A stretch of DNA of 64,000 nucleotides from the NCBI GenBank assembly GCA_024711025.1, contig JANJTP010000004.1, positions 1 through 64,000 of the forward strand. Direction: 5' to 3'. Positions 1-64,000 of the stretch are shown piece by piece; within the stretch, counting starts at the first letter, position 1; the number at the start of each line of letters is the position of its first letter. Both the position numbers and the translations under genes were made by a program. Below the pieces are notes generated by a model. That model saw only the letters and a list, made by a program, of their open reading frames with translations, ran no database searches and was not told where the DNA came from. Source of the DNA: Solirubrobacteraceae bacterium. Its GTDB lineage: Bacteria > Actinomycetota > Thermoleophilia > Solirubrobacterales > Solirubrobacteraceae.

Positions 1-1
1 C

Positions 2-895
2 GTGAGGGACTCGCAGCGATCGCGGCGCTCCTGCCTGGCGGTTCCCGGATCTTCGGAGCGCATGCTGGCCAAGGCACCGAGCCTGGGGGCGGACGAGCTG
101 ATCGTCGACCTCGAGGACGCGGTGGTCGGCGCGGCGAAGGACGACGCGCGCCGCATGGTCGTCGACGCGCTCGGTACCGAGGCTTGGAGCGATGCGACGG
201 TGAGCGTGCGCGTCAACGCGCCCCGCACGCCGTGGTGCCACGCCGATCTGGTCGCGGTGGCGAGCGGCCCCGCGCCCCCGGTCGCGGTCGTCGTTCCCAA
301 GGTGGAGAGCGCGGGCGACCTCGCGTTCGTCGAGCGGCTGCTCGACGGCGTCGAGATCGCCGCCGGCCGGGAGCGGCCGCTGCGCGTCCAGGCGCTGATC
401 GAGACCGCCGCGGGCCTGTCGCGCGTGGGGGAGATCGCCGCCGCGTCGAGCCGGCTCGACGCGCTGATCATCGGCTACGCCGACCTCGCAGCGTCGCTCG
501 GGCGCTCCGGCGCCGGCTCCGCCGATCTCGACGCCTGGCGGCCCGCGCAGGAGGCGGTGCTGCTTGCGGCGCGAGCCAACGGGTTGCAGGCGATCGACGG
601 GCCGTACCTCGGCGTCGCCGTCGACGAGCACTTCGTCCAGGCGGCAACGCGGGCGAGGGACGCGGGCTTCGACGGCAAGTGGGCGATCCACCCCTCGCAG
701 GTGGCGACCTTGAACGAGCTGTTCACGCCGAGCGAGGCCGAGCTCGAGCACGCGCGGGCCGTCGTCAGCGCGCTGGCCGAGGCGGAGCGCAGCGGAGGCC
801 GCGGGGCGGTCGCGCTGGACGGGGAGATGCTTGACGAGGCGGTCCGCGCATCGGCGCTGCGAACGCTGGCCCGCGCGCCGGGGAGTGGGGTGTGA
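2..895 (+). CDS. HpcH/HpaI (CitE-type) CoA-ester lyase
   Basis: A 297-residue cytoplasmic Mg2+-dependent aldolase/lyase of the CitE family, which cleaves or forms malyl-CoA, beta-methylmalyl-CoA or citramalyl-CoA. The family N-terminus RSCLAVPGSSERMLAKA, DLEDAV (residues 36-41), the IETAAG metal-site block and the late WAIHPSQV block are all present. The GTG at base 2 is at the window edge; the family alignment begins here, so it is probably the true start, but a longer N-terminus cannot be excluded. It overlaps the MaoC hydratase by GTGA, so the pair is probably translationally coupled. The substrate is inferred only from the neighbours (mesaconyl/itaconyl-CoA type chemistry). Confidence 0.85.
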   Translation: MRDSQRSRRSCLAVPGSSERMLAKAPSLGADELIVDLEDAVVGAAKDDARRMVVDALGTEAWSDATVSVRVNAPRTPWCHADLVAVASGPAPPVAVVVPKVESAGDLAFVERLLDGVEIAAGRERPLRVQALIETAAGLSRVGEIAAASSRLDALIIGYADLAASLGRSGAGSADLDAWRPAQEAVLLAARANGLQAIDGPYLGVAVDEHFVQAATRARDAGFDGKWAIHPSQVATLNELFTPSEAELEHARAVVSALAEAERSGGRGAVALDGEMLDEAVRASALRTLARAPGSGV

Positions 896-1923
896 GCGGC
901 CCGCCCGACGCCACGGCCGCGCCCCGCATCAGCACCGGGGGCCCGTTCTTCGAGGACCTGCGCGTCGGTGACGTGCTCGACGCCGCGCCGGCGCTGACCT
1001 TGACCGACGGTCAAGCGGCGCTGCACCAGGCGATCGTCGGCGATCGCCTGCGCCTCCCGCTCGATGCGAGGCTGAGCGCGCAGGTCGTCGGCGCGCAGGC
1101 CGCGCTCGCTCATCCGGCCCTCGTCTGCGACGTGGCGATCGGGCAGTCGACGCTCGTCACCCAGCGGGTGATCGCGAATCTCTTCTACCGCGGGCTCGTG
1201 CTGCGCCGCGCGCCCGTCATCGGCGACACGCTGCACACGACGACCGAGGTCGTCGCCCTGCGTCAGAACCGCGGACGGCCGGGACGAGCGGCGACCGGCC
1301 TCGCGGCGCTGCGGATCCGCACGACCGATCAGGAGGGACGGCGGGTGCTCGACTTCTGGCGGTGCGCGATGCTGCCGCTGCGCGACCCCTCCGGGACCAC
1401 CGACCAGGCCGACGACCTCGACGCGATCCCGGCCTTACTCGATGCTCGGGCGATGCGCGAGGCCGTAGCCGACTGGGACCTCGCGGCCTTCCGGCGCGCC
1501 GCGCCGGGGGCCCACGCCGACGATCTGCTGGAAGGCACCTGCTGGACCGTCGAGGGCGGCGACGTCGTGTCGGCGGCCCCGGAGCTCGCGCGGCTGAGCC
1601 TCAACATCGCGACGGCCCATCACGACGAGCACGGCTCGAGCGGGAGGCGCCTGGTGTACGGCGGGCACACGATCGGCCTCGCGGCCGCGCAGGCCACGCG
1701 GGCGCTGCCGAACCTCGTCACGATCGTCGCCTGGCACGGCTGCGATCACCTCGGGCCGGTCTTCGAGGGCGACACCCTGCTCAGCGAGCTCGAGCTCGAG
1801 CGAACCGAGCCGCTCGGCGCGGAGGGCGGCACGCTCGTCCATCTGCGCTCGCGGGTCCGCGCGCGACGAGCGGACGAGACGGTCGACGTGCTCGACTGGC
1901 GGTTCGTGGGGGTGATGGCGTGA
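892..1923 (+). CDS. MaoC-family hydratase, mesaconyl-CoA hydratase-like
   Basis: A 343-residue double hot-dog protein. The length and the C-terminal block (AHHDEH, then GRRLVYGGHTIGLA, around residues 242-264) resemble mesaconyl-CoA hydratase (Mch), which hydrates mesaconyl-C1-CoA to beta-methylmalyl-CoA, the substrate of a CitE-type lyase such as the upstream gene. Single-domain MaoC enzymes are only about 150 residues. The GTG start overlaps the upstream stop, and the stop overlaps the next GTG start. An itaconyl-CoA hydratase role with a citramalyl-CoA lyase partner is an alternative. Confidence 0.8.
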   Translation: MSGPPDATAAPRISTGGPFFEDLRVGDVLDAAPALTLTDGQAALHQAIVGDRLRLPLDARLSAQVVGAQAALAHPALVCDVAIGQSTLVTQRVIANLFYRGLVLRRAPVIGDTLHTTTEVVALRQNRGRPGRAATGLAALRIRTTDQEGRRVLDFWRCAMLPLRDPSGTTDQADDLDAIPALLDARAMREAVADWDLAAFRRAAPGAHADDLLEGTCWTVEGGDVVSAAPELARLSLNIATAHHDEHGSSGRRLVYGGHTIGLAAAQATRALPNLVTIVAWHGCDHLGPVFEGDTLLSELELERTEPLGAEGGTLVHLRSRVRARRADETVDVLDWRFVGVMA

Positions 1924-3158
1924 GCGAGGGGGTCCTGTCGGGGCTGCGTGTCGTCGAGGGCTCCGCGTTCGTGGCGGCGCCGCTCGGCGGGATGACCCTC
2001 GCCCAGCTCGGCGCCGACGTGATCCGCTTCGACCAGATCGGCGGTGGCCTCGACTACGAGCGCTGGCCGCTCGCGGCAAACGGGCAGAGCCTCTTCTGGT
2101 CCGGTCTGAACAAGGGCAAGCGGTCGATCCAGATCGATCTCGGCTCGGACGAGGGCCGTGACCTCGCCGCGGCGCTCGTCACCGCGCCGGGCCCGGACGC
2201 AGGGCTCTTCCTGACGAACTTCCCGGCACGCGGCTGGCTGGCGTACGACGCCCTGCGCGCTCGGCGCGCCGACCTCGTGATGGTCGCGCTGACGGGCAAC
2301 CCTGACGGCACGAGCGAAGTCGACTACACCGTCAATCCCGCGACAGGCTTCCCTTGGGCGACCGGCCCGCGCAATCTCGCCGAGCCGCTGAACAGCGTGC
2401 TCCCCGCCTGGGACGTCGCGATGGGCACGCTCGCGGCGGTCGGCATGCTGGCCGCCGAGCGTTGCCGGGCGCGCACCGGCGACGGGCAGCTGATCCGCCT
2501 GGCGCTCTCGGACGTGGCGTTCGCGATGGTCGGCAACCTGGGGCGGATCGCCGAGGCTCAGCTCGGCGGGCGTGACCAGCCGAAGGACGGCAACTATCTC
2601 TACGGCGCTTTCGGACACGACTTCGAGACGCGCGATCGTCGCCGCGTGATGGTCGTCGCGTTGACCGCCCGCCAGTGGAGCGCGCTCAAGAGGGCGACCG
2701 GGATCGAGGCCGCCTGTGAGAGCATCGAGCAGGCAACCGGCCACGATCTGAGCACGGAGGCCGGGCGCTTCGAGGCGCGCGACCTGATCGCCGCGCTCCT
2801 GCGCCCCTGGTTCGCCGAGCACGACCTGGCGGAGGTCAGGACGGCGTTCGGCGGGACCGGCGTGTCCTGGGGCCCGTACCAGACGTTTCGCCAGCTCGTC
2901 AGCGAGGATCCGCGGGTCTCGGCCGCCAATCCGATGTTCGAGGAGGTCGAGGATCCGGGCGTCGGCACGTACCTGATGCCCGCGTCGCCGCTCGACTTCA
3001 GCGGCGTCCCGCGTGTGCCGGTGCGCCGCGCGCCCGCGCTCGGCGAGCACACCGAGGAGATCCTTTCCGAGGTCCTGGGTCTCAGCCCGCGTGAGATCGG
3101 GTGCCTTTACGACGGCGGAACGGTCGCCGGCGCCCCGGCGGCCACGACGTCGCGATAG
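1920..3158 (+). CDS. CaiB/BaiF family (class III) CoA-transferase
   Basis: A 412-residue class III CoA-transferase. The start is the GTG overlapping the previous stop (GTGA); it gives the family N-terminus LSGLRVVEGSAFVAAPLGG followed by the QLGADVIRFD nucleotide-site motif. The aspartate in PAWDVAMG is at the usual place of the residue forming the acyl-aspartate anhydride. Class III enzymes move CoA between carboxylic acids or between carboxyls of one acid. Beside Mcl- and Mch-like genes, mesaconyl-CoA C1:C4 transferase or itaconate/mesaconate CoA-transferase are the likeliest jobs (inference). The family is certain; the substrate is not. Confidence 0.85.
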   Translation: MSEGVLSGLRVVEGSAFVAAPLGGMTLAQLGADVIRFDQIGGGLDYERWPLAANGQSLFWSGLNKGKRSIQIDLGSDEGRDLAAALVTAPGPDAGLFLTNFPARGWLAYDALRARRADLVMVALTGNPDGTSEVDYTVNPATGFPWATGPRNLAEPLNSVLPAWDVAMGTLAAVGMLAAERCRARTGDGQLIRLALSDVAFAMVGNLGRIAEAQLGGRDQPKDGNYLYGAFGHDFETRDRRRVMVVALTARQWSALKRATGIEAACESIEQATGHDLSTEAGRFEARDLIAALLRPWFAEHDLAEVRTAFGGTGVSWGPYQTFRQLVSEDPRVSAANPMFEEVEDPGVGTYLMPASPLDFSGVPRVPVRRAPALGEHTEEILSEVLGLSPREIGCLYDGGTVAGAPAATTSR

Positions 3159-3169
3159 CTTTCGCGCCT

Positions 3170-3925
3170 ATGCGCATCGGGCTGATCGGGGCGGGCAACA
3201 TGGCGCGGGCACTGGCGATCGGGCTCGGCGAGCCCGTCGTCTGCGCCGATCCGCTGCGCGAGCGCGCGCAAGCGCTCGCGGACGAGGTGGGCGGCAGGGC
3301 GGTCCCGGCCAACGCCGATGTCGTCGATGCCTGCGAGCTCGTCGTGCTCTGCCACAAGCCGGGTCAGCTCGGTGACGTGGCGGCCCCGCTGGAGGTGGGA
3401 GAGACGATCGTCCTCTCACTGCTCAGCGGCGTGGCGCTCGCCGATCTGCGGGCCGCCTACCCCGGCGCGCGCTGCTATCGGATGATGCCGAACACCGCCG
3501 TGGAGATCCGCGCCGGCGCGATCGGGCTCGCGGACGACGACGCGGGCGATCCGGACGCCTTCGCCGAGGTCCGGGGGCTGCTGGAGCGCCTCGGCGAGGT
3601 GCTCGTCGTGCCCGAGCGCCTGCTGGCGCCGCTGACCGCCGTCGCCGGCGTCGCGCCGGCCTACATGGCGCTCGTCGCCGAGGCTCAGGCCGACGCCGCG
3701 ATCCGCGCCGGTGTGCCGGCCGAGATCGCCCAGCGGCTCGTCGGCGCGTCCATGGCCGGGGGCGTCGCCGTGCTGCGCGCCCGGGGGATGGACACGCTGG
3801 CCGTGCGCCGCGCGGTCACCTCGCCCGGCGGCGTGACGGCGCGCGGTCTGGCGGCGCTCGAGGCCGGCGGGGTGCGGACCGCGTTCGACTCGGCGATGGA
3901 CGCGGTGCTCGGGGGCGGCGCATGA
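3170..3925 (+). CDS. proC: Pyrroline-5-carboxylate reductase
   Basis: Last step of proline synthesis: NAD(P)H reduction of pyrroline-5-carboxylate. The 251-residue protein opens with a Rossmann fingerprint (GLIGAGNMA, residues 4-12), has the YRMMPNTA block, and carries the P5CR signature TSPGGVTARGLAALE near residue 220. The ATG start is 11 bases after the transferase stop and places the Rossmann motif at the very N-terminus. Slightly shorter than E. coli ProC (269 aa). The stop overlaps the yggT-like start by ATGA, a common pairing in bacteria. Confidence 0.95.
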   Translation: MRIGLIGAGNMARALAIGLGEPVVCADPLRERAQALADEVGGRAVPANADVVDACELVVLCHKPGQLGDVAAPLEVGETIVLSLLSGVALADLRAAYPGARCYRMMPNTAVEIRAGAIGLADDDAGDPDAFAEVRGLLERLGEVLVVPERLLAPLTAVAGVAPAYMALVAEAQADAAIRAGVPAEIAQRLVGASMAGGVAVLRARGMDTLAVRRAVTSPGGVTARGLAALEAGGVRTAFDSAMDAVLGGGA

Positions 3926-4239
3926 CGCCGCTCGCGGCGGCGGTGGTCGCGGACGTCCGTGGCCAGGTCGCCGACTTCCTGGACGCGTTGCTCGGCGTCT
4001 ACGTCGTCCTCATCTTCCTCTACATAATCTCCTCGTGGTTCTTCGCGTTCGGCGGGCGCATGCCGTACAACCGGTCGCTGAACGCGCTGCTCCAGTTCCT
4101 GCGCCAGGTGTGCGAGCCGTTCCTCGCGATCTTCCGCCGCGTGATCCCGCCGATCGGCGGTCTCGACCTCAGCCCGATCCTCGCGATCCTCACGCTGACG
4201 ATCCTGGGGCGGATCGTCACCGGGCTCGTGCGGGGCTAG
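3922..4239 (+). CDS. YggT family membrane protein
   Basis: A 105-residue protein with two hydrophobic segments: LLGVYVVLIFLYIISSWFF near residues 23-41 and ILAILTLTILGRIV near the C-terminus. Between them lies the YggT-type amphipathic region with FLAIFRRVIPPIGGLDLSP. YggT proteins are small inner-membrane proteins linked to osmotic tolerance or division in some bacteria; the biochemical role is unsettled. The ATG start overlaps the proC stop. It is followed after 2 bases by lspA. Confidence 0.9.
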   Translation: MTPLAAAVVADVRGQVADFLDALLGVYVVLIFLYIISSWFFAFGGRMPYNRSLNALLQFLRQVCEPFLAIFRRVIPPIGGLDLSPILAILTLTILGRIVTGLVRG

Positions 4240-4241
4240 CG

Positions 4242-4754
4242 GTGTCGCACACGCGCGCAGCGGTCGCGCTGGCGGGGTTGACGACGGCGCTCGTCGTCGG
4301 GCTCGACCAGGCGCTCAAGGCGATCGTACGCGGTGAGATCGCCCTCGGCGAGCGAATCGACGTCGTCGGCTCGGCGCTCAGGCTCGTCCACGTCGAGAAC
4401 AAGGGAGTCGCGTTCGGCCAGCTCTCCGGCAGCGCGCTGGTGGGAGTTCTCGTCGCGGCGGCGCTGGTCGCGCTGGTCGCGTTCTTCGTGACGCACCTGC
4501 GCGTCCCGCTGATCTGGCTGCCTACCGGGCTGTTGCTGGGCGGTGCGCTGGGCAACGTGCTCGACAGGCTGCGGGCCGGGGCGGTGACCGACTACGTCAA
4601 GCTGCCGAGCTGGCCCGCGTTCAACCTCGCGGACATGTGCATCAGCGTGGGTGTCGTGCTGCTGCTCGTGCTCGTGGAGCTCGATGCGCGCCGGCGCGCG
4701 CGGGCTACGGCGGGTGCCGGCGAACGGGCCGATGGAGCTGAGGGTCGGGCCTGA
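4242..4754 (+). CDS. lspA: Prolipoprotein signal peptidase II
   Basis: Membrane aspartyl protease that removes lipoprotein signal peptides after lipidation. A 170-residue protein with four hydrophobic segments. The conserved blocks are ENKGVAFGQ (52-60), GGALGNVLDR (100-109) and FNLAD (127-131); the two catalytic aspartates are D108 and D131. The GTG start lies 2 bases after the yggT-like stop. The Arg/Ala-rich tail overlaps the next gene by 23 bases. A likely client within the window is the DUF4333 lipoprotein at 20.9-21.8 kb. Confidence 0.95.
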   Translation: MSHTRAAVALAGLTTALVVGLDQALKAIVRGEIALGERIDVVGSALRLVHVENKGVAFGQLSGSALVGVLVAAALVALVAFFVTHLRVPLIWLPTGLLLGGALGNVLDRLRAGAVTDYVKLPSWPAFNLADMCISVGVVLLLVLVELDARRRARATAGAGERADGAEGRA

Positions 4755-5619
4755 GCGGCAGGGCGAGCGGCTCGACGCCCTGCTCGCCGGCCCGCTTGGC
4801 TCGCGCAGCCGCGCACAGCGGCTGATCGCCGCCGGCCAGGTGCTCGTCGACGGGCGCCCCGCGCCCAAGCGGTACCGAGCGCGCGAAGGAGAGCTGGTCA
4901 CGGTCGACGAGAGCGACCGCCGCGAGCGGCCCGCGCCCGAAGCTGCGCCGGCCGCGCTGCGGATCGTCCACGAGGACGAGCACCTCCTGATCGTCGACAA
5001 GCCCGCGGGCGTCGTCGTCCATCCTGCGCGCGGGCACGCGACGGGAACGCTCGTGCAGGCGCTTGCCGGGCGCGCCGCCGGCGGCGATGACCCGGAGCGC
5101 GCCGGCATTGTCCACCGCCTCGACCGCGATACGAGCGGCCTGCTCGTCGTGGCCCGAAGCGAGGAGGCGCACCGCGCGCTGCGCGACATGCTCCAGCGGC
5201 GCGAGATCGTCCGCGAGTACGTCACGCTCGTCGAGGGGCGCCCGCCGGCGCGCAGCGGCACGATCGACGCGCCGCTCGGCCGGGACCGGCGCGAGCGGAC
5301 GCGCATGTCGACCGACACCGACGATCCGCGCTCGGCGCGCACCCACTTCGAGATCCTGCGCGCACTGCCGCAGGTGACGCTGCTGCGCGTTCGGCTCGAG
5401 ACCGGTCGCACCCATCAGATCCGCGCTCACCTGCTGGCGATCGGACACCCGGTCGTCGGGGACCCGGTCTACGGGACCGCCGGCCTTTTGGGGCTCGACC
5501 GACAGTTCCTGCATGCCGCGCGGCTGGCTTTCCGCCACCCCGTGACCGGCGAGCAGCTCGACGTTCGGTCGGAGCTGCCCAAGGACCTGCGCGCTGCGCG
5601 CGTGCGAGCAGGCGGCTGA
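4732..5619 (+). CDS. RluA/RluD family 23S rRNA pseudouridine synthase
   Basis: A 295-residue cytoplasmic RNA-modifying enzyme converting specific uridines of large-subunit rRNA to pseudouridine. It has an N-terminal S4-like RNA-binding domain (about residues 1-60) and the catalytic signature GIVHRLDRDTSGLLVV with catalytic D131. The late motif GRTHQIRAHL is intact. The ATG at 4732, inside the lspA tail, gives the normal family N-terminus. The position after lspA is the usual one for the rluD-type paralog, but the target site cannot be read from sequence. Confidence 0.92.
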   Translation: MELRVGPERQGERLDALLAGPLGSRSRAQRLIAAGQVLVDGRPAPKRYRAREGELVTVDESDRRERPAPEAAPAALRIVHEDEHLLIVDKPAGVVVHPARGHATGTLVQALAGRAAGGDDPERAGIVHRLDRDTSGLLVVARSEEAHRALRDMLQRREIVREYVTLVEGRPPARSGTIDAPLGRDRRERTRMSTDTDDPRSARTHFEILRALPQVTLLRVRLETGRTHQIRAHLLAIGHPVVGDPVYGTAGLLGLDRQFLHAARLAFRHPVTGEQLDVRSELPKDLRAARVRAGG

Positions 5620-5775
5620 CCGCTGCCGGGCGCTAACATTCGTCGCCGTCTCTGTTCCGCAACCCCGTGGGACCGAGGCTCGGCGTTCCTGCCCGGATCG
5701 TGCGCGACCTGCGCCCCGGGTTCACCGGGCCTTCCACGGGCCAGTGCCAACCAAATCATCAAGGGAGAAGCACCC
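5620..5775 (+). promoter_or_regulatory. Likely rpsB-tsf promoter and ~130-nt leader
   Basis: This gap separates the pseudouridine synthase gene from rpsB. A -10-like TAACAT lies at 5634-5639; no good -35 was recognised. If used, it would give a leader of about 130 nt ending in the SD-like AAGGGAGAAG before the GTG start. S2-operon leaders are autoregulated in other bacteria; nothing here proves that. Confidence 0.35.
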
Positions 5776-6819
5776 GTGACCACGACCGTCAGCCAGGTCG
5801 GGCTCAAGGAGCTGTTGGAGTCCGGCGTCCACTTCGGCCACCAGACGCGCCGCTGGAACCCGAAGATGCGCCGCTACATCTACGGCGAGCGCGACGGGAT
5901 CTACATCATCGACCTGCTGCGCACGGACGTGCTGCTGCGCCAGGCGCAGGAGTTCGCCAGCCAGCTCTCCAGCCGTGGCGGCATCGTGCTGTTCGTCGGC
6001 ACGAAGAAGCAGGCTCGCGACGCCGTCAAGGACGCCGCGGAGCGCGCCGGGATGCCTTACGTCAACAACCGCTGGCTTGGCGGCCTGCTGACGAACTTCC
6101 CCACGATCAGCCATCGGATCCGTCGCCTGCACGACCTCGAGCGCTACCAGAGCGAGGGCCAGCTCGCGCTGCTGCCCACGCGCGAGCGGCTCGCGGCGCT
6201 GGCGGACCTCGAGAAGCTCCAGTCGAATCTCGGCGGCGTCAAGCACATGCAGCGCCCGCCTGACGCGATCTTCATCATCGACCTGAAGACCGAGGCGATC
6301 GCCGTCCGCGAGGCTCAGCGCCTGCGGATTCCCGTCATCGGGCTCGTCGACACCAACTGCGACCCCGACGGGATCGAGTACGTCATCCCCGGCAACGACG
6401 ACGCGATGCGCTCCTGCCGCGTGATCGCCGACGCGATCGCCGACGTGGCCGCAGAGGCGCGACTGGGCTTCCTCCAGGAGGAGGAGCGCGCCCGCCAGGA
6501 GGCCGAGGAGCGCACCCGGCGCGAGGCTGAGGAGCGTGCGCGCCAGGAGGCCGAGGAGCGTGCCCGGCGCGAAGCCGCCGCCGCGCAGGCCGCCGCGGCG
6601 CAGGCCGCCGCAGCGCAGGCGGCCGCCGCCGAGGCGCAGGCCGCTGCCGCGCAGCCGACGCCGGCTGAGGCCGCCGTCGAGTCGGCTGTGCCGCAGGCCA
6701 CGCCGGCCGAGGTCCAGGCCGCCGGGCAGGCGAGCGCCGAGCCCGCGCCCGAGCAGGCTGCCGGTCAGGCGCCCGCGGCCGAGCAGCCCGGCACGGGCGA
6801 GGAGGGCCCTTCCGCATGA
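5776..6819 (+). CDS. rpsB: 30S ribosomal protein S2 with long repetitive C-terminal extension
   Basis: Residues 1 to about 235 are canonical S2: GVHFGHQTRRWNPKM at the N-terminus, FVGTKKQA, YVNNRWLGGLLTNF, and the IPVIGLVDTNCDPD block. About 110 extra residues follow. Four 8-residue repeats of the type EERARQEA (236-267) form a charged predicted helix; an Ala/Gln-rich run and a Pro/Ala/Glu-rich acidic tail come next. Typical S2 is 230-270 residues, so 347 is long. The GTG start follows AAGGGAGAAG. The stop overlaps the tsf ATG (ATGA), the normal rpsB-tsf arrangement. Confidence 0.96.
   Translation: MTTTVSQVGLKELLESGVHFGHQTRRWNPKMRRYIYGERDGIYIIDLLRTDVLLRQAQEFASQLSSRGGIVLFVGTKKQARDAVKDAAERAGMPYVNNRWLGGLLTNFPTISHRIRRLHDLERYQSEGQLALLPTRERLAALADLEKLQSNLGGVKHMQRPPDAIFIIDLKTEAIAVREAQRLRIPVIGLVDTNCDPDGIEYVIPGNDDAMRSCRVIADAIADVAAEARLGFLQEEERARQEAEERTRREAEERARQEAEERARREAAAAQAAAAQAAAAQAAAAEAQAAAAQPTPAEAAVESAVPQATPAEVQAAGQASAEPAPEQAAGQAPAAEQPGTGEEGPSA
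6481..6576 (+). repeat. Four 24-bp tandem repeats inside rpsB
   Basis: Four in-frame 24-bp units begin at 6481, 6505, 6529 and 6553, each opening GAGGAGCG. Units 1/3 and 2/4 are most alike (RQEA versus RREA), suggesting a duplicated 48-bp pair. Three 15-bp GCCGCNGCGCAGGCN units (6577-6621) follow directly. They encode the coiled-coil-like and Ala-rich extension of S2. Confidence 0.9.
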
Positions 6820-7418
6820 CGACGATCTCCGCGTCCGACGTTGCCGCGCTGCGCAAGCAGACCGGTGCCGGCATGATGGACTGCAAGAAGGCGCTCGAGG
6901 AGGCCGGCGGCGAGATGGAGAAGGCCGTCGAGATCCTGCGCGTCAAGATGGGCAACAAGCTCGGCAAGCTCGCCAGCCGCGAGGCGGGCGAGGGCACAGT
7001 CCAGAGCTACATCCACGCGAACGGCAAGGTCGGCGTCCTGGTGGAGGTCGACTGCAACACCGACTTCGTGGCGCGCAACGACGAGTTCGTCGCGTTCGCA
7101 CGCGAGATCGCGATGCACATCGCGGCCAGCCCTCAGACCGGGTACGTCTCGATCGACGACGTGCCGCAGGATGCGAAGGACCGCGAGACCGCGATCTTCG
7201 AGCAGCAGGCGGCCGACAAGCCCGAGAACGTGCGCCCGCGGATCGTCGAGGGAATGCTCAAGAAGTGGCTCGGCGAGGTTGCGCTGCTCGAGCAGCAGCA
7301 CGTGAACGTCGACAAGCACGACGGAAAGACGATCGAGCAGCTTCGTGCGGACCTCAGCGCCAAGACAGGCGAGAACGTCGTCATCCGGCGCTTCGTCCGC
7401 TACGCGATCGGCGAGTAG
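6816..7418 (+). CDS. tsf: Elongation factor Ts
   Basis: Nucleotide-exchange factor for EF-Tu. The 200-residue protein has the N-terminal UBA-like domain (LRKQTGAGMMDCKKALEEA, from residue 12) and the EF-Tu-contacting core with GKVGVLVEVDCNTDFVARN. It is the short form, close in size to Thermus EF-Ts (about 196) and shorter than E. coli or mycobacterial EF-Ts (271-283). The start overlaps the rpsB stop. Two hairpins follow before pyrH. Confidence 0.95.
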   Translation: MTTISASDVAALRKQTGAGMMDCKKALEEAGGEMEKAVEILRVKMGNKLGKLASREAGEGTVQSYIHANGKVGVLVEVDCNTDFVARNDEFVAFAREIAMHIAASPQTGYVSIDDVPQDAKDRETAIFEQQAADKPENVRPRIVEGMLKKWLGEVALLEQQHVNVDKHDGKTIEQLRADLSAKTGENVVIRRFVRYAIGE

Positions 7419-8787
<1,369 letters not shown>

Positions 8788-8788
<1 letters not shown>

Positions 8789-9465
8789 TGGCGGCCGGCG
8801 GCCGCGCGGCGCGGTACGTCGCCATCATCACCGACGGGAACGGCCGGTGGGCGTCGGCTCGTGGTCTGCCGGCGATCGAGGGTCACCGCGCCGGCGCCGA
8901 CGTCGTGAAGGCCAGGCTGCGCGACGCCGCGGATCTGGGTGTTCGCGAGCTGACCGTGTACTCGTTCTCGACCGAGAACTGGTCGCGCCCGGCGGAGGAG
9001 GTCACGGCGCTGATGCGGATGTTCTCCGAGCGGATCCGCGACGAGACGCCGGAGCTGCGCGACGAGGGTGTGCGGATGCGCTTCGTGGGGCGACGCGAGG
9101 GGATCTCGCCGGCACTGCTCGAGCAGATGGACTGGGCCGAGCGCGAGACCGCGGGTGGCGGGCGGATCACGCTCTTCGTCGCATTCAACTACGGCGGGCG
9201 CTCGGAGATCCTCGACGCCGCCGCGGCGTACGACGGCGGGGGGGAGGATGCCTTCCGCGCGCTGCTCTACGCGCCGGAGATGCACGACCCCGACGTCGTG
9301 ATCCGCACGAGCGGCGAGCAGCGCCTGTCGAACTACCTGCTGTGGCAGTCGGCATACAGCGAGCTGGTGTTCCGCGACGAGCTCTGGCCCGATTTCACTC
9401 GCGAGGCGCTCGAGGAATCGCTCACCGAGTACGCCCGGCGCGAGCGCCGGTTCGGGGGCCGTTGA
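8788..9465 (+). CDS. uppS: Isoprenyl (undecaprenyl/polyprenyl) diphosphate synthase, cis-type
   Basis: cis-Prenyltransferase that builds the lipid carrier for peptidoglycan from FPP and IPP. The 225-residue protein shows TDGNGRWA with catalytic D16, EGHRAGAD, VYSFSTENWSRP and the C-terminal RTSGEQRLSNYLLWQSAYSE block. It is a little shorter than E. coli UppS (253). The ATG overlaps the last base of the frr stop. It sits with cdsA, dxr and rseP in the classical envelope/isoprenoid block. Product chain length cannot be read from sequence. Confidence 0.95.
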
Positions 9466-9467
9466 CG

Positions 9468-10322
9468 ATGGCGGTCGGTCGGACGCGGCGCGGCGTTGCC
9501 GAGCGCCGCCTCGACGCCGCCCGGCGCCGCGGGCAGCGCTCGGAGCTGGCGGCGCGTGTCGTGACGGCGCTGCCGCTCATCGCGCTCGCGATCGTGCTCG
9601 TCGCGCTGGGCGGCTGGGTCTTCGCAGCGGGCGTCCTGGTCCTCGCAGTGATGGGCCTGCGCGAGCTCTTCTCGATGTACGAGCGCGCCCATCCGGCGGT
9701 CTTTCCGGGGATCCTCGGGCTTGCCGGGCTCGTGGTCGCCGCGCGGCTCGGCGACGCCGGCACCGTGCTGCTGGCTTTCGTCGCCTCGCTCCCCGTCGTC
9801 TTCCTGCTGGGACTCGGTGGTCCGCGGCGCATCGGAGTGCCCGGGCTCACGGTGACGGTCTTCGGACTGGCCTGGATCGGCGTGGCCCTCGCACACGCGG
9901 TGCTGCTGCGCGAGCTCCCGCACGGCGACGGCGTCCTGGCGCTTGTGCTCGTCGCGACGTTCGCCGGCGACACCGGCGCGTACCTCGGCGGGCGGCTCCT
10001 CGGGCGCCGTCGGCTCGCGCCCGCGATCTCGCCGGGGAAGACCGTCGAGGGACTCGTGATCGGGATGATCGCGGGCACGCTCGGCGGCTGGGCGACAGGG
10101 CTCTACCAGGACTGGCTGCCGGGGTGGCAGGCGCTGGTGATCGGTGCGGCGGTGGCGGTCATCGCCCCGCTCGGAGACCTGTTCGAGAGCTTCGTCAAGC
10201 GCGAGGCCGGCACCAAGGACTCCGGCCGCGTGTTCGGCGCGCACGGAGGCGCCCTCGACCGGCTCGACGCCGCGCTGTTCGCGGTCGTCGTCGGCTACTG
10301 GGTCTGGCGAGCGCTGCTCTGA
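9468..10322 (+). CDS. cdsA: Phosphatidate cytidylyltransferase
   Basis: Integral membrane enzyme making CDP-diacylglycerol from CTP and phosphatidate. 284 residues: a basic N-terminal tail (about 30 aa), then about seven hydrophobic segments. The signature near the C-terminus reads SFVKREAGTKDSGRVFGAHGG then LDRLD. It keeps K, KD and DRxD, but the usual LPGHGG is FGAHGG, a small departure. It starts 2 bases after uppS. A strong palindrome 25 bases after the stop probably ends the transcript. Confidence 0.93.
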   Translation: MAVGRTRRGVAERRLDAARRRGQRSELAARVVTALPLIALAIVLVALGGWVFAAGVLVLAVMGLRELFSMYERAHPAVFPGILGLAGLVVAARLGDAGTVLLAFVASLPVVFLLGLGGPRRIGVPGLTVTVFGLAWIGVALAHAVLLRELPHGDGVLALVLVATFAGDTGAYLGGRLLGRRRLAPAISPGKTVEGLVIGMIAGTLGGWATGLYQDWLPGWQALVIGAAVAVIAPLGDLFESFVKREAGTKDSGRVFGAHGGALDRLDAALFAVVVGYWVWRALL

Positions 10323-10347
10323 TCGTGGGCCGCGGTCGGGTGTCGCG

Positions 10348-10373
10348 GCCGGGGCCGGGGCCCCGGCCCCGGC
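10348..10373. terminator. 26-bp perfect G+C palindrome after cdsA
   Basis: The 13-bp arms 10348-10360 and 10361-10373 are perfectly complementary (GCCGGGGCCGGGG and its complement); with a 4-nt loop this is an 11-bp all-GC hairpin. It lies between cdsA and the convergent zinc-ribbon gene, so it may terminate from both sides. No U-tract. Confidence 0.55.
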
Positions 10374-10498
10374 GCGGCGGGCCGGTCCCTCCGCGCAACG
10401 AACCCGCCCACTGCATGTACGCGGCCGCGGCGCCGACGCGGCGGGCCGGCCCCCGGCGGAGCCGTCGCAGCGGCGACGCTGCGGCTGAGGTCGAGGCT

Positions 10499-10945
10499 TC
10501 AGCGCCCTCGCTCGCTGTGCCGTGGGCGCCGCGCGACGAGCAGCCGCCAGCTCTCACCGCGGTCGTGGTCGATCGCCAGGTAGGGGATCGCCCGTGCGTC
10601 GCCTGCGGAGCCGGCGGGGAAGAGCGCCGTCACGCGGTCGCCTGGCGCCAGCATGACGTGGTCCTGCGCCCACGTCTCGAAGTCCGTCCGGCCCACCTCT
10701 CCCTCGCCGGCGTGCCAGGTGAGCTCGTGGCGCGTGAAGCCCGCGCAGCAGCCGCCGCGCCGCGTCCGACGATCCGCGAGCACGACGACCTCGACGATCG
10801 CGTCCGCGGCGAGGCCGCAGCCGGTGCAGCGCACGCGGCCGACCGCGCCCCCGGGGTGCTCGCGCTCGAGCGCCGGCTCGTCGCAGGCCGGGCAGGGAAC
10901 CTGCTCGAACGAGCGTGCCGCGGGTACCGCCGCGAATGGGCACAC
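10499..10945 (-). CDS. Hypothetical zinc-ribbon protein
   Basis: A 148-residue reading frame running against the flanking cdsA and dxr genes. Two CxxC pairs, CPACDEP and CTGCGLA, spaced about 20 residues apart, look like a zinc ribbon; another Cys pair (GGCCAGF) follows. The rest is acidic/aromatic (RTDFETWAQDHVMLAPGDRV) without a recognised family. The GTG start is 47 bases from the dxr start, head to head. Not recognised as a known gene; the strand is supported by the motif and by lack of a better frame here. Confidence 0.55.
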   Translation of the reverse strand: MCPFAAVPAARSFEQVPCPACDEPALEREHPGGAVGRVRCTGCGLAADAIVEVVVLADRRTRRGGCCAGFTRHELTWHAGEGEVGRTDFETWAQDHVMLAPGDRVTALFPAGSAGDARAIPYLAIDHDRGESWRLLVARRPRHSERGR

Positions 10946-10992
10946 GCTTCGAGGATACGCCGGCCGGCCCCCGTGCGGCAGACTCTCGCCCC

Positions 10993-12141
10993 GTGGCGCG
11001 GCGCCTGCTCATACTCGGCTGTACAGGCTCGATCGGCGAGCAGGCGCTCGACGTCGTCTCCCGCAGCGACGAGCTGCAGGTCGTGGGGCTCGCGGCCGGC
11101 AGCTCGTGGGAGCGCGCGGTGGAGCAGGCCCGGGGACTCGGCGTACGACGCCTTGCGCTCGCCGACCGGGACGCCGCCGCGAGCGCGGCCGGCGCCTGGG
11201 ATGGGGAGGTGCTGGCCGGCCCCGAGGGGCTCGTCGAGCTGATCGTCACGTCGGGTGCTGATCTCGTGTTGAACGCGCTCGTCGGCTCGGCCGGGCTGGG
11301 CCCGACCGTCGCCGCGCTTGGCGAGGGCATCGACCTCGCGCTGGCCAACAAGGAGTCGCTGGTCGTCGGTGGCGAGCTGGTCACGCAGCTCGCGCAGGCG
11401 ACCGGCGCCCGCCTGCTGCCCGTCGACTCCGAGCACTCGGCGCTGCATCAGCTCATCGCAGGTAAGGACGCGGGCACGATCGAGCGACTCGTGCTGACGG
11501 CTTCCGGCGGGCCGTTCCGCGGGCGCTCCCGCGACGAGCTGAGGAGCGTCGGCGTCGATGACGCGCTGCGTCATCCGACGTGGGAGATGGGCGGCAAGAT
11601 CACGATCGACTCGGCGACGCTGATGAACAAGGGGCTCGAGGTGATCGAGGCCCATCACCTGTTCGGGACGCCGTACGAGCGGATCGACGTCGTCGTGCAC
11701 CCGCAGTCGATCGTCCATTCGTACGTCACGCTCTGCGACGGCGCGGCGCTCGCTCACCTGGGCCACCCCGACATGCGGGTGCCGATCGCCTACGCGCTGC
11801 ACTGGCCCGAGCGCGTCGACCTGCCGGTCCGCGCGCTCGACCTGGCCGAGGTCGGCTCACTGACGTTCGAGCGGCCCGACGACGAGGCCTTCGCCTGCCT
11901 GCGGCTGGCGCGCGAGGCGGCGATGGCCGGCGGCACGGCGCCGTGCGTGCTGAACGCGGCGAATGAGGTGGCGGTGCATGCGTTCCTGGGAAGCCGGCTC
12001 GCCTTCCTCGGAATCCCGGCGGTCATCGAGGGGACGCTCGATCGGCTCGGCGCCGCGCCGGCGCGCTCGTTCGACGCGCTCTACGAAGCCGACCGCGAGG
12101 CGCGCCTCGTCGCCGCCGAGCTCGTCGAGCGCCACCCGTAG
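10993..12141 (+). CDS. dxr: 1-deoxy-D-xylulose 5-phosphate reductoisomerase
   Basis: First committed MEP-pathway enzyme, converting DXP to MEP with NADPH. 382 residues. GCTGSIGEQALDVV (NADPH site), ANKESLVVGG, PVDSEHSALHQ and TASGGPFRGR (metal and substrate site), and HPTWEMGGKITIDSATLMNK then HPQSIVHS are all intact. The GTG at 10993 gives the normal N-terminus; upstream in-frame codons would add a non-conserved tail. A CAGACT box ends 8 nt before it, so the mRNA may be leaderless. ispG of the same pathway lies 38 kb away. Confidence 0.95.
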   Translation: MARRLLILGCTGSIGEQALDVVSRSDELQVVGLAAGSSWERAVEQARGLGVRRLALADRDAAASAAGAWDGEVLAGPEGLVELIVTSGADLVLNALVGSAGLGPTVAALGEGIDLALANKESLVVGGELVTQLAQATGARLLPVDSEHSALHQLIAGKDAGTIERLVLTASGGPFRGRSRDELRSVGVDDALRHPTWEMGGKITIDSATLMNKGLEVIEAHHLFGTPYERIDVVVHPQSIVHSYVTLCDGAALAHLGHPDMRVPIAYALHWPERVDLPVRALDLAEVGSLTFERPDDEAFACLRLAREAAMAGGTAPCVLNAANEVAVHAFLGSRLAFLGIPAVIEGTLDRLGAAPARSFDALYEADREARLVAAELVERHP

Positions 12142-12180
12142 GCGGCGGGCCCAACGCTCTCGGCGCCTACACTCGGCGCG

Positions 12181-13257
12181 GTGAGCTACCTCCTCGCCTT
12201 CCTGGGCTTCTCGGTCCTGATCATCCTGCATGAGCTCGGGCACTTCTTCGCCGCGAAGGCCGTGGGGATGCGCGCCGAGCGCTTCTCGCTGTTCTTTCCC
12301 CCGCACGTGCTGAAGTTCCGCCGCGGCGAGACGGAGTACTGCATCGGAACGGTGCCGCTCGGCGGCTACGTGAAGATCAGCGGGATGAGCCCGAACGAGG
12401 ATCTGCCGCCGGAGGTCGCAAGCCGCGCCTACCTGCGCCAGCCGGTCTGGAAGCGGATCGTCGTGATCGCCGCCGGGCCGCTCGTCAACCTGGTGCTGGC
12501 GTTCGCGATCATCGCCGGGCTCTACCTGGCGCTCGGCACGTCGACCGGCACGACGCGCGTTGACACGATCGAGCGTGCCGCTCCCGCCGCGGGCGCTCTC
12601 GTGCCCGGCGACCGGATCGTCGCGGTCGACGGGGTGCGTGGCGACGCGGCGGCGCTGGGCAAGCAGATCGCCAGCCATCGCTGTGCCGGCGAGCAGACCG
12701 ACGGCTGCCGCACCGCGAGCCCCGCTGCCGTGACGGTCGTGCGCGACGGGAAGCAGCGCAGGCTGTCGATCGTGCCCCGCTACGACGCGCAGGCGAGGAG
12801 GGCGCGGCTGGGCTTCTCGTTCGCCGTCGAGAGCCGGTCCGTCGGGCCTGTGGACGCGGCGGAGCAGAGCATCGACGCGATGTGGCGCGTGACGACGGCG
12901 ACGCTCGGGGTCATCGGCAAGCTCGTGTACGACCAGCAGGCCCGCGACGAGATCTCCGGCATCGTCGGCTCGTACGAGGTGACCCGCCAGTCGTTCGAGT
13001 TCAACACCGCTCAGGCGCTGTGGGTGCTCGCCGTGATCTCGCTGTCACTGGCGCTGATCAACCTGTTCCCGTTCCTGCCGCTCGACGGCGGGCACATCTT
13101 CTGGGCGCTCGCGGAGAAGCTGCGCGGCCGGCCGATCCCGATCAGGGTGATGGAGCGCGCCAGCGTTGTGGGCTTCGTGCTGATCGCGATGCTGTTCGTG
13201 ATCGGGTTGACGAACGACATCGACCGGCTGCGCGGCGGGGGCTTCCCGGTGCGGTAG
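12181..13257 (+). CDS. rseP: Site-2 protease family zinc metalloprotease (RseP/Rip1-like)
   Basis: Intramembrane protease that cuts anti-sigma factors and other membrane proteins. 358 residues with the zinc motif HELGH (H17, E18, H21) in the first membrane helix, a PDZ-like region at about 120-200, and the third ligand motif NLFPFLPLDGGHIF near residue 300. The location after dxr is the usual one. TACACT (12168-12173) ends 7 nt before the GTG with no SD, which places the start codon at the expected transcription start. Confidence 0.94.
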   Translation: MSYLLAFLGFSVLIILHELGHFFAAKAVGMRAERFSLFFPPHVLKFRRGETEYCIGTVPLGGYVKISGMSPNEDLPPEVASRAYLRQPVWKRIVVIAAGPLVNLVLAFAIIAGLYLALGTSTGTTRVDTIERAAPAAGALVPGDRIVAVDGVRGDAAALGKQIASHRCAGEQTDGCRTASPAAVTVVRDGKQRRLSIVPRYDAQARRARLGFSFAVESRSVGPVDAAEQSIDAMWRVTTATLGVIGKLVYDQQARDEISGIVGSYEVTRQSFEFNTAQALWVLAVISLSLALINLFPFLPLDGGHIFWALAEKLRGRPIPIRVMERASVVGFVLIAMLFVIGLTNDIDRLRGGGFPVR

Positions 13258-13266
13258 GTCGAGCGG

Positions 13267-13347
13267 GGCTCGCCTGGCGCGCGGGGCTCGCCCGGCTTGC
13301 CCGGCTCGCGGGGCGCGCCCGGCTCGCGGGGCTCGCGGGGCTCGCTG
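13267..13347. repeat. Nine 9-bp tandem repeats (GGCTCGCGG type)
   Basis: Nine contiguous 9-bp units in perfect phase run from 13267 to 13347 in the gap between convergent rseP and the subtilase gene. The units vary around GGCTCGCGG (GGCTCGCCT, GGCGCGCGG, GGCTTGCCC and so on). The rest of the 13258-13456 gap holds no gene that I can support. Confidence 0.85.
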
Positions 13348-13456
13348 CGCGGGGTGCGGAGCTCGGGGCCCGCGCCATTTCGAGGGGGCGGTGTCTTGTG
13401 GCCCGTAGGCGACGGTCGCTCTGGCGCGTGGCAGCCGCGGCCCCCGCGCGGGCGAC

Positions 13457-16003
13457 TCAGCGAGGCCGCTTCAGACGGAACGTGTGGTGCGAGGGCGTGT
13501 AGCGCTCGTCGCCGGGGTAGGTCAGCACGAGGGTCGCACGCGTGAAGCTGCTCGCGGCTCGCGTCAGCACGATGCTCGCGCGCCAAGTGCCCGTTCGCGA
13601 GGGCGAGAGGCGCAGCGAGCGCACGACCCGCAGGCGCCGTGGGCCGGTAAGGGTGATCACGAGCCTCGGTCGGTGGCTCGCGCCGGCGCTGACCATGCCG
13701 CTCAGGTAGGCGCGCTCGGAGGGGACGCGTGTCCTGCGGCCGGTCTTTGGGTTGCGTCGGATGCTCGTCGTCGCCCTCACGGTCAGGCGCGGCCGTGAGG
13801 CATCGAGCAGCACGCGCTCCGGCGGCGCGGGAGGCCGTTGCTTCGCGATCGACACGGCAGGGCTGGTCGTCCAAATGCCCCACTGACCATGTGCGTCGCG
13901 CGCACGCACGCGGAAGCGGTAGGCGCGGCCGGGCTCGCCGCTGACGACGGCGGCGGTCTGTTGCGTGTCCGTCAGCCAGTCGGCCCAGGGGCCGCCGTCG
14001 GTCTGGCGCTCCAGTCGGTAGGCGCTGACCCCGGACGCGTCGTGTGCCGACCAGCTGACCGCAACGGTGGCGCCACCGGTAACGCCGAGCGCGATCTGGC
14101 TGACCGGGCCACTGAGGTCGGCCATCACGGTGGTCGAGGCCGACGAGTGGACCGGCTCACCGCAGCCGCTCGTCCGCGCCGCAATGCGGACGGGTTGTGA
14201 GCCCTCGCCGGTGGCGCGCACGGTCCAGCTGAAGGTGCGCTCCGAACCCGCTTCGAAGGTCGGAGAGCCTTGCGTGGGCGACCCGGCAACCAGCTCGAGA
14301 CCAGGGGGGAGGTCGAGATCGACGCTCAAGCCGCCCGCACCGTCGAGGTCTCCGGAGGGGTTGGTGGCCCTGGCGGTGAGGGTCGCTATGCCGGTGGTCG
14401 TCGTGAGCGTGTCGCGGTCGGCACTGAGCTCGATATCCGGGACCGGCGCGGTCAGTTCGACCGTTGGGCGCGTGGACGCGAGCACGAACGGCTCAGTGGA
14501 GAGACCATCGATCGGTGAGTCGGCACGGACGGCGTACACGACGGCGGCAGGACCCACAGCCGAGCGGACCTGCTTGACGTTGTCCGGGCCGTCGTCGGAC
14601 GTCGCGCGGACCTCGCAGGTCGCGGCTGCGCGCTCTCGTAGGCTGAGGGCGCTTATCGGATGCACCACCGTGTCCTTGAAGCGATCGCCTGCGCTTCGCA
14701 CCGGGGTGAGCACCGGCGTGCGGTCGATCCGCTCGTTCCAGACGAGCGTCGCGCGGTCCTGTGACGCAGTCGTCGTCGCGGCGAAGAAGCGCGGTGCACC
14801 CGGGGCAACGGTGGCGCTCCGCAAGTGGGTCCGCTCGTTCCATGCCTGCGTCAGATCGAGCATTCCCCAGCCCCAGTCGGGCTGCCATCCGGTCTGGGTT
14901 CCCATCGGCAGGACGGTGTCGGGCGCATCCGGATCGACGGCTCGCCCCTGTCGTGCGCTGTTGAGCAGCAGCGCACGGATCGCCAGCGGATCGGTGATAC
15001 CCGCTCCGTAGAGCAGCGCCGCCCCGCCGGCGACCTGAGGCGCCGAGTAGGAGGTTCCGGAGCGCTGCCACCAGAAGCCCGACCCGCCGGGGCACCCAGT
15101 GAAGTTCCAGCACGCCGTGTACGCGTCGCCGACGGCGACGAGGTCCGGCTTGCGCCAGTCTTCGGACGTGGGCCCGCGGCTGCTGTAGTACGCCACGTCG
15201 TCGTCGCTCGTGTCCTCGAGCGTGGTCTTAGGGCTCACGGCCCCGACGCAGAGGCCGTTGTGCAGACCGCAGCTCATGGATGAAAGGGCCGGGCCGGAGT
15301 TGCCGGCGGACTGCACATCGAGGATTCCGAAACTGCTTGCGTTCGCAGCGGAATATCCCGACTGATCAGAGCCGCCTGAGCTGTCACTGATAATCCTCGC
15401 CGGAACACTAGCGCCCACAAGCGTGCCGCTGTTGGTCTGCTGCGCCCACCCGAGGGCCCAGAAGTCCGGGACGACCGTGCTGTCCCAGCCGGTCGACGGG
15501 CTGTTGAGCAGCAGTGCGCGCAGGCCGGGTGCGACGCCCTTGAAGTCCGGCTGGAGGTCGTCGGCACCGCCGGGGCGTGAGAGACACGGAAGTCCGTCGG
15601 GACACGTGGCGACGCCGTTTCCTGTGGCCATCCCTGCGGTTCCCGTTGCGTGCTCGCATCTGATCGCGTCCGGAAGGCATCTCTGGTTAACGCCGGTGAA
15701 GCGGAGAACCGTCAACGGCGGCGCGCCGGTCGGTGGGTGTGGCGGCCCGCTGCGTGGTCCCTGAAACGTCGGATGGAGGTCATTGACCTGGTCGGAGAGG
15801 ATCAGGATCGCCGTGGTGCCGGTGTCGCTCTCCCCGGTCCCGCCGGTGTGCCCGTTGGCCCACCACGTCTGCGCACCTACGGCGCGGTATGCACCTTGGC
15901 GTACGTCCGCGACGACCGGTGAGACCCAGGTCGCAGAGACGACCGCGAGCGCGCCGAGTAGCGCGCCCGCGGTCTGCCGAGTCGTCCTCCCGTGCCGGAC
16001 CAT
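13457..16003 (-). CDS. Secreted subtilisin-like (S8) serine peptidase with FN3/Ig-like C-terminus
   Basis: An 848-residue exported protein: signal peptide (about 1-32), S8 catalytic domain to about 350, then Ig/FN3-like beta domains (YRLERQTDGGPWADW to RVRARDAHGQW) and a basic C-terminal domain. Catalytic features are EHATGTAGMA (H118), the oxyanion SAGNSG (N235) and GTSYSAPQVAGG (S318). The Asp region reads ILILSDQVNDLHPTF: the residue aligned with the catalytic Asp is Ser70 with Asp71 beside it, so activity is plausible but not certain. No inhibitor-I9 propeptide is seen. Many cysteines suggest disulfides. Confidence 0.85.
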   Translation of the reverse strand: MVRHGRTTRQTAGALLGALAVVSATWVSPVVADVRQGAYRAVGAQTWWANGHTGGTGESDTGTTAILILSDQVNDLHPTFQGPRSGPPHPPTGAPPLTVLRFTGVNQRCLPDAIRCEHATGTAGMATGNGVATCPDGLPCLSRPGGADDLQPDFKGVAPGLRALLLNSPSTGWDSTVVPDFWALGWAQQTNSGTLVGASVPARIISDSSGGSDQSGYSAANASSFGILDVQSAGNSGPALSSMSCGLHNGLCVGAVSPKTTLEDTSDDDVAYYSSRGPTSEDWRKPDLVAVGDAYTACWNFTGCPGGSGFWWQRSGTSYSAPQVAGGAALLYGAGITDPLAIRALLLNSARQGRAVDPDAPDTVLPMGTQTGWQPDWGWGMLDLTQAWNERTHLRSATVAPGAPRFFAATTTASQDRATLVWNERIDRTPVLTPVRSAGDRFKDTVVHPISALSLRERAAATCEVRATSDDGPDNVKQVRSAVGPAAVVYAVRADSPIDGLSTEPFVLASTRPTVELTAPVPDIELSADRDTLTTTTGIATLTARATNPSGDLDGAGGLSVDLDLPPGLELVAGSPTQGSPTFEAGSERTFSWTVRATGEGSQPVRIAARTSGCGEPVHSSASTTVMADLSGPVSQIALGVTGGATVAVSWSAHDASGVSAYRLERQTDGGPWADWLTDTQQTAAVVSGEPGRAYRFRVRARDAHGQWGIWTTSPAVSIAKQRPPAPPERVLLDASRPRLTVRATTSIRRNPKTGRRTRVPSERAYLSGMVSAGASHRPRLVITLTGPRRLRVVRSLRLSPSRTGTWRASIVLTRAASSFTRATLVLTYPGDERYTPSHHTFRLKRPR

Positions 16004-16081
16004 CGCGTGCCGCGGGATCCTACGCAGAGAACCCGGGAGCGTACGGCCCGTGGACGGGTGTCGGTGACGAGCAAGCCTTGC

Positions 16082-18994
16082 TCATGGGCTTACGTCTACA
16101 TGAATCGTTCGCGTCCAGGCGGTCGCGAACGGGTAGTCGGGGCGCTGTGCGATGCGGGCGCGGAACCGGTATCTCACGGGGCGGAACGTCGACGTGAACC
16201 GGTAGCCGGCCCTCCATCGGCCGCTCGGCTTGACCTTGACGGCCGCGCGGACCGGCACCCACCTGCGCTTGAGCGGGTTGTAGCCGTAGAGGGCCAGTGT
16301 CATGCCGGCGGGCACGTGACCGCTACGCAGCCGCCCGCTGATCGTCAGCTTGCTCCCGTTGCGCAGGCGGCTCGGTGCGTCGATCGTCGAGCGGGCGCGC
16401 AGCCGGGAGGTCAGCGTGTTGCTGACGGCGTCGGCATACATTTCGTCGCGCCCATGCACGATGCGAACCCGGACGCTGGTCGGCGTGTCGACGCTCACGC
16501 TGACGGCGCCGTCGGGGCCGGTCACCGGCTCGGCGATCGTCACCCAGCGCTGCGCAGTCCTCGTCTCCGGCTGTCGCTGCACGAACAACTTGCGGCCCGC
16601 CAGCGGGGCGCCGCTCGAGAGGGTGAGGTGAGCGTGCACGACTCGCGCTCCGCCGGCTGTCAGGACCGTCGCCGGCGCACAGCGCCGCCCCGTTGAGCGG
16701 CGCTTCACCCGGCTGGAGCAGCGCCGGAGCTGCTTGGCGCTGAAAGCGGCCGCGATCGACACCGCCGAGCGCGCCGGCAGCGCGTATGCGCCGATCTGGT
16801 CGCCGGGGCGCTCGCCGTCCCAGCGGCGGTCGAGGACGGCCGTGTTGCCGGCGCAGTCGGTTACCCGGGCACGCACCTGGATCGGCTCGCGGCGGTCCCA
16901 GACGTCGGGCGGCACGTGCGCGACAACCTGCCGGTCCTCGATCGTCGTGTCGAGCGGTGTGTGGCTCGCCCCGCCGTCGGTGCTGATCTCGACGACGGCG
17001 CTCTTGATGCAGGCTTCGCTGACGAAGAACGAGAGCCTGGTCGGGTCGTTCGGGTTGCTCGGCTCGAGCCCGCCCGACGGTGCCGTCGTGTCCTGCGTGA
17101 ACGTCAGCGATCGCTCCTGCGAGCGGTTGCCGGCGACGTCGACCGCGCTGAGGCGGATCGTGTGCTCGCCGTCACCGGGGGCGATCGTCGCCTGCCCGCC
17201 GCGGACCTGCAGGTCGGGCTGCCCGTCGAGCGAGTAGACGATGTGCCCGCCTTCCTCGACCGAGCGGTCAGACGGGGCAGCCTCCATCCCGCTCAATGGG
17301 TCAGTCGCGGTGACGGCCAGCGCCACCCGGCGGTTGACCACCCGACCCTGGCCGGGCGCGCCGGCGATCGCGAGGATCGGCGCGCCGGTGTCGATCCTGA
17401 TCTCCTGGAGCTCGACGTTCTCGTCGGCGGTCGCAAGCCCGGCGCCGGAGACGGCCCGCGTCCTGACGGTGTGAATTCCGTCGGGCCAGGTACGCAGGTC
17501 GACGATCCCCGTCGCCTCGGCGTCGGCACCCGCGGCGACGTCAAGGCCGCTTCCAGGCATCGCCCCGCTGTGGTCGAGCGCATAGCCGGCGATTCCAGAC
17601 TTTGGATCCGGCCAGAGGTTGGCGCGGGGCTTCTGGAGTCTCCACCCCTTGTCGAGCTCCTCAGCCGAGACCCATCCGTTGTACAGGTCCGGCTTGGGCT
17701 TTCCCGGCACCACGTCATCGAACCGCAGCGTGCCCGACCAGTCGGACCACGCCCCCGTATGGACCTTGTCGTGGACGCGCACCCTGGCGCGGTACTCGCC
17801 CGGCCCTGGAACGGTGAAGGTGTTAGAGCCACCGACGCTTCCGGTTGTCGGCTGGGTCTCGCATGCGCCCATGTCCGGAGCCCCAGTGGAGTCCGTGGCG
17901 CAGACCTGCACCTGGCTTGCGGTGTTGGGGGAGCCCGTGCCGGTCGCAGGGTTCGAGTAGGCGATCGTGAAGCCGTTCACGGTGCGCCAGATCGAGGGTG
18001 CGTCGCCCTGCAGGGAGAGGCCGGTCGGAGCAGCGGGCGGGCTGTTGTCGACGTAGAAGTCGCGAGTTGCGCTTACGGTGTTGCCGGCCGTGTCGGTCGC
18101 GGCGACGACCACGCTGTGCCGACCATCGGCGAGGGACGTCGTGTCGTAGCTCTGCTGATACCAGGTGCTCGCCGGGCAGGGTCGTAGCGCGGTGTAGTCG
18201 CAGGTCGATACGCGCTCGCGCAGCTGGGATGCGCCGCCGTCGATGCTCGTCCTGACCGACCGGATCCCGACGTCGTCGCCGACGTCGAAGCCGACGCTCT
18301 GGTTTCCCGCCAACCAGCTGGTGGCGCTGCTGAACCATAGGCCGCCGGCGAGGTTGGACATCGACGGCGGCGTCGCGTTGGTCAGCGTGACCTTCGCGCC
18401 TCGCAGACGCACCGTGTTGCTCGTCGCGAGTGGACAGAACGCGGCTGCGCACACGACACCGGCGTGGAGCTGTCGCTTGCCTGCGGCGTTCGGCATGCTC
18501 AGATAGTCCCCGGCGCTGCTCATGTAGCCCCAGGAGAGATCGCCGAGCGGACCGGTGTGGATCGTCGCGCCTCCTTCGGCCCAGAAGCCGAGCCGCCAGC
18601 CGTCGCCCCGGTTGTCGTCGGTGATGTCGAACTTCGCGTCGAAGCGCGACACGGTCGTATTGGCTATGGCTGCAGCGTCGAGATCGAGCGACCAGGTCCC
18701 GCCCTGGAACGCCGACGCGGAGCTCGAGCCGTGGAGCACGTTCCGGGCGACGAGACCGTCCGCGAAGTCGGCGCACGCCTGGTAGACGTTCGTGTTCGTG
18801 CCCTGAACCCGAGTCCAGGCGTTGTTCACCTCACCGGTGGGCGAGGCGTCGCACGTCACGACGGTGTAAGTGCCTGCTCGGGCTGGTCGCCCGCCTAGCG
18901 GGAGCAGGAGCGCGAGCACGGTCAGCAGCGTGAGCAGTGCGGTGGGTCGCGCCAGGGCTGGGATCGGGAGTCGCACCTTCAACGTGTCCTCCAT
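16082..18994 (-). CDS. Large secreted surface protein with Ig-like repeats
   Basis: 970 residues with an N-terminal signal peptide (hydrophobic LLTLLTVLALLLPLGG, cleavage after ARA near residue 41). The first ~200 residues look like a lectin/jelly-roll-type domain. Several Ig/bacterial-adhesin-type modules follow, marked by recurrent DGRHSVVVAATDTAGNT, DGEHTIRLSAVDVAGNR and VDNSPPAAP. A basic C-terminal region (about 720-970) contains a DAPSRLRNGSKLTISGRLR module. No catalytic motif recognised; an adhesin or wall protein is likely. It lies 78 bases upstream of the subtilase in the same direction. The SD is buried in a hairpin (18999-19020). Confidence 0.75.
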   Translation of the reverse strand: MEDTLKVRLPIPALARPTALLTLLTVLALLLPLGGRPARAGTYTVVTCDASPTGEVNNAWTRVQGTNTNVYQACADFADGLVARNVLHGSSSASAFQGGTWSLDLDAAAIANTTVSRFDAKFDITDDNRGDGWRLGFWAEGGATIHTGPLGDLSWGYMSSAGDYLSMPNAAGKRQLHAGVVCAAAFCPLATSNTVRLRGAKVTLTNATPPSMSNLAGGLWFSSATSWLAGNQSVGFDVGDDVGIRSVRTSIDGGASQLRERVSTCDYTALRPCPASTWYQQSYDTTSLADGRHSVVVAATDTAGNTVSATRDFYVDNSPPAAPTGLSLQGDAPSIWRTVNGFTIAYSNPATGTGSPNTASQVQVCATDSTGAPDMGACETQPTTGSVGGSNTFTVPGPGEYRARVRVHDKVHTGAWSDWSGTLRFDDVVPGKPKPDLYNGWVSAEELDKGWRLQKPRANLWPDPKSGIAGYALDHSGAMPGSGLDVAAGADAEATGIVDLRTWPDGIHTVRTRAVSGAGLATADENVELQEIRIDTGAPILAIAGAPGQGRVVNRRVALAVTATDPLSGMEAAPSDRSVEEGGHIVYSLDGQPDLQVRGGQATIAPGDGEHTIRLSAVDVAGNRSQERSLTFTQDTTAPSGGLEPSNPNDPTRLSFFVSEACIKSAVVEISTDGGASHTPLDTTIEDRQVVAHVPPDVWDRREPIQVRARVTDCAGNTAVLDRRWDGERPGDQIGAYALPARSAVSIAAAFSAKQLRRCSSRVKRRSTGRRCAPATVLTAGGARVVHAHLTLSSGAPLAGRKLFVQRQPETRTAQRWVTIAEPVTGPDGAVSVSVDTPTSVRVRIVHGRDEMYADAVSNTLTSRLRARSTIDAPSRLRNGSKLTISGRLRSGHVPAGMTLALYGYNPLKRRWVPVRAAVKVKPSGRWRAGYRFTSTFRPVRYRFRARIAQRPDYPFATAWTRTIHVDVSP

Positions 18995-18998
18995 GACG

Positions 18999-19020
18999 CC
19001 CCTCCCGAGGCTGGGAGGGG
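18999..19020 (-). promoter_or_regulatory. Shine-Dalgarno-sequestering hairpin
   Basis: Read on the minus strand, CCCCTCCC-AGCCTC-GGGAGGGG forms a perfect 8-bp stem with a 6-nt loop. The 3' arm contains GGAGG with 6 nt to the ATG at 18994, so it is the SD of the large surface-protein gene. A second weaker stem-loop lies upstream around 19038-19065. Translational control (thermometer or ligand) is inference. Confidence 0.6.
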
Positions 19021-19337
19021 ATTCGCTGACGTTCTCCGACTCCTAGGGGGGGAGGTCGGTTATTGCGCCCCCTCGCGCGGCGGCAACGTATGCGCGCCGA
19101 ACGGTCGCGTGCACGACGAACGGACGAAAAGTCGAGGTGAGCGGGTGCGGAACGGACAGACGAACGAGCGCGCGGCGGATGGACGCTCAGAGCCTTCGCG
19201 TCGCGATGGCGACGAGAGCGGGTTGCACACCGAGCATTCAGTCGCTGACCGAATCGCTCGCGCGAATCGGTGCGGTCACTCGCGGGCCGGGTTCCTCCGG
19301 TGTCAGGGGTGGCGGACGACCGCGCTGCGGAGCGCCG
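19021..19337. other. Intergenic stretch without a supported gene
   Basis: Between the surface-protein start and the end of the GAF-EAL gene. Apart from a stem-loop (CCGAC..GTCGG type, 19038-19065) and a -10-like TACGTT on the minus strand near 19086 for the surface-protein gene, I see nothing coding: the reading frames here lack family resemblance. Confidence 0.5.
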
Positions 19338-20729
19338 TCAGCTCACCGGCGAGGCGGGCGTGAGCCCGCTCAGGCCGGCGGCGTGGCCCGTCATCTGGTG
19401 AAGGGCGCTCGCGGACCCGGGGCGGCCGAGGAGATACCCCTGGCCGAACCGGATGCCCAGCTCGCGGACGGTCTGCAGCTCCTCCGGCGTCTGGATGCCC
19501 TCCGCGGTGATCCTGGCTCCGGTCTGAGCGGCGAAGCTAACGAGGGCCGCCGCCAGCGAGCGTCTGACGGGGTCGATGTCGATCCCGTGGGTGAGCTCGC
19601 GATCGAGCTTGATGATGTCGGGAGAGAGCTTGAGGATGTGCGTCAGGCCGGAGTAGCCGGTGCCGGTGTCGTCGATGGCCAGACGCACGCCGCGCCGGCG
19701 TACCTCCGAGAGCATGTGGCTCAGGCGCCCGTAGTCGTCGACCTCGAAGTGCTCGGTGAGCTCGAGCACGATGCGGCCCGGGCCCGCTGCGTCGAGGATC
19801 GCGCCCAGCTCGCCACCGGCGATCGTCGAGGGCCCGACGTTCAGTGCGAGATACGCCTCCTCGGGGATCGCGTCGATCGACTCCACGGCCGTGCGGATCG
19901 CGGCCAGTTCGAGCTCCATGCCCAGCCCGGCGGCGCGGGCCTGCGCGAACCATGCGTCCGGGGCCTGTGTCGGCGGTCCGGAGAACCGTGCGAGGGCCTC
20001 AGCTCCGACGAGGCGGCCGCTGTCAAGCGCGACGATCGGCTGGTAGACGATCGCCGGTCCCGGACCGGCCAGTAGATCCTCGATCTGCTGCCTGGTCTCC
20101 AGGGCCTCGACGGTTCCGGGCTGCAGGACGTTGGCCACGAACTCGCCGATCTCGCAGCGCTCGGGCGCCGGTACGTTCGGTGCGGGCCTCAGGCGGGCGT
20201 CGTGGGCGGCGCACTCGGAGCACTCGGCAGGGTCCGCCAGCAACTCCCTGGTGACGCGCGCGACGTCGGCGGCGGCGGCGACCGTAGCGGTCACGAAGTC
20301 GGCCAGCCGCGTCAGGGTCTCCACGTCGGCGACCTCGAAGGCCCGTGGCCGTGCGGACATCATCTGAAGCACGCCGATCGGCTGCTCACGGCGGCACAGC
20401 GGGACGCAGACGAGCGAGGCGGCCCCGATCCGGTGGCAGGTGGCTCGAGCGATCCGCGGGTCGGTGGTCGCGTCGACGCAGTGCAGCGTCTCACCGGTCT
20501 TGATCGCCAACCCGGAGAGGCTCGCGTCGAGCCCGAGGCGAATGCCGACGTGGCCGGCCATCGTCCCGGCGGCGCAGACGAAGACCAGCTCGTCGCCGTC
20601 GACCAGCGACACCACCGCGCCCTCCGCCGGCCCCACGATGGCGAGCGCCTGGTCGACGACCCGGCGCATCACGATCATCGGATCGACGAAATCCCGGAGC
20701 GCGTGGCGTAGCTCACCTTCTGCGATCAT
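19338..20729 (-). CDS. GAF-EAL protein, probable c-di-GMP phosphodiesterase
   Basis: About 463 residues: an N-terminal GAF sensor domain, a linker with a CSEC pair and further Cys (ERCE), then an EAL domain. The EAL catalytic set appears complete: GAEALARF, LNVGPSTI, VLELTEHF, IDDTGTGYS (canonical DDFGTGYS, F to T), IIKLDR, TAEGIQT and FGQGYLLGRP. It should hydrolyse c-di-GMP to pGpG. No membrane segment, so cytosolic. Start chosen at ATG 20729, preceded by GGTGAGG; an upstream in-frame ATG at 20819 has no SD. Confidence 0.85.
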   Translation of the reverse strand: MIAEGELRHALRDFVDPMIVMRRVVDQALAIVGPAEGAVVSLVDGDELVFVCAAGTMAGHVGIRLGLDASLSGLAIKTGETLHCVDATTDPRIARATCHRIGAASLVCVPLCRREQPIGVLQMMSARPRAFEVADVETLTRLADFVTATVAAAADVARVTRELLADPAECSECAAHDARLRPAPNVPAPERCEIGEFVANVLQPGTVEALETRQQIEDLLAGPGPAIVYQPIVALDSGRLVGAEALARFSGPPTQAPDAWFAQARAAGLGMELELAAIRTAVESIDAIPEEAYLALNVGPSTIAGGELGAILDAAGPGRIVLELTEHFEVDDYGRLSHMLSEVRRRGVRLAIDDTGTGYSGLTHILKLSPDIIKLDRELTHGIDIDPVRRSLAAALVSFAAQTGARITAEGIQTPEELQTVRELGIRFGQGYLLGRPGSASALHQMTGHAAGLSGLTPASPVS

Positions 20730-20853
20730 GACCTCACCGGCGTTGCCGACGAAAGTGCCCACGCGGCCGGGTGAAGGGCCCCGTCGATCACGGTTGGACG
20801 ACCTCGCTCCGTCGATCATCGACGAAAGCGGTATCAGATTCGACTCGAGTCGG

Positions 20854-20888
20854 CCGGATTTGTAGCTATTGCAACGCTACAAGGCCGG
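20854..20888 (-). terminator. Hairpin at the end of the DUF4333 lipoprotein gene
   Basis: TTGTAGC (20860-20866) pairs with GCTACAA (20876-20882) over a 9-nt loop, and CCGG/CCGG pairs outside a 2-nt mismatch. The structure begins directly after the lipoprotein stop codon on the minus strand. Confidence 0.55.
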
Positions 20889-21785
20889 TCACGGCTGGCA
20901 AGCTGACGCCTGCCGCAGCTCGGTGATCGTGCTCGACGTCGTCGAGCGTGCAAAGCGGAGGCTCGCGACCTCGAGGCGGTTGACGGCGTCGCCGAGCTGG
21001 GCCGCGGTGGGGGAGGGCGAGCGGAAGACGTCGGCCGAGCGTTCGGCGGCAGTGCCGAACCGGCGCAGCGTGCGGCGCTCGGCGGGGTCGAGGAGATAAG
21101 CGCGGCAGGCACCGGCAGCGAGGCCCGCGCTCTTGACGAGGTCGGCGCTCGCCTGCAGCGCGTCGCGGCTGAACGCGCTGATCTGGTCGAGCTGATCGGC
21201 CAGACAGCCAAGGACCTTCGACTGGCCGCCGCCGGCGGTCGAGCAGCGTTCGAGGCGCCCGGTGGCGCCGGTGATGTCGGCGATGCTCGCACAGGCCGCC
21301 TGGATCCTTGCCACCTGCTCGTCGGCGTCGTCGCCGCCGAGGGCCCCGCAGCGACTGCGCAGCGTCGAGGTCTTGAGCTCCTTGCGCGACAGCGTGACGA
21401 ACTTGCGCAGCGCTGTGAAGCCGGCGGGGCTGAGCGTCGTCGGATGATCGGCAGGCTGCGCGGCCGCGCCGGCCGTGTCGAGCGGCTTCTCGTCGACCTT
21501 CACGTCGAACTTCGCGTTGAGCCCCTCGACCTCGGTGACCTTCACGCTCACGCCGAACGCCTTGCCGTCGATCGTCATCCTGCAGCGCGCCGAGCTGCCC
21601 GCCTTGGCCTCGATCTCGTCCGGGCAGTCGACCGACGGGGCCTGCGCTCCGACGGCCTTCGTCAGCGCCGCCTGGGACTGCGTCTCGAGCTCCTTCTCCG
21701 AGAGCATCTTCTTCTCGGAGCAGGCGGCCGTCGTGAGTGCGAGCACACTCAGCAGCACGGTGGCGAAGCGCTTCTTGGCGATCAT
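20889..21785 (-). CDS. DUF4333 lipoprotein
   Basis: 298 residues with a lipoprotein signal peptide: KKR, a hydrophobic core, then the lipobox LTTAAC with the lipidated Cys at about 22. Residues 40-110 match the actinobacterial DUF4333 pattern (SVDCPDEIEAKAGSSARCRM, then FGVSVKVTEVEG). The C-terminal ~180 residues form a helical region with several cysteines and no recognised family. It should be anchored outside the membrane; function unknown. A promoter (21846-21873) and a terminator flank it, so it is probably monocistronic. Confidence 0.85.
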   Translation of the reverse strand: MIAKKRFATVLLSVLALTTAACSEKKMLSEKELETQSQAALTKAVGAQAPSVDCPDEIEAKAGSSARCRMTIDGKAFGVSVKVTEVEGLNAKFDVKVDEKPLDTAGAAAQPADHPTTLSPAGFTALRKFVTLSRKELKTSTLRSRCGALGGDDADEQVARIQAACASIADITGATGRLERCSTAGGGQSKVLGCLADQLDQISAFSRDALQASADLVKSAGLAAGACRAYLLDPAERRTLRRFGTAAERSADVFRSPSPTAAQLGDAVNRLEVASLRFARSTTSSTITELRQASACQP

Positions 21786-21845
21786 CGGCCGGGCAGTGTG
21801 CCAGGCTCGATGGACAGTCGACGATCCCGAGCTTCCTCAGACGTT

Positions 21846-21873
21846 ACATAACAACCATTATCGAGCGTTGCAA
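21846..21873 (-). promoter_or_regulatory. Promoter of the DUF4333 lipoprotein gene
   Basis: On the minus strand TTGCAA (-35, 21868-21873), a 16-bp spacer and TTATGT (-10, 21846-21851) stand in an unusually AT-rich patch about 60 bases upstream of the ATG. Confidence 0.5.
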
Positions 21874-21886
21874 AGACGAGGGGACT

Positions 21887-21940
21887 GTCGCGCCGCACTC
21901 CCAGGTCGCGCCGCGCTCCCGGGTCGCGCCGTCACCGCCG
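21887..21940. repeat. Imperfect 18-bp direct repeats
   Basis: Two full 18-bp units (21887-21904 and 21905-21922) and a degenerate third begin GTCGCGCCG, just after the end of the ABC permease gene. Small and low-complexity; no function inferred. Confidence 0.45.
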
Positions 21941-21966
21941 GGCACTCACCGTCGGCCCTGGTCGCC

Positions 21967-22743
21967 TCAGCGCACGTCGCTGCGTGCGATCCGCCAGAGC
22001 CCGAGCGCGATCGGCAGCACCATCCAGAGAGCCAGCGACGTCGCGACGCGCGCCCACTGTGCTGCGCTGAGCGTCTCGTCGAGCATCGGCGCCATGGTGC
22101 GCGACATGTCCAGCCAGCTCGCGGCGCCCTCCAGCGCGGAGATCGCGCCGAGCCCCGTCCAAGCGGTCGGCAGCACGAAGTACAGGACGATCGCGGGCGC
22201 CGACGCGAGCAGCACGGCGCCGAAGCCGATGCCGACGAGCATGGGTACGGCGACGGAGATCGCGACCTGACCGATCAGACCCGTCTCCAGCGACCACGCC
22301 GCGTCCCCGTCGACGCCCGCGACCGCCATCGCGAGCAGCGCGACGAGCAGGCAGAGCAGGAATGCGATCCCCGCGAGCACCAGCCCGGCCAGCAGCTTGG
22401 CGACGAGTACCCGTGAGCGGTCCGGGACCAGCGTGAACGTGATCATCGCGGTCCGCTGGGACCACTCCGAGCTGACGAGCAGGATGCCGACGATCGGCAT
22501 CAGGATGCTCGCCGGCTGAACGGCGAGGACGAGGAAGCTCAGCAGGATGCGCTCCTCGTGTGGGAACACGAGGCACGCCATGACCGCCGCGCCGACCGTG
22601 AGCGCGGCCGTGCTGAGCAGGAGCCAGAACCCCGCGCGCGTGTCCGTCATCTTGCGCAGCTCGACGAGCGTGAGGCGCCCCAGCCCCGTACGCGTGTCGG
22701 CGCCGCGCTCGGCGGCGGGCGTCGGAAGCGCGGCGGTGCTCAC
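21967..22743 (-). CDS. ABC-2 type transporter permease
   Basis: 258 residues with about six hydrophobic segments, e.g. LLLSTAALTVGAAVMACLVF, LLVSSEW then a polar LVPDRSRVLVAKLLAG turn typical of ABC-2 exporters, and the C-terminal MVLPIALGLW segment. The GTG start overlaps the upstream ATPase stop (GTGA), so the two are coupled and form one exporter. Substrate unknown; no adjacent resistance or biosynthesis gene points to one. Confidence 0.85.
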   Translation of the reverse strand: MSTAALPTPAAERGADTRTGLGRLTLVELRKMTDTRAGFWLLLSTAALTVGAAVMACLVFPHEERILLSFLVLAVQPASILMPIVGILLVSSEWSQRTAMITFTLVPDRSRVLVAKLLAGLVLAGIAFLLCLLVALLAMAVAGVDGDAAWSLETGLIGQVAISVAVPMLVGIGFGAVLLASAPAIVLYFVLPTAWTGLGAISALEGAASWLDMSRTMAPMLDETLSAAQWARVATSLALWMVLPIALGLWRIARSDVR

Positions 22744-23648
22744 CGGATGCCCTCCATGACGTCGGCGTCGTCCGTGTCGCTCGTGAGGTCGAAGAACAGC
22801 CGCTCGAGCCCGGCGCTCTGGGATGGGCCGAGACGACCGAGCGCCACTCCCCCGGCGAGCGCCGCGCGGCCCACCTCCTCGGGTTCGGCGTCGACGATGA
22901 AGCCCCCGTCGGGTGCGGGCACGCTCGCCAGGCGGGCCGCCTCCAGCGCGGCGAGCAGCCTCTCCTCGTCGCTTGCGCGCACGAGCGTGCCGGCGCCGGC
23001 GAGCAGCTCTTGGCGTGCCCCCTGGGCGACGACCTTGCCGGCGCCGATGATCACGAGCTGGTCGGCCACGGCCTCGACCTCGTGAAGGAGATGCGAGGAG
23101 AGCAGGACGGTCCCACCGCGGTCTGCGAAGTCGCGCAGCAGCTCTCGCATCCAGCGCATGCCCTCGGGGTCGAGACCGTTGGCCGGCTCGTCGAGGATCA
23201 ACACCTCGGGCGAGCCGAGCAGTGCGTGGGCGAGCCCAAGTCGCTGGCGCATGCCGAGCGAGTACTGGCGTACGCGCTTGCGCGCGGCCGCGCGGTCGAG
23301 GCCGACCAGCTCGAGCAGCCCGTCGATCCGCCGTTCGTCGACGCCTATCGTCCGGGCGGAGACGGCGAGCGCCTCGCGTCCGCGCCGGCCGCCGTGCTGG
23401 GCGGCCGCGTCGAGCAGGATGCCGACGCGGCGGCCGGGGTTCGGCAGGGAGCGGTATGCGCCGCCAAGTACCTGCGCCCATCCTCGGTCGGGACTCAGCA
23501 GCCCGCAGATCATCCGCATCGTCGTGGTCTTGCCGGCGCCGTTCGGGCCGAGGAACCCGGTCACCGTGCCGGGTTCGCAGCGGAACGACACGTCGTCGAC
23601 GACGAGGCACCTGCCGAGGCGCTTCGTCAGGCCGTGCGATTCGATCAT
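22740..23648 (-). CDS. ABC transporter ATP-binding protein
   Basis: 302 residues. Walker A GPNGAGKTT (34-42), signature YSLGMRQRLGLAHAL (129-143), Walker B VLILDEPANGLD (149-160) and the H-loop SSHLLHEVE are intact. It energises the overlapping ABC-2 permease. The ATG at 23648 gives the normal family start (MIESHGLTKRLGR). The last ~90 residues form a C-terminal extension common in drug/bacteriocin-type exporters. A decayed fragment matching residues ~129-185 lies at 25240-25372. Confidence 0.92.
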   Translation of the reverse strand: MIESHGLTKRLGRCLVVDDVSFRCEPGTVTGFLGPNGAGKTTTMRMICGLLSPDRGWAQVLGGAYRSLPNPGRRVGILLDAAAQHGGRRGREALAVSARTIGVDERRIDGLLELVGLDRAAARKRVRQYSLGMRQRLGLAHALLGSPEVLILDEPANGLDPEGMRWMRELLRDFADRGGTVLLSSHLLHEVEAVADQLVIIGAGKVVAQGARQELLAGAGTLVRASDEERLLAALEAARLASVPAPDGGFIVDAEPEEVGRAALAGGVALGRLGPSQSAGLERLFFDLTSDTDDADVMEGIR

Positions 23649-23698
23649 GGCCGCAGCATCGCAGCGCGCAGCGTGCGCTGGCCTCGTCCCCCGCCATC

Positions 23699-23725
23699 GC
23701 GGTCGACGGTCAGGCGGTCGACGGT
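23699..23725. promoter_or_regulatory. Direct 12-bp repeats upstream of the ABC exporter genes
   Basis: GCGGTCGACGGT occurs twice, at 23699-23710 and 23714-23725, a 15-bp period, about 55-75 bases upstream of the ATPase start. It could be an operator; no regulator is assigned. Confidence 0.35.
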
Positions 23726-23777
23726 AAGAGGTCAGGCGAGGCCCAAAGGCAGGTCGCGTTCCCCCGCCGGCATAGAG

Positions 23778-23808
23778 GGGGCGCGTCACCCGACCGGCGA
23801 CGCGCCCC
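23778..23808. other. 10-bp inverted repeat between the ABC and deiminase-like genes
   Basis: GGGGCGCGTC (23778-23787) pairs with GACGCGCCCC (23799-23808) over an 11-nt loop. It is the first of three successive hairpins in this gap. Confidence 0.5.
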
Positions 23809-23842
23809 GCGTCCGCTTGTGATGGTCGCCCCTAGCTCACCG

Positions 23843-23862
23843 CACGGCTCGACTGAGCCGTG
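23843..23862. terminator. Perfect 8-bp hairpin
   Basis: CACGGCTC-GACT-GAGCCGTG forms a perfect stem with a 4-nt loop, 5 bases from the longer hairpin at 23868-23908. The pair follows the deiminase-like gene on the minus strand. Confidence 0.55.
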
Positions 23863-23867
23863 GTCGA

Positions 23868-23908
23868 CCGGGTGGAGCGACCGGGCGGGCCCCGGTCGCT
23901 CCACCCGG
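23868..23908 (-). terminator. Strong 18-bp terminator hairpin of the deiminase-like gene
   Basis: Arms 23868-23885 and 23891-23908 are perfectly complementary over 18 bp with loop CGGGC, immediately after the stop codon at 23910. This is the longest perfect stem seen in the window. No U-tract. Confidence 0.75.
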
Positions 23909-23909
23909 C

Positions 23910-25088
23910 CTAGCTCAGGAGCGGGCCGGGCTGGTCGCGGACCAGCTCGAGCGTTGCGCAGTGCAGGCCGGCGATCGCGAACTTGTGCGATTCGGAGAAG
24001 TCGACCTGGATCACCTCGACGCCTTCCCGTTCGAGTGCCTTGACGGTCGTCGGTGCGCCCGCGTTCATGACGACCTTGCCGGGCTCGAGCGTGACCGCGT
24101 TGACGGCGAGGTCCCAGTACTCCTCGACCGGCACTTCGATGATCTTGATGTCGCGCCGCTTGAGGTAGCGCACGAACGCGTAGTTCACGAGATGAGGCGC
24201 GAGCACGCACAGTCCCTGGTCCGGGACCATCATGAACATGTCGGCGTGGCTGGTGCCGATGTTGCCGGTGTTGGTGGTGTCAACCCAGCCAGGGCTGTGC
24301 GTCGTGACCATCTCGATGCCGAGGTTGCCCAGCACGAACTCGATCTGGGCAAGGCCCTCCTCGTTGGCGACGACGCTCTCGTTGAAGACGAACGTCTTGC
24401 TGTCGAGCCAGCGCCCGGCGCCGGGCTCGCCGACTCCCTTGCCGTGGATCGTCAGGTAGATCGGAACCTGAAGCGCGGTCAGCGCGTTGGACCAGATCAC
24501 CTCGCGTCCCCGTTGCCAGGAGCCGAGGCCCATGCGGTGGACGATCACGCCGCCCTTGACGACGAGGCCCGCACCGGCGAGGGTGACGAGGTTCTTCAGA
24601 TAGCCATAGGCGCCGATCGCCGGCACCGGCGCCTCGACGTAGTTGACGCGCACGCCGTTGTCCCGGAGCACCTGGTAGTACTGCTCGAACTGGTCGCGTA
24701 GACGCCCGAGATCGGCGTTGCCGGCGACCGAGGAGTAGTAGTACTGCCACTCGCGCTGGTACTCGTCGCGCGTCTCGTTCTCGGTCGGGCGCGAGACGAG
24801 CACCTCACGCAGCCTGCCGATTCCCTCCGCCCCCCACGGGCGCCCCCAGATCTGGTCGACCTCGTCGGCGAAGTCGATCTCATGCAGCATCCAGTTGCGC
24901 GTCGGCTTCCCCGGCTCGAACCACGGCAGCTCACCGATCGTGCGCAGCTCGTCGTGGCCGGCCGCCGCTCGCGGCGAGGAGTACTCGAGCTCATGGGTCC
25001 GGCCGCTGGCCGTGACGACCCGAAACGGCACGTGCTCACGTGCGGGCACACCGTCGCCGAAATCCGTCGTCGTGTCGCCTCTGCCCAT
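23910..25088 (-). CDS. Arginine deiminase/amidinotransferase superfamily protein
   Basis: 392 residues of the guanidine-modifying superfamily (arginine deiminase, dimethylargininase, glycine amidinotransferase). Superfamily hallmarks are LREVLVSRPTENE early, a central GTSHADMFMMVPD block that could hold the catalytic His, EPGKVVMNAG, and a final AGLHCATLEL with the likely nucleophile Cys. It is not a close match to classical ArcA, so the substrate is open. The ATG at 25088 is chosen; upstream in-frame sequence is a pseudogene relic and promoter. A perfect FNR-type box lies 115-128 bases upstream and a strong terminator follows, so it is probably monocistronic. Confidence 0.75.
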   Translation of the reverse strand: MGRGDTTTDFGDGVPAREHVPFRVVTASGRTHELEYSSPRAAAGHDELRTIGELPWFEPGKPTRNWMLHEIDFADEVDQIWGRPWGAEGIGRLREVLVSRPTENETRDEYQREWQYYYSSVAGNADLGRLRDQFEQYYQVLRDNGVRVNYVEAPVPAIGAYGYLKNLVTLAGAGLVVKGGVIVHRMGLGSWQRGREVIWSNALTALQVPIYLTIHGKGVGEPGAGRWLDSKTFVFNESVVANEEGLAQIEFVLGNLGIEMVTTHSPGWVDTTNTGNIGTSHADMFMMVPDQGLCVLAPHLVNYAFVRYLKRRDIKIIEVPVEEYWDLAVNAVTLEPGKVVMNAGAPTTVKALEREGVEVIQVDFSESHKFAIAGLHCATLELVRDQPGPLLS

Positions 25089-25202
25089 CGCGGGAAGTCC
25101 CCCTCGAGTCAATTGACACACGACAAGCAGGGTGCGCCCTGGGTATCCACTAAGCGGCGGACCACGTGCTCGTCCCCTGGTTCGAAATACCATCACATAT
25201 CT

Positions 25203-25216
25203 TTGATCACAATCAA
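25203..25216 (-). promoter_or_regulatory. Perfect FNR-type box TTGAT-N4-ATCAA
   Basis: TTGATCACAATCAA matches the FNR/ANR consensus TTGAT-N4-ATCAA without a mismatch. It lies in an AT-rich patch upstream of the deiminase-like gene. On the minus strand TTGTGA (25208-25213), an 18-bp spacer and TATTTC (25184-25189) could be the promoter, which the box would overlap. Confidence 0.6.
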
Positions 25217-25239
25217 GGTGGTCCCTGCCGGTCACGCTG

Positions 25240-25372
25240 TCGCGCAACCCCTCTCGCGTCCAGCGCGCTCCCTCGGGGTCGAGGCCCGTCGCCGGCACGC
25301 AGGGATCAAGCGGGCGAGCCGGAGTGCGTGAGCGAGCGGTCGCCGACGCACGCCCAGCGAGTACTCGCGCAC
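25240..25372 (-). pseudogene. Relic of an ABC-transporter ATPase gene
   Basis: Read on the minus strand this stretch resembles the signature-to-Walker B part of the intact ATPase at 22740-23648. Recognisable pieces are EYSLGVRRR, LAHAL, then (another frame) PATGLDPEGARWTREGLRD against PANGLDPEGMRWMRELLRD. At DNA level 29 of 33 bases match between 25251-25283 and 23142-23174. Internal deletions and at least one frameshift remove the reading frame; the N-terminal half is absent. It reads as a decayed duplicate or former second exporter. Confidence 0.6.
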
Positions 25373-25401
25373 GCGTCTAGGCGAGGGCGCGTGCGCGAGT
25401 A
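25362..25401 (-). terminator. 14-bp perfect inverted repeat
   Basis: TACTCGCGCACGCG (25362-25375) and CGCGTGCGCGAGTA (25388-25401) pair perfectly over a 12-nt loop, about 75 bases after the stop of the minus-strand membrane-protein gene. Its left arm overlaps the edge of the ABC relic. Confidence 0.6.
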
Positions 25402-25473
25402 GCCTCGTCTGCTGTTCGTGCCGACGAACCCTGTCGACGGCCGCGCGTCCCGTCGTCTTGTGAGGGCCTCGCC

Positions 25474-25863
25474 CTACGTGGCGCGGGCGGTCGGGCGCTC
25501 ACCGACCGACGTCACCTCCAGCTGGTGGACGACACGCTCGGTGCTCAGCTCGTGTACGACCAGGCCGACGGTGCTCAGCACAGCAAGCGCGCAGGCGCTC
25601 GCGAAGGACCACCACTTCAGGTCGGTGCCGGAGAACACGAATGCCTGGACCACCGTCCAGGCCCCGAGCAGCACGATCAGGCCGTCCAGCGCGCGCTGCG
25701 TCATCGTCGCGCGCAGCCCGTCGGCCGCCGCACCCAGGATCATCGCGGCGCCGCCCGCGGCGAACAGCCACTGCAGCGTGTCGCCGGTCCAGACCTGACT
25801 CGCGACGATCAGGAAGCCCGCGACGAGCAACAGCGCGAGCCGGGAGATGAAGTGCATTCGCAT
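25474..25863 (-). CDS. Small four-helix membrane protein
   Basis: About 129 residues with four evenly spaced hydrophobic segments: LALLLVAGFLIVASQVW, WLFAAGGAAMILGAAADG, LIVLLGAWTVVQAFVF and FASACALAVLSTVGLVV. The C-terminal tail is cytosolic and polar. The topology is like SPW-repeat proteins, but no diagnostic motif was found, so the family is unassigned. It is transcribed divergently from the ArsR gene; its promoter (-35 TTGACA, -10 TACTGT) is overlapped by a palindrome, suggesting ArsR control. Start taken as the first of two close ATGs. Confidence 0.6.
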   Translation of the reverse strand: MRMHFISRLALLLVAGFLIVASQVWTGDTLQWLFAAGGAAMILGAAADGLRATMTQRALDGLIVLLGAWTVVQAFVFSGTDLKWWSFASACALAVLSTVGLVVHELSTERVVHQLEVTSVGERPTARAT

Positions 25864-25945
25864 GACGCGATACCCCCTCGTCGGTTCGGCACACCGTGGG
25901 AGCAGTCCTCTCCCCTCGGTCCGCCGGTTCTCTTCCAACCGGTCG

Positions 25946-25976
25946 ACAGTACCAAGGCATATCGACAAATGTCAAT
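25946..25976 (-). promoter_or_regulatory. Promoter of the membrane-protein gene with overlapping ArsR-type operator
   Basis: On the minus strand TTGACA (25970-25975), an 18-bp spacer and TACTGT (25946-25951) form a near-consensus promoter. A 16-bp palindrome (ATCGACA-AA-TGTCAAT type, 25961-25976, one mismatched pair plus the centre) covers the -35. A further 9-bp inverted repeat CATATCGAC/GTCGATATG spans 25958-26001. The site is between the divergent membrane-protein and ArsR genes. Confidence 0.6.
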
Positions 25977-26010
25977 GCAGACAATGACCAAAGTCGATAT
26001 GCTGACGCGG

Positions 26011-26370
26011 ATGTCGCTCGATCACGGACCGATCACCGCCGCGCCGCTGACCCATGCGGAAGCCGAGTCCCTCGCGCGGCTGCTCCATGCGCTGGCCGAG
26101 CCCACTCGAGTCATGATCGTCAGCACGCTGCTGCATGCCGCTCGGGGTGAGCTTCACGGCCGCGAGATCCAGGAGCGGCTCGGCCTGCGTCAGCCGACCT
26201 CGAGCCACCACCTGCGCAAGCTCGTGCACTCGGGGGTCGTCGAGCGTGAGCAGCGCGGGCCTTACGCCTACTTCCGCGTCGCCCCCGACGCCCTGTCGCG
26301 ACTGCGGGCGATCTTCGGCGGACGGCCGCGCCGGCAGCCCGGCGGAGCGGCGCGCCTCGCGCAGGGCTGA
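26011..26370 (+). CDS. ArsR family transcriptional regulator
   Basis: About 119 residues with a winged helix: LLHALAEPTRVMIVSTLL, then GREIQERLGLRQPTSSHHLRKLVHSGVVEREQRGPYAYF (helix-turn-helix and wing). No Cys at all in the core, so the classical ArsR/SmtB metal site is missing; it may sense redox, a small molecule or nothing. Several in-frame ATGs precede 26011 (25969, 25975, 25984, 25999); those at 25969 and 25975 lie inside the operator, so a later one is preferred, but the exact start is uncertain. Probably represses the divergent membrane-protein gene. Confidence 0.85.
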   Translation: MSLDHGPITAAPLTHAEAESLARLLHALAEPTRVMIVSTLLHAARGELHGREIQERLGLRQPTSSHHLRKLVHSGVVEREQRGPYAYFRVAPDALSRLRAIFGGRPRRQPGGAARLAQG

Positions 26371-26385
26371 AGTCGCTCGGCGCGT

Positions 26386-27042
26386 TTACGGGCGCCAGCA
26401 GCGCATGACGGCGTCGAGCTGCTCCGCGTCGAGCGGCGCGCCGGCCAGCGGGCTCGGTGCGTCGCGTCGGTCGCGCAGACCGTCGAGCACGAGCCCAACG
26501 AAGCGACGCCACGCCTCGGGCTGGACTTCGCGCGTGTAGTCGCCGAGCGCGCCGAGCATGAAGTGCACGAGGGCGACGTCGGTGCCCACGACATCCGGGC
26601 GCAGCGCACCGCTCGCCTGCGCGCGGCGCACGAGCTCCTCGACCATCGGGGTGATGCGGTCGCGCGTGCGCTCGACGCGCCGCTCGGCGTGGGCGGTGCT
26701 CAGCAGCAGATCGCGCATCCCGCGATCCTCGACCTGGATCGCCGTGAAGCTCTCGACGAAGTCCGCGATCCCGTCCCACGGATCGTCGTGCTCGAGCATC
26801 CGTGCCGCCAGCACGACGATCTCCTCGAGTCGCTGCTCGAAGAGCGCCTCGATCAGCAGCTCGCGCTTGGGGAAGCGCCGGTACACGGTTCCGACGCCGA
26901 CCCCGGCTCGGCGCGCGATGTCGTCCATCGAGACCTCGAGCCCCCCCTCGGCGAACGCCGCGTGGGCGGCCTCGAGGATCCGCAGGCGGTTGCGCTCGGC
27001 ATCGCGGCGCAGGGGACGCTCGGCGGGGGCGGCGGCGCACAT
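26386..27042 (-). CDS. TetR/AcrR family transcriptional regulator
   Basis: 218 residues. The N-terminal HTH reads RILEAAHAAFAEGG then MDDIARRAGVGVGTVYRRFP, followed by a ligand-binding helical domain with an EDRGMRDLLLSTAHAERRV segment. It is divergent from the DHA2 efflux gene, the standard layout for a TetR that represses its neighbour and itself. A 9-bp inverted repeat (27063-27086) in the shared gap is the likely operator. The ATG at 27042 is preceded by TACGGT 9 nt upstream on its strand. Confidence 0.92.
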   Translation of the reverse strand: MCAAAPAERPLRRDAERNRLRILEAAHAAFAEGGLEVSMDDIARRAGVGVGTVYRRFPKRELLIEALFEQRLEEIVVLAARMLEHDDPWDGIADFVESFTAIQVEDRGMRDLLLSTAHAERRVERTRDRITPMVEELVRRAQASGALRPDVVGTDVALVHFMLGALGDYTREVQPEAWRRFVGLVLDGLRDRRDAPSPLAGAPLDAEQLDAVMRCWRP

Positions 27043-27062
27043 GGAGGGGCGACCGTAGCAGT

Positions 27063-27113
27063 CAACCGGAGAGCGCGCTCCGTTTGATGCTATCGTGCCC
27101 CCCGCAAACGGAG
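27063..27113. promoter_or_regulatory. Probable TetR operator
   Basis: CAACCGGAG (27063-27071) and CTCCGTTTG (27078-27086) form an inverted repeat with one mismatch and a 6-bp centre. A third half-site CAAACGGAG lies at 27105-27113. All sit between the TetR and MFS genes, near a -10-like TATCGT for the MFS gene (27091-27096). Confidence 0.55.
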
Positions 27114-27160
27114 GGTTCATTCCGGTTGCGCCACCCGCCTCCGATCCCAGGATTCGACGA

Positions 27161-28750
27161 ATGTCATCTCCCGACCGCAGCGCCGTCCACGACAGCAGCG
27201 CCGGCGTGGTCGACAGCCGTGACGGCGCCGTCGGCCGCGGCGGCGGCCACCTCGACCGCGCGCTGCTGACGGTCGCCTCGGTCGTCGTGCTGGGCGCGAT
27301 CATGTCGATCCTCGACGTGACGGTCGTCAACGTCGCGATCAACCATCTCACCCGCGACTTCGACACCTCGCTGGAGACGATCCAGTGGGTCGTGACCGGT
27401 TACACGCTGGCGCTCGCGACCGTGATCCCGATCACCGGCTGGGCCGCCGATCGGTTCGGGACCAAGAGGCTGTACATGACCTCGCTGGCGCTCTTCGCCG
27501 CCGGGTCGCTGCTCTCCGGGCTCGCCTGGTCCGCCGGCTCGCTGATCGCGTTTCGTGTCCTCCAGGGCCTCGGCGGCGGCATGCTGATGCCGCTCGGCAT
27601 GACGATCCTGACGCGCGCGGCCGGCCCGCAGCGCGTCGGCCGCGTCATGAGCATCATCGGCATCCCGATGCTGCTCGCGCCGATCGTCGGCCCGATCCTC
27701 GGCGGCTGGCTCGTCGACGACGTCGGCTGGCGCTGGATCTTCTTCATCAACATCCCCGTCGGCGCGCTGGCGCTGGTGCTCGCGGCGCGAATCCTTCCGC
27801 GTGACCGGCCCCAGCCTCACCACCGGTTCGACGCGATCGGGCTCGCGCTGCTCTCCCCCGGCCTCGCCGCGCTGATCTACGGCCTGGCACAGTCGAGCTC
27901 GGCAGGCGGCTTCGGCTCGTCGAAGGTCCTGGTCCCGGCGCTCTGCGGGGTGGCGCTGCTGGTCGCGTTCGTCTGGCATGCGCTGCGGATCGACGATCCG
28001 CTGATCGACCTGCGCCTGTTCAAGAACCGCACCTACGCCGCGTCGCTGACGATGCTCGTGCTGTTCGCGATCGCGCTGTTCGGCGCGATGCTGCTCATCC
28101 CGCTCTACCTGCAGGGCGTGCGCGGCGAGTCGGCGATGACGACCGGCCTGCTGCTCGCCCCCCAGGGCCTCGGCGCGATGCTGACGATGCCGCTCGCCGG
28201 CCTGCTCGTCGATCGCACCGGCGTCGGCCGGATCGTCGTCGTCGGGCTGACGCTGCTCCTCGCCGCGATGCTCGCGCTGACGCAGATCCAGGCGGACACC
28301 TCCTACCTGACGCTCAGCGTGATCCTGTTCGTCATGGGCCTCGGAATGGGCGCGACGATGATGCCGATCATGTCCGGCGCGCTGCAGACGCTACGTCGCG
28401 GCCAGGTCGCCCGTGCCAGCTCGACGCTCAACATCTTCCAGCAGGTCGGCGCGTCGATCGGCACGGCGGTCCTCACGGTGACGCTCGCGAGCGCACTGCG
28501 CGATCGCCTTCCCAAGGCCCCGGCCGGGAGCGAGTCGTCGGTGCAGAACCTCCCCGACGCCGTGCGCGAGCAGCTCGCGCCGCTGATGGCCGACGCCTAC
28601 GGCTACACCTTCTGGTGGGCGGTCGCACTGGTCTGCGTGGCATTCCTTGCCGCGTTCCTGCTGCCGTTCCGCAAGCCGCCGGCGCCGGTCGACGAGGATG
28701 CCGTGGCCGGTGAGGCGGACGAGGCGCCGCCCGTGCTCGCGCACGTCTGA
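27161..28750 (+). CDS. DHA2 family (EmrB/QacA) MFS drug efflux transporter
   Basis: 529 residues with about 14 hydrophobic segments. Family marks are LDVTVVNVAINHL in helix 1, QWVVTGYTLALA, motif A-like DRFGTKRLYM, and motif C region GPILGGWLVDDVGWRWIFFINIPVG. These proton-coupled exporters expel drugs, dyes or lipophilic compounds. The gene is divergent from a TetR gene with an operator-like repeat between them, so induction by a substrate is likely. The ATG at 27161 was chosen; an in-frame start at 27095 would add a Pro-rich tail overlapping the operator. Confidence 0.92.
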   Translation: MSSPDRSAVHDSSAGVVDSRDGAVGRGGGHLDRALLTVASVVVLGAIMSILDVTVVNVAINHLTRDFDTSLETIQWVVTGYTLALATVIPITGWAADRFGTKRLYMTSLALFAAGSLLSGLAWSAGSLIAFRVLQGLGGGMLMPLGMTILTRAAGPQRVGRVMSIIGIPMLLAPIVGPILGGWLVDDVGWRWIFFINIPVGALALVLAARILPRDRPQPHHRFDAIGLALLSPGLAALIYGLAQSSSAGGFGSSKVLVPALCGVALLVAFVWHALRIDDPLIDLRLFKNRTYAASLTMLVLFAIALFGAMLLIPLYLQGVRGESAMTTGLLLAPQGLGAMLTMPLAGLLVDRTGVGRIVVVGLTLLLAAMLALTQIQADTSYLTLSVILFVMGLGMGATMMPIMSGALQTLRRGQVARASSTLNIFQQVGASIGTAVLTVTLASALRDRLPKAPAGSESSVQNLPDAVREQLAPLMADAYGYTFWWAVALVCVAFLAAFLLPFRKPPAPVDEDAVAGEADEAPPVLAHV

Positions 28751-28793
28751 GCGTCCTGCGACCGCCGGCCCGGGCGGCTGCGAGAATCCCGCC

Positions 28794-29258
28794 GTGGCCT
28801 CGTGGGCCCAGGTCGAGCGGCAGGCGCCGCAGCTGGCGGCGGTGGCCCGGGCGCGCCTCGACGCGCACACCCACAAGACGCTCGCCACGCTGCGGCGTGA
28901 CGGATCGCCGCGGATCAGCGGCACCGAGCTCGCGACCGCTCGCGGCGAGCTGTGGATCGGCTGCATGTGGCTCTCGGTCAAGGCGCTCGACCTTCGCCGG
29001 GATCCGCGCTTCGCTCTTCACAGCGGCTCGATCGACCCGCCTGACTGGAGCGGCGACGCGAAGCTCGCGGGCCGGGCGCAGGAGATCGCCGACCCGCAGC
29101 TGATCGCCGAGATCAACGGTCCGCAGCCGGGCCCGTCGCACCTGTTCCGACTCGACGTCACCGAGGTCGTGGTCGTGAGCCTCGGCGATCCCGCGGAGCA
29201 CCTGGTCGTCGAGTCCTGGCACGAGGGGCGCGGCGTCGAGCGCCTCGAGCGGCGCTGA
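28794..29258 (+). CDS. Pyridoxamine 5'-phosphate oxidase-family (split-barrel flavin) protein
   Basis: 154 residues with the FMN/F420-binding split-barrel pattern: HKTLATLRRDGSPRISGTEL, ELWIGCMW, then SVKALDLRRDPRFALHS. The actinobacterial relatives include F420- or heme-binding small oxidoreductases as well as FMN enzymes, so the cofactor is not decided. The GTG start has GAGAAT ending 6 nt upstream and no SD. It follows the MFS gene by 43 bases but likely has its own promoter. Confidence 0.8.
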   Translation: MASWAQVERQAPQLAAVARARLDAHTHKTLATLRRDGSPRISGTELATARGELWIGCMWLSVKALDLRRDPRFALHSGSIDPPDWSGDAKLAGRAQEIADPQLIAEINGPQPGPSHLFRLDVTEVVVVSLGDPAEHLVVESWHEGRGVERLERR

Positions 29259-29379
29259 GCGGGCACGACGGCGACCGCCGTCACGTCCGGTGCGAGCGCA
29301 CGCCCACAAACAGGCGCGGCGGCTGGGCCTGTCAGTTCCGGCGCGAGCCCTCGCTCACGCCGGTGCGCCGTCGGAGGTC

Positions 29380-29592
29380 CTATTCCCGCCGCTCCCACGC
29401 CTCCGCATAGAGGATGTGGACGGGGTTCACGATGACCCTCCTCCCCTGGCGCGCGGCGGGGATCACGCGGTGCGCCTCGAGCAGGGCCTCGACCTCGTCG
29501 AGCCGGAGGTCGCTGACCAGCCACTCGCCGTCCGCGAAGACCAGCCGGGTGGCGCTTGCGGCGGGATCGGCCTGCTGGCGATCGGTCGGCAT
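29380..29592 (-). CDS. Small hypothetical protein
   Basis: About 70 residues (ATG at 29592; a GTG 9 bases earlier is possible). The sequence ATRLVFADGEWLVSDLRLDEVEALL then GRRVIVNPVHILYAEAWE alternates strands and one helix like a small alpha-beta domain, and the reading frame has the codon pattern of its neighbours. No family recognised. It lies 125 bases downstream of the thioesterase gene on the same strand. Confidence 0.5.
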   Translation of the reverse strand: MPTDRQQADPAASATRLVFADGEWLVSDLRLDEVEALLEAHRVIPAARQGRRVIVNPVHILYAEAWERRE

Positions 29593-29717
29593 GGCGGGCA
29601 CGCTAGACGGTCGGAGGCCGTGCGACGAGCCCTGTCGTTTTCGCGCGGGTCGTGGTCCGCGTCACCGATCGATGCCTCGTTCACCGCGCACGACGAAACG
29701 GTCGCGCTTCGCACGGA

Positions 29718-30512
29718 TCAGCGTCGCTCGACCAGCAGCGACTGTGCGGCGATCCCGACGACCCCGCCCTCGTCGAACAGCGTCGACGTCGCCAGCCCCA
29801 CGCCGGTGGTGTCCAGCAGCGACTCGGCGTCGAGAAAGATCCACTCTCCCAGCGGCTCACGAAAGGCGTGCACGGTCAGGTCGGTGTTGACGAACAGGTA
29901 CTCGTCGAACTCCAGCAGGCGGCTCGCGCCGTTGCCGAAGTCCGCGGTCGCGACGAGGCGCTGCAGCGCGCTGGGCTCCTCGCCGTCGACCAGCGGGCGC
30001 GCGAGGCGGAACCAACCGCGTCCAGGGCCCTTTCCCCAGTCGAAGCCCGGCGCGAAGCGCAGCTCCATGCCGGTTCGGTGGAAGCCGTCGGCCGGCCCGT
30101 CCGGCGGGTACTGCGTCGGCCGGCACGCCTCGGGCGGCGTCTCGGGAGCCGGGACGGCGGGAAGCGCGTGGGCCGGCAGGTCGACGTTCCCGCGTCGCAG
30201 TCGCACGGCTCGCGCGCGCAGCACCGTCTCGCCGCCGCAGCCCAGCTCGGCCTCGACGAGCTGGAAGCGCCTTCCGGGGCGTACGACCCGGGCCGCGGGG
30301 ACCAGCGGCGCGAGCGGCACCGGCGCGAGGAACTCGTACGTGATTCGTGCGACGATCATCGCCGGCCCGGGGTCCAGTCGCTCGATCTCACGCGCGAGCA
30401 GCGCCGCCGGCGCGCCGCCGTGTTGGGCGCCCGGGTCCCACGGGCCGCGCGCGTGGCCGCTCGGATCGTATGCACCGCCCCGTCGGGCGAAGATCGGCTC
30501 CAGGGCGCTCAT
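29718..30512 (-). CDS. Acyl-CoA thioesterase family protein (double hot-dog, TesB-like)
   Basis: 264 residues. AQHGGAPAALLAREIER early and ARITYEFLAPVPL are the N-terminal hot-dog marks; FRLARPLVDGEEPSALQRLVATADFGNG and the ending FDEGGVVGIAAQSLLVERR mark the second half. These enzymes hydrolyse acyl-CoAs. The ATG overlaps the stop of the upstream alpha/beta hydrolase (ATGA), so the two are co-translated. Substrate unknown. Confidence 0.82.
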   Translation of the reverse strand: MSALEPIFARRGGAYDPSGHARGPWDPGAQHGGAPAALLAREIERLDPGPAMIVARITYEFLAPVPLAPLVPAARVVRPGRRFQLVEAELGCGGETVLRARAVRLRRGNVDLPAHALPAVPAPETPPEACRPTQYPPDGPADGFHRTGMELRFAPGFDWGKGPGRGWFRLARPLVDGEEPSALQRLVATADFGNGASRLLEFDEYLFVNTDLTVHAFREPLGEWIFLDAESLLDTTGVGLATSTLFDEGGVVGIAAQSLLVERR

Positions 30513-31306
30513 CGCCGATGGTCGGCGAGCTCGGCGATGATCCGCGAGAGCCGGCCCCCCTGCCAAGCGATCGGCGAGCGCCCGGGCCCCTCGACCACGA
30601 GGCGCGCTCCGGGGATCGCCGCCGCATACGCCTCCCCGACCGCCAGCGGATGGCCGGGGTCGGGCTCGTCGCGGTCGGCGACGACGACGGTCGGTGCGGC
30701 GATCGCGGCCAGGTCGTCGACGGTCGCAAAAGGTCGCGAGCGGGGAACCGCGCGCAACGCGTCCGCGACGGCCTCGGGATGCTCGTGGGCGGAGAGGCGC
30801 TGGCGCAGCACCGTGAGGATCGTCTCGCGCCATCGCGGGTCGCCGGCCGGCTCGCCGTACGCGCGCACGAACCCCTCGACCCCGCCGCTGCGCAACCCGT
30901 CGCTGAGCGCGTCCCAGCGTGCGAGCGAGGACGCTTCGAGGTGCGTCGCCGGGTCATAGGCAGGCGTGATGACGACGAGCCCTGCGACGCGCTCCGGGCG
31001 CTCGAGCGCAACGCGGAGCGCGGTGTGCGCGCCCATCGACGCACCGGCGATGAGCGCCCGCTCGACGCCGCGCTCGTCGAGCACGGCGAGGAGGTCGGAG
31101 GCCAGGTCGGCGTAGCCGTACGCATCGGCTCGCGGGGCGGGATCGGACGCCCCGTGCCCGCGGGCGTCGTAGGCGATCACTCGGTGGCCGGAGCGCTCGA
31201 GCGCCCGAGAGCCCATCACCACGTACCGGTGGGTGGCCGTCAGCCCGTGGAGCAGCACGATGGGAACGCCTTCGCCGACCTCGACGACCTTGAGCCCCGT
31301 AGCCAT
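30509..31306 (-). CDS. Alpha/beta hydrolase
   Basis: 265 residues. VPIVLLHGLTATHR (oxyanion turn), YDARGHGASD, and the nucleophile elbow GASMGAH with S90. A candidate acid is in VVADRDEPD. The final loop, usually GHSP with the catalytic His, reads GRSPIAWQ (R243), and no other His lies nearby, so the enzyme may be altered or inactive, or use a different residue. It is upstream of and coupled to the thioesterase gene. Confidence 0.85.
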   Translation of the reverse strand: MATGLKVVEVGEGVPIVLLHGLTATHRYVVMGSRALERSGHRVIAYDARGHGASDPAPRADAYGYADLASDLLAVLDERGVERALIAGASMGAHTALRVALERPERVAGLVVITPAYDPATHLEASSLARWDALSDGLRSGGVEGFVRAYGEPAGDPRWRETILTVLRQRLSAHEHPEAVADALRAVPRSRPFATVDDLAAIAAPTVVVADRDEPDPGHPLAVGEAYAAAIPGARLVVEGPGRSPIAWQGGRLSRIIAELADHRR

Positions 31307-31339
31307 CTGGCGGCACAGTCAACCATCTACGCTGTGTCG

Positions 31340-32083
31340 ATGACCGTGATCGATGTCAGCGAGCAGGACTTCGAGCGCGAGGTCGTCGAGCGCTCTCGGA
31401 CGATCCCCGTCGTAGTGGACTTCTGGGCCGCCTGGTGCGGACCGTGCAGGATGCTCGGCCCGGTGCTCGAGGGCGCCGCCCAGAAGCGCGAGGGCAAGGT
31501 CGTGCTGGCGAAGATCGACACCGACGCCAACCCCGGGATCTCGCGGGCCTTCGGCATCCAGGGAATTCCGGCGGTGAAGGCCTTCAAGGACGGTGTCGTC
31601 GTCGACGAGTTCGTGGGCGCGCAGCCCCCCGCGACGGTCGAGCGGTTCTTCGACGGGCTCGTGCCCTCGGAGGCCGACGAGCTCGTGGCCGCGGGCGGCG
31701 AGGCGGAGCTGCGGCGCGCGCTGGAGCTCCAGCCGGGCCGCGCCGACGCCGCCGTCGAGCTCGCGGGCCTGCTGCATCGTCGTGGCGACGAGGACGAGGC
31801 GCTGGTGATCCTCGGCAACGTCGCGGGCAGCTTCCAGGCCGACGGCCTGGCCGCGCGGATCCGGCTCGAGCGCGACGAGGAGCTCGACGTCTCCGATGCG
31901 CTCCGCGCGCTCGATGACGGCGAGCGCGAGCGCGCGGTCGACCTCCTGATCGAAGCGATTCCGCAGGCCGGCGAGCGCACCGACGACCTACGACGGCTCG
32001 TCGTCGCGATCCTCGACGACCTCGGCGTCGAGCACCCGGCGGCGCGCGAGGCGCGCCGGCGCCTCGCGACGGCGCTGTACTGA
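31340..32083 (+). CDS. Thioredoxin-TPR protein (CnoX/YbbN-like)
   Basis: 247 residues. The N-terminal thioredoxin domain contains VDFWAAWCGPCRMLGP with the redox pair C33/C36 and the cis-Pro in GIQGIPAVKAF. The C-terminal ~130 residues are TPR-like helices (AELRRALELQPGRADAAVELAGLL, then AIPQAGERTDDLRRLVVAIL). CnoX-type proteins are co-chaperones protecting clients from oxidation, although E. coli CnoX lacks the full CxxC; here it is intact. TACGCT ends 6 nt before the ATG, consistent with leaderless mRNA. Confidence 0.9.
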   Translation: MTVIDVSEQDFEREVVERSRTIPVVVDFWAAWCGPCRMLGPVLEGAAQKREGKVVLAKIDTDANPGISRAFGIQGIPAVKAFKDGVVVDEFVGAQPPATVERFFDGLVPSEADELVAAGGEAELRRALELQPGRADAAVELAGLLHRRGDEDEALVILGNVAGSFQADGLAARIRLERDEELDVSDALRALDDGERERAVDLLIEAIPQAGERTDDLRRLVVAILDDLGVEHPAAREARRRLATALY

Positions 32084-32103
32084 CCTCCCTACGGCGCCTC
32101 GGC

Positions 32104-32123
32104 GCCTCCGAGCGCTCGGAGGC
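32104..32123. terminator. 20-bp perfect palindrome between convergent genes
   Basis: GCCTCCGAGC (32104-32113) and GCTCGGAGGC (32114-32123) form an 8-bp stem with a 4-nt loop. It lies between the thioredoxin-TPR and Pol IV genes, which converge, so it may serve both. Confidence 0.55.
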
Positions 32124-32134
32124 CCCTCGCCGGC

Positions 32135-33196
32135 TCAGAGCGGGAGCGCCAGCTGTCTCGTCGCCGGCTGTGGGTCTCCCGCCGGCTCCAGGCCGCTGAC
32201 GCCCACGCCGAGCAGTCGCACGGGGCGCGCCGGCGCATACGCGCGAAGCAGCTCGACGGCGACGGGTGCGATCTCGGCCTCCTCGGCGGTCGCCCGCTCG
32301 AGCGTCCGCGCGCGGGTGACCGTCGTGAAGTCGTCCAGGCGCACCTTGATCCGCACGGTGCGACCGCGACGCCGGTGGCGCCGCAGGCCGTCGCACAGCT
32401 CGGTCGTGAGCTCGCGCAGGGCCGCCTCCATCTGCGCCGCGCTCGCGAGGTCGCGGTCGAACGTGGTCTCGCGCGACTCGCTCCGCGCGGCTCGGACGGG
32501 CACGACCACGTCGGAGTCCTCGAACCGCGCGCGAGCGCGCAGCCACGGCCCCTGGCGCGCACCGAACGTCTCGCCGAGCAGGGCCTCGTCCGCACCGGCG
32601 AGCTCGGCGAGCGTGGAGATGCCGAGCGAGGCGAGCCGCTCGGCGGTCCGTGGCCCGATTCCGGGAACCAGGCCGCAGGGCGCGCCGGCGAAGCGCTCGC
32701 ATGCCTGCTCACGGGTGAGGACGACGAAGCCGCGCGGCTTCTCGGCGTCCGAGGCGACCTTCGCAACGAGGCGGTTCGGGCCGATGCCGACCGATGCGCT
32801 CAGGCCGGTGCGCTCCGCGATCCGGGCGGCGAGCCGGCGCATCGCCGCACGGGGCGCGGCCAGCCCCTCGAGGTCCAGGTAGGCCTCGTCGAGGCCGAGC
32901 TGCTCGACGCGCTCGACATGGGCGCGGACGATCGCCATCACGCGCCTCGACATCTCCCGGTAGGCGGCGAAGTCGGGCGCGACGAGAATCGCCTGCGGGC
33001 ACAGGCGCCGGGCGCGCGCGGTCGGCATCGCCGAGCCGACGCCGAATCGCCGCGCCTCGTACGAGGCCGTCGTGACGACCGCACGGGGGCCGCTGCCGGA
33101 GACGATCACGGGCAGGCCGCGCAGCTCGGGGCGCCGCAGAAGCTCGACGCTCGCATAGAAGGCGTCGAGGTCCAGGTGGGCGATCGGCCCGGCCAT
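32135..33196 (-). CDS. dinB: DNA polymerase IV (Y-family)
   Basis: Translesion polymerase. 353 residues with the Y-family metal sites HLDLDAFYASVE (D9, D11) and LDEAYLDLEG (D103, E104), the SVGIGPNRLVAKVAS palm/fingers block, GLVPGIGPRTAERL (helix-hairpin-helix thumb) and a little-finger domain. The C-terminus ends QLALPL, a textbook beta-clamp-binding motif. No LexA-type operator was recognised upstream. Confidence 0.95.
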   Translation of the reverse strand: MAGPIAHLDLDAFYASVELLRRPELRGLPVIVSGSGPRAVVTTASYEARRFGVGSAMPTARARRLCPQAILVAPDFAAYREMSRRVMAIVRAHVERVEQLGLDEAYLDLEGLAAPRAAMRRLAARIAERTGLSASVGIGPNRLVAKVASDAEKPRGFVVLTREQACERFAGAPCGLVPGIGPRTAERLASLGISTLAELAGADEALLGETFGARQGPWLRARARFEDSDVVVPVRAARSESRETTFDRDLASAAQMEAALRELTTELCDGLRRHRRRGRTVRIKVRLDDFTTVTRARTLERATAEEAEIAPVAVELLRAYAPARPVRLLGVGVSGLEPAGDPQPATRQLALPL

Positions 33197-33248
33197 CGTG
33201 ACGCGAGGGTACGCCCCGCTCCCGACGGCCGGGCGCGCGCCGAGTCCG

Positions 33249-34226
33249 TCAGTGCGCGACGTACACCGTGCCGACGCCGTCGAAGCGCAACGCGGCGCGT
33301 ACGCCGGGGCCGAGATCCCACTCGCGCCCGCCGACGTAGGGCCCGCGGTCGACGACCGGCACGCGGACCTGGCGGCCTCGGTAGCGGATCGTGACCTTCG
33401 TCCCGCACGGCAGTGTCTTGTGGGCGACGCCCATCATCCCCGGGGTCAGCGAGCCGCCGCAGGCGAGCCCCTGGCCTTCGCCGTACCACGAGGCGAGCGC
33501 CGCTCGCAGGATGTTCATCCGGCCGGCGACGCGCCGGCCGGAGGCGAGCTGCGCGTCGCCGACGAGGCGCACGCGCACGATGGCGCTGAACGAGCTGCGC
33601 GAGCGGTGGCGCAGCAGGTAGGCCCCGCCGGAACGGGTGCGGGCGCGGGCGAGCGTCGCCCAGCGTCCGTGCCGCCCGCGGCGCTCAAGGACGATCCTGC
33701 GTCCCGCGATCGCGGGCAGCACGCGTCCGCTGACGCGGGTCAGCCCGCCCTGCCGCACGTTCAGGCGCCGGTGGCGCACGCCGACGATCGCGGCGACCTG
33801 CACCGATCGCTCGCGTGACCCGAGCCGGTCCGAAGCGCCCGTCGTCGCTGCAAGGGCGCCGCCGGCCAGGACGCGCACCGCGCCCGAGCGCTCCAGACGC
33901 GCCTGCAGCCGGTAGCCGCCGTCGGGGTCGGTGAGGCCACGGGCGACCGCGTGCCACGCTCCGCCGTGCGCCCGATGCTCGAGGACGACCTCGCGCCCCG
34001 CGCCCGCTCCGGCGATCCTCCCCCTCACGACCGCCTCCTGGCCGTAGCGGAGCGTGCGGTCGGCGAGCTGAGCGGTGATCGCCGACGGAGCGAGGGCGAT
34101 CGGCTGCTTGGCGGCGGTCGGCCGCGCCGCGACGGCGGGGCTCACAGCGGTCGCGGCGATGCCCACGGTGGTCATCAGCGCGCCGAGCGTCGTCGCTCGC
34201 AGGCAGGCAGTTGAGACGGCCCTCAT
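33249..34226 (-). CDS. RlpA-like secreted protein (double-psi beta-barrel)
   Basis: 325 residues with a signal peptide (MRAVST then hydrophobic to AVSPAVAA), two Ig-like/beta modules (ADRTLRYGQEAVVRGRIAG and RQGGLTRVSGRVLP), and a C-terminal RlpA/3D-type double-psi barrel: ALASWYGEGQGLACGGSLTPG, LPCGTKVTIRYRGRQ, PVVDRGPYVGGREWDLG. RlpA proteins act on peptidoglycan. The ATG at 34226 has SD GGAGGA; an upstream in-frame start would lie inside the riboswitch region. The gene is preceded by a ydaO-type c-di-AMP riboswitch and a CRP-type site. Confidence 0.88.
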   Translation of the reverse strand: MRAVSTACLRATTLGALMTTVGIAATAVSPAVAARPTAAKQPIALAPSAITAQLADRTLRYGQEAVVRGRIAGAGAGREVVLEHRAHGGAWHAVARGLTDPDGGYRLQARLERSGAVRVLAGGALAATTGASDRLGSRERSVQVAAIVGVRHRRLNVRQGGLTRVSGRVLPAIAGRRIVLERRGRHGRWATLARARTRSGGAYLLRHRSRSSFSAIVRVRLVGDAQLASGRRVAGRMNILRAALASWYGEGQGLACGGSLTPGMMGVAHKTLPCGTKVTIRYRGRQVRVPVVDRGPYVGGREWDLGPGVRAALRFDGVGTVYVAH

Positions 34227-34248
34227 CTGAGGTCCTCCTTCGCTTCTG

Positions 34249-34410
34249 CTGCCTGCGGAGTTAGCTGTCGGGCTCGCGGCCCCCGGCCACACGATCGGCG
34301 CGCGGCACGAAGTCGGTCGCTACGGCGGCAGCAGCCGCCGATTCGCCCCATCCGGCCCGCTCGTCACGGCCCGGCAGTGGGTCCCCCGCCCGTGCCCTCG
34401 TTTGACCGGG
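34249..34410 (-). promoter_or_regulatory. ydaO/yuaA-type c-di-AMP riboswitch
   Basis: On the minus strand the conserved blocks appear in order: GGGGGACCCA, GGGGCGAATC (34340-34349), a GTAG core, and GAGCCCGACAGCTAACTCCG followed by CAGGC (34251-34271). They match the ydaO/yuaA consensus, which usually represses wall-hydrolase and osmolyte genes when c-di-AMP binds. The aptamer ends about 25 nt before the ATG of the RlpA-like gene. The 5' boundary is approximate. Confidence 0.85.
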
Positions 34411-34430
34411 CACGGCTCGGCAGATGTTCG

Positions 34431-34472
34431 AGGCTAGCGACCCGGGAGTCGATTCGTGTGACGTCGATCACA
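34431..34472 (-). promoter_or_regulatory. Perfect CRP-type site TGTGA-N6-TCACA and promoter
   Basis: TGTGACGTCGATCACA (34457-34472) matches the CRP consensus exactly. On the minus strand a -10-like TAGCCT lies at 34431-34436, giving a start near 34424 and placing the operator centre at about -41, the class II activator position for the riboswitch-RlpA transcript. For the divergent acyltransferase gene the centre would be near -75. The region 34411-34539 holds no other gene. Confidence 0.6.
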
Positions 34473-34539
34473 GAGCCGCCGCGCGCGGAGCGGGCCTCGC
34501 GGGTGTTCAGCCGGCCCCCGGCAAGGCAGAATCGCCACT

Positions 34540-36018
34540 GTGCCCCCGAGCGATCGCCTCAGCGCGCTGGACGCCCTGTTCCTGGACATCGAGCGCGGCT
34601 CGCCCGCGCACATGCATGTCGCGTCGCTGATGATCTTCGAGGGCGAGCCGCCTTCGTACGAGGAGACGCTGGGCGCGCTCGAGGAGCGGCTCCACCTCGT
34701 TCCGCGATACCGCCAGAAGCTCGCCTCGGTCCCCTATGGCCTGGGGCGCCCGGTCTGGGTCGACGATCCGCGGTTCAACCTCACCTTCCACCTGCGCCAC
34801 TCGGCGCTGCCGGCACCGGGCTCCGACGAGCAGCTCGCGGCGCTCGCCGGCCGGCTCTTCGCCGCCGCGCTCGACCGCGGCAAGCCGCTTTGGGAGATCC
34901 ATCTCGTCGAGGGCCTCGCACCGGCCGGCGACGGCTCGCCGCGGTTCGCGGTGATCGCCAAGACCCACCACGCGCTCGTCGACGGGATCTCGGGCGTGGA
35001 CGTGACGTCGGTGCTCTTCTCGAGCACCCCCGGTGCGCCGCCGGTCGGCCCGCCGGCGTCGCCGTGGATGCCCCGGCCGGAGCCGACCGGTGCCCAGGTG
35101 CTCGCCGACGCGCTGCTCGAGCGGGTCGTCTCGCCGGCGGAGGGCCTACGCTCGCTCTACCGGCTGTCGCACGCCCCGCGCAAGGCGACCGAGCGGGTCG
35201 TCACCCGGCTGGCGGCGGCTGGGGCGATGGCGTGGACCGGGCTGCGCGGAGCGCCGGACACGCCCCTCAACGTGCCGATCGGACCGCACCGGCGGTTCGG
35301 CTGGGTTGATGCTCCGCTGGCGCTCGCCAAGGAGGTCAAGAACGAGCTCGGGGGGACCGTCAACGACGTCGTTCTGACCGTGGTGTCGCTCGCGCTTGGG
35401 CGCTTCCTGCGCCGGCGAGGCTTCCCGACCGACGGGCTGGTGCTCAAGTCGATGGTTCCCGTGTCGGTGCGAGCGAGCGAGCGGCGCGGCGCGCTCGGAA
35501 ATCGCGTCGCCGCCGTCTGGGCGCCGCTGCCGATGGGCATCGAGGATCCGCGCGAGTGCTTCGCGGCCGTGCACGAGGCGATGGGCGACCTGAAGGCATC
35601 CGGCCAGGCGGTCGGCGCCGAGACGCTCACCGGCCTGGCCGACTTCGCGCCGACGACGATCTTCAGCCAGGCGGCGCGGCTGCAGGCCCGCCAGCGGATG
35701 TTCAACCTCGTCGTGACGAACGTCCCCGGCCCGCAGCGCCCGCTCTACCTCCTCGGCCGACGGATGGTCGCGATCTACCCGGTCGTGCCGCTCGCTCCCC
35801 GCACCGCGCTCGGCGTGGCGATCATCAGCTACGCCGGCCGGCTGGGCTTCGGGCTGACGGCCGACTTCGACGCGCTGCCCGATCTCGGCGATCTCGTCGA
35901 GGACCTCGAGGGCGCCCTCTTCGATCTCGGCCGTGCCGCAGAGGTCGAGCGCCATCCATGGCCGATGCACGAGCGACACGCGATCACGAGCGCACACACG
36001 CCGCGCGAGCGGCGCTGA
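34540..36018 (+). CDS. Wax ester synthase/diacylglycerol acyltransferase (WS/DGAT)
   Basis: 492 residues, the usual family size. The N-terminal block LSALDALFLDIERGSPAHMHV and the active-site HHxxxDG motif (H143, H144, D148, G149) are intact, as are FNLVVTNVPGPQRPLYL and the C-terminal LGVAIISYAGRLGFGLTAD. Makes wax esters or triacylglycerol from acyl-CoA, typical of lipid-storing actinobacteria. The GTG start has CAGAAT ending 7 nt before it and no SD, suggesting leaderless mRNA. A CRP-type site is 68 bases upstream. Confidence 0.93.
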   Translation: MPPSDRLSALDALFLDIERGSPAHMHVASLMIFEGEPPSYEETLGALEERLHLVPRYRQKLASVPYGLGRPVWVDDPRFNLTFHLRHSALPAPGSDEQLAALAGRLFAAALDRGKPLWEIHLVEGLAPAGDGSPRFAVIAKTHHALVDGISGVDVTSVLFSSTPGAPPVGPPASPWMPRPEPTGAQVLADALLERVVSPAEGLRSLYRLSHAPRKATERVVTRLAAAGAMAWTGLRGAPDTPLNVPIGPHRRFGWVDAPLALAKEVKNELGGTVNDVVLTVVSLALGRFLRRRGFPTDGLVLKSMVPVSVRASERRGALGNRVAAVWAPLPMGIEDPRECFAAVHEAMGDLKASGQAVGAETLTGLADFAPTTIFSQAARLQARQRMFNLVVTNVPGPQRPLYLLGRRMVAIYPVVPLAPRTALGVAIISYAGRLGFGLTADFDALPDLGDLVEDLEGALFDLGRAAEVERHPWPMHERHAITSAHTPRERR

Positions 36019-36095
36019 CCCGGCCGCGCCCCGTGGCCGGGTGACCCCCGACCGTTCTGCGGCGGCGGCTCGCGGCCGGGCATACTGGCGCCCGG

Positions 36096-37811
36096 ATGCG
36101 GATAGCGCTGGCCCAGATCAATCCGATCGTCGGCGATCTCGTCGGCAACGAGCGGCTCGTCCGCGAGCGGCTCGCGCAGGCGCGCGACGCCGGCGCCCAG
36201 CTGGCGCTCTTCCCCGAGCTGGCGATCACCGGCTACCCGCCCGAGGACCTGCTGCTCAAGGAGCACGTGCTCGCGGATGCCCGTGCGGCGATCGAGCGAC
36301 TCGCGGCCGACGCCGTGGGGATCGTCGCGATCGTCGGCTTCCCCGAGCGTGCCGGTGACGTCTTCAACGCGGCGGCCGTGCTCGCCGACGGTGCGCTGGT
36401 CGGCGTCTACCGCAAGACGCGGCTGCCCAACTACGGCGTCTTCGACGAGCACCGCTACTTCCAGCGGGGGCGCGGCGGTGCGATCGTCAACGTCGACGGC
36501 GTCGCCGTCGGGCTCACGATCTGCGAGGACCTCTGGGTGCCCGGCCCGCCGGAGAGCGACGAGGCGCTGGCCGGGGCTCGCCTGATCGTCAACCTCTCGG
36601 CGTCGCCCTACCAGGCCGGCAAGGCGCTCGCGCGCGAGCAGATGATCGCGCAGCGTGCCCGCGACAACGTCGCGGCGATCGCGTTCTGCGCTCAGGTCGG
36701 CGGCCAGGACGAGCTGGTCTTCGATGGCGGCTCGGTCGTCGTCGACCACACCGGCGCCGTGCTCGCCCGCGCACCGCAGTTCGAGCAGGCGCTGCTCTTG
36801 TGCACCGTCGATGCCGGCGCCGCCGGTGCCGCCCGGCTGCGCGACACGCGCCACCGCACGCTCGCCTTCGAGTCGCGGGTCGAGGTGCCGCTGCTCGCAG
36901 ATCTGCGCACCGGACGGCCGGGCTACGCCGCGGACGCGCCGGCCGGCGAGATCGCGCCGATGCGCGACGAGCTCGAGGAGATCTGGGCGGCGCTCGTGCT
37001 CGGCACGCGCGACTACGTCGAGAAGAACGGCTTCGAGCGAGTCGTGCTCGGGCTCTCGGGCGGAATCGACTCGGCGCTCGTCGCGTGCCTGGCGGTCGAC
37101 GCGCTCGGCCCCGAGCGGGTCGTGTTCGTGACGATGCCCTCGGGCTTCACGTCGACCGGCACGCGCGCGGACGCCGGGGAGCTGGCCGAGCGGCTCGGCG
37201 TCGAGCTGCACGAGCTCCCGATCGGGCCGGTCATGGAGGCGTACGGCGCTCAGCTCGCCGATGTGATGGCGGGTCGCAAGCCCGGCCTGCCCGAGGAGAA
37301 CCTCCAGGCGCGGATCCGCGGCAACGATCTGATGGCGCTCTCCAACGCCTTCGGGTGGCTTGTGCTGACGACCGGCAACAAGTCCGAGATGTCGGTCGGC
37401 TACACGACGCTCTACGGCGACAGCGCCGGCGGCTTCGCCGTCATCAAGGACGTGCCCAAGACGCTCGTCTACCGGCTGGCGCGCCTGCGCAACACGCGCG
37501 CCGATACGCCGATCCCCGAGACGATCATCACCCGCGCGCCGTCGGCCGAGCTGCGGCCCGGCCAGCGCGACGAGGACTCGCTGCCGCCGTACGAGCTGCT
37601 CGACCCGATCCTCGAGGGCTACGTCGAGGAGGATCTCGGCCGCGAGCAGCTGGTCGCGCGCGGCTTCGACCCCCAGGTCGTCGACCGTGTGATCCGGCTC
37701 GTCGACCTCGCCGAGTACAAGCGCCGTCAGCAGCCGCCCGGCATCAAGGTCACGGGCAAGGCGTTCGGCCGTGACCGGCGGATGCCGATCACGAATCGCT
37801 ACCGCGGCTGA
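36096..37811 (+). CDS. nadE: Glutamine-dependent NAD+ synthetase
   Basis: 571 residues: an N-terminal nitrilase-type glutaminase (E41 in FPELAITGYPPEDLL, K107 in YRKTRLPN, C143 in ICEDLW) and a C-terminal NAD synthetase domain with the PP-loop LGLSGGIDSALVA near residue 318 and TTGNKSEMSVGY. Converts nicotinate adenine dinucleotide to NAD+ using ATP and glutamine-derived ammonia. Its 3' end overlaps the convergent thioesterase gene by 13 bases. Confidence 0.96.
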   Translation: MRIALAQINPIVGDLVGNERLVRERLAQARDAGAQLALFPELAITGYPPEDLLLKEHVLADARAAIERLAADAVGIVAIVGFPERAGDVFNAAAVLADGALVGVYRKTRLPNYGVFDEHRYFQRGRGGAIVNVDGVAVGLTICEDLWVPGPPESDEALAGARLIVNLSASPYQAGKALAREQMIAQRARDNVAAIAFCAQVGGQDELVFDGGSVVVDHTGAVLARAPQFEQALLLCTVDAGAAGAARLRDTRHRTLAFESRVEVPLLADLRTGRPGYAADAPAGEIAPMRDELEEIWAALVLGTRDYVEKNGFERVVLGLSGGIDSALVACLAVDALGPERVVFVTMPSGFTSTGTRADAGELAERLGVELHELPIGPVMEAYGAQLADVMAGRKPGLPEENLQARIRGNDLMALSNAFGWLVLTTGNKSEMSVGYTTLYGDSAGGFAVIKDVPKTLVYRLARLRNTRADTPIPETIITRAPSAELRPGQRDEDSLPPYELLDPILEGYVEEDLGREQLVARGFDPQVVDRVIRLVDLAEYKRRQQPPGIKVTGKAFGRDRRMPITNRYRG

Positions 37812-38242
37812 TCGACGGCCTGGACGCGCCCGTCCGGCAGGTCGCGCACCGCGATCGTCATCCGCACGAGGGCGCACAGCCGCCCGTCGTCGTCGCTGAT
37901 CTCGACCTCCCAGACCCACGTGGTACGGCCTCGGTGGCGGCGCCGCGCCACGGCGTGGATCGTGCCGTGCATGATCGGGCGCAGGAAGCTCGTCTGGTTG
38001 GAGAGCCCCTGGGCCATGCGGCCCTCGCCGAGCACGGCGAGCGCGGTCGCCGCGGAGGTCAGCGACTCCGCGATCGAGGCGAGCACTCCTCCGTGGACGA
38101 GGCCCATCGGCTGCTTCAGCTCGTCGCGTACGACGACCCGCGCCCGGGCCACCTCGGGGCCGGCTTCGAGGATCTCGAGCCCGTAGAGCGCGTCGAAAGT
38201 GCGCTCGAACGGAACGACGGGCTTCCAGGTGGGCTCGTCCAT
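37799..38242 (-). CDS. PaaI/YdiI-type hot-dog thioesterase
   Basis: 147 residues, single hot-dog domain. PMGLVHGGVLASIAESLTSAAT holds the HGG plus Glu active-site arrangement of PaaI/YdiI enzymes, and the strand SNQTSFLRPIMHGTIHAVARRRHRGR is typical. It probably hydrolyses an aromatic or isoprenoid-acid CoA ester; the substrate is unknown. Convergent with nadE. Confidence 0.88.
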   Translation of the reverse strand: MDEPTWKPVVPFERTFDALYGLEILEAGPEVARARVVVRDELKQPMGLVHGGVLASIAESLTSAATALAVLGEGRMAQGLSNQTSFLRPIMHGTIHAVARRRHRGRTTWVWEVEISDDDGRLCALVRMTIAVRDLPDGRVQAVDQPR

Positions 38243-38287
38243 GGCTGCGGCACGATATCGGTGCGCTCCTCTAGGCTTGCGCCGCTC

Positions 38288-39181
38288 ATGGCGCCGATCG
38301 ACGACCTGCCGGCCGATCAGCGGGCCGTTCTACGGCTGCTGCTCGAACAGAGGCGCTCCTACGACGAGATCGCCCGCGCGCTGCAGATGGCCCCCGCCGG
38401 GGTCCGCGACCGCGCGCACGCCGCCCTTGCCGAGCTGGGCCCGGCGCTTGCCGGCCGCGACGCGGCTCGCCGAGACGAGCTCGCCGACTGGCTGCTCGGC
38501 CAGCAGGATCCTCAGCAGGCCGAGCGGACCCGCCGGACGGTGCTCTCCTCGGATGCCGCGCGCGCCTGGGCGCGGAGCGTCGCCGAGGATCTGCGCCCGC
38601 TTGCGACCTCCCCGCTTCCCGAGATCCTGGGCGAGGCGCCTGTCGCGGGCGAGCGGGCCGCCGGCGGACGCATCGCGGGCCGGCGGGTCTCGAGGCGCGG
38701 AGGGCGGCTGCTGCTCGGCGGAGCCGCCCTGCTCGCGGCGCTCGGCGTCGGCTTCCTGCTGGGCCGGGCGACCGGAGGGGGCGATGAGCCCGCGCGGCGC
38801 ACGACGACGCAGAGCGCGCAGACCGCGACCGTCGTCGGCCAGGCAACCCTGACGCCCCCGGCCAAGGCTCCCGCGAAGGGGGCCCTGGGCCTCGCCCAGT
38901 TCGCCGAGCGCGCCGGGCAGCGGCTGATCAACGTCGTGGCCGAGGGGCTGCCAAGCGCGCCCCAAGGCAACGGGTACGGCGTCTGGCTGACCGGCGCGGG
39001 CAGAGAGCCCCTGTGGCTCGGCTACTTCCAGGCCGCCACGACCAGCGGCCAGGTCGGAGCGCAGAGCAGCGTCCCGGTCGACCCCGGGCTCTACCGCAGC
39101 GTTCTCATCACCCGCGAGCGCGGCAGCGAGCCGAAGTCACCGGGCACGGTCTATCTCAGCGGGCCGGTCCAGATCCGCTGA
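38288..39181 (+). CDS. Membrane anti-sigma-like protein with sigma-4-type N-terminus
   Basis: 297 residues. The N-terminal ~50 residues (PADQRAVLRLLLEQRRSYDE, then IARALQMAPAGVRDRAHAAL) look like a sigma region 4 or zinc-less anti-sigma helical domain. One membrane segment (LLLGGAALLAALGVGFLLG, about 145-163) follows, then a Pro/Thr-rich linker and an extracellular domain with YGVWLTGAGREPLWLGYF and LYRSVLITRE, resembling RskA-type anti-sigma ectodomains. No sigma-factor gene is adjacent. Ends in a 31-base convergent overlap with the FAD oxidase gene. Confidence 0.7.
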   Translation: MAPIDDLPADQRAVLRLLLEQRRSYDEIARALQMAPAGVRDRAHAALAELGPALAGRDAARRDELADWLLGQQDPQQAERTRRTVLSSDAARAWARSVAEDLRPLATSPLPEILGEAPVAGERAAGGRIAGRRVSRRGGRLLLGGAALLAALGVGFLLGRATGGGDEPARRTTTQSAQTATVVGQATLTPPAKAPAKGALGLAQFAERAGQRLINVVAEGLPSAPQGNGYGVWLTGAGREPLWLGYFQAATTSGQVGAQSSVPVDPGLYRSVLITRERGSEPKSPGTVYLSGPVQIR

Positions 39182-40821
39182 GCAAAGTCGGTCGCGCCGA
39201 TCGGGGAATCCGTCAGCAGCTTGCCGGGGTTCATGATCCCGGACGGATCGAGGCGCGCCTTGGCGGCTCGTAGCGCCTCGACGCCGAGCGGGCTCGCCTC
39301 CGCCGGGAGGTAGCGCGCATGGTCGCGGCCGACGGCGTGGTGATGGCTGATCGTGCCGCCCGCGGCGACGATCGCCTCGCACGCCGCCCGCTTCGCGCGA
39401 CTCCACTGTCCGAGCGGGTCGCCCGCGTCCTGACGGGCGAGAAACGTGAAGTAGAGCGAGGCTCCGGTCGGGTAGAGGTGGGAGACGTGGCAGGCGACGA
39501 GCGGCGCGTGCTCGCCGAGCGCGTCGCGTACGGAGCGGTAGAGGCGCTCCAGCCCGGACCAGGGCGCCGCCGTCTCGAGCGTGTCGACGAGCACGCCGCG
39601 GGCGAGCAGGTCGTCGCGCAGGTACGGGGCGTGGAAGCGGCCGCGCGCCCAGGCGCGCCCCGGCCCCGGACCGAGCGCCACGCCGCCGAAGCGCCTCAGC
39701 GCGGCCGCGCCGCCGCGACGCCTCCACGCGACGCGAGCCGGCTCGCCCTCCCAACCGACGATCGCGAGCGCCCCCCCGTCCACCCCGCGCGCGCGCACGT
39801 AGCGGTCGAGCAGCGCGCTGCGTAGGCCGCCGCCCGCGAGCACCAGCGACATCTCGGTCTCGGGCTCGTCGGAGAGGCGGGCGACGTCAGGTGCGAGGCC
39901 GTCCTGGGTGAGCGTGCGCAGGGCCTCGCGACCGGCTTGGAACCCCGGCAGCATCCAGGCCTCGTAGCGGCCCGAGGCGGGGCGCGGGCGGACGCGCAGC
40001 GTGACCTGCGTAAGCACGCCGAGCACCCCCTCCGATCCGACGAGCAGCTCACGCAGGTCCGGTCCGGCGGCGCTCGCCGGCATCGCCGGCAGCACCACGT
40101 CGCCGGCCGGCGCGGCGAGCCGGGCACCATGCACGAGCGCGTCGATCCTTCCGTAGCCGGTCGACGCCTGGCCCGCCGAGCGCGTCGCGACCCAGCCGCC
40201 GGCCGTCGAGTACTCGAAGCTCTGCGGCAGGTGGCCGAGCGTCCAGCCGCGCGCCCTCAGCAGGTGCTCGACCTCCGGGCCACGCAGGCCGGGCTCGAGC
40301 ACCGCCAGGCACGAGCGCTCGTCGAGCGCCACCAGGCGGCTCATGCGGCCGGTGTCGAGCGCGATCACCGAGCCATGCGAGCCGCGTAGCGGCTCGACGC
40401 CGCCGACGACGCTCGTTCCCCCGCCGAACGGGACGACCGCGATGCCGCGGCGCGCGCAGAGCTCGAGCACCGCGCGTGTCTGGGCGTGCGTGGCCGGCCA
40501 GACGACGGCGTCGGGCGCCGGTCGCGCGTCTCCGCTGCGCAGGCGAACCAGATCCGGATACCCCTTGCCGGCGGCATGCTGCACGCGGGCGGCACGGTCG
40601 TCGCGCACTCCGCCCGCTCCGACGATGGTGCGCAGCTCGCCGAGGGTCGCACCCGTCAGCGCTCCCGTATCGAGCCGGAGGTCGTCGAGCCGCGGCGGCG
40701 GCGAGGGCGCCGCCAGCGACGTCCCGAGCCGCTCCCGCAGCCAGTCGAGCCTGTGGGCGAGCGGCTCGCCGGCGCGCGCGTCCTCGCCCCAGCCCCAGAA
40801 GCGCATCTCACGCCCCGGCAT
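39151..40821 (-). CDS. FAD-linked oxidase, alkyl-DHAP synthase (AGPS)-like
   Basis: 556 residues. FAD-binding PCMH domain with VVPFGGGTSVVGGVEPL and SAGQASTGYGRIDALV, then a C-terminal oxidase domain with the motif GGTISHHHAVGRDHARYL, close to the HHHGVGxDH signature of alkyl-dihydroxyacetonephosphate synthases that make ether lipids. RFWGWGED near the N-terminus is also AGPS-like. D-lactate/glycolate-type oxidases are an alternative. Start at ATG 40821, or ATG 40806, which has better SD spacing. It follows the ftsR-like gene by 37 bases on the same strand. Confidence 0.8.
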   Translation of the reverse strand: MPGREMRFWGWGEDARAGEPLAHRLDWLRERLGTSLAAPSPPPRLDDLRLDTGALTGATLGELRTIVGAGGVRDDRAARVQHAAGKGYPDLVRLRSGDARPAPDAVVWPATHAQTRAVLELCARRGIAVVPFGGGTSVVGGVEPLRGSHGSVIALDTGRMSRLVALDERSCLAVLEPGLRGPEVEHLLRARGWTLGHLPQSFEYSTAGGWVATRSAGQASTGYGRIDALVHGARLAAPAGDVVLPAMPASAAGPDLRELLVGSEGVLGVLTQVTLRVRPRPASGRYEAWMLPGFQAGREALRTLTQDGLAPDVARLSDEPETEMSLVLAGGGLRSALLDRYVRARGVDGGALAIVGWEGEPARVAWRRRGGAAALRRFGGVALGPGPGRAWARGRFHAPYLRDDLLARGVLVDTLETAAPWSGLERLYRSVRDALGEHAPLVACHVSHLYPTGASLYFTFLARQDAGDPLGQWSRAKRAACEAIVAAGGTISHHHAVGRDHARYLPAEASPLGVEALRAAKARLDPSGIMNPGKLLTDSPIGATDFAQRIWTGPLR

Positions 40822-40858
40822 CGTGGGGACCAGCCTATCCGCCGCCGGATCGACCGAC

Positions 40859-41623
40859 TCAGCCGACGAGCCTGCGCAGGTCGCGCACGAGCAGCAGGTG
40901 CTTCAGGTGCGTGGCGACCGTGGCCAGGTTCTCGAGCGCATCGATCGCCTCGCGGCGGCGCTCGGGATTGCGCGAGCGCAGCGACGGCGCGAGGATCTGC
41001 TGCAGGAGCTGTGCCTCCCGGTCCGCGGATGTGCGGAAGACCCGGAGGTTGCGTCCGCCGACGCCGTAGCGGGCCAGCTCGACGGTGGCCCGCACGATCT
41101 CGCGCTCGGTGTCGTCGAACCAGATCGTGCCACCGCTCTGCTGGCCGGCGATGATGCCGTAGTCGCGCAGCTCGTGGACGAGCTTGGGGTCGGCCCGCGT
41201 CTCCTCGACGACGTCCTCGAGCGAATAAGCGCCCCCGGGCTGCGTCGTCGCGATCATCGGCCGGCGCTTGGCTCGCGCGACCCCGTCGCCGGGCAGCACC
41301 ACAGGCGCCGCGACCTCCTCCTCGCTGCGACCGGAGGCGAGCTCCTGGCGGATCACGCGCAGCGGCAGGAACTCGTCCCGCTGGAGGCGCAGGATCGTGC
41401 GCAGCCGGGCGACGTCACCGGCGCTGTAGAGGCGGTAGCCGCCGGGAGTGCGCCGCGGCGTCAGAAGCTTCTGATCCTCGAGATAGCGGATCTTCGAGAT
41501 CGTGATGTCCGGGAACTCCAGCGCCAGCGCCTTGCACACGGCGCCGATCGTCATCGGCTTGGGACGCCGGCCGCCCTCGCCGTCGGACGCTGCCGGACCG
41601 CTCTCAGGCTGCGTGCTCGCCAC
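40859..41623 (-). CDS. ftsR: MerR family regulator, FtsR (Rv1828)-like
   Basis: 254 residues. The MerR HTH begins MTIGAVCKALALEFPDITIS, then KIRYLEDQKLLTPRRTPGGYRLYS and the second wing; a C-terminal domain follows with YSLEDVVEETRADPKLVHELRDYG. This arrangement and the neighbouring FHA gene match Rv1827-Rv1828 of mycobacteria; FtsR activates ftsZ in corynebacteria. It starts 2 bases after the garA-like stop on the coding strand. A perfect inverted repeat (42460-42476) at the operon promoter is a plausible binding site. Confidence 0.85.
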   Translation of the reverse strand: MASTQPESGPAASDGEGGRRPKPMTIGAVCKALALEFPDITISKIRYLEDQKLLTPRRTPGGYRLYSAGDVARLRTILRLQRDEFLPLRVIRQELASGRSEEEVAAPVVLPGDGVARAKRRPMIATTQPGGAYSLEDVVEETRADPKLVHELRDYGIIAGQQSGGTIWFDDTEREIVRATVELARYGVGGRNLRVFRTSADREAQLLQQILAPSLRSRNPERRREAIDALENLATVATHLKHLLLVRDLRRLVG

Positions 41624-41625
41624 GG

Positions 41626-42099
41626 TCAGCGGGACAGGAACGTGAGCTTGTACTTGCCGATCTGCAGCTCGTCGCCGTCCTCCAGGCGCTGCGACTCGAT
41701 TCGCCGGCGGTTCACGTACGTGCCGTTGAGCGACCCCAGGTCGTCCAGGTGGATCTCCTCGCCGCGGCGCACGATCATCGCGTGGTCGCGCGACACCGTC
41801 ACGTCGTCGAGGAACACGTCCGAGTCCGGGCGGCGGCCGATCGTCATCCGGTCGTGGTCGAGCGGGAAGCTCTCGCCGACCCGCCCGCCGCCGGCACGCA
41901 CGACGAGCGCTGCGCCCTCGCGGGCGACCAGCTCTTCGATCTCGACCGGCACGAGCTCACCGGTCGCCTCGTCGATCCGGTAGGTCGCCGTCGAGGACTC
42001 CTCGGGCGCCTGCAGGTCGCCGAGGTACGCGCCGCACTTCTGGCAGTAGTTGGCCGCGTCGCTGTTGACGAAGCCACACTCCGGGCAGTGAACCGCCAC
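41626..42099 (-). CDS. garA: FHA-domain protein, GarA-like
   Basis: 157 residues. An N-terminal zinc ribbon (C5, C8, C19, C22) precedes an acidic linker with a Ser/Thr cluster (PEESSTATYRID), placed like the ETTS phosphosite of mycobacterial GarA. The FHA domain follows with MTIGRRPDSDVFLDDVTVSRDHAMI and LGSLNGTYVNRRRI. GarA switches TCA/glutamate metabolism on phosphorylation by PknB/PknG. The zinc ribbon is an addition relative to Rv1827. Tightly spaced between the RsiG-like and ftsR-like genes. Confidence 0.85.
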   Translation of the reverse strand: MAVHCPECGFVNSDAANYCQKCGAYLGDLQAPEESSTATYRIDEATGELVPVEIEELVAREGAALVVRAGGGRVGESFPLDHDRMTIGRRPDSDVFLDDVTVSRDHAMIVRRGEEIHLDDLGSLNGTYVNRRRIESQRLEDGDELQIGKYKLTFLSR

Positions 42100-42113
42100 G
42101 GCCGTCCGCCGTG

Positions 42114-42377
42114 CTAACCCTCGCCGTCCTGCGGGCCGGCGACCTTGCCCGTCAGGATGTCGGTGAGGCGCTGGATGTCGTCGCCGGAGATGATCTCCTC
42201 GCCGCCGTCGTGCTTGCGGCGCAGGCGGTTGACCAGCTCGGCACGCAGGATGTCGATCTTGCCGTGGAGGATCCGGCGCCGGTAGGAGACCTCGGTCTCC
42301 TCGGCGGTCAGGCGGTCGATGTACGCCTTGAGCTCGTCGTCATCGAGCGAGCCGAGGTCGGGAAAGGTGTCGTCCAT
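42114..42377 (-). CDS. Small helical protein, RsiG-like (possible c-di-GMP-binding anti-sigma)
   Basis: 87 residues, strongly helical. Residues 27-42 fit the RsiG c-di-GMP motif E-X3-S-X2-R-X3-Q-X3-D at four of five positions: E27, S31, R34 and D42, with His38 where Gln is expected. RsiG binds c-di-GMP and holds the sigma factor WhiG in Streptomyces; deep-branching relatives such as Rubrobacter carry one motif per chain and act as dimers. Assignment here rests on the motif and size only. The ATG follows GAGGAG; it is the first gene of the RsiG-like/GarA/FtsR operon. Confidence 0.6.
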   Translation of the reverse strand: MDDTFPDLGSLDDDELKAYIDRLTAEETEVSYRRRILHGKIDILRAELVNRLRRKHDGGEEIISGDDIQRLTDILTGKVAGPQDGEG

Positions 42378-42433
42378 CGCGTGCTTGCTCCTCGTCATGC
42401 GAACCGCTCCCGGCGGAAGGCGCGGGGCGGCCG

Positions 42434-42476
42434 AGCATACCAGCGCCACGGCGGGGTTCAACCTCAGGTTGAGGTT
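42434..42476 (-). promoter_or_regulatory. Operon promoter with MerR-type inverted repeat
   Basis: On the minus strand TTGAAC (42456-42461), a 16-bp spacer and TATGCT (42434-42439) form a good promoter about 50-55 nt upstream of the RsiG-like ATG. Overlapping its -35 is a perfect 7-3-7 inverted repeat, AACCTCA-ACC-TGAGGTT on one strand (42460-42476). The repeat overlaps the last codons of the pgsA-like gene. Confidence 0.7.
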
Positions 42477-43108
42477 TTCCCACCGGTCAGCTGGGGCACG
42501 GCGGCGCGTACGTACTCGACGCTCGCGATGAGCAGCAAAGCGACGCCGATCGCCAGCAGGACCGAGCCGAGGCCACGCAGCCCGACGAGGCCGAAGAAGA
42601 TCGCGCTCATCGCAGGCCACACGCCCCACCGGCCCCACCAGTTGATCCGCAGCTCGACGCCGCGCGGCACGACGATCGCGCCGAGCACCAGCATCAGCGC
42701 CTCGCGGGCGACCAGCGTCGCCAGCAGCCACGCGGGAAGCAGGTCGAAGCGCCAGCAGACGAGGATGCCGCCGATGACCAGCAGCCGGTCGACGACCGGG
42801 TCGAGGATCGCACCCAGCCGGCTGTACTGGCCGGTCAGTCGCGCGGCGATGCCGTCGGCGTAGTCGCCCCACGAGATGACGGCGAACAGGGCGGCCGGCG
42901 CGGCGCCGGCGCCGTCGGCCCGCCACGCCGACCAGAGGAAGACCGGGATCAGCGCCAGCCGCAGGAAGCCGATCGCGTTGGGAACGGTCCAGGGGCGCAG
43001 CGGAGCGCCCGGCAGCGTCTCGGGCGGCGGCGGACCGGAGCGATCCAGGCCCGCGAAGCGGCGGAACGTCAGGCGCCCGCGCCCGCGCCCGCGCCCCGGC
43101 TCGCTCAC
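42464..43108 (-). CDS. CDP-alcohol phosphatidyltransferase (PgsA-like)
   Basis: 214 residues with about five hydrophobic segments and a basic 25-residue N-terminus. The family motif D-G-x2-A-R-x8-G-x3-D-x3-D is present as DGIAARLTGQYSRLG then AILDPVVD. It transfers a phosphatidyl group from CDP-diacylglycerol (made by CdsA) to an alcohol such as glycerol 3-phosphate or inositol phosphate; the acceptor is not determined. The GTG start overlaps the proS stop (GTGA). Confidence 0.88.
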   Translation of the reverse strand: MSEPGRGRGRGRLTFRRFAGLDRSGPPPPETLPGAPLRPWTVPNAIGFLRLALIPVFLWSAWRADGAGAAPAALFAVISWGDYADGIAARLTGQYSRLGAILDPVVDRLLVIGGILVCWRFDLLPAWLLATLVAREALMLVLGAIVVPRGVELRINWWGRWGVWPAMSAIFFGLVGLRGLGSVLLAIGVALLLIASVEYVRAAVPQLTGGKTST

Positions 43109-44799
43109 ACCAGCCCGCCGAGGCGCTCGGCAACCACCGCCGGGGCGTCGTCGCCGAGCGGCACCGGCTCCAGCGCGACCTGGCCGCGGCGCGCCTGCGC
43201 CTCGGCGTTGCCGTCGGCGAGCGCGCGGCGCCCGACCGTCAGTCGCAGCGGGCAGCCGAGCAGCTCGGCGTCCGTGAGCTTCTCGCCGGCGCCGCCCGCG
43301 CGGTCGTCGTAGAGGACCTCGAAGCCGGCGCCGCGCAGCGCGCCGTAGAGCTCGTCGGCCGCGGCCCGCTCCGGCGTCCCGGCCTTGCCGAGCCCGACGA
43401 GATGGACCTGCCAGGGAGCGAGCGCGCGCGGCCACGAGATGCCCCGCTCGTCGGCATGCTGCTCGATCGACGCGGCGACGATCCGCGCCGGGCCGATCCC
43501 GTACGAGCCCATGATGATCGGCCGCTCGACGCCGGCCTCGTCGAGGAACGTCGCGCCCAGCGGCTCCGAGTAGCGCGTGCCCAGCTTGAAGATGTTGCCG
43601 ACCTCGATCGCCGGCTCGATCCGGATGGCGTGACCGCCGACGAGGTCGCCGGCCTCGACCGATCGCACGTCGACGGCCTCGAAGGCGAAGTCGCGTCCCG
43701 GCTCGACGCCGCGCAGGTGCGCGTCGGGGCGGTTGGCGCCCGCGACCCAGCCGCCGACGCGCGCGGCGGCGACCGCCTCGTCGAGCAGCACCGGGACCTG
43801 CGCACCCACGGGGCCGATGAAGCCGGGCGGCCCGATCCGCCGCTCGATCTCCTCGGGATGCGCCGGGCGGAAGCCCTCGCGCAGCGCGTTGCGCAGCTTC
43901 ACGTCGTTGACCCGGTGGTCGCCGCGCACGACGACGAGGCGAAGATCCCCGCCGTCGGTGACGACCGGGTACGCCTTGAGCAGCGTCCCGGCGGGCACCC
44001 CAAGCAGGCCGGCCACCTGCTCGATCGTCGTCGCGCCCGGCGTGGAGACCTCGAGCGGCGCGGCGAGCGGCTCTCCCGGCGGGACGGGCCGGGGCTCCGC
44101 GCGGGCGACCTCGACGTTCGCGGCGTAGCCGGGCGCGAGCGCGACCTCGTTCTCGCCGGCGGCGCACGGCGCCATGTACTCGTGCGCGCCCGAGCCGCCC
44201 ATCATCCCGACGTCCGACTCCACGCGGTACCACTCGAGCCCGGCGCGGTCGAAGATGCGGTCGTAGGCGACGACGTGCTTGTCGTAGCTCTCCTGCAGGC
44301 CCGCCTCGTCACGGTCGAACGAGTAGGCGTCCTTCATCACGAACTCGCGGGTCCGAAGCACCCCGGCCCGCGGGCGCGGCTCATCGCGCGCCTTGACCTG
44401 GAAGTGGTAGAGGATCTTCGGCAGGTCGCGGTAGCTGCGCACGAGCTGCGCCATGTGGAAGGTGACCGACTCCTCGTGAGTCATCGCAAGCACGAGCCGC
44501 GCCCCGCGCCGGTCCTCCAGCTTGAAGAGCTCGTCGAGCTCGTCGCGCCCGGTGCGCCGCCAGAGCTCGCGCGGGTGGATGACCGGCATCAGCATCTCCT
44601 GCCCGCCGATCGCGTCCATCTCCTCGCGCACGATCGCGATCGCCCGTTGATGGCTGCGGAACCCGGCGGGCAGCCAGGTCCACAGCCCCGCGCCGAGCTG
44701 GCGCACGAGCCCCGCCCGCACGCCGAGGACGTGCGACGGCGCCTCCGCATCGGCGGGCGCCTCGCGCTCGGTGGGCAGCAGCAGCTCGGTCATCCTCAT
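43105..44799 (-). CDS. proS: Prolyl-tRNA synthetase
   Basis: Charges tRNA-Pro. 564 residues with class II motifs: GAGLWTWLPAGFRSHQRAIAIV (motif 1 area), FQVKARDEPRPRAGVLRTREF (motif 2), and IMGSYGIGPARIVAASIEQ (motif 3). An INS editing-type domain lies between, with EQVAGLLGVPAGTLLKAYPV, and a C-terminal anticodon-binding domain ends the protein. Bacterial-type ProRS. The start is ATG 44799 or the next in-frame ATG two codons later. The pgsA-like gene overlaps its stop. Confidence 0.96.
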   Translation of the reverse strand: MRMTELLLPTEREAPADAEAPSHVLGVRAGLVRQLGAGLWTWLPAGFRSHQRAIAIVREEMDAIGGQEMLMPVIHPRELWRRTGRDELDELFKLEDRRGARLVLAMTHEESVTFHMAQLVRSYRDLPKILYHFQVKARDEPRPRAGVLRTREFVMKDAYSFDRDEAGLQESYDKHVVAYDRIFDRAGLEWYRVESDVGMMGGSGAHEYMAPCAAGENEVALAPGYAANVEVARAEPRPVPPGEPLAAPLEVSTPGATTIEQVAGLLGVPAGTLLKAYPVVTDGGDLRLVVVRGDHRVNDVKLRNALREGFRPAHPEEIERRIGPPGFIGPVGAQVPVLLDEAVAAARVGGWVAGANRPDAHLRGVEPGRDFAFEAVDVRSVEAGDLVGGHAIRIEPAIEVGNIFKLGTRYSEPLGATFLDEAGVERPIIMGSYGIGPARIVAASIEQHADERGISWPRALAPWQVHLVGLGKAGTPERAAADELYGALRGAGFEVLYDDRAGGAGEKLTDAELLGCPLRLTVGRRALADGNAEAQARRGQVALEPVPLGDDAPAVVAERLGGLV

Positions 44800-45107
44800 G
44801 GCGGGGCAAGCCTAGAGGTGGCGGTCGGGGGTCGTCGCCGGGCCACGCGGGTGCAACCGGCTTCCCTTGCTCAGTCGTGACGGCCTGCGAGCGAGAGCGA
44901 CGCACGACGCGCGGGACCTCGTCAAGAGAGCGCGCGGATGTGGCTGTAGAAACACAGCCCATACCTGAGCTACTGCAGCCACAACCCTCGCACGCTTGAT
45001 CGGGAGGACGGACCTCCGAATCCGCGACGGCCCGGCGCCCATCCGAGGGAGCTCGTACGCCGCGCCGTACGCACCCGCGAATCGGCGGGCCGTCGTACCC
45101 TCGCCCC
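44800..45107. other. Intergenic region between divergent proS and acylphosphatase genes
   Basis: 308 bases with no supported gene. TGTGGCTG (44939-44946) and CAGCCACA (44976-44983) are an exact inverted repeat, with an internal GGCTGT-AGAAAC-ACAGCC hairpin (44942-44959). On the minus strand this would lie about 140 nt upstream of proS. A TACCCT box (45096-45101) serves the acylphosphatase gene. Confidence 0.5.
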
Positions 45108-45377
45108 ATGACCACCCGGCGCCGGATCCGCGCTCACGGCCGCGTCCAGGGTGTCTACTTCCGCGACTCGACCGCGTGGGCGGCGCGGGCGCGGGGCGTG
45201 GCCGGCTGGGTCCGCAACGACCCCGACGGCACCGTGACGGCCGTCTTCGAGGGCGATGCTGCGGGCGTCGAGGCGCTCGTCGAGCTCTGTCGGCGCGGTC
45301 CGGGGAGGGCGCGCGTCGAGTGGCTGGAGGTCGCCGACGAGCCGCCCGAGGGACTGCGCGACTTCGACGTGCGTTGA
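45108..45377 (+). CDS. acyP: Acylphosphatase
   Basis: 89 residues, hydrolyses acyl phosphates such as carbamoyl or acetyl phosphate. The signature GRVQGVYFRDST contains the substrate-binding Arg and GWVRNDPDGTV the catalytic Asn. Length is typical (about 90). A TACCCT box ends 6 nt before the ATG with no SD, suggesting leaderless mRNA. Confidence 0.94.
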   Translation: MTTRRRIRAHGRVQGVYFRDSTAWAARARGVAGWVRNDPDGTVTAVFEGDAAGVEALVELCRRGPGRARVEWLEVADEPPEGLRDFDVR

Positions 45378-45500
45378 GCTCGGCGATCCGACCGACCATG
45401 CCCCGACCGGGCGCGTCCTCGCCCATGCGCAGATGACCTCGCGACGCCCGCGATAGGTTTTGTCCACACCAAGCGCCATCAACCACCCAAGGAGACGAGC

Positions 45501-46109
45501 ATGGCCTTCGAGGTCCCGCCCCTGCCGTACGCCTATGACGCGCTCGAGCCGCACATCGACGCGCAGACGATGACCCTGCACCACGACAAGCACCATCAGG
45601 CTTACGTAGACAAGCTCAACGGCGCCGTCGAGGGCACCGAGTGGGCCGCCAAGAGCATCGAGGAGATCGTCGCGAACCTCGGCTCGCTGCCCGCCGACAA
45701 GCAGGCGGCGGTGCGGAACAACGGTGGCGGCCATCTCAACCACACGATGTTCTGGGAGTCGATGAGCCCCGACGGCGGCGGCGCCCCCGACGGCGACCTG
45801 GCCGCTGCGATCGACGCGGCGTTCGGCTCGTTCGACGCCTTCAAGGAGCAGTTCGAGGCCGCCGGCGCTACGCGCTTCGGCTCCGGCTGGGCATGGCTCG
45901 TGGTCGACGGCGGCGCGCTGAAGGTGACCAGCACGGCCAACCAGGACAACCCGATCAGCGACGGGCAGACGCCGCTGCTGGGCAACGACGTCTGGGAGCA
46001 CGCCTACTACCTCAAGTACCAGAACCGCCGGCCCGAGTACCTGGCGGCCTGGTGGAACACGGTCGACTGGACGAAGGTCGCCGAGCGCTTCGCCGCCGCG
46101 AAGGGCTGA
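45501..46109 (+). CDS. sodA: Superoxide dismutase (Fe/Mn)
   Basis: 202 residues, cytoplasmic. Metal ligands are the His of [17 protein letters not shown], the His of NHTMFWESM, and the Asp/His of [28 protein letters not shown] is also conserved. Mn and Fe forms cannot be separated safely by eye. The ATG has SD AAGGAGACGAGC and a -10-like TAGGTT (45454-45459), so it has a normal leader, unlike many neighbours. A strong hairpin follows. Confidence 0.96.
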
Positions 46110-46117
46110 GCCGACCC

Positions 46118-46155
46118 CGGGCCGGGCGGGACGCCGGAGGTCCCCGCCCGGCCCG
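46118..46155 (+). terminator. 15-bp terminator hairpin of sodA
   Basis: CGGGCCGGGCGGGAC (46118-46132) pairs with 46140-46155 over a 7-nt loop with one bulged base, 9 bases after the sodA stop. Confidence 0.7.
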
Positions 46156-46342
46156 CGCCCTCTTCCACCTCGTCGGATGGGACAGCCGTCCCCGTCCCGT
46201 TCCGGAGGGCGCGCCGCCGGCCTCGCTACCCTGGGCCGCCCGCCCGATTCCGCCGGCGCCTCACGGCGCGCGATGGCGGTAACGCGGCCCGTTGCCGCGC
46301 TCCCAACCGCAACCCTTCGAACCCGGGCGGGTTGAGGTCTCG

Positions 46343-47839
46343 ATGCGACGACTCAGCGATTCCCGCAGATCCACGACCATGCGTGCGCTGCTTGCGGCCG
46401 CGCTCTGCTCGCTCGCCGCCGTGCTGGCAGCCTCCACCGCCGCCGCCTCGACCGGCATGCAGATCGGCCTCGCCGACGACGACCTGATGCAGAAGGTCCC
46501 GGGTGCCGCGCTCCCCACCGCCAAGGCGTGGCAGAAGGCCGGCGTCAGCATCGGCCGCGTGACGGTCGTCTGGTCGACGGTGACCCCGGAGCCGCACGCG
46601 ACTCGCAAGCCGGCCGGCTTCGACGGCAGCAACCCCGACAGCCCCGGCTATCACTGGGGCAAGGTCGACGGAGCGGTCGACGCGCTGATCGCCAGCGGCA
46701 TCAAGCCGGTGCTCGTCGTCACCGCGCCGATGCCGGTCTGGGCTTCCGAGGTGCCGTCCCGACGAGACTCGCGCTACAAGCCGGATCCGCAGGAGTTCGG
46801 CGCCTTCGCGGCGGCTGTCGCCAAGCGCTACGGCAACCGGGTCGACGACTACATCGTCTACAACGAGCCGAACATCTTCGTCTTCCTGACGCCCCAGTGG
46901 TCGTGCAAGGGCTCGCGCTGCACGCTCATCGGGCCGGGCATCTACCGCTCGCTCGTCCGCGCCGCCTACCCGGCGATCAAGGCCGCCGACCCCGGCTCCA
47001 AGGTCTGGGGCGGCGCCATGGCTCCCGGCGGCGGCGGCCGACCGACGATGCGCAGCCCGCGCGTCGCGCCGCTGACGTTCCTGCGCGGCCTCGGCTGCGT
47101 CGACTCGCGCGGCCGGCGGGACCGACGCAGCGCCGAGTGCAGGCGCTTCAAGCCGGCGACGCTCGACGGCATCGCCCACCACCCGCACAGCGGCGTCCTG
47201 GCGCCGAACCGGGCGGCCAGGAGCCGTGAGTCGGCGACCGTCGCGACGATGGGCAGGTTCATCAAGACGGTCGACCGTGTCCAGCGCGCCGGCGGTATCA
47301 CGAACGGGCTCGGCAAGCGCAAGAAGTTCGACATCTTCGTCGACGAGTACGGCATCCAGACGAACCCGCCGGACAAGATCCAGGGGGTCTCGACGTCGCG
47401 GCAGAACACCTGGCTGCAACAGGCCAGCTACCTGCTCTGGCGTCAGCCGCGCGTGAAGATGCTCGCCTTCTACCTCTGGCACGACGAGCCGATGTCGCGT
47501 GCGAGCACCGGAAGCGGCTCGTGGCAGTCCGGCCTCTACTACCACGACGGCCGTCCCAAGCCCGCCGCGCGCACGTTCGAGCATCCGTTCTGGGTCGAGC
47601 TGCCGCGTGGCCGGCGCACGGCGACGGTCTGGGGCCAGGTGCGGCCCGGGAACGCGCATACGGTGACCGTCGAGCGGCGCCGCGGGCGCGGCGGCTATCG
47701 CAAGCTGCGCACGCTGACGACCAACTCGCAGGGCTACTTCTCGTTCCGCACGACGGTCAGGGGCAAGACCTCGTACCGCTTCAGCTACGTGAACGGCGAG
47801 GCGCGCACTGTGCGCTCCTCGACGCGGACCGTCCGCTAG
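46343..47839 (+). CDS. Secreted glycoside hydrolase-like (TIM-barrel) protein
   Basis: About 498 residues with a signal peptide (MRALLAAALCSLAAVLAAS near the start). A (beta/alpha)8-type domain has DYIVYNEPNIFVF (candidate acid/base Glu after Asn, as in clan GH-A) and FDIFVDEYGIQT (candidate nucleophile Glu on strand 7). The C-terminal ~100 residues form a basic beta domain (GQVRPGNAHTVTVERRRGRG). Family not assigned; GH5/GH39-like is a reasonable guess. ATG 46343 is preceded by TTGAGG; ATG 46379 is an alternative. Confidence 0.75.
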   Translation: MRRLSDSRRSTTMRALLAAALCSLAAVLAASTAAASTGMQIGLADDDLMQKVPGAALPTAKAWQKAGVSIGRVTVVWSTVTPEPHATRKPAGFDGSNPDSPGYHWGKVDGAVDALIASGIKPVLVVTAPMPVWASEVPSRRDSRYKPDPQEFGAFAAAVAKRYGNRVDDYIVYNEPNIFVFLTPQWSCKGSRCTLIGPGIYRSLVRAAYPAIKAADPGSKVWGGAMAPGGGGRPTMRSPRVAPLTFLRGLGCVDSRGRRDRRSAECRRFKPATLDGIAHHPHSGVLAPNRAARSRESATVATMGRFIKTVDRVQRAGGITNGLGKRKKFDIFVDEYGIQTNPPDKIQGVSTSRQNTWLQQASYLLWRQPRVKMLAFYLWHDEPMSRASTGSGSWQSGLYYHDGRPKPAARTFEHPFWVELPRGRRTATVWGQVRPGNAHTVTVERRRGRGGYRKLRTLTTNSQGYFSFRTTVRGKTSYRFSYVNGEARTVRSSTRTVR

Positions 47840-47847
47840 CTGCGAGG

Positions 47848-47892
47848 CGCGTGGGCGGCGCCGGCGGCACAGTCTGCCGGCGCCGCCCCGCG
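47848..47892 (+). terminator. Terminator hairpin of the glycosidase-like gene
   Basis: GGGCGGCGCCGGC (47853-47865) pairs perfectly with GCCGGCGCCGCCC (47876-47888) over a 10-nt loop, extended by CGCG/CGCG outside a bulged T. Confidence 0.7.
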
Positions 47893-47955
47893 TGAGCCGC
47901 GAGCTCGCCCGCGCCTGCGCCGGCACGCGGGCGGCCGGCTTGGCAGACTGAGCCG

Positions 47956-48612
47956 ATGCGCCTGCTCCCGCGTGAACAGGATCGCCTGCTGCTGTTCCTG
48001 GCGGCCGAGCTCGCCCGGCGCCGTCGTGGCCGCGGCCTCGCCCTGAACCAGGTCGAGGCGGCCGCGTTGATCGCCGACGAGGTGTGCGAGGCGGCGCGCG
48101 ACGGCGCGAGCTACGAGCAGGCGCTGGCGCGGGGCTATGGCGTGCTCGACCCGGCCGACGTGCTCGACGGCGTACCGCGGCTGCTGCCGCGGATCGAGGT
48201 CGAGGCGCTCTTCGCCGACGGCTCGCGGCTGATCGTCCTGGACGACCCGATCGGACGCGACGGTCCGCCCGCCCGCGTCGAGCCGTCCGTCTCGTGGGGC
48301 GTCGGGTCCGAGCTGGAGATCGTCAACGAGGGCGCAGTGCCGATCGCGGTGACCTCCCACTTCCACCTGTTCGAGGCCGCGCGAGAGCTGCGCTTCGACC
48401 GCTCCGCCGCCTGGGGCGTGCGGCTCGCCGTCGAGCCGGGGGTCAAGGTGTTCTTCGAGCCGGGAGAGCCGCTGACGGTCCGCACGACGCCGATCGCAGG
48501 CCGGCGGGTCGTCCGTGGGCACGCGGGGCTGTGCGACGGGCCGCTCGATGCGCCAGGGGCGCGCGAGGCCGCGCTCGCGCTGGCGCGAGCGCGGGGGTAT
48601 CGCGGTGCCTGA
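47956..48612 (+). CDS. ureAB: Urease gamma-beta fusion (UreAB)
   Basis: 218 residues. Residues 1-100 are UreA-like (LLPREQDRLLLFLAAELARRR, GLALNQVEAAALIADEVCE, then GVPRLLPRIEVEALFADGSRL), and the rest UreB-like (TSHFHLFEAARELRFDRSAAWGVRL and FFEPGE). Such fusions occur in several bacteria including Helicobacter. CAGACT ends 6 nt before the ATG, so the mRNA may be leaderless. It overlaps the ureC-like gene by 8 bases. No ureD, E, F or G is adjacent. Confidence 0.88.
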   Translation: MRLLPREQDRLLLFLAAELARRRRGRGLALNQVEAAALIADEVCEAARDGASYEQALARGYGVLDPADVLDGVPRLLPRIEVEALFADGSRLIVLDDPIGRDGPPARVEPSVSWGVGSELEIVNEGAVPIAVTSHFHLFEAARELRFDRSAAWGVRLAVEPGVKVFFEPGEPLTVRTTPIAGRRVVRGHAGLCDGPLDAPGAREAALALARARGYRGA

Positions 48613-50230
48613 GCGGCTGCCGGTGCGCCTCGGCGACAGCACGCTGCACGTCGTTCCCGAGGCGGATGAGGCGGGCGGCCCCGATGCGATCCTCCCCGGC
48701 TTCGGCGGCACGCTTCGCGACGGCCTCGGGGTGCTCGCGGGTCGAGGCGGCGTGGAGCTCGCGATAGTCGGCGGCCTCGTGCTCGACCCGCTGCTCGGCG
48801 TGCGGCGTACGAGCATCGGCATCAGCGACGGGCGGATCGTGTCGATCGGCCGTGCGGGCAATCCCGACACGATGGACGGCGTCGGCGTCGTGCTAGACAG
48901 CGGCACCGCGATCCTCGATGCGACCGGGATGGTCGTCACGCCCGGCGCGATCGACCCGCATGTGCACTGGCTGTCGCCGCAAGTCGCCGACGCTGCGCTC
49001 GCCTCCGGCGTGACGACGCTCGTCATCCAGGACTACGGCCCCGTGTGGAACCTCGGCTGCAACCCGGGCGAGGGGCTGGCGACGACGTGGGCGGCGCTGG
49101 AGGCGGTGCCCGTGAACGCCGCGTTGCTGGCACGAGCGTCCTCTGTCCCCACGCGCGCCGAGGAGGCGCTGCGCCGCGGCGCAGCCGGCCTGAAGATCCA
49201 CGAGGACGTCGCGGCGGGCCCCGAGCAGATCCGCGTGGCGCTCGAGCTCTGCGAGCGCCACGACGTTCAGCTCGCCATCCACACCGACGGCCTCAACGAG
49301 GCGCTCGGCGTCGCAGACACGCTTGCCGCCTTCGCGGGGCGCACCGTGCACGCCTTCCACATCGAGGGCGCCGGCGGCGGCCACGCGCCCGACCTGCTGC
49401 GGCTTGCGGGCGAGCCGAACGTGCTCACGTCGTCGACGACGCCGACCGTCCCGTTCGGGGCGGGCGCCGAGGCCGAGCACCTGGAGATGATCAGCGCCGT
49501 GCATGTGCTCGACCCTCGCCGCCGCGCCGGGGACGCCCGCGCCGTACGCCTGCGCGTCCGGCCGTCGACGATGGCCGCGGAGGGGGTGCTGCACGATCTC
49601 GGCGTGATCCCGATGCTGAGCTCCGACTCGCAGGGAATGGGCCGGATCGGAGAGGTCGTCCGGCGCGCCTTCCAGAACGCCGACTGGATGAAGCGCGTAC
49701 GCGGGCCCGAGCCCGGCCCTGCCGACAACGAGCGGGTCCTGCGCCACCTGGCGAAGCTGACGGTCAACGTCGCGATCACCCACGGACTCGCCGGGCACGT
49801 CGGCTCGCTGCTGCCCGGCCGACTCGCCGATGCGGTCCTCTGGCAACCGCACCAGTTCGGCGTGCGGCCGGAGCTCGTCGTCAAGAGCGGGATTGCCGCA
49901 TGGGGTGCCAGCGGCGACGGCAACGCGACGACGATGCTCTGCGAGCCGACGCGGATCGCCCGCCAGGTCGGCGCGCTCGGAGCCGCGCCGGCAAGGCTGT
50001 CGCTGGCCTTCCTCGCCGAGGCGTCGCTCGACGCCGAGCTGCCGACGAGCCGGCCGCGGGCGAAGGTGGAAGGCTGCCGCGGCCTCGGCGCGGCGGACAT
50101 GATCCGCAACACGCGCCGCGGCGCCGTGCGGGTCGACCCGCGCACGCACGTGGTGACGCTCGACGGCGAGCCCGTCGCCGCCCCGCCGGTGCGCGATCTG
50201 GCGCTGTCGGGCCGCTACCTGCTCGGCTGA
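48605..50230 (+). CDS. ureC: Divergent urease alpha subunit-like metalloenzyme (UreC)
   Basis: 541 residues. Nickel/metal ligands are all present: H119 and H121 (DPHVHW), K197 (GLKIHED, carbamylated in urease), H226 (IHTDGLNE), H252 (HIEGAGGGHAPD) and D341 (SSDSQGMGR). H300 matches the catalytic flap His and R317 the substrate Arg. The flap, normally MVCHHL, is SAVHVL, so the conserved Cys is Val and the next His is Val. The first ~60 residues lack the usual N-terminal block and the protein is about 25 residues short. GTG start inside ureAB. Confidence 0.85.
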   Translation: MPERLPVRLGDSTLHVVPEADEAGGPDAILPGFGGTLRDGLGVLAGRGGVELAIVGGLVLDPLLGVRRTSIGISDGRIVSIGRAGNPDTMDGVGVVLDSGTAILDATGMVVTPGAIDPHVHWLSPQVADAALASGVTTLVIQDYGPVWNLGCNPGEGLATTWAALEAVPVNAALLARASSVPTRAEEALRRGAAGLKIHEDVAAGPEQIRVALELCERHDVQLAIHTDGLNEALGVADTLAAFAGRTVHAFHIEGAGGGHAPDLLRLAGEPNVLTSSTTPTVPFGAGAEAEHLEMISAVHVLDPRRRAGDARAVRLRVRPSTMAAEGVLHDLGVIPMLSSDSQGMGRIGEVVRRAFQNADWMKRVRGPEPGPADNERVLRHLAKLTVNVAITHGLAGHVGSLLPGRLADAVLWQPHQFGVRPELVVKSGIAAWGASGDGNATTMLCEPTRIARQVGALGAAPARLSLAFLAEASLDAELPTSRPRAKVEGCRGLGAADMIRNTRRGAVRVDPRTHVVTLDGEPVAAPPVRDLALSGRYLLG

Positions 50231-50315
50231 GCAGCCCTCCGATACGGATGCTCCAAGCCGCGGCTCGATTCGCGAAGCGACGCGCGGCGTGGGCCCAGAG
50301 CGCGACGCGGGCGTG

Positions 50316-51614
50316 TCAGCGGGCGCGCGTGAAGCGCCGCCCGGCGACCGGCGAGGACTCCTCGTCGAGCGTCGTCGGCGGCCCGGTCGGGGGCCGTACG
50401 CCGCCGGCCGCGAGCAGCTCGTCGCCTCCCCCGGCCTCGCGGTTGGCGGCTTCCTCGAGCTGCGCGAGCCGCTCGGGTGTCATCGCCGTGGCGTCCTCGT
50501 TGTCGGCCAGCCAGCGAGCCGCCTCCGAGGCGGCGTGCTCGTCGCGCACGATCTTCTTGCCGGCCGCGTAGTAGCGGTCGATCTCGGCGAACAGCTCATC
50601 CACGAGTCGCTCGGTGGGCACCTTCTTCAGCGGCTCGCCGCGCGAGAAGATCATCCCCGCGTCCTTGGCACCGGTGATGCCGAAGTCCGCGTGGCGCGCC
50701 TCGCCGATCCCGTTGACCGCACAGCCGAGGACCGACACCTCGATCGGCTCGTCGTAGGCCTCGAGGCGCCGTTCGACCTCGGCGACCACCGAGTCCATGT
50801 CGAACTGCAGCCGCCCGCACGTCGGGCAGGCGATCAGCACCGGGCCGCGCTCGCGCAGCTTCAGGGCCTTGAGGATCTCCCAGCCGACCTTGACCTCCTC
50901 CTCGGCGTGGAACGTCGAGAGCGAGATGCGGATCGTGTCGCCGATCCCGTCGGCGAGCAGCGTGCCCAGACCGACGGCGGACTTGAGCGAGCCGGTCCAC
51001 CTCGTGCCCGCCTCGGTCACGCCGAGATGCAGCGGGTACGGGATCCGCTCGCTGAGCATCCGGTTCGACGCGATCGTGTTCGGCACGCTCGTCGACTTCA
51101 TCGAGAGCTTGAAGTCGGTGAAGTCCAGGCGCTCCATCAGCTCGACGAACTCGACCGCCGCGGTCACGAGCGCCTCGACCGGGTTCTCGAACTCCAGCTC
51201 GCGCAGGTGGCGCGGCAGCGAGCCGGAGTTGACGCCGATCCGCAGCGGCGTCCCGAGCGTCCGCGCGCGGTCGACGACCTGGGCGACCTTCTCGGGGCCG
51301 CCGATGTTGCCCGGGTTCAAGCGCACGCAGGCGGCGCCGTTGTCGAGCGCCTTGAGGGCGAGGGTGTGGTTGAAGTGGATGTCGGCGATGATCGGCACCG
51401 GCGAGCGCTCGACGATCGTGCGCAGCGCCTCGGCGTCCTCGTCGCGCGGCACCGCTACCCGCACGAGATCGGCGCCGGCCTCGGCGCAGCGCTCGATCTG
51501 GCTCACCGTCGCGCTGACGTTGGCCGTCTCGGTCTTCGTCATCGTCTGAACGGCGACCGGCGCGCCGCCGCCGATCGGGACTCCGCCGACGTCGATCTGT
51601 CGCTCCGAGGCCAT
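50316..51614 (-). CDS. ispG: (E)-4-hydroxy-3-methylbut-2-enyl-diphosphate synthase
   Basis: Penultimate MEP-pathway enzyme, a 4Fe-4S protein. 432 residues with IGGGAPVAVQTMTKTET at the N-terminus, ADIHFNHTLALKAL, the RLNPGNIGG block, and the cluster ligands in IACPTCGR and LGCAVNGIGEA. About 60 C-terminal residues exceed the family and are low-complexity. On the minus strand TACACT ends 7 nt before the ATG, matching a leaderless start. dxr of the same pathway is at 11-12 kb; the usual dxr-rseP-ispG linkage is split. Confidence 0.95.
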   Translation of the reverse strand: MASERQIDVGGVPIGGGAPVAVQTMTKTETANVSATVSQIERCAEAGADLVRVAVPRDEDAEALRTIVERSPVPIIADIHFNHTLALKALDNGAACVRLNPGNIGGPEKVAQVVDRARTLGTPLRIGVNSGSLPRHLRELEFENPVEALVTAAVEFVELMERLDFTDFKLSMKSTSVPNTIASNRMLSERIPYPLHLGVTEAGTRWTGSLKSAVGLGTLLADGIGDTIRISLSTFHAEEEVKVGWEILKALKLRERGPVLIACPTCGRLQFDMDSVVAEVERRLEAYDEPIEVSVLGCAVNGIGEARHADFGITGAKDAGMIFSRGEPLKKVPTERLVDELFAEIDRYYAAGKKIVRDEHAASEAARWLADNEDATAMTPERLAQLEEAANREAGGGDELLAAGGVRPPTGPPTTLDEESSPVAGRRFTRAR

Positions 51615-51738
51615 GCGCCCAAGTGTACGAGCGGCACGCGGGCGGGTCGCAGGCGATGGCGGTCAGCCGGGACGCTCTCGCCACCGCTGTGCGGGTTCGC
51701 CGGCCGCATCGCGCCGATCCGGCTCTATCGTTGTCCGC

Positions 51739-52095
51739 ATGCGCCACGAGCTGCGGCCCCTCTTCGACCGCGTCGTGATCAAGGAGCTCGATCCCGACCG
51801 CATCCGTCGCTCCGGCCTGCTCGTGCCGGCAGGCAGCCACGAGCCGCCGCCGCAGCACGGGATCGTCCTCGCCATCGGGCCCGGCGTCGATTGGTGGCAG
51901 GCGCAGGGCGTCAACATGCCGGTCGCCCCGGGCGACCACGTCGTCTTCCCCGCCTCCGCGGGCGTCTGGATCGAGGTCGACGAGGAGCGCCTGCTCGTCT
52001 GCCGCGTCGGCGAGCTGCTCGGCGTGCTCGAGAGCGCTCGGCCCGCACCTACGGGCTTCGAGGATCGCGAGCTGTCCTCGGGCGAGCCGGATTGA
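51739..52095 (+). CDS. GroES/Cpn10-like protein
   Basis: 118 residues with the Cpn10 fold pattern: LRPLFDRVVIKELDPDRI, the mobile-loop-like SGLLVPAGSHEPPPQHG, IVLAIGPG, APGDHVVFP and the C-terminal LLVCRVGELLGVLE. It is about 20 residues longer than classical GroES, with an insertion DWWQAQGVNM. groEL is not adjacent. TATCGT (51726-51731) ends 7 nt before the ATG, consistent with leaderless mRNA. Likely an accessory co-chaperonin. Confidence 0.8.
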   Translation: MRHELRPLFDRVVIKELDPDRIRRSGLLVPAGSHEPPPQHGIVLAIGPGVDWWQAQGVNMPVAPGDHVVFPASAGVWIEVDEERLLVCRVGELLGVLESARPAPTGFEDRELSSGEPD

Positions 52096-52129
52096 CGACG
52101 CCTCGGGCGGACCGGACGGGGGGCGTGCC

Positions 52130-52489
52130 GTGCGCTGGCTGCTGACCTGGGGCTTCAACACGCTCGCGCTGTTCGTCGCGGCGTGGCTGCTCGACGGGGT
52201 CGGCTACGGCGACTCGTGGTGGGGGCTGTTCGTCGCGGGCGTCGTCTTCACGTTGATCAACGGGTTCGCGAAGCCCGTCCTGACGATTCTCTCGATCCCC
52301 TTCATCGTCGTCACGCTGGGGCTCTTCTACTTCCTGCTGAACGTCCTGATGCTCTACCTGACGGACTGGATCGTCCCCGACTTCGAGCTGCGGGACTTCT
52401 GGTCGGCGGCGCTTGCGGCGATCATCGTCAGCCTCGTCAACGCGCTGCTGCGCCTGGCACTCGGCGATCCCCGCGAGCGCACCTCATGA
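52130..52489 (+). CDS. Phage-holin-IV-type (mycobacterial 4-TMS) membrane protein
   Basis: 119 residues with four hydrophobic segments; GVVFTLINGFAKPVLTILSIPF then FYFLLNVLMLYLTDWIVP and AALAAIIVSLVNALLRL are typical of the widespread YvlD/phage-holin-family proteins. These are chromosomal membrane proteins of unknown role; the holin name does not imply a prophage, and no phage gene is nearby. GTG start, 34 bases after the GroES-like stop. The 3' end overlaps the convergent phospholipase gene by 6 bases. Confidence 0.85.
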   Translation: MRWLLTWGFNTLALFVAAWLLDGVGYGDSWWGLFVAGVVFTLINGFAKPVLTILSIPFIVVTLGLFYFLLNVLMLYLTDWIVPDFELRDFWSAALAAIIVSLVNALLRLALGDPRERTS

Positions 52490-52945
52490 CCACGGGGCGT
52501 TGAAGACGCGCACCGCGATGTGCATCGCGCCCGCCTGAGCGCGGCAGCTCGTCAGTGGCACGCCGGTGAAGCGCGCGGCGCACACGCGTCGCAGCTCGGT
52601 GAGGAACCGGCCGTCGATCCACAGGCGCGCGACCTCGCTGCGCCACAGACGCAGCCCGCGGCCGATGTTGCGGTAGCCGAAGTCGTGCTGGCGGCATGGT
52701 CCCTCGAAGCGACGCGCCCATGAGTGCGGCGTACGGCTGCAGCCGTCAGTCGACCAGTCGAACGGCGCCGGGCGCCCCCGCGCGATCGCGGCGAAGCTCT
52801 CATGCGTCATCGCGACGAGCTCGAGCGCTCGCTCCCGGGGTGTGGCGGCGCCGGAGGTCGCGGCGACCGCGAGCGCCGCGAGGGTGATGACCGCGCTCGC
52901 GAGGAGCAGGAGCGCGAGTCGCCGGACGCTGGATCGCTGGCTCAT
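52484..52945 (-). CDS. Secreted prokaryotic phospholipase A2
   Basis: 153 residues with a signal peptide (MSQRSSVRRLALLLLASAVI to SGAA). The catalytic His-Asp pair sits in CRQHDFGYRN, preceded by the calcium-loop-like DGCSRTPHSW. Other Cys pairs (DGCS/GPCR and RRVCA/TSCRAQ) probably form disulfides. Matches the prokaryotic PLA2 (phospholip_A2_3) family known from Streptomyces. Acts outside the membrane on phospholipids. Confidence 0.88.
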   Translation of the reverse strand: MSQRSSVRRLALLLLASAVITLAALAVAATSGAATPRERALELVAMTHESFAAIARGRPAPFDWSTDGCSRTPHSWARRFEGPCRQHDFGYRNIGRGLRLWRSEVARLWIDGRFLTELRRVCAARFTGVPLTSCRAQAGAMHIAVRVFNAPWS

Positions 52946-53044
52946 CGGCGCGACGCTACGGGCGCCGGAGCGCGTCGGCGGGAAGTGAGCGACCCCTGTG
53001 ACGGGTACGTGCGCCCGGCGTTGCTCTGCCGGTGTGTCCCGCCG

Positions 53045-55063
53045 CTATCCGCTGGCCGTCCGCCCGTCCCCGACTGCCGTCCGCTCGGCCGCGAACGTCG
53101 CGAACCAGTCGAGCGCCGCAGGGTTGGCGAGCGAGTCGCGGCTGGCGACCCTCTCCGCGGGCTCCCCCATCAGGATTCGCTTCACCGGGACTTCGAGGAT
53201 CTTGCCCGACAACGTCCGCGGGATCTCTGCGACCGCGATCGCCTCGCTGGGAACGTGGCGCGGCGAGCACTCCCCTCGCACGCGCCGCGCGATCCGCCCG
53301 ACCAGGTCGTCGTCGAGTGCGGCGCCCTCGGCGAGCACGACGAACAGCGGCATCCAGCTCTCGGCACCCTCTCGCGGCACGTCGACGACGAGCGCGTCGA
53401 CGATCTCGTCGAGGGCGAGCACCGCGCGGTAGATCTCGCTCGTCCCCATCCGCACCCCGCCGCGGTTGATCGTCGAGTCCGAGCGACCGTAGATGACCGC
53501 CGTGCCGCGCCCGGTGATGCGGATCCAGTCGCCGTGGCGCCAGACGCCGGGGTAGGTCGAGAAGTAGCTCTCGTGCAGGCGCTTCCCGTCCGGGTCGTTC
53601 CAGAAGCAGACCGGCATCGACGGCAGCGGCTCGGTGAGGACCAGCTCGCCGACCTCCTCGATCACCGACCTCCCCCGCTCGTCGAACGCCTCGACCTTGG
53701 CGCCGAGCGCGCGGCCCTGGAGCTCGCCCTCGTAGACCGGCAGCGTCGGCACGCCGCCGACGAACGCGGTGCACACGTCGGTGCCGCCGCTCGTCGAGAA
53801 GAGCCACGTCTGCGCGCCGAGCTGGTCGTAGACCCAGCGGAAGCCCTCCGGCGACAGCGGCGAGCCGGTCGAGCCGACGGCGCGCAGCCGCGAGAGGTCG
53901 CGGCCCTCGCCCGGGCGCATGCCGGCCTTCATGCAGGAGGCGAGATATGCGGCGCTCGTCCCGAAGCACGTCACGTCGGCCTCGTCGGCGAGGTCCCAGA
54001 GCCTGTCTAGCGTCGGGTAGCCCGGGTTCCCGTCGAACAGCACGATCGCGGCGTCGGTCAGGAGCACTCCGGCAAGGAAGTTCCACATCATCCAGCCGGT
54101 CGTCGTGAACCAGAAGACCCGGTCGCCCGGGCGCGCGTCGACGTGCAGCCACATCTTCTTGAGGTGCTCGAGCAGGATGCCGCCGTGGCCGTGGACGATC
54201 GGCTTGGGCAGGCCGGTCGTGCCGGACGAGTAGACGACCCACAGCGGATGCGAGAAGGCGACCCGGTGGAAGCTCAGCTCGTCGCCGGTGCCGCCGACCG
54301 GGAACACGGCGCCCCAGAGGCGCCCGGCGCGCAGCGAGGAGACGTCCGGCGAGCCGTCGAGGTAGGGCAGGACGATCGTGTGCTCGACCGTCGGCATCGC
54401 GGCCTCGAGCTCGGCGATCGTCGCGAGCTTGTCGAAGTCGCGCCCGCCGTAGCGATAGCCGTCGACCGCGAGGAGCACCTTGGGCTCGATCTGCGCGAAG
54501 CGGTCGACGACGCTGCGCGTGCCGAAGTCCGGCGAGCAGCTCGACCAGATCGCGCCGAGGCTGGCCGTCGCCAGGAAGGCGGCCATCGCCTCCGCGATGT
54601 TCGGCATGTAGGCGGCGACGCGATCGCCCTCCCCCACGCCCAGCTCGTGCAGCCCCGCGGCGATGGCGGCCGTCATCGCGCGCAGCTCGCCGCGGCTGAT
54701 CTCGCGTGTCGCGCGCAGCTCGCCGGACTCGACGATCGCGACGGCTTCGTCGGCGCTCTCGCGGAAGACGTGCTCGACCAGGTTCAGCCGAGCGTTCGGG
54801 AACCAGCTCGCGTCGGCGACGCGGCGCTCGGCCAGCACCGGCCGCGGGGAACCGTCCGCGCGCACGTCGAAGAACTCCCAGATCGCGCTCCAGAACCCCT
54901 CGATGTCGTCGACCGACCAGCGCCACAGCGCCTGGTAGTCGTCGACGTCGAGCGCCAGCCCGCGCTCGCTGCGCAGCCAGGCGACGAAGCGGGCGAGGTT
55001 CGTCGCCGCCCGCTGCTCACCGGTCGGTTGCCAGAGGGTCGGGGGCGTCTCGGTGCCGTGCAT
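53045..55063 (-). CDS. Acetoacetyl-CoA synthetase (acetoacetate-CoA ligase)
   Basis: 672 residues of the acyl-adenylate family, length typical for AACS. The N-terminal LWQPTGEQRAATNLARF block, the AMP site VVYSSGTTGLPKPIVHGHGG, STSGGTDVCTAFVGG, and the final RTLSGKILEVPVKRIL with the catalytic Lys are all seen. It activates acetoacetate to acetoacetyl-CoA for ketone-body or PHB use. No partner gene is adjacent. Confidence 0.93.
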   Translation of the reverse strand: MHGTETPPTLWQPTGEQRAATNLARFVAWLRSERGLALDVDDYQALWRWSVDDIEGFWSAIWEFFDVRADGSPRPVLAERRVADASWFPNARLNLVEHVFRESADEAVAIVESGELRATREISRGELRAMTAAIAAGLHELGVGEGDRVAAYMPNIAEAMAAFLATASLGAIWSSCSPDFGTRSVVDRFAQIEPKVLLAVDGYRYGGRDFDKLATIAELEAAMPTVEHTIVLPYLDGSPDVSSLRAGRLWGAVFPVGGTGDELSFHRVAFSHPLWVVYSSGTTGLPKPIVHGHGGILLEHLKKMWLHVDARPGDRVFWFTTTGWMMWNFLAGVLLTDAAIVLFDGNPGYPTLDRLWDLADEADVTCFGTSAAYLASCMKAGMRPGEGRDLSRLRAVGSTGSPLSPEGFRWVYDQLGAQTWLFSTSGGTDVCTAFVGGVPTLPVYEGELQGRALGAKVEAFDERGRSVIEEVGELVLTEPLPSMPVCFWNDPDGKRLHESYFSTYPGVWRHGDWIRITGRGTAVIYGRSDSTINRGGVRMGTSEIYRAVLALDEIVDALVVDVPREGAESWMPLFVVLAEGAALDDDLVGRIARRVRGECSPRHVPSEAIAVAEIPRTLSGKILEVPVKRILMGEPAERVASRDSLANPAALDWFATFAAERTAVGDGRTASG

Positions 55064-55124
55064 AGCGCGTGAAGCCTGCCAGATGGCGCGCCGCGCCTCT
55101 TGGTCGTCCGAGCGGTGGGTCCCG

Positions 55125-55418
55125 TCAGCGCTTGGCGGCGGAGCGCCGGCGGCGGCGCGCGGCGATCCGATCGAGCCCGATGCCCGCGGCCAGCCCGACG
55201 CCGACGCAGACGAGGATCAGCAGTATCAGCGGCGTCTCGACCGTCCCGAACACCCAGTCGATGCTGACCGACGAGGTGTTGAGCACGGCGAACACGGCGA
55301 CGAACGCGGTCACGGCGACGGCCATCACGAGCCGGGCGATCTCCGCCGAGGAGCGTCGCCGGCGTCCCGGGCGCGAGCCGCCCTCGGTCGGCTTGGGCGC
55401 GGCCTCGCGGGAGCTCAT
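55125..55418 (-). CDS. LapA-domain (DUF1049) membrane protein
   Basis: 97 residues. A basic N-terminal tail, then LVMAVAVTAFVAVFAVLNTSSVSIDWVFG and LILLILVCVGVGLAAGIGLD: two hydrophobic segments joined by the conserved N-x5-V-x3-F pattern of LapA-type proteins. In proteobacteria LapA assists LPS assembly; in actinobacteria the role is unknown. The C-terminal RRRRRS tail is cytosolic. Confidence 0.82.
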   Translation of the reverse strand: MSSREAAPKPTEGGSRPGRRRRSSAEIARLVMAVAVTAFVAVFAVLNTSSVSIDWVFGTVETPLILLILVCVGVGLAAGIGLDRIAARRRRRSAAKR

Positions 55419-55479
55419 GTCGACGCGGTCGTGGCCATCGCGGGATCGTATACCCGGCGCGGCTCAGGTCCGACGGGCG

Positions 55480-56406
55480 TCACAGACCAGCCGGATGGCG
55501 TACGACGTAGCCTGCGGTGGAGCGCATCTCACCGTCCCATCGTGAGCCGTCGTCCATCCCCGAGGTGTCGTAGCGCAGGACCCCGCGGGCGGTCCGGATC
55601 GTCATGTACGCGTGGCCGGGGTTCGCATAGACCGTGATCCAGCGCCCCCTGCCCGGCGAGCCCCAGCGCATGAGCTGGCCGGAATCCAGGGGACTGCGCA
55701 ATGCACCGGCGCCCCGCAGGACGTACGAGACCGATCCCGAGCAGTCATAGCCGCTGTCGTCGAACGAGCGATGCCCGCCGCCGTAGCGGTAGGGCTTGCG
55801 GGCGATCCGGTGGGCGGCGGCAATCGCCTCGACGACGGCCTGCGGCACGCCGTCCACCGTCGGCCCCGCCCCGCGTCCGGCACGCCGTCGCGAGGCGTGC
55901 TCGAGCACCGGCCGGCCGGCGCCCCGGCCGAGCGCCCGCCAGGTCGCCGGGCCGACGACTCCGTCCGCGGTGAGCCCGCGTGAGCGCTGGAAGCGTCGCA
56001 CGGCGCGCAGCGTCGCCGGGCCGAACACCCCGTCGGCGCCGAGCCCGAGACGTCGCTGCAGCACCCGCACCGAGCGCTTGATCCGCGCGCTTCCGGCGGC
56101 GCCGCGACGGGTGCGGCCGATCGAGCGGGTCAGCGCGCGCCACGTCGCCGCGCCGACGACGCCGTCGGCCGTCAGACGATGACCTCGCTGGAAGCGCCGC
56201 ACGGCTCTCTTCGTGCCGGCACCGAAGATCCCGTCGACGGGCAGCCGCAGGGTGCGCTGGAGGCACTCGACCGTCCTGCCGCGATCGCCCGGCTCGAGCG
56301 TCGGCAGGGCGTGGGCCGCGGGGGCGGCCCAGAGGGCGAGCAGGAGGACGGCCAGCCAGGCGGCGACCGGCGGCAGGCGGCGGCGGAGGGTCGTTCGGTG
56401 ACTCAT
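55480..56406 (-). CDS. Peptidoglycan-binding NlpC/P60-type endopeptidase
   Basis: 308 residues: signal peptide ([13 protein letters not shown]), two PG_binding_1 domains ([39 protein letters not shown]), and a C-terminal NlpC/P60-like domain with [20 protein letters not shown] (catalytic Cys) and NPGHAYMTI (catalytic His). It probably cuts peptide stems of peptidoglycan. The start is ATG 56406, immediately downstream of a c-di-AMP riboswitch; upstream in-frame codons lie within the aptamer. Confidence 0.88.
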
Positions 56407-56415
56407 CGCGGTGGG

Positions 56416-56557
56416 CGCCTGCGGGGTTAGCTGGCGGGCTCGCGGCACGGCCGCTACGCCGCGGATGCGGCGATTCGCCCCGGCGGCCTGTGGCGGCCGC
56501 ATTGGTTCCCCCGCTCCCCGGCCTCGTGGACCGCGGATTCGGCGTTCGGCGACGCTA
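56416..56557 (-). promoter_or_regulatory. Second ydaO/yuaA-type c-di-AMP riboswitch and its promoter
   Basis: On the minus strand GCCGAATCC, GGGGAACCA, GGGGCGAATC (56472-56481), GTAGCGGC and GAGCCCGCCAGCTAACCCCG then CAGGC (56417-56437) occur in order, matching the ydaO consensus and the first riboswitch near 34.3 kb. A -10-like TAGCGT (56552-56557) would start the RNA close to the aptamer. The aptamer ends about 10 nt before the ATG of the NlpC/P60 gene; the SD-like GCAGGC lies within its 3' strand. The rest of the gap to 56700 shows no gene. Confidence 0.82.
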
Positions 56558-56700
56558 CCAGCGCAACGGGGCGTGGCCTGCAGGAGCCGTTGCAGCGCCC
56601 TCGCGTCCATTCGGGCTCGCGTCGATCGGTCGCGGACGCCTCGCCTGCGCTGCGATTGGGCCTCCGCGTCCGCCGCACGAGCGGGAGGGCCCGACCGTGT

Positions 56701-57546
56701 TCAGCGGCGTACGCGGATCGTCAGCGTCCGCAGCGTCGCCGCCCCGTCCGGCGGGTGGATCTTGACCTTCGCCTTGACGCGGTTGCTGCCGTTGCGGAGC
56801 TGGCCGGCGCGATAGCGCAGCCGGAACGCCCCGTCCTTCCCGGGGCTCGTCAGTCGTGTCGCCTGGCGACCGTTGACGTAGAACGTGACTCGCTCGATCG
56901 CGGCGCCGCGGACGACGGCCGACCCTCGGGGGCGCGGACGGCGGCTGGCGGTGAGCCGGAGGCTCTCGGCGGTCGAGCCCGTAGTGTCCGTCCCGGGAAC
57001 CCGGTGCGGCCTGCGCCTGCCGAAGTCCGCCGCATACGTCGCTCCGCGGTCGGCCGTCCGCGGCGTTCCGAGCGCGATGCCGATGCCGACGTCCTCGAAG
57101 CTCGCGCGCAGGATGTTCGCTCGATGGCCGGGGCTCTTCATCCACGCTCGGACGATCTCGGCCGGGCTTCCGAGGTACGACTCGCCCCAGGCGATGTTCT
57201 CGCCGACCAACCACGAGGTCGCCCCGGAGAGGTAGCCGGACGCCTTCAGCCGGTCCACGACGTTCGAGCCGTCGGGTGCCACGTGGTCGAAGAAGCGGCG
57301 CTCGACCATGCGCCGCGCGAATGTGCCCGATGCCCTGCGCAGGTGAGTTTCGTCGGAGAGCACTCGCAGGCCCGCGCGCGTGCGCTCGCGGTTGATCAGG
57401 CAGATCGTTGCCTGGGCGGCGTCGAGGACGTTGCCCGCCGATGGGCGAAGGTCGGCTCCCGGGCAGGGCGCGGCCACGGCGGCGCCCGGCGCACCGAGCG
57501 CGAGCGCCGTCGCCGCGAGGGCGATGGTCTTCGACTGGGCTCGCAC
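56701..57546 (-). CDS. Secreted CAP-domain (SCP/PR-1-like) protein
   Basis: 281 residues. Signal peptide KTIALAATALALGAPGAAVAA, then a CAP domain with ICLINRERTRAGLRVL, the HVAPDGSNVVDRL block, GENIAWG, and MKSPGHRANIL. The CAP His and Glu residues are present. The C-terminal ~90 residues form a beta domain (VTFYVNGRQATRLTSPGKDG). CAP proteins bind lipids or act on the wall; no enzymatic role is certain. The GTG start is placed directly before the signal peptide. Confidence 0.85.
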   Translation of the reverse strand: MRAQSKTIALAATALALGAPGAAVAAPCPGADLRPSAGNVLDAAQATICLINRERTRAGLRVLSDETHLRRASGTFARRMVERRFFDHVAPDGSNVVDRLKASGYLSGATSWLVGENIAWGESYLGSPAEIVRAWMKSPGHRANILRASFEDVGIGIALGTPRTADRGATYAADFGRRRPHRVPGTDTTGSTAESLRLTASRRPRPRGSAVVRGAAIERVTFYVNGRQATRLTSPGKDGAFRLRYRAGQLRNGSNRVKAKVKIHPPDGAATLRTLTIRVRR

Positions 57547-57790
57547 GCCGTCGGCATCGGCCGTCCGGCCGGATGGGAGAGCACTACGGCTCGGGGCTGG
57601 ACGGATGATCCCGCCCCGCCGGCGGTGAGCGGTGGCTTCCCGGCGCCGAACGGCGCGACGTCTCGACCTCCCGCTGGCGGACCGACTCCGTCGACGGCCC
57701 GGCAGCGGCGATGACGGCGCCGGCGCGAGGCGTCTGGCCGGCCGCGTGCCGGGACGATACCCGCGGCGGCAGGCGGCTATCGTCCCGCCC
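57547..57790. other. Divergent intergenic region
   Basis: Between the CAP gene and the membrane-protein gene. It contains only a -10-like TATCGT (57778-57783) directed rightward and a -10-like TAGTGC on the minus strand (around 57582-57587). No gene or strong repeat seen. Confidence 0.4.
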
Positions 57791-58402
57791 ATGCCGCCCA
57801 AGCCGCGCCAGATCCGCGTCGACCAGCGCAGCGCGATGGCCGAGATGCAGGCGCTCGAGCAGCGCTCGGACGAGCAGCTCGAGCGTGAGCAGAAGTACAA
57901 GTCGGCGGCTCTTGCGATCCTCGGCGCGCGTGCGGCGGAGCGCTACGACGCGAAGGTGGCCCGCAGCTACTTCCAGCGGGCGATCGCCGCCGCGCGGCCT
58001 CAGGAGCGGATGCAGATCAGGCGCATGGCGGATGCGTCGCTGGCGCTGGCCGAGCGCCGGCCCGACGACCTCAAGGCGGCGGTCCAGAGGCTCGGCCAGG
58101 AGGCCCCGTCAAGCCGCCAGCTCATGCTGCTGCGCTTCTCCGGGCTCGTCTCGCCGCCGCCCGGATCGAGCGTCTGGCTACGGGTGCGCGGCGTGCTCCT
58201 GATCCTGGCGATCGTCGTCGCGCTGCTCGCAGTCGGCTTCGGCGTCGTGAAGCTGGTGGCGCTGCCGTTCGGCGGCATCGGCAGCATCACCGCCGTCTGG
58301 GTCGGTCTGCTCGTGATCATCGTCGCGCTGGCGGCTCTGTTCCTGCTCGGCAGGCGACGCCAAAGCCGCGCGCGGGCCGCGCGCGGCGCTCCCGGCGGCT
58401 GA
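57791..58402 (+). CDS. Hypothetical membrane protein with helical N-terminus
   Basis: 203 residues. The N-terminal ~125 residues are highly charged and helical (RSAMAEMQALEQRSDEQLE, then YFQRAIAAARPQERMQIRRM), followed by two hydrophobic segments (GVLLILAIVVALLAVGFGVV and VWVGLLVIIVALAALFLLG) and a basic tail. Not recognised. A coiled-coil membrane-anchored role is possible. The ATG is 7 nt after a TATCGT box, so the message may be leaderless. Confidence 0.65.
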   Translation: MPPKPRQIRVDQRSAMAEMQALEQRSDEQLEREQKYKSAALAILGARAAERYDAKVARSYFQRAIAAARPQERMQIRRMADASLALAERRPDDLKAAVQRLGQEAPSSRQLMLLRFSGLVSPPPGSSVWLRVRGVLLILAIVVALLAVGFGVVKLVALPFGGIGSITAVWVGLLVIIVALAALFLLGRRRQSRARAARGAPGG

Positions 58403-58418
58403 CCCGCCGGCGCGCGCG

Positions 58419-59120
58419 ATGTGCGGACGCTACACGCTGACCGCGCGGGCGCCCGACATCCTGCGCGAGCGCTTCGCGCTCGGCGACGACATCCCGCTGG
58501 AGCCGCGCTTCAACATCGCCCCCGGGCAGGACGTGCTGGCCGTGACGACACGGCGCGACGGCTCGCCGCGCGCCGAGCTGCTGCGCTGGGGCCTGGTGCC
58601 GCACCGGGTCGAGCCGTCGCGGCCGCATCGGCCGCTGATCAACGCGCGCGCCGAGACGCTCGCCGAGCGCCCGGCGTTCCGTGCCGCGTTCGCCGAGCGC
58701 CGCTGCCTGATCGTCGCCGACGGCTTCTACGAATGGCAGTCGCGCCCGGACGGTCCCAAGCAGCCGTGGTGGATCACACGCGAGGATCGGGCGCCGTTCG
58801 CGTTCGCCGGGATATGGGCGAGCCGGCAGCCCTCCTCGGACTCTCCACCGCTGCGCACGTGCGCCATCGTCACGACCCAGGCGAACGCGCTCGTGCGCGA
58901 CCTCCACGACCGGATGCCGGTGATCCTCGAGGCCCGCGACGAGCCGCGCTGGCTCGAGCGTGGAGCTTCGAGCGCCGATCTGCTCGCGCTGCTGCGGGCG
59001 CTTCCGGCGGAGCGAACGGCGCGACGGCCGGTGAGCCTGGCGGTGAACGACGTCGCCCACGACGCGCCGGACTGCATCGAGCCGGTGACGGCGCCGCCCG
59101 ACGTGCCGACGCTGTTCTAG
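58419..59120 (+). CDS. SOS response-associated protein (YedK/HMCES)
   Basis: 233 residues. The nascent chain starts MCGRYTL, making Cys2 the N-terminal nucleophile that forms a thiazolidine with abasic sites in ssDNA. RFNIAPGQ, NARAETLAERPAF (Asn and Glu), GFYEWQ and the HDRMPVIL His complete the active site. It protects single-stranded abasic DNA. Follows the membrane-protein gene by 16 bases. Confidence 0.94.
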   Translation: MCGRYTLTARAPDILRERFALGDDIPLEPRFNIAPGQDVLAVTTRRDGSPRAELLRWGLVPHRVEPSRPHRPLINARAETLAERPAFRAAFAERRCLIVADGFYEWQSRPDGPKQPWWITREDRAPFAFAGIWASRQPSSDSPPLRTCAIVTTQANALVRDLHDRMPVILEARDEPRWLERGASSADLLALLRALPAERTARRPVSLAVNDVAHDAPDCIEPVTAPPDVPTLF

Positions 59121-59145
59121 GCACCGTGCCCGGTACGGTCCCGCC

Positions 59146-60030
59146 GTGCGCCGGCTGCTGCTGATCGCCAACCCGACGTCCGCCGGCGGGCGGGTGCTAC
59201 GACTCCTGCCCGCGGTCCATGCGCGGCTGGATGAGCTGGGGCTCGTCCACCGGACGGCGATCACGCGCGATCTGGCGCATGCCCGCGAGCTGACGCTCGA
59301 GGCGCTGACCGTCGGCGAGACGCCCGTCGCGTTCTCCGGCGACGGCGTGGCCGGCGCCGTCGCCGGGGCGGCGTCGACCCTGCCGGACTCGACCTTCGGC
59401 ATCCTGCCCGGCGGGAGCGGCAACGACTTCTGCCGCCACGTGGGAATCCCACGCGACGCGCTGGCCGCATGCGCCGTGCTGGCGCACGGCGAGCCGCACC
59501 CGATCGACCTGGGCGAGGCGGGGGGCTCGCGATTCCTCGGGATCGCGAGCCTGGGCTTCGACTCCGAGGCCAACGCGGTCGCGAACGCCGCGCCGCGGGC
59601 GCTTGGGCGCGGCATCTACCTCTACGGCGCGCTCGTCGCGCTGGCGCGCTGGCGCCCGGCGGAGTTCGAGGTCAGCGCCGACGGCCGACTCGAGCGGTTC
59701 GAGGGATGGTCCGTGATCTGCGCGAACTCGAGCGTCTACGGTGGGGGCATGTACGTCGCCCCGGACGCTCGCGTGGACGACGGCCTGCTCGATTTGGTGC
59801 TGATCCGCAAGACCGGTCGCGCCCGCTTCCTGCGCAGCCTGCCCAAGGTCTTCAACGGCTCCCACGTGCGCGACGCGAACGTGAGCGTCCTGCGGGCGCG
59901 CGAGGCGCGGGTGAGCGCCAGCCGCCCGTTCGCGGTCTTCGCTGACGGCGATCCGATCGCGAAGCTGCCCGTGACGGTGCGCGTGCTGCCCGCCGCGGTG
60001 CGCCTCCTACGGCCGGCGGCGGCCGCGTGA
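59146..60030 (+). CDS. Diacylglycerol/sphingosine-kinase-family lipid kinase
   Basis: 294 residues. IANPTSAGGR near the N-terminus and the nucleotide-site LPGGSGNDFCRHVGIP are intact; the usual GGDGT loop reads SGDGV. ANSSVYGGGMYVAPDARVDDGLLD is the conserved C-terminal block. Phosphorylates a lipid such as diacylglycerol; the substrate is unknown. TACGGT ends 6 nt before the GTG. Its stop overlaps the murT start by 4 bases, linking it to the murT-gatD operon. Confidence 0.9.
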   Translation: MRRLLLIANPTSAGGRVLRLLPAVHARLDELGLVHRTAITRDLAHARELTLEALTVGETPVAFSGDGVAGAVAGAASTLPDSTFGILPGGSGNDFCRHVGIPRDALAACAVLAHGEPHPIDLGEAGGSRFLGIASLGFDSEANAVANAAPRALGRGIYLYGALVALARWRPAEFEVSADGRLERFEGWSVICANSSVYGGGMYVAPDARVDDGLLDLVLIRKTGRARFLRSLPKVFNGSHVRDANVSVLRAREARVSASRPFAVFADGDPIAKLPVTVRVLPAAVRLLRPAAAA

Positions 60031-61403
60031 GCCGGCTCGGTCCGCGTACGCGGCTGGCCGTCGCCGCGGCGCGCGGCGCAGCGGTCCTATCGCGGCGGGC
60101 GGGCCGTGGAGGCACGAGCCTTCCCGGGAAGGTGCTGCTGCGGATCGATCCCGACGCGGTCCGGCGGCTCGCCGCCCGCCTGCCGCGCGGCAGCGCCGCG
60201 ATCTCGGCGACCAACGGCAAGACGACGACGGCGGCGATGGTGGCCGCGATCCTGGAGCGAGGCGGCACGCGGCTCGTGCACAACCGCGCCGGGGCGAACA
60301 TGGCCGGCGGGGTGGCCGCGTCGCTGCTCGACGGACGCGGCGACCTGGGGCTGTTCGAGGTCGACGAGATGTGGCTCGACGGGGTCGTGCGCGACCTGCG
60401 CCCTCGGGCGCTGCTGCTCGGGAACCTGCTGCGCGACCAGCTCGACCGCTACGGCGAGCTCGACGCGATCGCCGACCGCTGGGCTGCGCTCGCCGCGTCC
60501 GGTGCGGCCCGTCGCATGGTGCTGAACGCCGACGACCCTACGGTCGCCGACCTGGCACGGCTCGCGCCGGCGGACGGCGAGCCGCCGATCCTGTTCGGCG
60601 TGGAGGACGACGGCGTCGCGCTGGCGGTCCTGCAGCACGCGTCCGACGCGACGCATTGCCGGCGCTGCGGGGCGCCCTACGCCTACGAGGCCCACTACCT
60701 GGGCCATCTGGGCCGCTACCGCTGCGAGTCCTGTGGCGCGCGGCGACCGGAGCCCCACGTCGTCGCGCGCGATATCCGACTCGACGGGATCCGCGGTGCG
60801 AACTTCCAGCTCACGTTACCGGACGTGGCGGGACCGCTCCCGATCCGCCTCGAGCTGCCGGGGCTGTACAACGTCTACAACGCGCTCGGCGCCGCCGCGC
60901 TCGCGACCGCGCTCGGCGCGTCCCCCGCCGACATCGCCGCCGGCCTGCAGGCGGTGCGTCCCGCGTTCGGCCGCGCCGAGCGCGTACGGCTGCCCGGGCG
61001 CGACGTGGCGATCCTGCTCGTCAAGAACCCGGCCGGGGCGAACGAGGTGCTGCGCACGCTCGCTCTCGAGGACGGCGAGCACGACGTGCTGGCCGTGCTC
61101 AACGACCGGATCGCCGACGGGCGCGACGTGAGCTGGATCTGGGATGCGGACGTCGAGCTGCTCGCGCCCCACGTACGCCGCGTCGTCTGCTCGGGGACGC
61201 GTGCGCCGGAGATGGCCGTGCGGATGAAGTACGCGGGCGTGCCGAGCGAGCGCATCGTCGTCGAAGAGCGGATCGACCGGGCACTCGACGACGCCGCCGA
61301 GCACGCCGACGGGCCGCTCTATGCGCTGCCGACGTACACGGCGATGCTCGAGCTGCGCGCGCTGCTCGTCGCGCGGGGCGCCGCCGAGGGGTCGTTCGCA
61401 TGA
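60027..61403 (+). CDS. murT: MurT, lipid II isoglutaminyl synthase subunit
   Basis: 458 residues, Mur-ligase fold. ISATNGKTTTAAMVAAIL (P-loop), GANMAGGVAASLL, FEVDEMWL and a four-Cys zinc ribbon (CRRCGAPYAYEAH, then YRCESCGARRP) that distinguishes MurT from MurE/F. The C-terminal DVSWIWDADVELL holds the DxSW triad-type Asp. With GatD it amidates D-Glu of the peptidoglycan stem using glutamine. A methyltransferase gene, overlapping by ATGA, separates it from gatD. Confidence 0.94.
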   Translation: MSRLGPRTRLAVAAARGAAVLSRRAGRGGTSLPGKVLLRIDPDAVRRLAARLPRGSAAISATNGKTTTAAMVAAILERGGTRLVHNRAGANMAGGVAASLLDGRGDLGLFEVDEMWLDGVVRDLRPRALLLGNLLRDQLDRYGELDAIADRWAALAASGAARRMVLNADDPTVADLARLAPADGEPPILFGVEDDGVALAVLQHASDATHCRRCGAPYAYEAHYLGHLGRYRCESCGARRPEPHVVARDIRLDGIRGANFQLTLPDVAGPLPIRLELPGLYNVYNALGAAALATALGASPADIAAGLQAVRPAFGRAERVRLPGRDVAILLVKNPAGANEVLRTLALEDGEHDVLAVLNDRIADGRDVSWIWDADVELLAPHVRRVVCSGTRAPEMAVRMKYAGVPSERIVVEERIDRALDDAAEHADGPLYALPTYTAMLELRALLVARGAAEGSFA

Positions 61404-62140
61404 GCGCGCTCCCCCCCGCGGTGATCTGGCACGACCTGGAGTGCGGCTCGTACACCGCCGACCTGAGCCTGTGGCGCGAGCTGGCCGACGACGCCCCGGG
61501 GCCGCTGCTCGACGTGGGTGCGGGCACCGGACGGGTTGCGCTCGACCTCGCCGCGCGCGGCCACGACGTCGTCGCGCTCGACGCCGACGACGAACTGCTT
61601 GCTGCGCTGCACACGCGTGCGCGGGCCGCGGGCGCTTCGGTCGAGGCGGTCCGCGCCGACGCGCGCGAGATGGCCCTCGGCCGCTCATTCGCGCTCATCC
61701 TCGTGCCGATGCAGACCGTTCAGCTGCTCGGCGGAGCGCCCGGGCGCGCCGCGTTCCTCGCGTGCGCCAGAGCGCATCTGAGCCCCGGAGGGCTGCTGGC
61801 GATCGCGATCGCCGATGGGCGCGAGGCGATCCTCGACGAGGACGGCGTCGTACCCGAGGCGCCGCGCCCCGACGTCTGCGAGCTCGACGGGGTCGTCTAC
61901 ACGAGCCACCCGCTGGCAGTCGTCGACGAGGGGCCAGCGGTCCGCATCGAGCGGCTGCGCGAGATCGCGGCGCCGGGACGGCGCGCGGTCGTGGAGCGCG
62001 ACGTGATCCGCCTGGAGTCCCTTTCGGCGGCCACGCTCGAGCAGGAGGGGCGCATGGCCGGGCTCGCCGTCCGCGAGCGCCGCGCGGTCCCCGAGACCGA
62101 CGAGCACGTCGGATCGACCGTGGTGATGCTCGGTGGCTGA
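61400..62140 (+). CDS. SAM-dependent methyltransferase between murT and gatD
   Basis: 246 residues, class I Rossmann methyltransferase: PLLDVGAGTGRVALDLAARG (motif I), VVALDADDELL, and the LILVPMQTVQLLGG core. The C-terminal half is a beta-rich substrate domain. It overlaps murT (ATGA) and gatD (8 bases), so it is translated together with the amidation complex. The substrate is unknown; location suggests an envelope precursor or lipid, but this is inference. Confidence 0.82.
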   Translation: MSALPPAVIWHDLECGSYTADLSLWRELADDAPGPLLDVGAGTGRVALDLAARGHDVVALDADDELLAALHTRARAAGASVEAVRADAREMALGRSFALILVPMQTVQLLGGAPGRAAFLACARAHLSPGGLLAIAIADGREAILDEDGVVPEAPRPDVCELDGVVYTSHPLAVVDEGPAVRIERLREIAAPGRRAVVERDVIRLESLSAATLEQEGRMAGLAVRERRAVPETDEHVGSTVVMLGG

Positions 62141-62876
62141 CCGCGTGCTGCGCGTATGCGCGCTGTACCCCGACCTGCTCAGCATCTACGCCGATCGCGG
62201 CAACCTGCTGCTGATCGAGCGGCGCTGCGCCTGGCGCGGGATCGGCGTGGAGCTGCGCTCGGTCGGCCTCGGTCAGCGCCTCGACCCCGACGAGCACGAC
62301 CTGCTCTATCTCGGAGGTGGTCAGGACCGCGACCAGGCGCTGTGCGCGAGGGACATCGCCGAGGTCAAGCGAGACGCGCTCCACGCCGCCGCCGAGCGCG
62401 GCGTCGTGATTCTCGCCGTGTGCGGCGGCTATCAGCTCCTGGGCCACTCGTACCGGCTCGGTGGGGAGTCGCTGCCCGGCGCGGGGCTGCTCGACGTCAC
62501 GACCGTACGTGAGGAGGGCCCGCGGCTGATCGGCAACGTGGCGATCGAGGTCGAGCTGCCGCAGGCCGACGGCCCGCGCGTGCTGGCAGGATTCGAGAAC
62601 CACGGCGGGCGGACCGTGCTCGGCCCCGACGAGGAGCCGCTCGGGCGAGTCCTTCGCGGCCATGGGAACGACGGGCGCTCGGGGCACGAGGGAGCGCGTC
62701 GCGGCAACGTGATCGGCACGTACATGCACGGGCCGCTGCTGCCGAAGAACGCCTGGCTGGCCGACTGGCTCGTGCAGCGCGCGCTCGGGCTCGACGAGCC
62801 GCTGGCGCCGCTCGACGACGCGCTCGAGGATGCCGCGCACGCCTGTGCGCGGCGGGCCGCCGGCGTCCCGGCCTGA
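62133..62876 (+). CDS. gatD: GatD, glutamine amidotransferase subunit
   Basis: 247 residues, class I glutaminase of the CobB/CobQ-like family. The nucleophile Cys97 is in ILAVCGGYQLLGHSY and the catalytic His199 in GTYMHGPLLPKN. VCALYPDLLSIYADRGN at the start is typical of GatD. It delivers ammonia to MurT for isoglutamine formation in lipid II. The start overlaps the methyltransferase gene by 8 bases. Confidence 0.94.
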   Translation: MADRVLRVCALYPDLLSIYADRGNLLLIERRCAWRGIGVELRSVGLGQRLDPDEHDLLYLGGGQDRDQALCARDIAEVKRDALHAAAERGVVILAVCGGYQLLGHSYRLGGESLPGAGLLDVTTVREEGPRLIGNVAIEVELPQADGPRVLAGFENHGGRTVLGPDEEPLGRVLRGHGNDGRSGHEGARRGNVIGTYMHGPLLPKNAWLADWLVQRALGLDEPLAPLDDALEDAAHACARRAAGVPA

Positions 62877-62991
62877 CCGGCGCGCATACCGGTCCACGGC
62901 TTGGTGTGCCCGCCCGTCGGACGGCGCCGGCCCGCGCGGCCGGCCGGGCTCAGGCGGCGCGCCGTCCACGCGGGGCGCTAGCGTCGAGGCC

Positions 62992-63324
62992 ATGACGACG
63001 CTCGCCGACTACCAGCTGCGCTCGCGTGCCACCGCGGTCTATCCCGGCGCCGGCGAGAATCTGCTCTACCCCACTCTCGGCCTCTGCGGCGAGGCGGGCG
63101 AGGTGGCCGAGAAGGTCAAGAAGATGGTTCGCGACGACGGCGGCGTGCTCAGCGACGAGCGGCGAGCGGCGCTCGCCGGCGAGCTCGGCGACGTGCTGTG
63201 GTACGCCGCGCAGGTCGCGACCGAGGCCGGCCTGGACCTGGGAGCGGTCGCGGAGGCGAACCTGGAGAAGCTGCGCTCGCGCCAGGACCGGGGGCGCCTG
63301 CACGGCAGCGGCGACGGGCGCTGA
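62992..63324 (+). CDS. MazG-like nucleotide pyrophosphohydrolase
   Basis: 110 residues, all-alpha NTP pyrophosphatase type. GLCGEAGEVAEKVKKMVRDD, then ELGDVLWYAAQVATEAGLDL, carry the metal-binding EAGE and ELGD motifs. It likely hydrolyses a noncanonical NTP. TAGCGT (62979-62984) ends 7 nt before the ATG, giving a leaderless-type start; an upstream in-frame frame extension is not conserved. Confidence 0.88.
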   Translation: MTTLADYQLRSRATAVYPGAGENLLYPTLGLCGEAGEVAEKVKKMVRDDGGVLSDERRAALAGELGDVLWYAAQVATEAGLDLGAVAEANLEKLRSRQDRGRLHGSGDGR

Positions 63325-63375
63325 GCGGCGGCCGGCCGGGCCCGCTCGCGGAGGGCGGCGCCGGCAGGCTCGACG

Positions 63376-64000
63376 TCAGTCGCGCGAGCCGACGGCGAAC
63401 CGTGCGAATCGCTCGGCCACGGTGCCCGGCACGAGCGCCGTCACGCGCACGCCCTCGGGCGTGTCGGTCCGCTCGAGATCGCCGGCGATCTCATGGAGCT
63501 CGGCGAGTCGGCCGCCCTCTGCGTAAGGCAGCAGCAGGTCGACCGTCCGCATCCTCCGCGCGAACTCGTCCTCGATGCGCTCCGCAAGGCGCTCGACGCC
63601 GTCGCCGGTCGCCGCCGACACCAGCACGGCGTCCGGATGCAGACGGCGCAGCTCGGCACGCCGCTCGGCGTCGAGCGCGTCGGCCTTGTTGAGGACGAGC
63701 AGCCGGGGTCGCTCGCCGGCGCCGATCTCCTCCAGGACCTCGTCGACCGCGGCGAGCATCGCCGGCATCTCCCGCTCGTCGACGGACGCGTCGACTACGT
63801 GCAGCACGAGGTCCGCGATCCGCGTCTCTTCGAGCGTCGCACCGAACGCCTCGACGAGCTGGTGGGGCAGCTTGCGGATGAAGCCGACGGTGTCGGTCAG
63901 CAGGTACGGGCGCCCGTCGAGCCGCATGACCCTCGTCGTCGGGTCGAGCGTGTGGAACAGCCGGTCGCGGACGCCCACGTCGGCGCCGGTCAGCCGGTTC
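63376..64000 (-). CDS. hflX: GTPase HflX (C-terminal part, runs off the window)
   Basis: The visible 208 residues are the HflX G domain: TVGFIRKLPHQLVEAF (switch/G3 area), VLNKADALD (G4 NKxD), SAATGDGVERL (G5), and the HflX C-terminal domain ending AERFARFAVGSRD. The frame stays open to base 64000 (NRLTGADV), so the N-terminal domain and P-loop lie outside. HflX splits stalled ribosomes. It converges with the MazG-like gene. Confidence 0.9.
   Translation of the reverse strand, partial: NRLTGADVGVRDRLFHTLDPTTRVMRLDGRPYLLTDTVGFIRKLPHQLVEAFGATLEETRIADLVLHVVDASVDEREMPAMLAAVDEVLEEIGAGERPRLLVLNKADALDAERRAELRRLHPDAVLVSAATGDGVERLAERIEDEFARRMRTVDLLLPYAEGGRLAELHEIAGDLERTDTPEGVRVTALVPGTVAERFARFAVGSRD

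What the first reader, a model, noticed from the sequence alone, without database searches (positions are those of the whole stretch)
18999..19020. Start-codon-proximal hairpin that buries a perfect Shine-Dalgarno
The SD GGAGG of the 970-residue surface protein is fully paired in an 8-bp GC stem just before the ATG. Many genes in this window appear leaderless, so a strong but hidden SD stands out and suggests on/off translational control of a large exported protein.
Basis: seen in the sequence. Interest (0 to 1): 0.5.

Follow-up and report, generated by a model that had tools for sequence, protein, structure and literature searches.

The report
Hairpin hiding a ribosome-binding site
A real, very stable RNA hairpin would cover the ribosome-binding site of a large exported bacterial protein, but it is hardly conserved, is close to what chance gives in a GC-rich genome, and the protein may be started from a second, uncovered site just downstream, so it is probably not a switch.

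Summary
The hairpin is exactly where stated, on the minus strand: CCCCTCCC-AGCCTC-GGGAGGGG (19020-18999), cgtc, ATG (18994). Its GGAGG is fully paired (hairpin -17.1 kcal/mol). The switch reading is weak. The SD stays paired in models at 50 C, no RNA family matches, and an SD-type perfect stem of 8 bp or more is expected 0.1 times per 365 starts (1 seen), so about once per genome by extrapolation. Of 18 homologous loci examined, 8 carry a -35/-10 promoter ending 6 nt before the start codon (leaderless-type), and only the closest homologue (41% identity) also has its SD in a stem, short and different in sequence. I favour a static block of the AUG with initiation at the UUG, not on/off control. 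The only other CCCTCCC/GGGAGGG hairpin in this genome lies just before the ATG of an ECF sigma factor, which keeps a small chance of a shared regulator.

The parts
18999..19020 (-). 8-bp perfect hairpin CCCCTCCC-AGCCTC-GGGAGGGG, loop 6 nt, -17.1 kcal/mol at 37 C
19001..19005 (-). SD1, GGAGG inside the 3' arm, 6 nt before ATG; complementary to the 16S 3' end ...GGATCACCTCCTTTC of the same genome
18992..18994 (-).
18988..18992 (-). SD2, second GGAGG, outside the hairpin, overlapping the ATG
   Evidence: SD2-to-UUG opening energy 5.0-7.3 kcal/mol at 37 C
18980..18982 (-). in-frame TTG, 5 nt after SD2: candidate true start (966-aa product, MKVRLPIPALARP...); GTG at 18976-18974 is a further candidate
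   Evidence: inference
16082..18994 (-). Exported protein with a signal-peptide-like N-terminus and bacterial Ig-like domains (Big_13, Big_3_2), OmpL47-type domain
   Evidence: signal peptide judged by eye
19036..19059 (-). Second, weaker upstream hairpin CCGACCTCC..GGAGTCGG with one bulge, present only if transcription starts upstream of it
   Evidence: structure of the 19079 transcript
19085..19090 (-). TACGTT, the TAnnnT box upstream of the leader: candidate -10, transcript start near 19078
   Evidence: box type and spacing; inference
19040..19045 (-). TAGGAG, imperfect alternative -10 (transcript start near 19032)
   Evidence: inference

Best explanation
The hairpin is a static structural block of the first AUG, not a switch. 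Transcription probably starts upstream of it (TACGTT box, or TAGGAG), so the stem forms in the mRNA and almost shuts initiation at the AUG at 18994. The protein is most likely translated from the in-frame UUG at 18982 (or the GUG at 18976), served by a second GGAGG at 18992-18988 that lies outside the stem. The hairpin is then an ordinary stable 5'-leader stem. Shown: the stem, both GGAGG copies, the anti-SD, the predicted energies, the poor conservation. Inferred: the transcript start, the use of UUG, and the lack of an opener.
For: SD1 costs 10.4-12.5 kcal/mol to open at 37 C in three transcript models and SD1 through AUG 15.4-16.4, whereas SD2 through UUG costs 5.0-7.3; the median over 365 starts for positions -12..-6 is 4.8. 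For the MS2 coat hairpin, expression falls to 0.03-0.06 at about -10.5 kcal/mol (table in PMC9894550, passages seen); extrapolating that paper's fit to -17 gives about 1e-6 (my arithmetic, different organism and temperature). TTG is 1.9 per 1000 codons inside genes and 3.0 per 1000 in codons 2-11; 3 of 222 internal TTGs have a GGAGG 4-9 nt upstream, so an SD-served TTG within the first five codons is itself rare. Starting at UUG drops Glu2 and Asp3 and leaves a positively charged signal-peptide start, MKVRLP (established knowledge of signal peptides; no predictor run).
Against: UUG is a rare start here: 8 of 365 by a caller that penalised TTG. SD1 has ideal spacing to an AUG. The closest homologue (G016) also has its SD in a stem before its only well-placed AUG, so a hairpin at this place may not be accidental. 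No close relative exists in which codon conservation could show the true start.
Confidence: 0.42

Rival explanations
1. SD1 and the AUG are the real start and the hairpin is a true regulatory or damping element: translation is low until a protein, small RNA, coupling ribosome or mRNA 5' processing opens the stem.
For: SD1 is the most deeply buried of 27 GGAGG-type starts sampled (12.5 kcal/mol; next 11.5, 10.2). The closest homologue, G016, has CACCTCC-GGAAA-GGAGG-ccac-ATG, SD paired P 0.83. The only other CCCTCCC..GGGAGGG hairpin in the genome also ends just before an ATG, that of an ECF sigma factor.
Against: 17 of 18 other homologous loci lack an SD buried in a stem, 8 of them being leaderless-type. 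A 5-bp stem holding GGAGG occurs at 41 of 1199 GGAGG sites anywhere in the sample (3.4%), so the G016 match is not decisive. No opener was found. 5 of 50 GGGAGGG sites are followed by ATG 3-8 nt on, so the second genomic case is not decisive either.
Confidence: 0.25
2. Chance: a GC-rich leader with C and G runs happens to make an 8-bp stem around a weakly used or unused SD; there is no selection on it.
For: 0.1 such stems expected per 365 starts, hence about one per genome (extrapolated); the leader as a whole is no more stable than its shuffles; CCCTCC..GGAGGG before ATG over 151 genomes gives 43 matches against 30 for the reversed control.
Against: Per-leader chance is 0.6% and the stem sits exactly at SD distance from the ATG.
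Confidence: 0.23
3. The inverted repeat acts in DNA, as an operator or other protein-binding site in the promoter region, and the SD overlap is incidental.
For: It is a perfect 22-bp inverted repeat (8+6+8) in the intergenic region.
Against: The only other copy of the CCCTCCC/GGGAGGG core in the 3.1-Mb genome is also at SD distance from an ATG; no TAnnnT promoter box overlaps it, and no intrinsic terminator signal is there.
Confidence: 0.07

Closest known systems
SD-occluding start-site hairpins of the MS2 coat-gene type (de Smit and van Duin 1990, as cited in PMC9894550, passages seen)
   Same: SD lies in a stem just before the start; predicted output depends on stem energy.
   Different: Much more stable (-17 against -8 kcal/mol for MS2 wild type); start codon itself not in the stem; no known opener; a second SD-start pair lies downstream.
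RNA thermometers (ROSE and fourU types; PMC3669281 seen only as a search listing; the rest recalled)
   Same: SD paired in a hairpin next to the start codon.
   Different: Perfect, almost all G-C stem without bulges or U-rich pairing; SD still paired at 50 C.
Leaderless actinobacterial genes (PMC4633059, abstract and passages seen)
   Same: 8 same-genus homologues have a -10 box 6 nt before the start codon, and the genome is rich in such starts.
   Different: The window gene has no such box before its ATG.

Membership tests
SD-sequestering regulatory hairpin | SD paired in a stable stem upstream of the start codon | tested here: met
   P(paired) 1.0 at 37 C, -17.1 kcal/mol
SD-sequestering regulatory hairpin | pairing kept in orthologues, ideally with compensatory changes | tested here: not met
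   of 18 other homologous loci (19 start codons) only L018 (G016) has a strong SD in a stem; leaders cannot be aligned
SD-sequestering regulatory hairpin | an opener or a condition that frees the SD | not testable with these tools
   no Rfam match; with SD1 forced open the fold loses 10-12.5 kcal/mol at 37 C
RNA thermometer | weak or imperfect pairing that melts in the physiological range | tested here: not met
   perfect stem; hairpin -12.4 kcal/mol at 55 C; SD1 opening still 7.0-8.6 kcal/mol at 60 C
Known riboswitch or leader family | covariance-model match at gathering score | tested here: not met
   no match at this leader; weak matches only, E 3.9 and worse
Leaderless gene | -10 box ending about 6-8 nt before the start codon | tested here: not met
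   best candidate CAGCCT at 13 nt, no TAnnnT; 8 homologues do meet it
Intrinsic terminator | GC stem followed by a T run | tested here: not met
   none in 18940-19400

The most novel reading that the evidence does not exclude
This genome uses GC-clamped 5'-leader hairpins with the CCCUCCC/GGGAGGG core to hold two genes shut, a large surface protein and an ECF sigma factor, under one trans-acting opener such as a C-rich small RNA or an RNA-binding protein. In the sigma-factor gene a hairpin stands at the same place in two further homologues with different stem sequences (L068 GCCCTCC-CCCTTC-GGAGGGC; L067 CCGCC-GACC-GGCGG).
Probability: 0.05. Interest if true: 0.6.

Novelty: new member of a known kind. 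Interest (0 to 1): 0.2.

Why it matters
If the hairpin were a switch, it would be a translational control of a large exported protein in Solirubrobacterales, a group on which the one paper search I ran (Solirubrobacter with leaderless) returned a single unrelated paper. If my reading is right, it matters for annotation: the start would be a UUG with its own SD, and a strong SD next to an AUG would be a decoy. Either way the lineage shows leaderless and SD-led versions of one gene family side by side.

Tried and rejected
Rejected: RNA thermometer (stem too stable); known riboswitch or leader (five related loci); intrinsic terminator; dispersed repeat (the 141-bp leader matches only itself in the genome); leaderless start at this ATG. 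Led nowhere: a CTAGGAG motif shared with a few homologous leaders is single-copy here with flanking Cs and is not more frequent than chance; a general excess of CCTCC..GGAGG..ATG in seven genomes exists against the reversed-pattern control (for the own genome 10 against 3) but most own-genome hits are not at gene starts by my calls, and the longer pattern in 151 genomes gives 43 against 30; the reversed control ends in GTA, not ATG, so it is a rough one. A named-genome scan with P0001, L018 and L012 found 3 loci, two of them already held.

Limits: gene starts come from my own codon-usage caller, which ignores SDs and penalises TTG. The 407-kb sample is the window plus 20 stretches; several stretches were chosen because they held pattern hits, so it leans towards hairpins. 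The caller placed the sigma-factor start upstream of its hairpin, so that case is not in the 365-start counts.

Full report
What is there. The gene is on the minus strand (18994-16082, 970 codons from ATG). Reading the minus strand, its leader ends ...TCAGCGAAT-CCCCTCCC-AGCCTC-GGGAGGGG-CGTC-ATG-GAGGACACG-TTG-AAG-GTG. The two arms pair perfectly over 8 bp (19020-19013 with 19006-18999), -17.1 kcal/mol at 37 C, and GGAGG at 19005-19001 is paired with probability 1.0. The 16S rRNA of the same genome ends ...GGATCACCTCCTTTC, so GGAGG is a true SD core. The observation and its coordinates are correct.

The gene and its surroundings. The protein has a signal-peptide-like N-terminus (by eye) and bacterial Ig-like domains (Big_13, Big_3_2) and an OmpL47-type domain. 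Upstream on the same strand lies a GAF-EAL protein, a likely c-di-GMP phosphodiesterase, and downstream a subtilase-family protein.

How unusual is the stem? In a 407-kb sample of the same genome I called 369 genes by codon usage; 365 have 60 nt upstream. A perfect stem of 8 bp or more with an SD core in its 3' arm near the start is seen at 1 of 365 and expected at 0.1 from dinucleotide shuffles; of 6 bp or more, 4 against 1.45; of 4 bp or more, 7 against 7.15. Shuffling this leader alone gives such an 8-bp stem in 116 of 20,000. Among 27 starts with a GGAGG it is the hardest to open, 12.5 kcal/mol (next 11.5, 10.2, 10.0, 9.9); among all 365 it ranks 8th, although some of those are leaderless-type starts whose upstream DNA may not be transcribed. 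It is the tail of a continuum. The 121-nt leader is not more stable than its shuffles (z -0.24).

Leaderless background. TAnnnT occurs in -5..-17 of 69 of 365 starts against 5.2 in shuffles, and GGAGG in the SD region of 26 against 7.0; the boxes peak 6-8 nt before the start codon. This fits leaderless mRNAs, common in mycobacteria (nearly one-quarter of transcripts; PMC4633059, abstract and passages).

Homologues. All 17 genomes held for the genus have a match to this protein, the other 16 at 34-41% identity over their best stretch; the family-wide search with the first 433 residues matched 16 of 146 genomes at E 1e-30 or better. I examined the leaders of 19 loci, 20 start codons, window gene included. 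Loci dropped because the match begins too near a contig end or the start could not be placed: L003, L019, L020, L022, L023, L024, L025, L027, L028, L030, L031 (some of these were printed without a usable start). Eight same-genus loci (L004-L011) have TTGACA, 18 nt, TAnnnT, ending 6 nt before the start codon: a leaderless-type architecture and no hairpin. Only L018 (G016, the closest by identity, 41%) has a strong SD in a stem: CACCTCC-GGAAA-GGAGG-ccac-ATG, SD paired P 0.83. Its loop, stem and spacing differ and the leaders cannot be aligned, so common descent is not shown; by chance 41 of 1199 GGAGG sites in the sample lie in a 5-bp or longer perfect stem. Six further homologous loci printed and one show no SD buried in a comparable GC stem by my reading of the listed folds; this was not scored.

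The second start. GGAGG recurs at 18992-18988, overlapping the ATG and outside the stem, 5 nt before an in-frame TTG (18982). TTG makes up 1.8% of leucine codons (1.9 per 1000 codons), 3.0 per 1000 in codons 2-11, and 3 of 222 internal TTGs have a GGAGG 4-9 nt upstream. Opening SD2 through UUG costs 5.0-7.3 kcal/mol at 37 C in three transcript models, SD1 10.4-12.5, SD1 through AUG 15.4-16.4; the median over 365 starts (positions -12..-6) is 4.8. Published data for the MS2 coat hairpin show expression at a few per cent when the stem reaches about -10.5 kcal/mol (PMC9894550, passages). A stem of -17 should therefore almost silence the AUG unless something opens it. Starting at UUG also removes two acidic residues from the signal peptide's start. 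I therefore prefer UUG (or GUG 18976) as the working start; this remains inference.

Could it be a switch? With SD1 forced open the best alternative folds lose 10-12.5 kcal/mol at 37 C and 7.0-8.6 at 60 C, so neither heat nor a simple refolding frees it. No Rfam family matches. Control by an unknown opener is not excluded.

A second case in the genome. CCCTCCC, 3-10 nt, GGGAGGG occurs at two places in the 3.1-Mb genome and at none in seven other genomes searched with it. The second place, G000:C14:77338-77358, is GATCCCTCCCCCGTCGGGGGAGGGATC, then ctc, then the ATG of an ECF-type sigma factor (sigma70-ECF, E 5.5e-14; sequence). The homologue in G054 (75% identity) has GCCCTCC-CCCTTC-GGAGGGC before its ATG and that in G019 (77%) CCGCC-GACC-GGCGG; the more distant homologues listed show no such stem by my reading. 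As 5 of 50 GGGAGGG sites in the sample are followed by ATG 3-8 nt on, two of two is suggestive, not conclusive. Across 151 genomes of the order CCCTCC..GGAGGG..ATG occurs 43 times against 30 for the reversed pattern, so such hairpins are not a general device.

Verdict. A real hairpin, correctly seen; a known kind of structure; weakly conserved; on/off control not demonstrated; a simpler route to translation exists.

Noticed in passing
G000:C14:77335-77361 (L056, L066): A 12-bp SD-containing hairpin directly before the conserved ATG of an ECF sigma factor gene; homologues in G054 and G019 have different stems at the same place. The frame is open upstream through the hairpin, so the start is not certain.
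   Followed up: partly
L004-L011, start regions: Eight same-genus homologues of the surface protein share a near-consensus promoter, TTGACA-18-TAnnnT, ending 6 nt before the start codon, unlike most promoters in this GC-rich genome, which lack a visible -35.
   Followed up: partly
window 56400-56554 (-): c-di-AMP riboswitch (RF00379, 45.2 bits) just upstream of an uncharacterised minus-strand gene called at 55480-56406.
   Followed up: no
window 19338-20819 (-): GAF-EAL protein, a likely c-di-GMP phosphodiesterase, next to the surface protein and a subtilase (13457-16003): possibly c-di-GMP-linked surface genes.
   Followed up: no
window 32104-32123: GCCTCCGAGCGCTCGGAGGC, an 8-bp inverted repeat between two convergent gene ends, possibly a bidirectional terminator stem.
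   Followed up: no
L157 near 1429-1471, L158 near 1471, L160 near 744-786: Three distant homologues share a leader ending GGAGTTCAC(G/A)CC before an upstream start candidate, perhaps a conserved leader peptide or the end of an upstream gene.
   Followed up: no

What the first reader, a model, noticed from the sequence alone, without database searches (positions are those of the whole stretch)
34249..34472. CRP-type site stacked on a c-di-AMP riboswitch upstream of an RlpA-like wall protein
The sequence shows a perfect TGTGA-N6-TCACA (34457-34472), a -10-like TAGCCT placing it near -41, and a ydaO-type aptamer leading to the RlpA-like gene. Dual control by Crp and a ydaO riboswitch is reported for rpfA of Streptomyces coelicolor; the same logic at an RlpA-type gene would join two nucleotide signals on wall remodelling. 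The promoter position is inference. The same site could also act on the divergent WS/DGAT gene.
Basis: partly seen in the sequence, partly recalled or inferred. Interest (0 to 1): 0.7.

Follow-up and report, generated by a model that had tools for sequence, protein, structure and literature searches.

The report
CRP promoter feeding a c-di-AMP riboswitch
In this actinobacterium and most of its relatives across an order, a cell-wall gene (rlpA) is read from a promoter with a cAMP-receptor (CRP) site and its message begins with a c-di-AMP sensor, so one wall gene appears to be set by two nucleotide signals and, in some relatives, by the DNA-damage repressor LexA as well.

Summary
Confirmed and extended. 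A perfect TGTGA-N6-TCACA lies at 34457-34472; a TANNNT -10 (34436-34431) starts 20 nt beyond it, giving class II CRP geometry (centre near -40). A c-di-AMP aptamer follows (34432-34236, minus strand; 36.7 bits, just under Rfam's cut-off of 38, E 7.5e-7 per genome), then an RlpA-like gene. The genome encodes a CRP-family protein with E. coli CRP's recognition residues, class III cyclase homologues and a DisA-type domain. Of its seven ydaO aptamers only this one has a CRP site. The stack is conserved: of 70 rlpA homologues chosen by protein alone, 58 have a ydaO core, and 46 of those a CRP site with at most one mismatch (permuted palindromes: 6 of 1682). Seventy other ydaO leaders in the order have none. 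The -10 recurs at 20-22 nt in 50 of 58. There is no terminator, so translational control is likelier (inferred). CRP-family plus ydaO control is already reported for S. coelicolor rpfA and C. glutamicum nlpC: a new variant of a known kind. New: several related genera add a LexA operator at the -10/start, matching the box before their own lexA; the window lacks it. All evidence is sequence-based.

The parts
34457..34472 (.). CRP/cAMP-receptor site, perfect palindrome TGTGA-CGTCGA-TCACA
   Evidence: Exact match. 46 of 58 rlpA homologues with a ydaO core have it with at most 1 mismatch, against 6 of 1682 trials with permuted palindromes.
34431..34436 (-). -10 element TAGCCT (TANNNT), 20 nt after the CRP site; expected start about 34424-34425, CRP centre near -40
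   Evidence: TANNNT at 20-22 nt in 50 of 58 orthologues, shuffled mean 1.4, max 6. Start site not mapped.
34236..34432 (-). c-di-AMP (ydaO/yuaA) riboswitch aptamer; P1 = 34419-34422 with 34250-34253; CAGCUAAC at 34260-34267
   Evidence: RF00379 36.7 bits (cut-off 38), E 7.5e-7 in genome; pair and loop conservation in 58 orthologues.
34234..34240 (-). Shine-Dalgarno AAGGAGG, about 10 nt after P1; no room or U-tract for an intrinsic terminator
   Evidence: Position; leader survey of 58 loci: core-to-start 26-52 nt, no U4 tract.
33249..34226 (-). rlpA-like gene: 325 aa, C-terminal DPBB/lytic transglycosylase domain
   Evidence: PF03330 E 8.7e-12, above cut-off; hydrophobic N-terminal segment by eye.
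32135..33196 (-). dinB (DNA polymerase IV, IMS family), 52 nt downstream of rlpA on the same strand; possible operon partner
   Evidence: PF00817 6.6e-48, PF11799 1e-27; same order in many relatives; no U-tract in the gap.
34540..36018 (+). divergent WS/DGAT acyltransferase gene; probably not the main target of the CRP site
   Evidence: PF03007 2e-63; no TA dinucleotide between the site and its start.
34417..34430 (-). CGAAC-ATCT-GCCGA: left half only of the LexA box that several relatives have here; 4 of 10 positions mismatch, so not counted as a site
   Evidence: full box at this position in related genera.

Best explanation
A two-input control region for rlpA. cAMP-bound CRP binds the palindrome and recruits RNA polymerase at a class II promoter whose -10 is TAGCCT (architecture shown by conservation; binding and activation inferred). 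The transcript starts at about 34424, just before P1 of a c-di-AMP aptamer, so every message from this promoter carries the riboswitch (inferred from the -10). High c-di-AMP lowers RlpA output (an OFF switch by analogy with characterised actinobacterial members), most likely by limiting ribosome access, since the Shine-Dalgarno lies right behind P1 and there is no terminator (inferred). rlpA may be co-transcribed with dinB: CRP would then act on both genes and a translational riboswitch on rlpA alone.
For: Exact CRP site, 5 in the genome against 0 control. CRP protein with a cNMP-binding domain and a Crp HTH; its nearest solved relatives are Crp/Fnr-family regulators; it keeps the R180/E181/R185 pattern of E. 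coli CRP (SSRESASR; residue numbers recalled, sequence). DAC domain of the DisA type and class III cyclase homologues. Aptamer significant and structurally conserved. Stack conserved: 44 of 232 genomes and 14 of 54 genera by exact pattern, 0 in the control; 46 of 58 protein-chosen rlpA loci with a ydaO core. Specific: none of 70 other ydaO leaders has a site with at most 1 mismatch, and the genome's second RlpA-like gene has ydaO but no CRP site. -10 at fixed spacing. Translational level: no U-tract and 26-52 nt from core to start; a ydaO riboswitch that most likely acts at translation is reported in C. glutamicum (PMC9960051).
Against: No start site, binding or expression data. The aptamer scores just under Rfam's cut-off. 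CRP-family proteins can repress at some promoters. No conserved switch over the ribosome site was found: a strong alternative helix in the window (P1 3' strand with early codons) is not conserved, mean z -0.23. S. coelicolor rpfA is reported to work by termination (PMC10117811), so the level of control cannot be assumed. Relatives are not independent, so the counts overstate independent events.
Confidence: 0.82

Rival explanations
1. The CRP site belongs to the divergent WS/DGAT gene, or serves both genes equally, and rlpA has another promoter.
For: WS/DGAT is divergent at this place in many relatives; the site is symmetrical.
Against: No TA at all between the site and the WS/DGAT start on that strand. 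The site persists where no WS/DGAT was found in the flank held, e.g. L034, L042-L045, L058, L059. The TANNNT spacing is conserved on the rlpA side; the other side was examined in the window only.
Confidence: 0.1
2. CRP represses the promoter rather than activating it.
For: Geometry alone does not fix the sign; some CRP-family regulators repress.
Against: A site centred near -40 with a free -10 is the classic activating arrangement (established knowledge of class II CRP promoters).
Confidence: 0.15
3. The riboswitch acts by transcription attenuation (possibly Rho-dependent), as reported for S. coelicolor rpfA, not by translation.
For: The characterised relative works by premature termination (PMC10117811); Rho sites are not visible by these methods.
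Against: No U4 tract in any of 58 leaders and only 26-52 nt from core to start codon.
Confidence: 0.25
4. The CRP-like palindrome is a chance match, or a site of another CRP/FNR-family protein (the genome has a second one, L013).
For: A second family member exists.
Against: Chance is excluded by conservation. The second protein reads TPETVSR in the recognition helix, without the R180 equivalent, and lacks a canonical cyclic-nucleotide phosphate-binding motif by eye, so TGTGA fits L014 better.
Confidence: 0.06

Closest known systems
rpfA of Streptomyces coelicolor (ydaO riboswitch plus cAMP and ppGpp inputs; St-Onge et al., as cited in PMC9960051 and PMC10117811)
   Same: A cAMP-linked input (Crp, from the finding and from memory) and a c-di-AMP riboswitch on a cell-wall lytic gene.
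   Different: The gene is an Rpf enzyme, not RlpA-like; the reported mechanism is premature termination, whereas here there is no terminator; here the stack is shown to be conserved across an order.
nlpC (cg2402) of Corynebacterium glutamicum: GlxR sites plus ydaO riboswitch (PMC9960051)
   Same: Binding sites for a cAMP-dependent CRP-family regulator (GlxR) and a c-di-AMP OFF riboswitch on a wall peptidase; most likely translational.
   Different: NlpC/P60 peptidase; further regulators MtrA and EsrR; promoter geometry not compared here. In the order studied here the sampled NlpC/P60 genes with ydaO have no CRP site.
DNA-damage-induced wall or division genes such as chiZ (Rv2719c) and yneA (PMC3989709)
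   Same: DNA damage linked to a wall-acting protein, as the LexA box in relatives suggests.
   Different: No CRP site or c-di-AMP riboswitch is mentioned in the passages read; the box is absent from this window.

Membership tests
c-di-AMP riboswitch (ydaO/yuaA, RF00379) | Score at or above Rfam's gathering cut-off (38 bits) | tested here: not met
   36.7 bits in the window. Of 20 orthologous loci scanned, 13 pass, one has 33.8 bits and 6 gave no match at E 0.001; family membership is therefore claimed on the next row, not on the cut-off.
c-di-AMP riboswitch (ydaO/yuaA, RF00379) | Significant full-length match, core helices and conserved loops | tested here: met
   E 7.5e-7 in the genome, model positions 1-134; pairs and loops conserved in 58 leaders.
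c-di-AMP riboswitch (ydaO/yuaA, RF00379) | Binds c-di-AMP and changes expression | not testable with these tools
   Needs in-line probing and reporters. A DAC-domain gene is present.
CRP-regulated class II promoter | TGTGA-N6-TCACA centred near -41 with a -10 | tested here: met
   Exact site, TANNNT 20 nt on; conserved spacing. The start itself is inferred.
CRP-regulated class II promoter | A CRP with matching recognition helix, and cyclases, in the genome | tested here: met
   L014 1486-2187: cNMP_binding and Crp HTH, RE...R pattern, class III cyclase homologues. cAMP binding not tested.
RlpA family | DPBB lytic transglycosylase domain | tested here: met
   PF03330 45.6 bits, cut-off 28.8.
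RlpA family | NCBIfam rlpA subfamily cut-off (TIGR00413, 82 bits) | tested here: not met
   28.1 bits; so it is called RlpA-like (DPBB), not RlpA in the strict sense.
LexA (SOS) regulon | CGAAC-N4-GTTCG operator in the window's promoter | tested here: not met
   Only a left half (4 of 10 mismatched); full boxes in relatives.

The most novel reading that the evidence does not exclude
In several genera of this order the rlpA leader is a three-input device: CRP activation, a LexA operator overlapping the -10/start, and a c-di-AMP riboswitch, so that energy state, DNA damage (SOS) and a second messenger that DisA ties to DNA integrity meet on one wall enzyme, often with dinB downstream. The window would be a two-input version that lacks a working LexA box.
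Probability: 0.6. Interest if true: 0.75.

Novelty: new variant of a known kind. Interest (0 to 1): 0.62.

Why it matters
It shows that joining cAMP-CRP and c-di-AMP control is not a quirk of one Streptomyces gene but a conserved arrangement at a different wall enzyme throughout an order of little-studied actinobacteria, which argues that this pairing of signals is functionally important. It also gives natural contrasts for experiments: leaders with and without the CRP site, with and without the LexA box, and a ydaO switch with no terminator.

Tried and rejected
WS/DGAT as main CRP target: not favoured. Conserved alternative helix between the P1 3' strand and early codons as expression platform: strong in the window (z -2.2) but not in orthologues, mean z -0.23. 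Local Shine-Dalgarno hairpin: CCUC/CUCC is enriched between SD and start (22 of 40, shuffled 7.3), but relatedness is not corrected and the control set was too small (3), so only a lead. One inner helix (GCG) was mis-registered by my script and is not used. LexA box in the window: not present. A phylum-wide sample (396 genomes) found the exact CRP+ydaO pattern only in this order; that pattern fixes spacing and exact letters, so it would miss looser cases such as rpfA.

Full report
Observation. The palindrome TGTGACGTCGATCACA is at 34457-34472. It is the only exact match in the window (with two mismatches the window is at chance level) and one of five in the 3.1 Mb genome, against none for the reversed pattern. 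On the minus strand TAGCCT follows 20 nt later (34436-34431). The default Rfam scan did not list the leader, but a local scan gives RF00379 at 34432-34236 with 36.7 bits, E 5.9e-7, against a cut-off of 38, and the genome search gives E 7.5e-7. The gene behind it encodes a 325-residue protein with a DPBB/lytic transglycosylase domain.

Machinery. The genome has a CRP-family protein (L014 1486-2187) with cNMP-binding and Crp HTH domains, whose nearest solved relatives are Crp/Fnr-family regulators. Its recognition helix reads SSRESASR, keeping the R, E and R that E. coli CRP uses for TGTGA (from memory). A second family member (L013) reads TPETVSR and is a poorer fit. A DAC domain of the DisA type and several class III cyclase domains are present.

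Conservation. An exact CRP-to-ydaO pattern occurs in 44 of 232 genomes of the order, in 14 of 54 genera, and never in the control. Of those 44, 40 are followed by an rlpA-like gene, 2 by an Rpf-like transglycosylase (L050, L051; PF06737 for L050) and 2 are cut by contig ends. Because that set was selected for the site, I took 70 rlpA homologues by protein similarity alone, the best match of each of 70 genomes. 58 have a ydaO core upstream; of these 46 have a CRP site with at most one mismatch, against 6 of 1682 trials with permuted half-sites. By my count from the genus labels these 46 come from about 20 genera in four families. By contrast, 70 ydaO leaders sampled by the aptamer alone, the window's own leader excluded, have none with at most one mismatch. 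Some of these 70 also precede RlpA-type paralogues, and the genome's own second RlpA-like gene lies behind a ydaO aptamer without a CRP site. The CRP site therefore belongs to this particular rlpA lineage.

Promoter. Anchored on the CRP site, TANNNT begins 20-22 nt beyond it in 50 of 58 leaders, against 1.4 in shuffles. The implied start lies just before P1 in the window, so the aptamer is in every transcript from this promoter. This is class II geometry; activation is inferred.

Aptamer and output. In 58 leaders P1, P2, P3 and the inner helices are paired in nearly all sequences, with changes on both sides at several pairs (CAGCUAAC is invariant but was also the search key). The start codon is 26-52 nt behind the core and no leader has a U4 tract. 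Intrinsic termination is thus unlikely; translational control, as concluded for C. glutamicum nlpC (PMC9960051), is the better guess. S. coelicolor rpfA is reported to terminate instead (PMC10117811). I found no conserved alternative helix.

LexA. In several relatives the bases right after the -10 form CGAAC-N4-GTTCG: 14 of 60 leaders exact and 4 with one mismatch, against none at that level for eight permuted palindromes. The same box precedes lexA in all 21 genomes in which a lexA gene was found, including this one. Exact CRP-LexA pairs occur in 13 of 232 genomes and never in the control; in 11 of these the pair is at rlpA. In the protein-chosen set 11 of 58 are exact. The genera include g5, g7, g18, g19, g44, g47 and g53. 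The window keeps only a left half. dinB follows rlpA on the same strand in the window and many relatives, but in g18 another gene follows, so the box is not explained by dinB alone.

Verdict. The dual logic is already reported for other wall genes of actinobacteria, so this is a new variant of a known kind. Its order-wide conservation at rlpA and the LexA box in relatives are the parts I did not find in the open papers searched; most subscription papers are not in that library. Limits: many genomes are probably metagenome assemblies, relatives are not independent, and nothing here is experimental.

Noticed in passing
window 56400-56554 (-): A second c-di-AMP riboswitch, above Rfam's cut-off (45.2 bits), upstream of an NlpC/P60-type gene (motif match only) and without a CRP site nearby.
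   Followed up: partly
window 32135-33196 (-): dinB (Pol IV) sits 52 nt behind rlpA on the same strand; no LexA box with fewer than 3 mismatches on that strand from 33100 through rlpA to the promoter (34560).
   Followed up: partly
L009 1501-1544 (own genome, C13 19308-19351): Two exact CRP sites 28 nt apart just upstream of a gene that by eye resembles a TlyA/FtsJ-type methyltransferase: a likely CRP target.
   Followed up: no
L222 and L223 (two genomes of genus g25), about position 1501 on the matched strand: CRP site followed by a LexA-type box without a ydaO core, in front of a lysine/alanine-rich protein.
   Followed up: no
L050 and L051 (genus g12): CRP plus ydaO in front of an Rpf-like transglycosylase instead of rlpA, closer to the Streptomyces rpfA case.
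   Followed up: partly
rlpA leaders, SD to start codon: CCUC/CUCC is over-represented between Shine-Dalgarno and start (22 of 40, shuffled mean 7.3), a possible local hairpin over the ribosome site.
   Followed up: partly
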